Assembly (NCBI GenBank): GCA_903921455.1
Contig: CAIXPZ010000174.1
Coordinates: forward strand, 1-5,443
From: an uncultured Verrucomicrobia subdivision 3 bacterium
GTDB lineage: Bacteria; Verrucomicrobiota; Verrucomicrobiae; Limisphaerales; UBA11358
DNA: 5,443 nt
Reading direction: 5' to 3'
A program made the translations under genes and the position numbers. The stretch's first letter is position 1. Each line of letters opens with the position of its first letter. The notes beneath the pieces were generated by a model. The model was not told the DNA's origin and did not search any database. It saw only the letters and a list, made by a program, of their open reading frames with translations. Below are positions 1-5,443 of this stretch, one piece after another.

Positions 1-2
1 CC

Positions 3-62
3 CTCGCCGCCAAGTCCCTCATTCGCATTTGGCATGTGCGAACATGCCAGGGGAACTGGTGA
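3..62 (+). CDS. Possible C-terminal end of an upstream gene (partial)
   Basis: Frame 3 reads LAAKSLIRIWHVRTCQGNW and stops at TGA (60-62). Most codons end in G or C, as in the clear genes of this window, and a probable intrinsic terminator follows about 40 bp later, which is where a gene end would put one. The fragment is too short to assign a family. Frame 1 is also open from position 1 to 339, but its predicted protein looks like chance translation. A minus-strand start leaving the window near 46 cannot be excluded. Confidence 0.25.
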   Translation, partial: LAAKSLIRIWHVRTCQGNW

Positions 63-100
63 ATTCTGCCTCGCCGGAACTTGCGCTCCGGTTCAGAGGA

Positions 101-129
101 GTCGGGTCAACCAGCCTGACCCGGCTTTT
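101..129 (+). terminator. Probable rho-independent terminator
   Basis: Positions 101-109 (GTCGGGTCA) pair with 117-125 (TGACCCGGC) in a 9-bp stem with one T-G wobble and a 7-nt loop, followed directly by TTTT at 126-129. The stem is GC-rich, but the T run is short and is followed by C. It would end a transcript entering from the left of the window. Confidence 0.5.
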
Positions 130-457
130 CCCCAGTCGCCTGGGATTATCCTGAAACGAACAACGTCAATTTTACTCTTCGCCGCCCGCTTCGTTCTTTC
201 AATGAACTGTAATAACTCTAGCAGAAATTTTATTTCTGCCCACAAATTGATATGCACCATTTATTCACCGAAAAAACGCGCTGAACCAATCGTTAATAAA
301 TTGAAAACGCCAATAGAATCAAGGCCAGCAACCATTTAATGAATCCAGTTATTCACCACATAAATCAACTCCGGCGGCGGTGGTGAACAAGTTCTGTTTT
401 CAACTTTTAGAAAAATGCCGCTCGACACCAAAAGTTTGCCGCCGCAATTTTACGGAC
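130..457. other. AT-rich stretch without a supported gene
   Basis: No convincing coding region is seen here. The reading frames that cross it have mixed composition and resemble no family I recognise. A small hairpin (CCCAG/CTGGG, 131-144) follows the terminator. From about 150 the sequence becomes distinctly AT-rich. It holds a perfect palindrome, GCAGAAAT-TTT-ATTTCTGC (221-239), and two copies of TTATTCACC (261-269 and 349-357). The promoter of the following phosphatidyltransferase gene probably lies here, but I cannot place a good -35/-10 pair. A GTG at 380 is in frame with that gene and could extend it by 26 residues. Confidence 0.5.
221..239. promoter_or_regulatory. Perfect 8-bp palindrome, possible operator
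   Basis: GCAGAAAT (221-228) and ATTTCTGC (232-239) are exact reverse complements around a TTT spacer. The symmetry and position in the upstream region of the 458-1027 gene suit a dimeric repressor site or an RNA hairpin. There is no T run for a plus-strand terminator. The function is inferred only from symmetry and position. Confidence 0.25.
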
Positions 458-1027
458 ATGAAACACCTGCCCTTCGCGCTCACCTTGCTGCGGCTGCTGC
501 TCGGCCCAGTCGCCTTGCTGTGCGCGCTGGCGAATGTTTCCCGCTGGATTTATTTGCCGCTGCTTGTGACCGGCACGCTCTCGGACATTTTTGACGGCAT
601 CCTCGCGCGCCGGCTCGGCGTGGCCACGCCCGCGCTGCGCCGCTTCGACAGCATCACCGACGTGATTTATTATTTGTTCATTCTCGGCGCGGCATGGATT
701 TTGTGCCGAACCGTCATCATGCAAAACTGGCTTTTGCTCGCGCTGATTTTGTTGTCGGAAGCCGTCGTGATTTTTGTCTGCTACGCGAAGTTTGGAAAAT
801 ATCCCGCCACGCATTCATGGCTGGCAAAATTCTACGGCCTGTGCCTGCTAGGCGGACTAATTGCCCTGCTTGTTTTCAACGCTAGCAGTTGGGCAATCAT
901 CGCACTCGCCATCGTTGCACTCGTGACCAACGCGGAAATTCTCGCCATTCATCTGCTCATGGACAAACCACCGGTGGACGTGAAATCCATTTTTCTGATT
1001 CCCAAACCAGAAAAGACCGACGGTTAA
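458..1027 (+). CDS. CDP-alcohol phosphatidyltransferase family membrane protein
   Basis: A 189-residue integral membrane enzyme. The family moves a phosphatidyl (or similar) group from a CDP-linked lipid to an alcohol in phospholipid synthesis at the inner membrane. The signature is visible: D43, D46, G47, A50 and R51 (DIFDGILAR), then D64 and D68 (FDSITD), the metal- and CDP-binding aspartates. The usual second glycine, four residues before D64, is Leu60, so this may be a less typical subfamily. Hydrophobic segments lie at about 5-25, 31-41, 68-88, 91-110, 122-141 and 145-167. The short polar tail ends in KPEKTDG. I chose ATG 458 because it starts directly before the first membrane segment. 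An in-frame GTG at 380 would add 26 unlikely residues. No strong ribosome-binding site is seen. The alcohol substrate (glycerol phosphate, serine, inositol or other) cannot be told. Its stop overlaps that of hisS. Confidence 0.85.
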   Translation: MKHLPFALTLLRLLLGPVALLCALANVSRWIYLPLLVTGTLSDIFDGILARRLGVATPALRRFDSITDVIYYLFILGAAWILCRTVIMQNWLLLALILLSEAVVIFVCYAKFGKYPATHSWLAKFYGLCLLGGLIALLVFNASSWAIIALAIVALVTNAEILAIHLLMDKPPVDVKSIFLIPKPEKTDG

Positions 1028-2280
1028 CCCAAATGGTTCGCTGCGCCCTCAAGCCCGGTGACGATTTCATCGCGCGTCCTGGCATTGCGGATGCGAACGT
1101 AGGCGTCGTTTTCCAGCCGCGCGGTGAAGGCTACTTTTAATTCCTGTGCGCGCTTGAACTGTTTGTCCGGTTTCGCCGGGGTGATGGGATATTCCACGGC
1201 ATAGCCCGCTGCCCGCAAATCGTGAACCAGCTTCAATGAAATCGGGCGCAACATCTCGTCTTCGATCAACACAAACACATCCATTTGCGAATCAAATTTT
1301 GGCAGCAGGCCGCGCGACTTGAGCAATTCCGCCAGCACCACGTCGCCCATGCCGAAGCCAAGCGCGGGCAAATCCACCTTGCCGCCGCTGATGAGCTTCA
1401 CGAGATTGTTGTAGCGCCCGCCGCCGGCGATGGCGCGGAACTCGCCCTTGCGGTCAAACGCCTCGAACACGACGCCGGTGTAATACGCCAGCCCGCGAAT
1501 GACCTGGTAATCAATCTTCACAAAATCTTTCAGCCCGCGCGCGGTAAGATTTTGCAGGATGCTTTCCAGCTCCGCCGTCGGCTGGCCGGCGGCGATGAAT
1601 TCATTCACTTGCGCGAGCGAGAAGCCGAGCGCCGACAATTTATTTTCCGATTCGACGGGCGGCGTGCGCTCCAACTTGTCAATAATTTGGAAAAATTCGT
1701 ATTGGTCTTTGGCCGCGTCTCCGCTGGTTGATTGTCGCTTGCCGCTTTCAAAAAATTCCTGCCACGCGTTGCGGCTGCTCAAGCGGATGACAAAATCTTC
1801 CGCCGTCAGCCCGAACGCGCGCAGCGTGTCAATCAACAGCGCAATCAACTCCGCGTCCGCCGCCGGGTCGGTTTCGCCAATCAAATCGGCGTTGAACTGG
1901 AAATGTTCGCGCAGCCGGCCTTTCTGCTGTTTCTCGTAGCGGAACAGTTGCGGGATTGCGAACCACTTAATCGGCTTTTTGTAATTGCGTTCATGCGCGG
2001 CGACCATGCGTGCGAGTGTCGGCGTCATTTCCGGCCGCAGCGCGATATGGCGTTTGCCCTTGTCCTCGAAATCAAAAAGTTGCCCAACAATTTCCTCGCC
2101 ACTTTTCGTTGTGAAAAGTTCGAGCGGTTCCAGCGGCGGGCCATCGTATTCGCGGAAGCCGTAGCGCTTGGCAATCGTGCGCCATTTATCAAAAATGTAT
2201 TGGCGCGCGTCGGCGCTCCACACGTCGGTGTGCGGGAGCGGTTCGGGATAAAAATCGCGGAATCCGGGCAGTCGTTCCAT
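1024..2280 (-). CDS. hisS: Histidine-tRNA ligase (histidyl-tRNA synthetase)
   Basis: A cytoplasmic class II aminoacyl-tRNA synthetase that activates histidine with ATP and charges tRNA-His. At 418 residues it has the usual bacterial length. It opens with LPGFRDFYPE, close to the usual GxxD N-terminal sequence. Class II motif 1 lies around Pro48-Pro52 (GPPLEPLELF). Motif 2 runs through 113-135 (FRYEKQQKGRLREHFQFN), with the ATP-binding Arg near the FRYE. The histidine-specific HisA motif is RGLAYYTG (262-269), followed by AGGGRYNNLV (285-294). Motif 3 reads GFGMGDVVLAELL (308-320), where many bacterial HisRS have GxERL. The motif 3 arginine therefore appears replaced, as I recall also for plant organellar-type HisRS. 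The C-terminal anticodon-binding domain covers about 333-415. ATG 2280 gives the full N-terminus. No clear Shine-Dalgarno is seen, only GGG touching the ATG. It is convergent with the phosphatidyltransferase gene, and a long inverted repeat lies upstream. Confidence 0.95.
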   Translation of the reverse strand: MERLPGFRDFYPEPLPHTDVWSADARQYIFDKWRTIAKRYGFREYDGPPLEPLELFTTKSGEEIVGQLFDFEDKGKRHIALRPEMTPTLARMVAAHERNYKKPIKWFAIPQLFRYEKQQKGRLREHFQFNADLIGETDPAADAELIALLIDTLRAFGLTAEDFVIRLSSRNAWQEFFESGKRQSTSGDAAKDQYEFFQIIDKLERTPPVESENKLSALGFSLAQVNEFIAAGQPTAELESILQNLTARGLKDFVKIDYQVIRGLAYYTGVVFEAFDRKGEFRAIAGGGRYNNLVKLISGGKVDLPALGFGMGDVVLAELLKSRGLLPKFDSQMDVFVLIEDEMLRPISLKLVHDLRAAGYAVEYPITPAKPDKQFKRAQELKVAFTARLENDAYVRIRNARTRDEIVTGLEGAANHLG

Positions 2281-2342
2281 CCCGAAAGTTTAAGAAAAAA
2301 AATGAATTAGGAAAGCAGGAAGGCAGGAAAGCTGGTTTTTCT

Positions 2343-2499
2343 AGCCACAGATTTACACAGATGAAACACAGATGGAAAAAGATTTTATCCGCAGATTGCA
2401 CGGATTAACGCAAATTCCTTTTACGGATTTATCTGCGAAAATTGACGTAATCTGCGATGCCTTTGCTTATCTGTGTTTCATCTGTGTCCATCTGTGGCT
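2343..2499. repeat. 157-bp intergenic inverted-repeat element with CACAGAT motifs
   Basis: The outer 31-nt arms (2343-2373 and 2469-2499) are reverse complements with 29 of 31 positions matching; only TT against GG differs. Each arm carries repeats of CACAGAT or its complement ATCTGTG spaced about 10-12 nt. The inner part (2388-2456) has looser mirrored CGCAGATT and AATCTGCG words. The right arm ends on the first base of the stop codon of the HU-like gene. Similar CACAGAT-rich intergenic repeats are, to my knowledge, common in Verrucomicrobiota, Planctomycetota and spirochetes. In RNA it would fold into a long hairpin between the HU-like gene and hisS. It has no T tract, so it is not a simple intrinsic terminator. 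Confidence 0.8.
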
Positions 2500-2840
2500 C
2501 AAACTTTTGGCGTGAGCTTCAAGACTTCGGCGCGCATTTCTTTGCCGGCCTTGAATTTCACCATCGCGCGCGCGGGAATCGGCACGTCCGTCTCCGGCTT
2601 GTTCGGGTTGCGGCCGACGCGCGCCTTGCGGATTTTTACGTCGAACACGCCGAAGTTGCGCAATTCCACCTTGTCGCCCTTCGCGAGCGATTCGGCAATG
2701 TAGTCCAGCGTTTTTTGCACCACATCAAAAACCTGGGTCTGGATCAGCCCGGTTTCTTCACTGATGCGGATCACGAGGTCGCGTTTGGTCAGGGTCATAG
2801 TTTTGGTTGGTTGGTTGGTTGACTGATTGGTTTGATTCAT
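2499..2840 (-). CDS. HU/IHF-family nucleoid DNA-binding protein
   Basis: A small dimeric DNA-bending protein of the bacterial HU/IHF family, acting on the nucleoid. The core from MTLTKRD has 99 residues and resembles IHF-alpha in length and sequence. The N-terminal helices are residues 19-55. The beta part reads ELRNFGVFDVKIRKAR (59-74). The DNA-intercalating arm has RNP at 77-79, including the conserved proline, and IPARAMVKFKAGKEM (88-102) closes the domain. The arm loop has about one extra residue compared with typical NPKTGE. The start is uncertain. ATG 2840 overlaps the peptidase stop as TAATG and has GTGGTG just upstream, favouring coupled translation and a 113-residue protein. ATG 2798 gives the family-typical 99 residues but has only an A/C-rich leader. 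The extra 14 residues (NQTNQSTNQPTKT) are low complexity and partly coded by a four-copy TTGG repeat. Confidence 0.92.
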   Translation of the reverse strand: MNQTNQSTNQPTKTMTLTKRDLVIRISEETGLIQTQVFDVVQKTLDYIAESLAKGDKVELRNFGVFDVKIRKARVGRNPNKPETDVPIPARAMVKFKAGKEMRAEVLKLTPKV

Positions 2841-3613
2841 TATTGCACCACGCGGATGGTCCAGAAATCGCTGGCCAGATCCGCGCCGGTGACATACGCG
2901 TAAGGCAGTGTGAAATAGCCCTTCAAACCCCAGCCCGCGCCCCACGAATTTCGCACGATGAACCACTGTTTCGCGTCATCGTAGCCCACGCCCACCACCG
3001 CATGGCCGCCCACCACTGATTCGCTGGACTTGGGCAACGGCGCGTGGCCGCTCTTCGCCACGGCTGCGCTCTCAAAACTTTCATACACGGTGAAACCGAA
3101 AACGAACGGCCAGCCCGACGCCAGACAGCCTTTCAACTGGCCCAGCGTCTGCGTGACGCGCTGATAGGAAACCACCTTGTATTTCAACGCATCTTCATAG
3201 CACGCCGCCGCCGGTTTGGTTTTGAATTTGGCGATGGTGTAAGGCCATTCCGTTTCCGGACAATCGCCCTGCTGGCCCACGCTTTTGACGCCATCGCGGA
3301 TTTGCGCGCCGCTGTCCGACGCCACCGAATGCTCCATGACCCGTTCGTTGTAATAAATAAACAGCCGCGACGGCACGAAGTCCGCGAGCTTTTGTTTCAA
3401 CCGATCGAACTGGATGGCCCCGGCGATGGCGTTGGCCGTGCAACTGCCGAGCTGCCCCTGATCATACACCGGCGGACATTGCAAACGCAGGTCAACCTTC
3501 GCCGGCAGCGGCCCTAGCGCCAGCGACGGAGCCGCGTAGGAATAATCCCGTTTATCCGGCAAATCCTTTTGCCAGCCGTAACCACGGTTTGGAAAGCGCC
3601 TTGGAATTTTCAT
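2840..3613 (-). CDS. Papain-like cysteine peptidase (family C1)
   Basis: A 257-residue protein with the full papain catalytic set: oxyanion Gln52 and nucleophile Cys58 in DQGQLGSCTANA, His204 in GGHAVVGVGYDD, and Asn222 in VRNSWGAGWG. The N-terminal GYGWQKDLPDKRDYSY (11-26), then PAKVDLR, is typical of bacterial C1A peptidases. The mature catalytic domain starts around residue 35, so there is no room for the long inhibitory prodomain of eukaryotic papains. I see no signal peptide or membrane segment, which suggests a cytoplasmic enzyme or one exported by an unusual route. The substrate is unknown. ATG 3613 is the first sensible start, and its ribosome-binding site is weak. It lies 96 bp downstream of the GspC-like gene. 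Its TAA shares a base with an ATG of the HU-like gene (TAATG), so the two are probably in one transcript. Confidence 0.92.
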   Translation of the reverse strand: MKIPRRFPNRGYGWQKDLPDKRDYSYAAPSLALGPLPAKVDLRLQCPPVYDQGQLGSCTANAIAGAIQFDRLKQKLADFVPSRLFIYYNERVMEHSVASDSGAQIRDGVKSVGQQGDCPETEWPYTIAKFKTKPAAACYEDALKYKVVSYQRVTQTLGQLKGCLASGWPFVFGFTVYESFESAAVAKSGHAPLPKSSESVVGGHAVVGVGYDDAKQWFIVRNSWGAGWGLKGYFTLPYAYVTGADLASDFWTIRVVQ

Positions 3614-3709
3614 GGCTGAAATGTGAGTCCATCAACTGCCTTTTGCCTCCAAAAGTCCAGCAAAAAATCGCGTGCCGTGCGAAATATAATGAAGCTAAAA
3701 CCGCTCCCG

Positions 3710-4537
3710 CTATTGTCCCGGCATGGGTGCGCCCGGCGCGGGCGGCCCGCCGGCTCCATTGCCTTCACCTTTAAGCTCGGCCGTGAGCGGCGTGGGCGGA
3801 ATGATCGCAGCCGCCGGATTACCTTCATCCAACCATTTGGCCCGCTGGGCTTCCATGCTGATGATTTTTTCCTCGTAAGACAATTCCCCCAAGCCATTGT
3901 TGTTGGCTGGGGCGGCAGTGCTGCTCCCCAAACCCGGTGCGCCAGTCGGACTCGAATTGTTGGCACCGGGATTATTCCGGTTGCGACCAAAGCGGCCACC
4001 GGTTCCGATCGTCATGGGGGCGCCAGCGGTTGGAGCTATCGTGGGTGCCGGGAATCCCGCAGGCGGGGTAAAGCCCGACGGGCCGGGAACCGGCCCCGGC
4101 GGCGGCCCGGCGGCGGCAGGCGCGCTGGCCACCAAAGGCAGTTGTTGAACCTCTCCGTGATTGTTGAAGGTGATGGTGGCCCCCGCCTCATCAATCTTTA
4201 CCACTTCAATCTCGTCCTCGCGGTCGCCCTCGCCCATCACATGCGAATCTTCCTTGGGCGGCTGGCCGGGGCGATTGTTGGCCACCTTGAAAATCACCTG
4301 CAACTGACCGGCCATCCGCATAATGCCATTGGGCGAAATCTTGGGCTTCGGAATGAGCGTCTGCGGATCCACCGGCGGCGCGGGCGGCGGGATGGGCACC
4401 AAACCGAAAACATTGCGATCCACGATGAACTTGTAAGGAGTTGCCGTTTCTCCCGGCGCGACGCCCGCCAGCAGCGGCTGGCCGGAAAGCCAGCCCGCCG
4501 TCAGCACACCGAGGATGCAGCACCGTCGCATATTCAT
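3710..4537 (-). CDS. Secreted proline-rich protein, weak GspC/PilP-like resemblance
   Basis: A 275-residue exported protein of no family I can name with certainty. Residues 1-25 (RR, then a hydrophobic core, then LLAGVA) form a Sec signal peptide with likely cleavage near 24-27. The segment YKFIVDRNVFGLVPIPPP (35-52) recalls the RNLFG-type start of the periplasmic part of GspC. The stretch 72-135 (MAGQLQVIFKVAN, then EIEVVKIDEAGATITFNNHGEVQQLPL) resembles the small beta domain of GspC/PilP that carries a residue-by-residue 'V I' pattern. Residues 138-215 are rich in Pro, Gly, Ala and Asn and are probably disordered. A short charged segment (SYEEKIISMEAQRAKWLDEGNPAAA, 220-244) and a PG-rich tail follow. 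ATG 4537 was chosen because the signal peptide begins there. The longer open frame upstream runs into REP sequence. No secretion-system partners are in the window, so the link to type II secretion or pili is only inferred. Confidence 0.75.
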   Translation of the reverse strand: MNMRRCCILGVLTAGWLSGQPLLAGVAPGETATPYKFIVDRNVFGLVPIPPPAPPVDPQTLIPKPKISPNGIMRMAGQLQVIFKVANNRPGQPPKEDSHVMGEGDREDEIEVVKIDEAGATITFNNHGEVQQLPLVASAPAAAGPPPGPVPGPSGFTPPAGFPAPTIAPTAGAPMTIGTGGRFGRNRNNPGANNSSPTGAPGLGSSTAAPANNNGLGELSYEEKIISMEAQRAKWLDEGNPAAAIIPPTPLTAELKGEGNGAGGPPAPGAPMPGQ

Positions 4538-4605
4538 AATTTCAATATAGCCGATACATAGAAAAACACCAGCGTCCGGGTAAAGTTGCAAGTTTTTGCA
4601 TACAT

Positions 4606-4748
4606 GGTAGGGACGGTGCGCTGCGCCGTCCCCGCCCGTCAGCGTAGCGAGGGCGGAACGAACGTGGTGAGTCACACGTCTTGTAATCCGTTTCCGTCGC
4701 CTGACGCTGCGCTCGGCGATGGGGACGGCGCAGCGCACCGTCCCTACC
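4606..4748. mobile_element. 143-bp REP pair (BIME/MITE-like foldback element)
   Basis: The ends, 4606-4633 and 4721-4748, are perfect 28-bp inverted repeats, each starting from outside with GGTAGGGAC. Each arm is itself a hairpin: GGACGG pairs with CCGTCC, then TGC with GCG, around a GCT loop. Inside each arm follows a second hairpin with a 13-nt loop: CCGCCC/GGGCGG (4632-4656), and CCGTCGCC/GGCGATGG (4694-4722) with one wobble. The centre (about 4657-4687) is unique. The GTAG head followed by a hairpin is the standard form of REPs used by RAYT transposases. The right end overlaps the last codons of the adjacent RAYT gene. The element starts about 70 bp upstream of the GspC-like gene. It has no coding capacity, so any movement would depend on the RAYT. 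Confidence 0.85.
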
Positions 4749-5217
4749 CGTTAAATGGCGGGCGCTGGCCGGCGGCAAAATAAACGAATGACCAATCTTC
4801 CGGGCGCGTGATGAGTTTTTTTCGCACCGGATTTTCCAAAATATAATCGGCCTTCTGCCGCCGGCTTTCGTCATGTCGCAGACGGTGTTCAAAGAAATCC
4901 CGCTGCCAGCCGATGCCGATTTCTTTCGCCGTCCATTCCTTCCACTGGCTGACGACGGTTTGTAGCGGCGTGCCGGACGGCGGAAAGGAAATTAGTGCGT
5001 GCAGATGATCCGGCATCAGCAGAAAAACGTGCGGCCACCACAAGAACTTTTCCTGCCGGTGCCGGACGGTTTCAAACAGGCGGACGGCAATTTCTGGCAG
5101 GGCAAGCTGGTTGTGACCGCGTTCCCGGCAGTTGATGGTGATGAAATAAATCTCCCGGTGCGGGTCAACCCTCAAGGGCACGTCATGCGGCAGGGATTTT
5201 CTTCGGGGCCTGTCCAT
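4744..5217 (-). CDS. REP-associated tyrosine transposase (RAYT, HUH/Y1 superfamily)
   Basis: A 157-residue single-domain transposase related to IS200/IS605 TnpA. The family nicks and joins single-stranded DNA at REP hairpins through a transient phosphotyrosine bond. Visible motifs are the opening strand EIYFITINCRERG (22-34), the metal-binding HUH triad in MPDHLHALI (His71, His73), and the nucleophile Tyr125 in ADYILENPVRKKL. The NPV-R-L after the tyrosine is typical of RAYTs. The tail DWSFVYF is also family-like. All catalytic residues are present, so it may be active. ATG 5217 was chosen because the conserved domain begins soon after it and GGGG lies just upstream; the open frame further upstream reads through REP sequence. 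The stop TAG (4744-4746) is part of the GTAG head of a REP. REP elements flank the gene on both sides in inverted orientation, which strongly suggests they are its substrates. Confidence 0.92.
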   Translation of the reverse strand: MDRPRRKSLPHDVPLRVDPHREIYFITINCRERGHNQLALPEIAVRLFETVRHRQEKFLWWPHVFLLMPDHLHALISFPPSGTPLQTVVSQWKEWTAKEIGIGWQRDFFEHRLRHDESRRQKADYILENPVRKKLITRPEDWSFVYFAAGQRPPFNG

Positions 5218-5229
5218 GCCCCAAAAGTA

Positions 5230-5254
5230 TTTGCCAATGCGGTTGGGTGGCAAA
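5230..5254. promoter_or_regulatory. Inverted repeat in the RAYT leader
   Basis: TTTGCCA (5230-5236) and TGGCAAA (5248-5254) are exact inverted 7-mers with an 11-nt spacer, starting 13 bp upstream of the RAYT ATG. They could form an operator or an mRNA hairpin near the ribosome-binding region. This would suit the low expression usual for transposases, but the role is inferred from position only. Confidence 0.3.
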
Positions 5255-5262
5255 CCAAAAAT

Positions 5263-5323
5263 GGTAGGGACCGACCGCTGGGCGGTCCGCGTCGCCGAGC
5301 GCAGCGTCAGGCGACGGAAACGG
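5263..5323 (+). repeat. REP module, variant 3 hairpin plus second hairpin
   Basis: This starts with GGTAG and carries a hairpin (GGACCG/CGGTCC, then ACC/GGG around GCT, 5268-5288). A second hairpin follows, CGTCGCC (5290-5296) and GGCGACG (5310-5316), with a 13-nt loop. Positions 5292-5323 match the reverse complement of 4688-4719 over 32 of 32 bases, at the same distance (29 nt) from the GGTAG head. It points away from the RAYT gene, mirroring the module on the other side. Confidence 0.85.
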
Positions 5324-5351
5324 GCGGGGTTGGACTGGCGCCTCGCGGGAA

Positions 5352-5412
5352 GCTGTCCGGCGGAAGACGGGGAAGCGCCGGACAGCGGACAGCGCAGCGC
5401 ACTGTCCCTACC
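5352..5412 (-). repeat. REP module, variant 2 hairpin plus long second hairpin
   Basis: Read on the minus strand from 5412, it begins GGTAG, then a hairpin with GGACAG/CTGTCC stem and GCT loop (5387-5407). An 11-bp perfect stem follows directly: GCTGTCCGGCG pairs with CGCCGGACAGC (5376-5386 and 5352-5362) around a 13-nt loop. Together with the plus-strand module at 5263 it forms a convergent REP pair of 150 bp, similar in size to the 143-bp pair on the other side of the RAYT gene. Confidence 0.8.
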
Positions 5413-5417
5413 ATACT

Positions 5418-5443
5418 GGACAGCGCAGCGCACTGTCCCTACC
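5418..5443 (-). repeat. Solo REP copy, tandem to the preceding one
   Basis: These 26 bases are identical to 5387-5412, in the same orientation and at a 31-bp interval with ATACT between. No second hairpin follows this copy on its inner side, because the next REP starts after 5 nt. The window ends exactly at the end of this repeat, which may be a contig break. Confidence 0.85.

Follow-up and report, generated by a model that had tools for sequence, protein, structure and literature searches.

Background

The REPs reported here most closely resemble the GTAG REPs surveyed by Di Nocera et al. (PMC3733652, 2013), a paper drawn on in part, as are the others cited below. In that survey GTAG REPs have a GTAG head, stems mostly of 6-9 bp and a short loop; most families have sub-families with alternative complementary stem residues, and G.T pairs are common. 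REP dimers are homodimers or heterodimers, the preference for heterodimers "has no obvious explanation", and it was suggested that heterodimers are protected from SbcCD or from long-hairpin processing (PMC3733652). The present elements share with them the head, the stem length, the short loop, the inverted dimers, the complementary stem changes and the dimers with different stems. The Verrucomicrobia example given there is O. terrae, and no re-pairing test was found in the parts of the survey drawn on.

The GTAG head, the GCT loop and the conserved loop G are also shared with the group 3 REP/TnpA-REP system of Stenotrophomonas maltophilia, in which the stem is perfect and its integrity outweighs its sequence (PMC8266576). 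Stem swaps in a GCT-loop REP had no drastic effect on cleavage, a mid-stem mismatch affected or almost eliminated it, and the loop G was critical (PMC8266576). Unlike that system, the one described here has a Verrucomicrobiota RAYT (REP-associated tyrosine transposase), shows T.G or A.G pairs in subfamilies and is known from sequence alone. In Escherichia coli, Y and Z REPs are joined in inverted pairs (PMC6006769), and the arrangement of its BIMEs, two REP types in opposite orientation and one RAYT, recurs here. The Y and Z REPs are unlike in both stem and loop and contain a bulge that is required (PMC6006769, PMC8266576), whereas in the present elements the two ends have the head, the stem length and, in most cases, the loop in common, their main difference being in stem pairs. 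As in Pseudomonas fluorescens, the unit is an inverted doublet (REPIN) with two alternative folds, a long hairpin and a cloverleaf, and there compensatory changes have been described in the spacer hairpin (PMC3116915). In contrast to the SBW25 REPINs, which have a conserved 16-mer at each end (PMC3116915), the ends here usually differ in stem. RAYTs flanked by two slightly different REPs have been reported (PMC2817692, PMC3686654).

Compensated change in REP stems is therefore known in kind, alternative complementary stems and heterodimers having been published in 2013 (PMC3733652), and the locus described below is a well-supported further instance. Beyond that survey, as far as the parts drawn on go, the present analysis adds a re-pairing test against a within-genome null, an orientation contrast and a strand asymmetry of wobble pairs, none of which was met in the literature examined. 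One literature search on RAYTs in Verrucomicrobia and another on homodimer or heterodimer REPs, with subscription journals mostly outside their range, gave no further relevant paper among the matches listed, and nothing on stem covariation was found in the accessible parts of RepRanger (PMC12306157). REP stems offer an accessible case of structural covariation at the level of DNA as opposed to RNA.

The locus and its RAYT

The window, that is the whole stretch of DNA analysed, is 5443 bases long, and its last base is the end of a REP. Pfam matches identify genes for a CDP-alcohol phosphatidyltransferase, a histidyl-tRNA synthetase, an HU/IHF-like protein and a papain-type protease; one further protein had no match in the Pfam search. 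The histidyl-tRNA synthetase and its counterpart in genome G001 (uncultured Verrucomicrobia subdivision 3, VK4_bin-0324, the genome of locus L001) share 93% identity, and the window carries the REP elements of a RAYT system from a bacterium close to Verrucomicrobia subdivision 3. The G001 region syntenic at the histidyl-tRNA synthetase end has REPINs and no RAYT match, and was left out of the analysis.

The RAYT gene lies on the minus strand at 4744..5217 and encodes 157 aa from ATG. Its product scores 91.9 bits against NF047646 (cut-off 80) and 19 bits against the general Pfam Y1_Tnp, under the cut-off of 23. In the alignment with TnpA-REP (PDB 4er8) its PDHLHAL HUH motif (HxH) is matched, and its Y125 falls on Y115 of the 4er8 chain, which we take to be the catalytic tyrosine. 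The curated family match, the HUH motif with a single tyrosine and the flanking REPs place it in the RAYT family. The REPs at 4723-4748 and 5263-5288 bracket the gene, with 514 nt between them. The stop codon TAG is also the TAG of the GGTAG head in the downstream REP (4744-4748), thus the end of the gene overlaps the REP. The same sharing was seen in 11 of 19 loci picked for checking (besides the window L001, L007, L008, L011, L013, L016, L021, L023, L025 and L048).

Five REPs in two REPINs

Five GGTAG-headed REPs of 26 nt had been reported from the sequence, and all are present as exact matches to GGTAGGGACNNNNNGCTNNNNNGTCC, a pattern with zero matches in 200 dinucleotide-preserving shuffles of the window. 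The first, at 4606..4631 on the plus strand, has the stem GGACGGTGC/GCGCCGTCC and the loop GCT, with G-C at pair 5 and T.G at pair 7; its sequence recurs inverted at 4723..4748 on the minus strand, where it supplies the RAYT stop. The plus-strand copy at 5263..5288 has the stem GGACCGACC/GGGCGGTCC, with C-G at pair 5, an A.G mismatch at pair 7 and C-G at pair 8. The minus-strand copy at 5387..5412 has the stem GGACAGTGC/GCGCTGTCC, with A-T at pair 5 and T.G at pair 7, and an identical copy at 5418..5443 forms a direct repeat 31 nt away at the window end. In each the head stands directly 5' of an imperfect palindrome, as in the GTAG superfamily, whose heads are GTAG or GTGG, and each folds as DNA with z of -2.8 to -3.6 against shuffles.

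The GGTAG head and GCT loop are unchanged across all five copies, and there are three stem variants as the sequence-only reading had it, pair 5 being G-C, A-T or C-G and pair 8 G-C or C-G. That reading took these changes as direct evidence that the fold is kept. It was right that pairs 5 and 8 are compensated but omitted pair 7, which changes without Watson-Crick pairing and is never Watson-Crick in the window (T.G in four copies, A.G in the 5263 copy). Because five copies in three variants hold only two double changes, the window by itself is suggestive of a kept fold, and the proof lies with the copies in relatives.

The REPs form two inverted pairs with outward heads, standing on either side of the RAYT, followed by the direct copy at 5418-5443. 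REPIN 1 (4606..4748, 143 nt) has inner palindromes and the same stem at both ends; REPIN 2 (5263..5412, 150 nt) has two different stems and is a heterodimer, which REPIN 1 is not. Inverted doublets with outward heads and a hairpin fold, the features of a REPIN, were found in 122 further cases in related genomes, and most of those examined are heterodimers; identical ends, as in REPIN 1, are uncommon. Inverted 61-nt arms at 4688-4748 and 5263-5323 (span 4688..5323), each made of a REP and a second palindrome, lie on both sides of the RAYT gene and are 89% complementary. The inner palindromes of the window are at about 4632-4656 and 5289-5320. Across REPINs they vary, e.g. GTCGCC...GGCGAC, CGCCC...GGGCG and, in G007, GCGCCGGGTTGCGGCGC, and are usually unlike on the two sides.

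Stem covariation in relatives

Relatives of the window organism were searched with a pattern that specified the head, the loop and four bases of the 5' stem arm and left the 3' arm open, copies being counted irrespective of gene overlap. In ten related genomes it gave 95 matches, in nine of the ten, against one for the reversed control. A looser pattern in five genomes gave 149 against 12 and included another repeat family. A draw of 293 genomes from the order to which G005 belongs contained 83 with a match; this number includes chance matches, some of the 83 being positive for the reversed control as well; a family-level draw from G004 gave only two genomes. Surroundings were fetched for all places listed in the ten-genome search, for 10/20 places in G109, 28/48 in G112 (22 stretches) and 11/31 in G130 (10 stretches), and, from the 293-genome listing, for 9/9 places in G028, 6/7 in G205, 5/7 in G080 and 2/4 in G057. 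Stretches were hand-chosen roughly in list order, skipping other repeat families and decayed-looking places, and are therefore not a random sample.

From the fetched stretches, those of G028, G205, G080 and G057 apart, and from the window, 218 copies were selected by their head, their loop and the last part of the 5' arm, whatever their 3' arm; one with just two paired positions was dropped. Pairs 3-8 are all standard in 190 of the remaining 217 copies, which are related to each other and so are not independent events. In 2000 shuffles of 3' arms within genomes the number of such copies averaged 83.8 and never exceeded 108, and with distinct sequences per genome the count is 80/104 against 33.4 by shuffle. 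All nine pairs are Watson-Crick in 106/217. Among the 217 copies pair 3 occurs as A-T, T-A or C-G, pair 5 G-C, A-T or C-G, pair 6 G-C, T-A or C-G, and pair 8 G-C or C-G. The earlier proposal that the folded form is maintained is thus upheld by 190/217 against 83.8. Uncompensated copies, named by the sequence-only reading as what would speak against it, do occur but as a minority, 27/217 having a non-standard pair in 3-8.

Pair 4 is T.G in 55/217 copies, which marks a large subfamily; pair 7 is T.G or A.G in 21/217, seven of the copies having A.G (found in G001, G002, G005 and the window). A required mismatch at pair 7, like the E. coli bulge, is excluded by C-G there in 192/217. The loop starts with G in 309/311 copies of a set preselected to have loops at most one change away from GCT.

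Chimeric REPs, which join a 5' arm and a 3' arm from different variants, were seen at G004:C150:13938 (GGACGG/ATGTCC) and G001:C177:10895 (GGACAT/CTGTCC) and are possible intermediates or recombinants. They lend some support to compensation arising without selection, through template switching or hairpin-templated repair that copies one arm onto the other at quasi-palindromes. Such copying would erase the T.G at pair 4 and the T.G or A.G at pair 7 that are found in 55 and 21 copies, respectively, and would equalise inverted ends, yet those ends tend to differ (below); we consider it quite improbable.

A second GGTAG family coexists in the order (G003, G007 and G017), with an 8-bp stem and a TGCT loop, e.g. 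GGCGGCGTTGCTGCGCCGCC.

A single close RAYT beside several stem types

Matches to the RAYT were sought in twelve genomes, all of them drafts, and a second close copy could therefore be missing from any of them. G001 to G009 have one close match each at 71-87% identity (in two segments in G008), other matches being at most 44% identical. In G004 and G007, for instance, AT, AG, GG and GC stems are found together. Of the two possibilities raised from the window, that one RAYT tolerates several stem variants is the better fit to a single close RAYT beside many stems in G004 and G007, and several REP subfamilies do coexist. In G109 and G130 the close RAYT copy is split over two frames (G109:C55 and G130:C196), which may be real or an assembly error; both genomes are rich in AT-type REPs. 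In G112, which has many REPs, the RAYT search gave no match above 38%.

Wobble pairs and the GTAG strand

When only one member of a pair undergoes a transition, the GTAG strand carries either G.T or A.C, and the opposite strand carries the other of the two. Among uncompensated transition pairs at pairs 3-7, read on the GTAG strand, there are 79 G.T against 8 A.C, or 45 against 8 by distinct sequence per genome. Leaving out pair 4, the counts are 20 against 6 by distinct sequence per genome and 16 against 6 by distinct sequence overall, which is borderline (P 0.053), and pairs 3, 5 and 6 alone give a non-significant 8 against 4 by distinct sequence per genome (P 0.39). The G.T excess, whose weight is at pairs 4 and 7, speaks for selection on the strand that carries GTAG and is bound by TnpA-REP (PMC8266576). 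Repair of a duplex predicts no such excess of G.T over A.C.

Tolerated G.T pairs would also suit stems kept at the RNA level, with transcribed REPs acting as RNA hairpins, as was proposed from G.T pairs by Di Nocera et al. (PMC3733652). One transcript carries the GTAG strand of just one end, yet T.G pairs on that strand occur at left and right ends, and an Rfam search of the window gave nothing at gathering level; selection on RNA appears highly improbable here.

The two ends of a REPIN tend to differ

The stretches behind the 217 copies yielded 113 inverted pairs, of which 109 were analysed; three were removed as longer alternatives overlapping other pairs (L116:202, a same-type pair, among them), and L092:351, a real REPIN of different pair-5/6 type, was removed in error. 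Anchors without a partner numbered 40, and in L118, L144 and L148 a decayed partner with a different stem was visible by eye, missed by the rule and left uncounted. The two ends have the same pair-5/6 type in 11 of the 109 REPINs, against 32.4 expected under free re-pairing within genomes and 24.4 when sides are kept so far as the inner A palindrome defines them; under either null 0 of 5000 shuffles were as low as 11. Stems are fully identical in 4/109 against 14.1 or 10.6 expected; with the 86 distinct end combinations, 3 are fully identical against 6.2, which is non-significant (484 of 5000). Fifteen more REPINs from G028, G205, G080 and G057 (6 further anchors without partner) bring the set to 124, and a common run of at least 16 nt is found in 9/124 against 27.2 (0 of 5000). 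Decay alone as the source of the difference is excluded, since 77/124 REPINs have both heads intact and nine standard pairs; these 77 include 12 same-type cases against 25.9 expected. Assembly loss of equal-ended REPINs could be a cause of the deficit; equal-ended inverted pairs are assembled elsewhere (L157, L178, L053, L056, L057), and the long contig of L042 (1 Mb) shows stem alternation.

The two ends could also be separate lineages inherited as a unit, with no selection for difference. Keeping the sides does reduce the expected number from 32.4 to 24.4; in G007 and G112 one stem type prevails on the side bearing the A palindrome and a different one on the opposite side, all 8 G130 REPINs are AT/GG, and the arrays of G299, the genome of L042, resemble one founder copied. 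By contrast, G004 and G005 combine AT, AG, GC and GG variously, G004 with 0/17 same-type REPINs where the null gives 3.5. The avoidance also persists with sides controlled: among the 72 REPINs with an A palindrome on exactly one side, 9 are same-type against 15.5 (27 of 20000), and with identical combinations collapsed 8/64 against 14.05 (56 of 20000). After this control the avoidance itself is moderate, and inheritance of ready-made pairs seems to us rather doubtful as the whole account. That one end is always of GC type was suggested by the first G004 pairs and refuted by more pairs.

Orientation of neighbouring REPs

Among neighbouring REPs at most 700 nt apart (L001-L025, L089-L277 and the window), the type is the same in 16/152 inverted pairs with heads outward, 2/23 inverted pairs with heads inward and 12/20 direct pairs. 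L015 alone contributes 8 of these 20, including six same-type pairs; without it 6/12 are same. A further comparison covered 58 RAYT loci and the window, 54 of them with at least one REP. Same-strand REPs across the RAYT gene are identical in 27/45 comparisons, opposite-strand REPs in 5/50 within a side and 8/51 across the gene. Counted by locus, an identical same-strand pair is found in 20/33 and an identical opposite-strand pair in 11/46 (Fisher P 0.0012; L034 and L036 show the same REPs and may be non-independent). Where both kinds are present (31 loci), the same-strand pair is closer in 21, farther in 7 and tied in 3. Loci with identical opposite-strand pairs include L004, L007, L016, L027, L035, L038 and L044 and the Opitutales-labelled L053, L056 and L057; differing ends are thus not required everywhere, given REPIN 1 and these 11/46 loci. 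Within each single array of G299 strand goes with stem type, read from the 5' arm by a pattern that leaves pairs 3 and 6 open, in all 46/46 copies listed on contig C2. Same-strand identity may be plain direct duplication of a REPIN.

Linkage of stem type to strand, at many RAYT loci and in G299, raises the question of whether stem types mark left and right ends that differ in function and that the RAYT handles in different ways, like IS200/IS605 ends; the combination of Y and Z REPs in E. coli inverted pairs (PMC6006769, PMC8266576) would be a parallel. In G004, AT, AG and GC stems each occur on both REPIN sides, and the two ends share the head and mostly the loop, which argues against this; we regard it as unlikely. 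The tendency of opposite-facing copies to have unlike stems sharpens the open question on REP pairs, and the orientation contrast makes the unexplained preference for heterodimers directly testable.

Folding energies and a proposed mechanism

A REP can fold alone or pair with its partner into a long hairpin, since REPs mostly occur as inverted pairs. For REPIN 1 the long hairpin is favoured over local hairpins by 21.6 kcal/mol, for REPIN 2 by only 4.1 kcal/mol, rising to about 21 kcal/mol when its ends are made identical in silico. Over the 93 REPINs with at least three end differences the long inter-REP hairpin beats two local ones by a mean of 5.7 kcal/mol, and by 19.3 or 19.8 kcal/mol when they are equalised in silico; in 16 REPINs with near-identical ends it is favoured by 14.7 kcal/mol. 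Unequal ends raise the energy of the long fold, therefore long and local folds come closer, the long hairpin still being lower in 85/93 of the different-ended REPINs in what is an equilibrium comparison.

The best explanation, which we consider probable as a whole, is that the RAYT reads a fold, that stems covary and that unequal ends favour separate hairpins. The RAYT would recognise, on single-stranded DNA, the GTAG head, an unbroken self-folded stem and G as the first loop base. Stem sequence would go unread, and stems could then drift mainly by changes of both partners, in many cases with G.T on the GTAG strand as the intermediate step. The stems do covary; the RAYT is the presumed selecting agent, and cleavage of these REPs is predicted by analogy with the published GCT-loop REP. 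Stems that differ from each other but pair internally would weaken the long hairpin and so favour separate, RAYT-usable hairpins, and unequal ends may also spare the element the instability of a long hairpin. The ends differ beyond chance, and self-folding on the GTAG strand, as against pairing with the partner, is the likely reason. A more specific form, an orthogonality code in which opposite-strand REPs are kept different in order to self-fold and same-strand REPs may stay identical, is quite possible, falling a little short of an even chance. If true, covariation would both keep the RAYT fold and block pairing between a REP and an inverted REP, and the published preference for heterodimers would be accounted for.

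A further inverted repeat of the window, AGCCACAGATTTACACAGATGAAACACAGAT, lies at 2343-2373 and 2469-2499 (31 nt, 94% complementary). Similar copies are found in the G001 stretch L278 near 3078-3116 and 3978-4027, and this is possibly a second interspersed repeat family.
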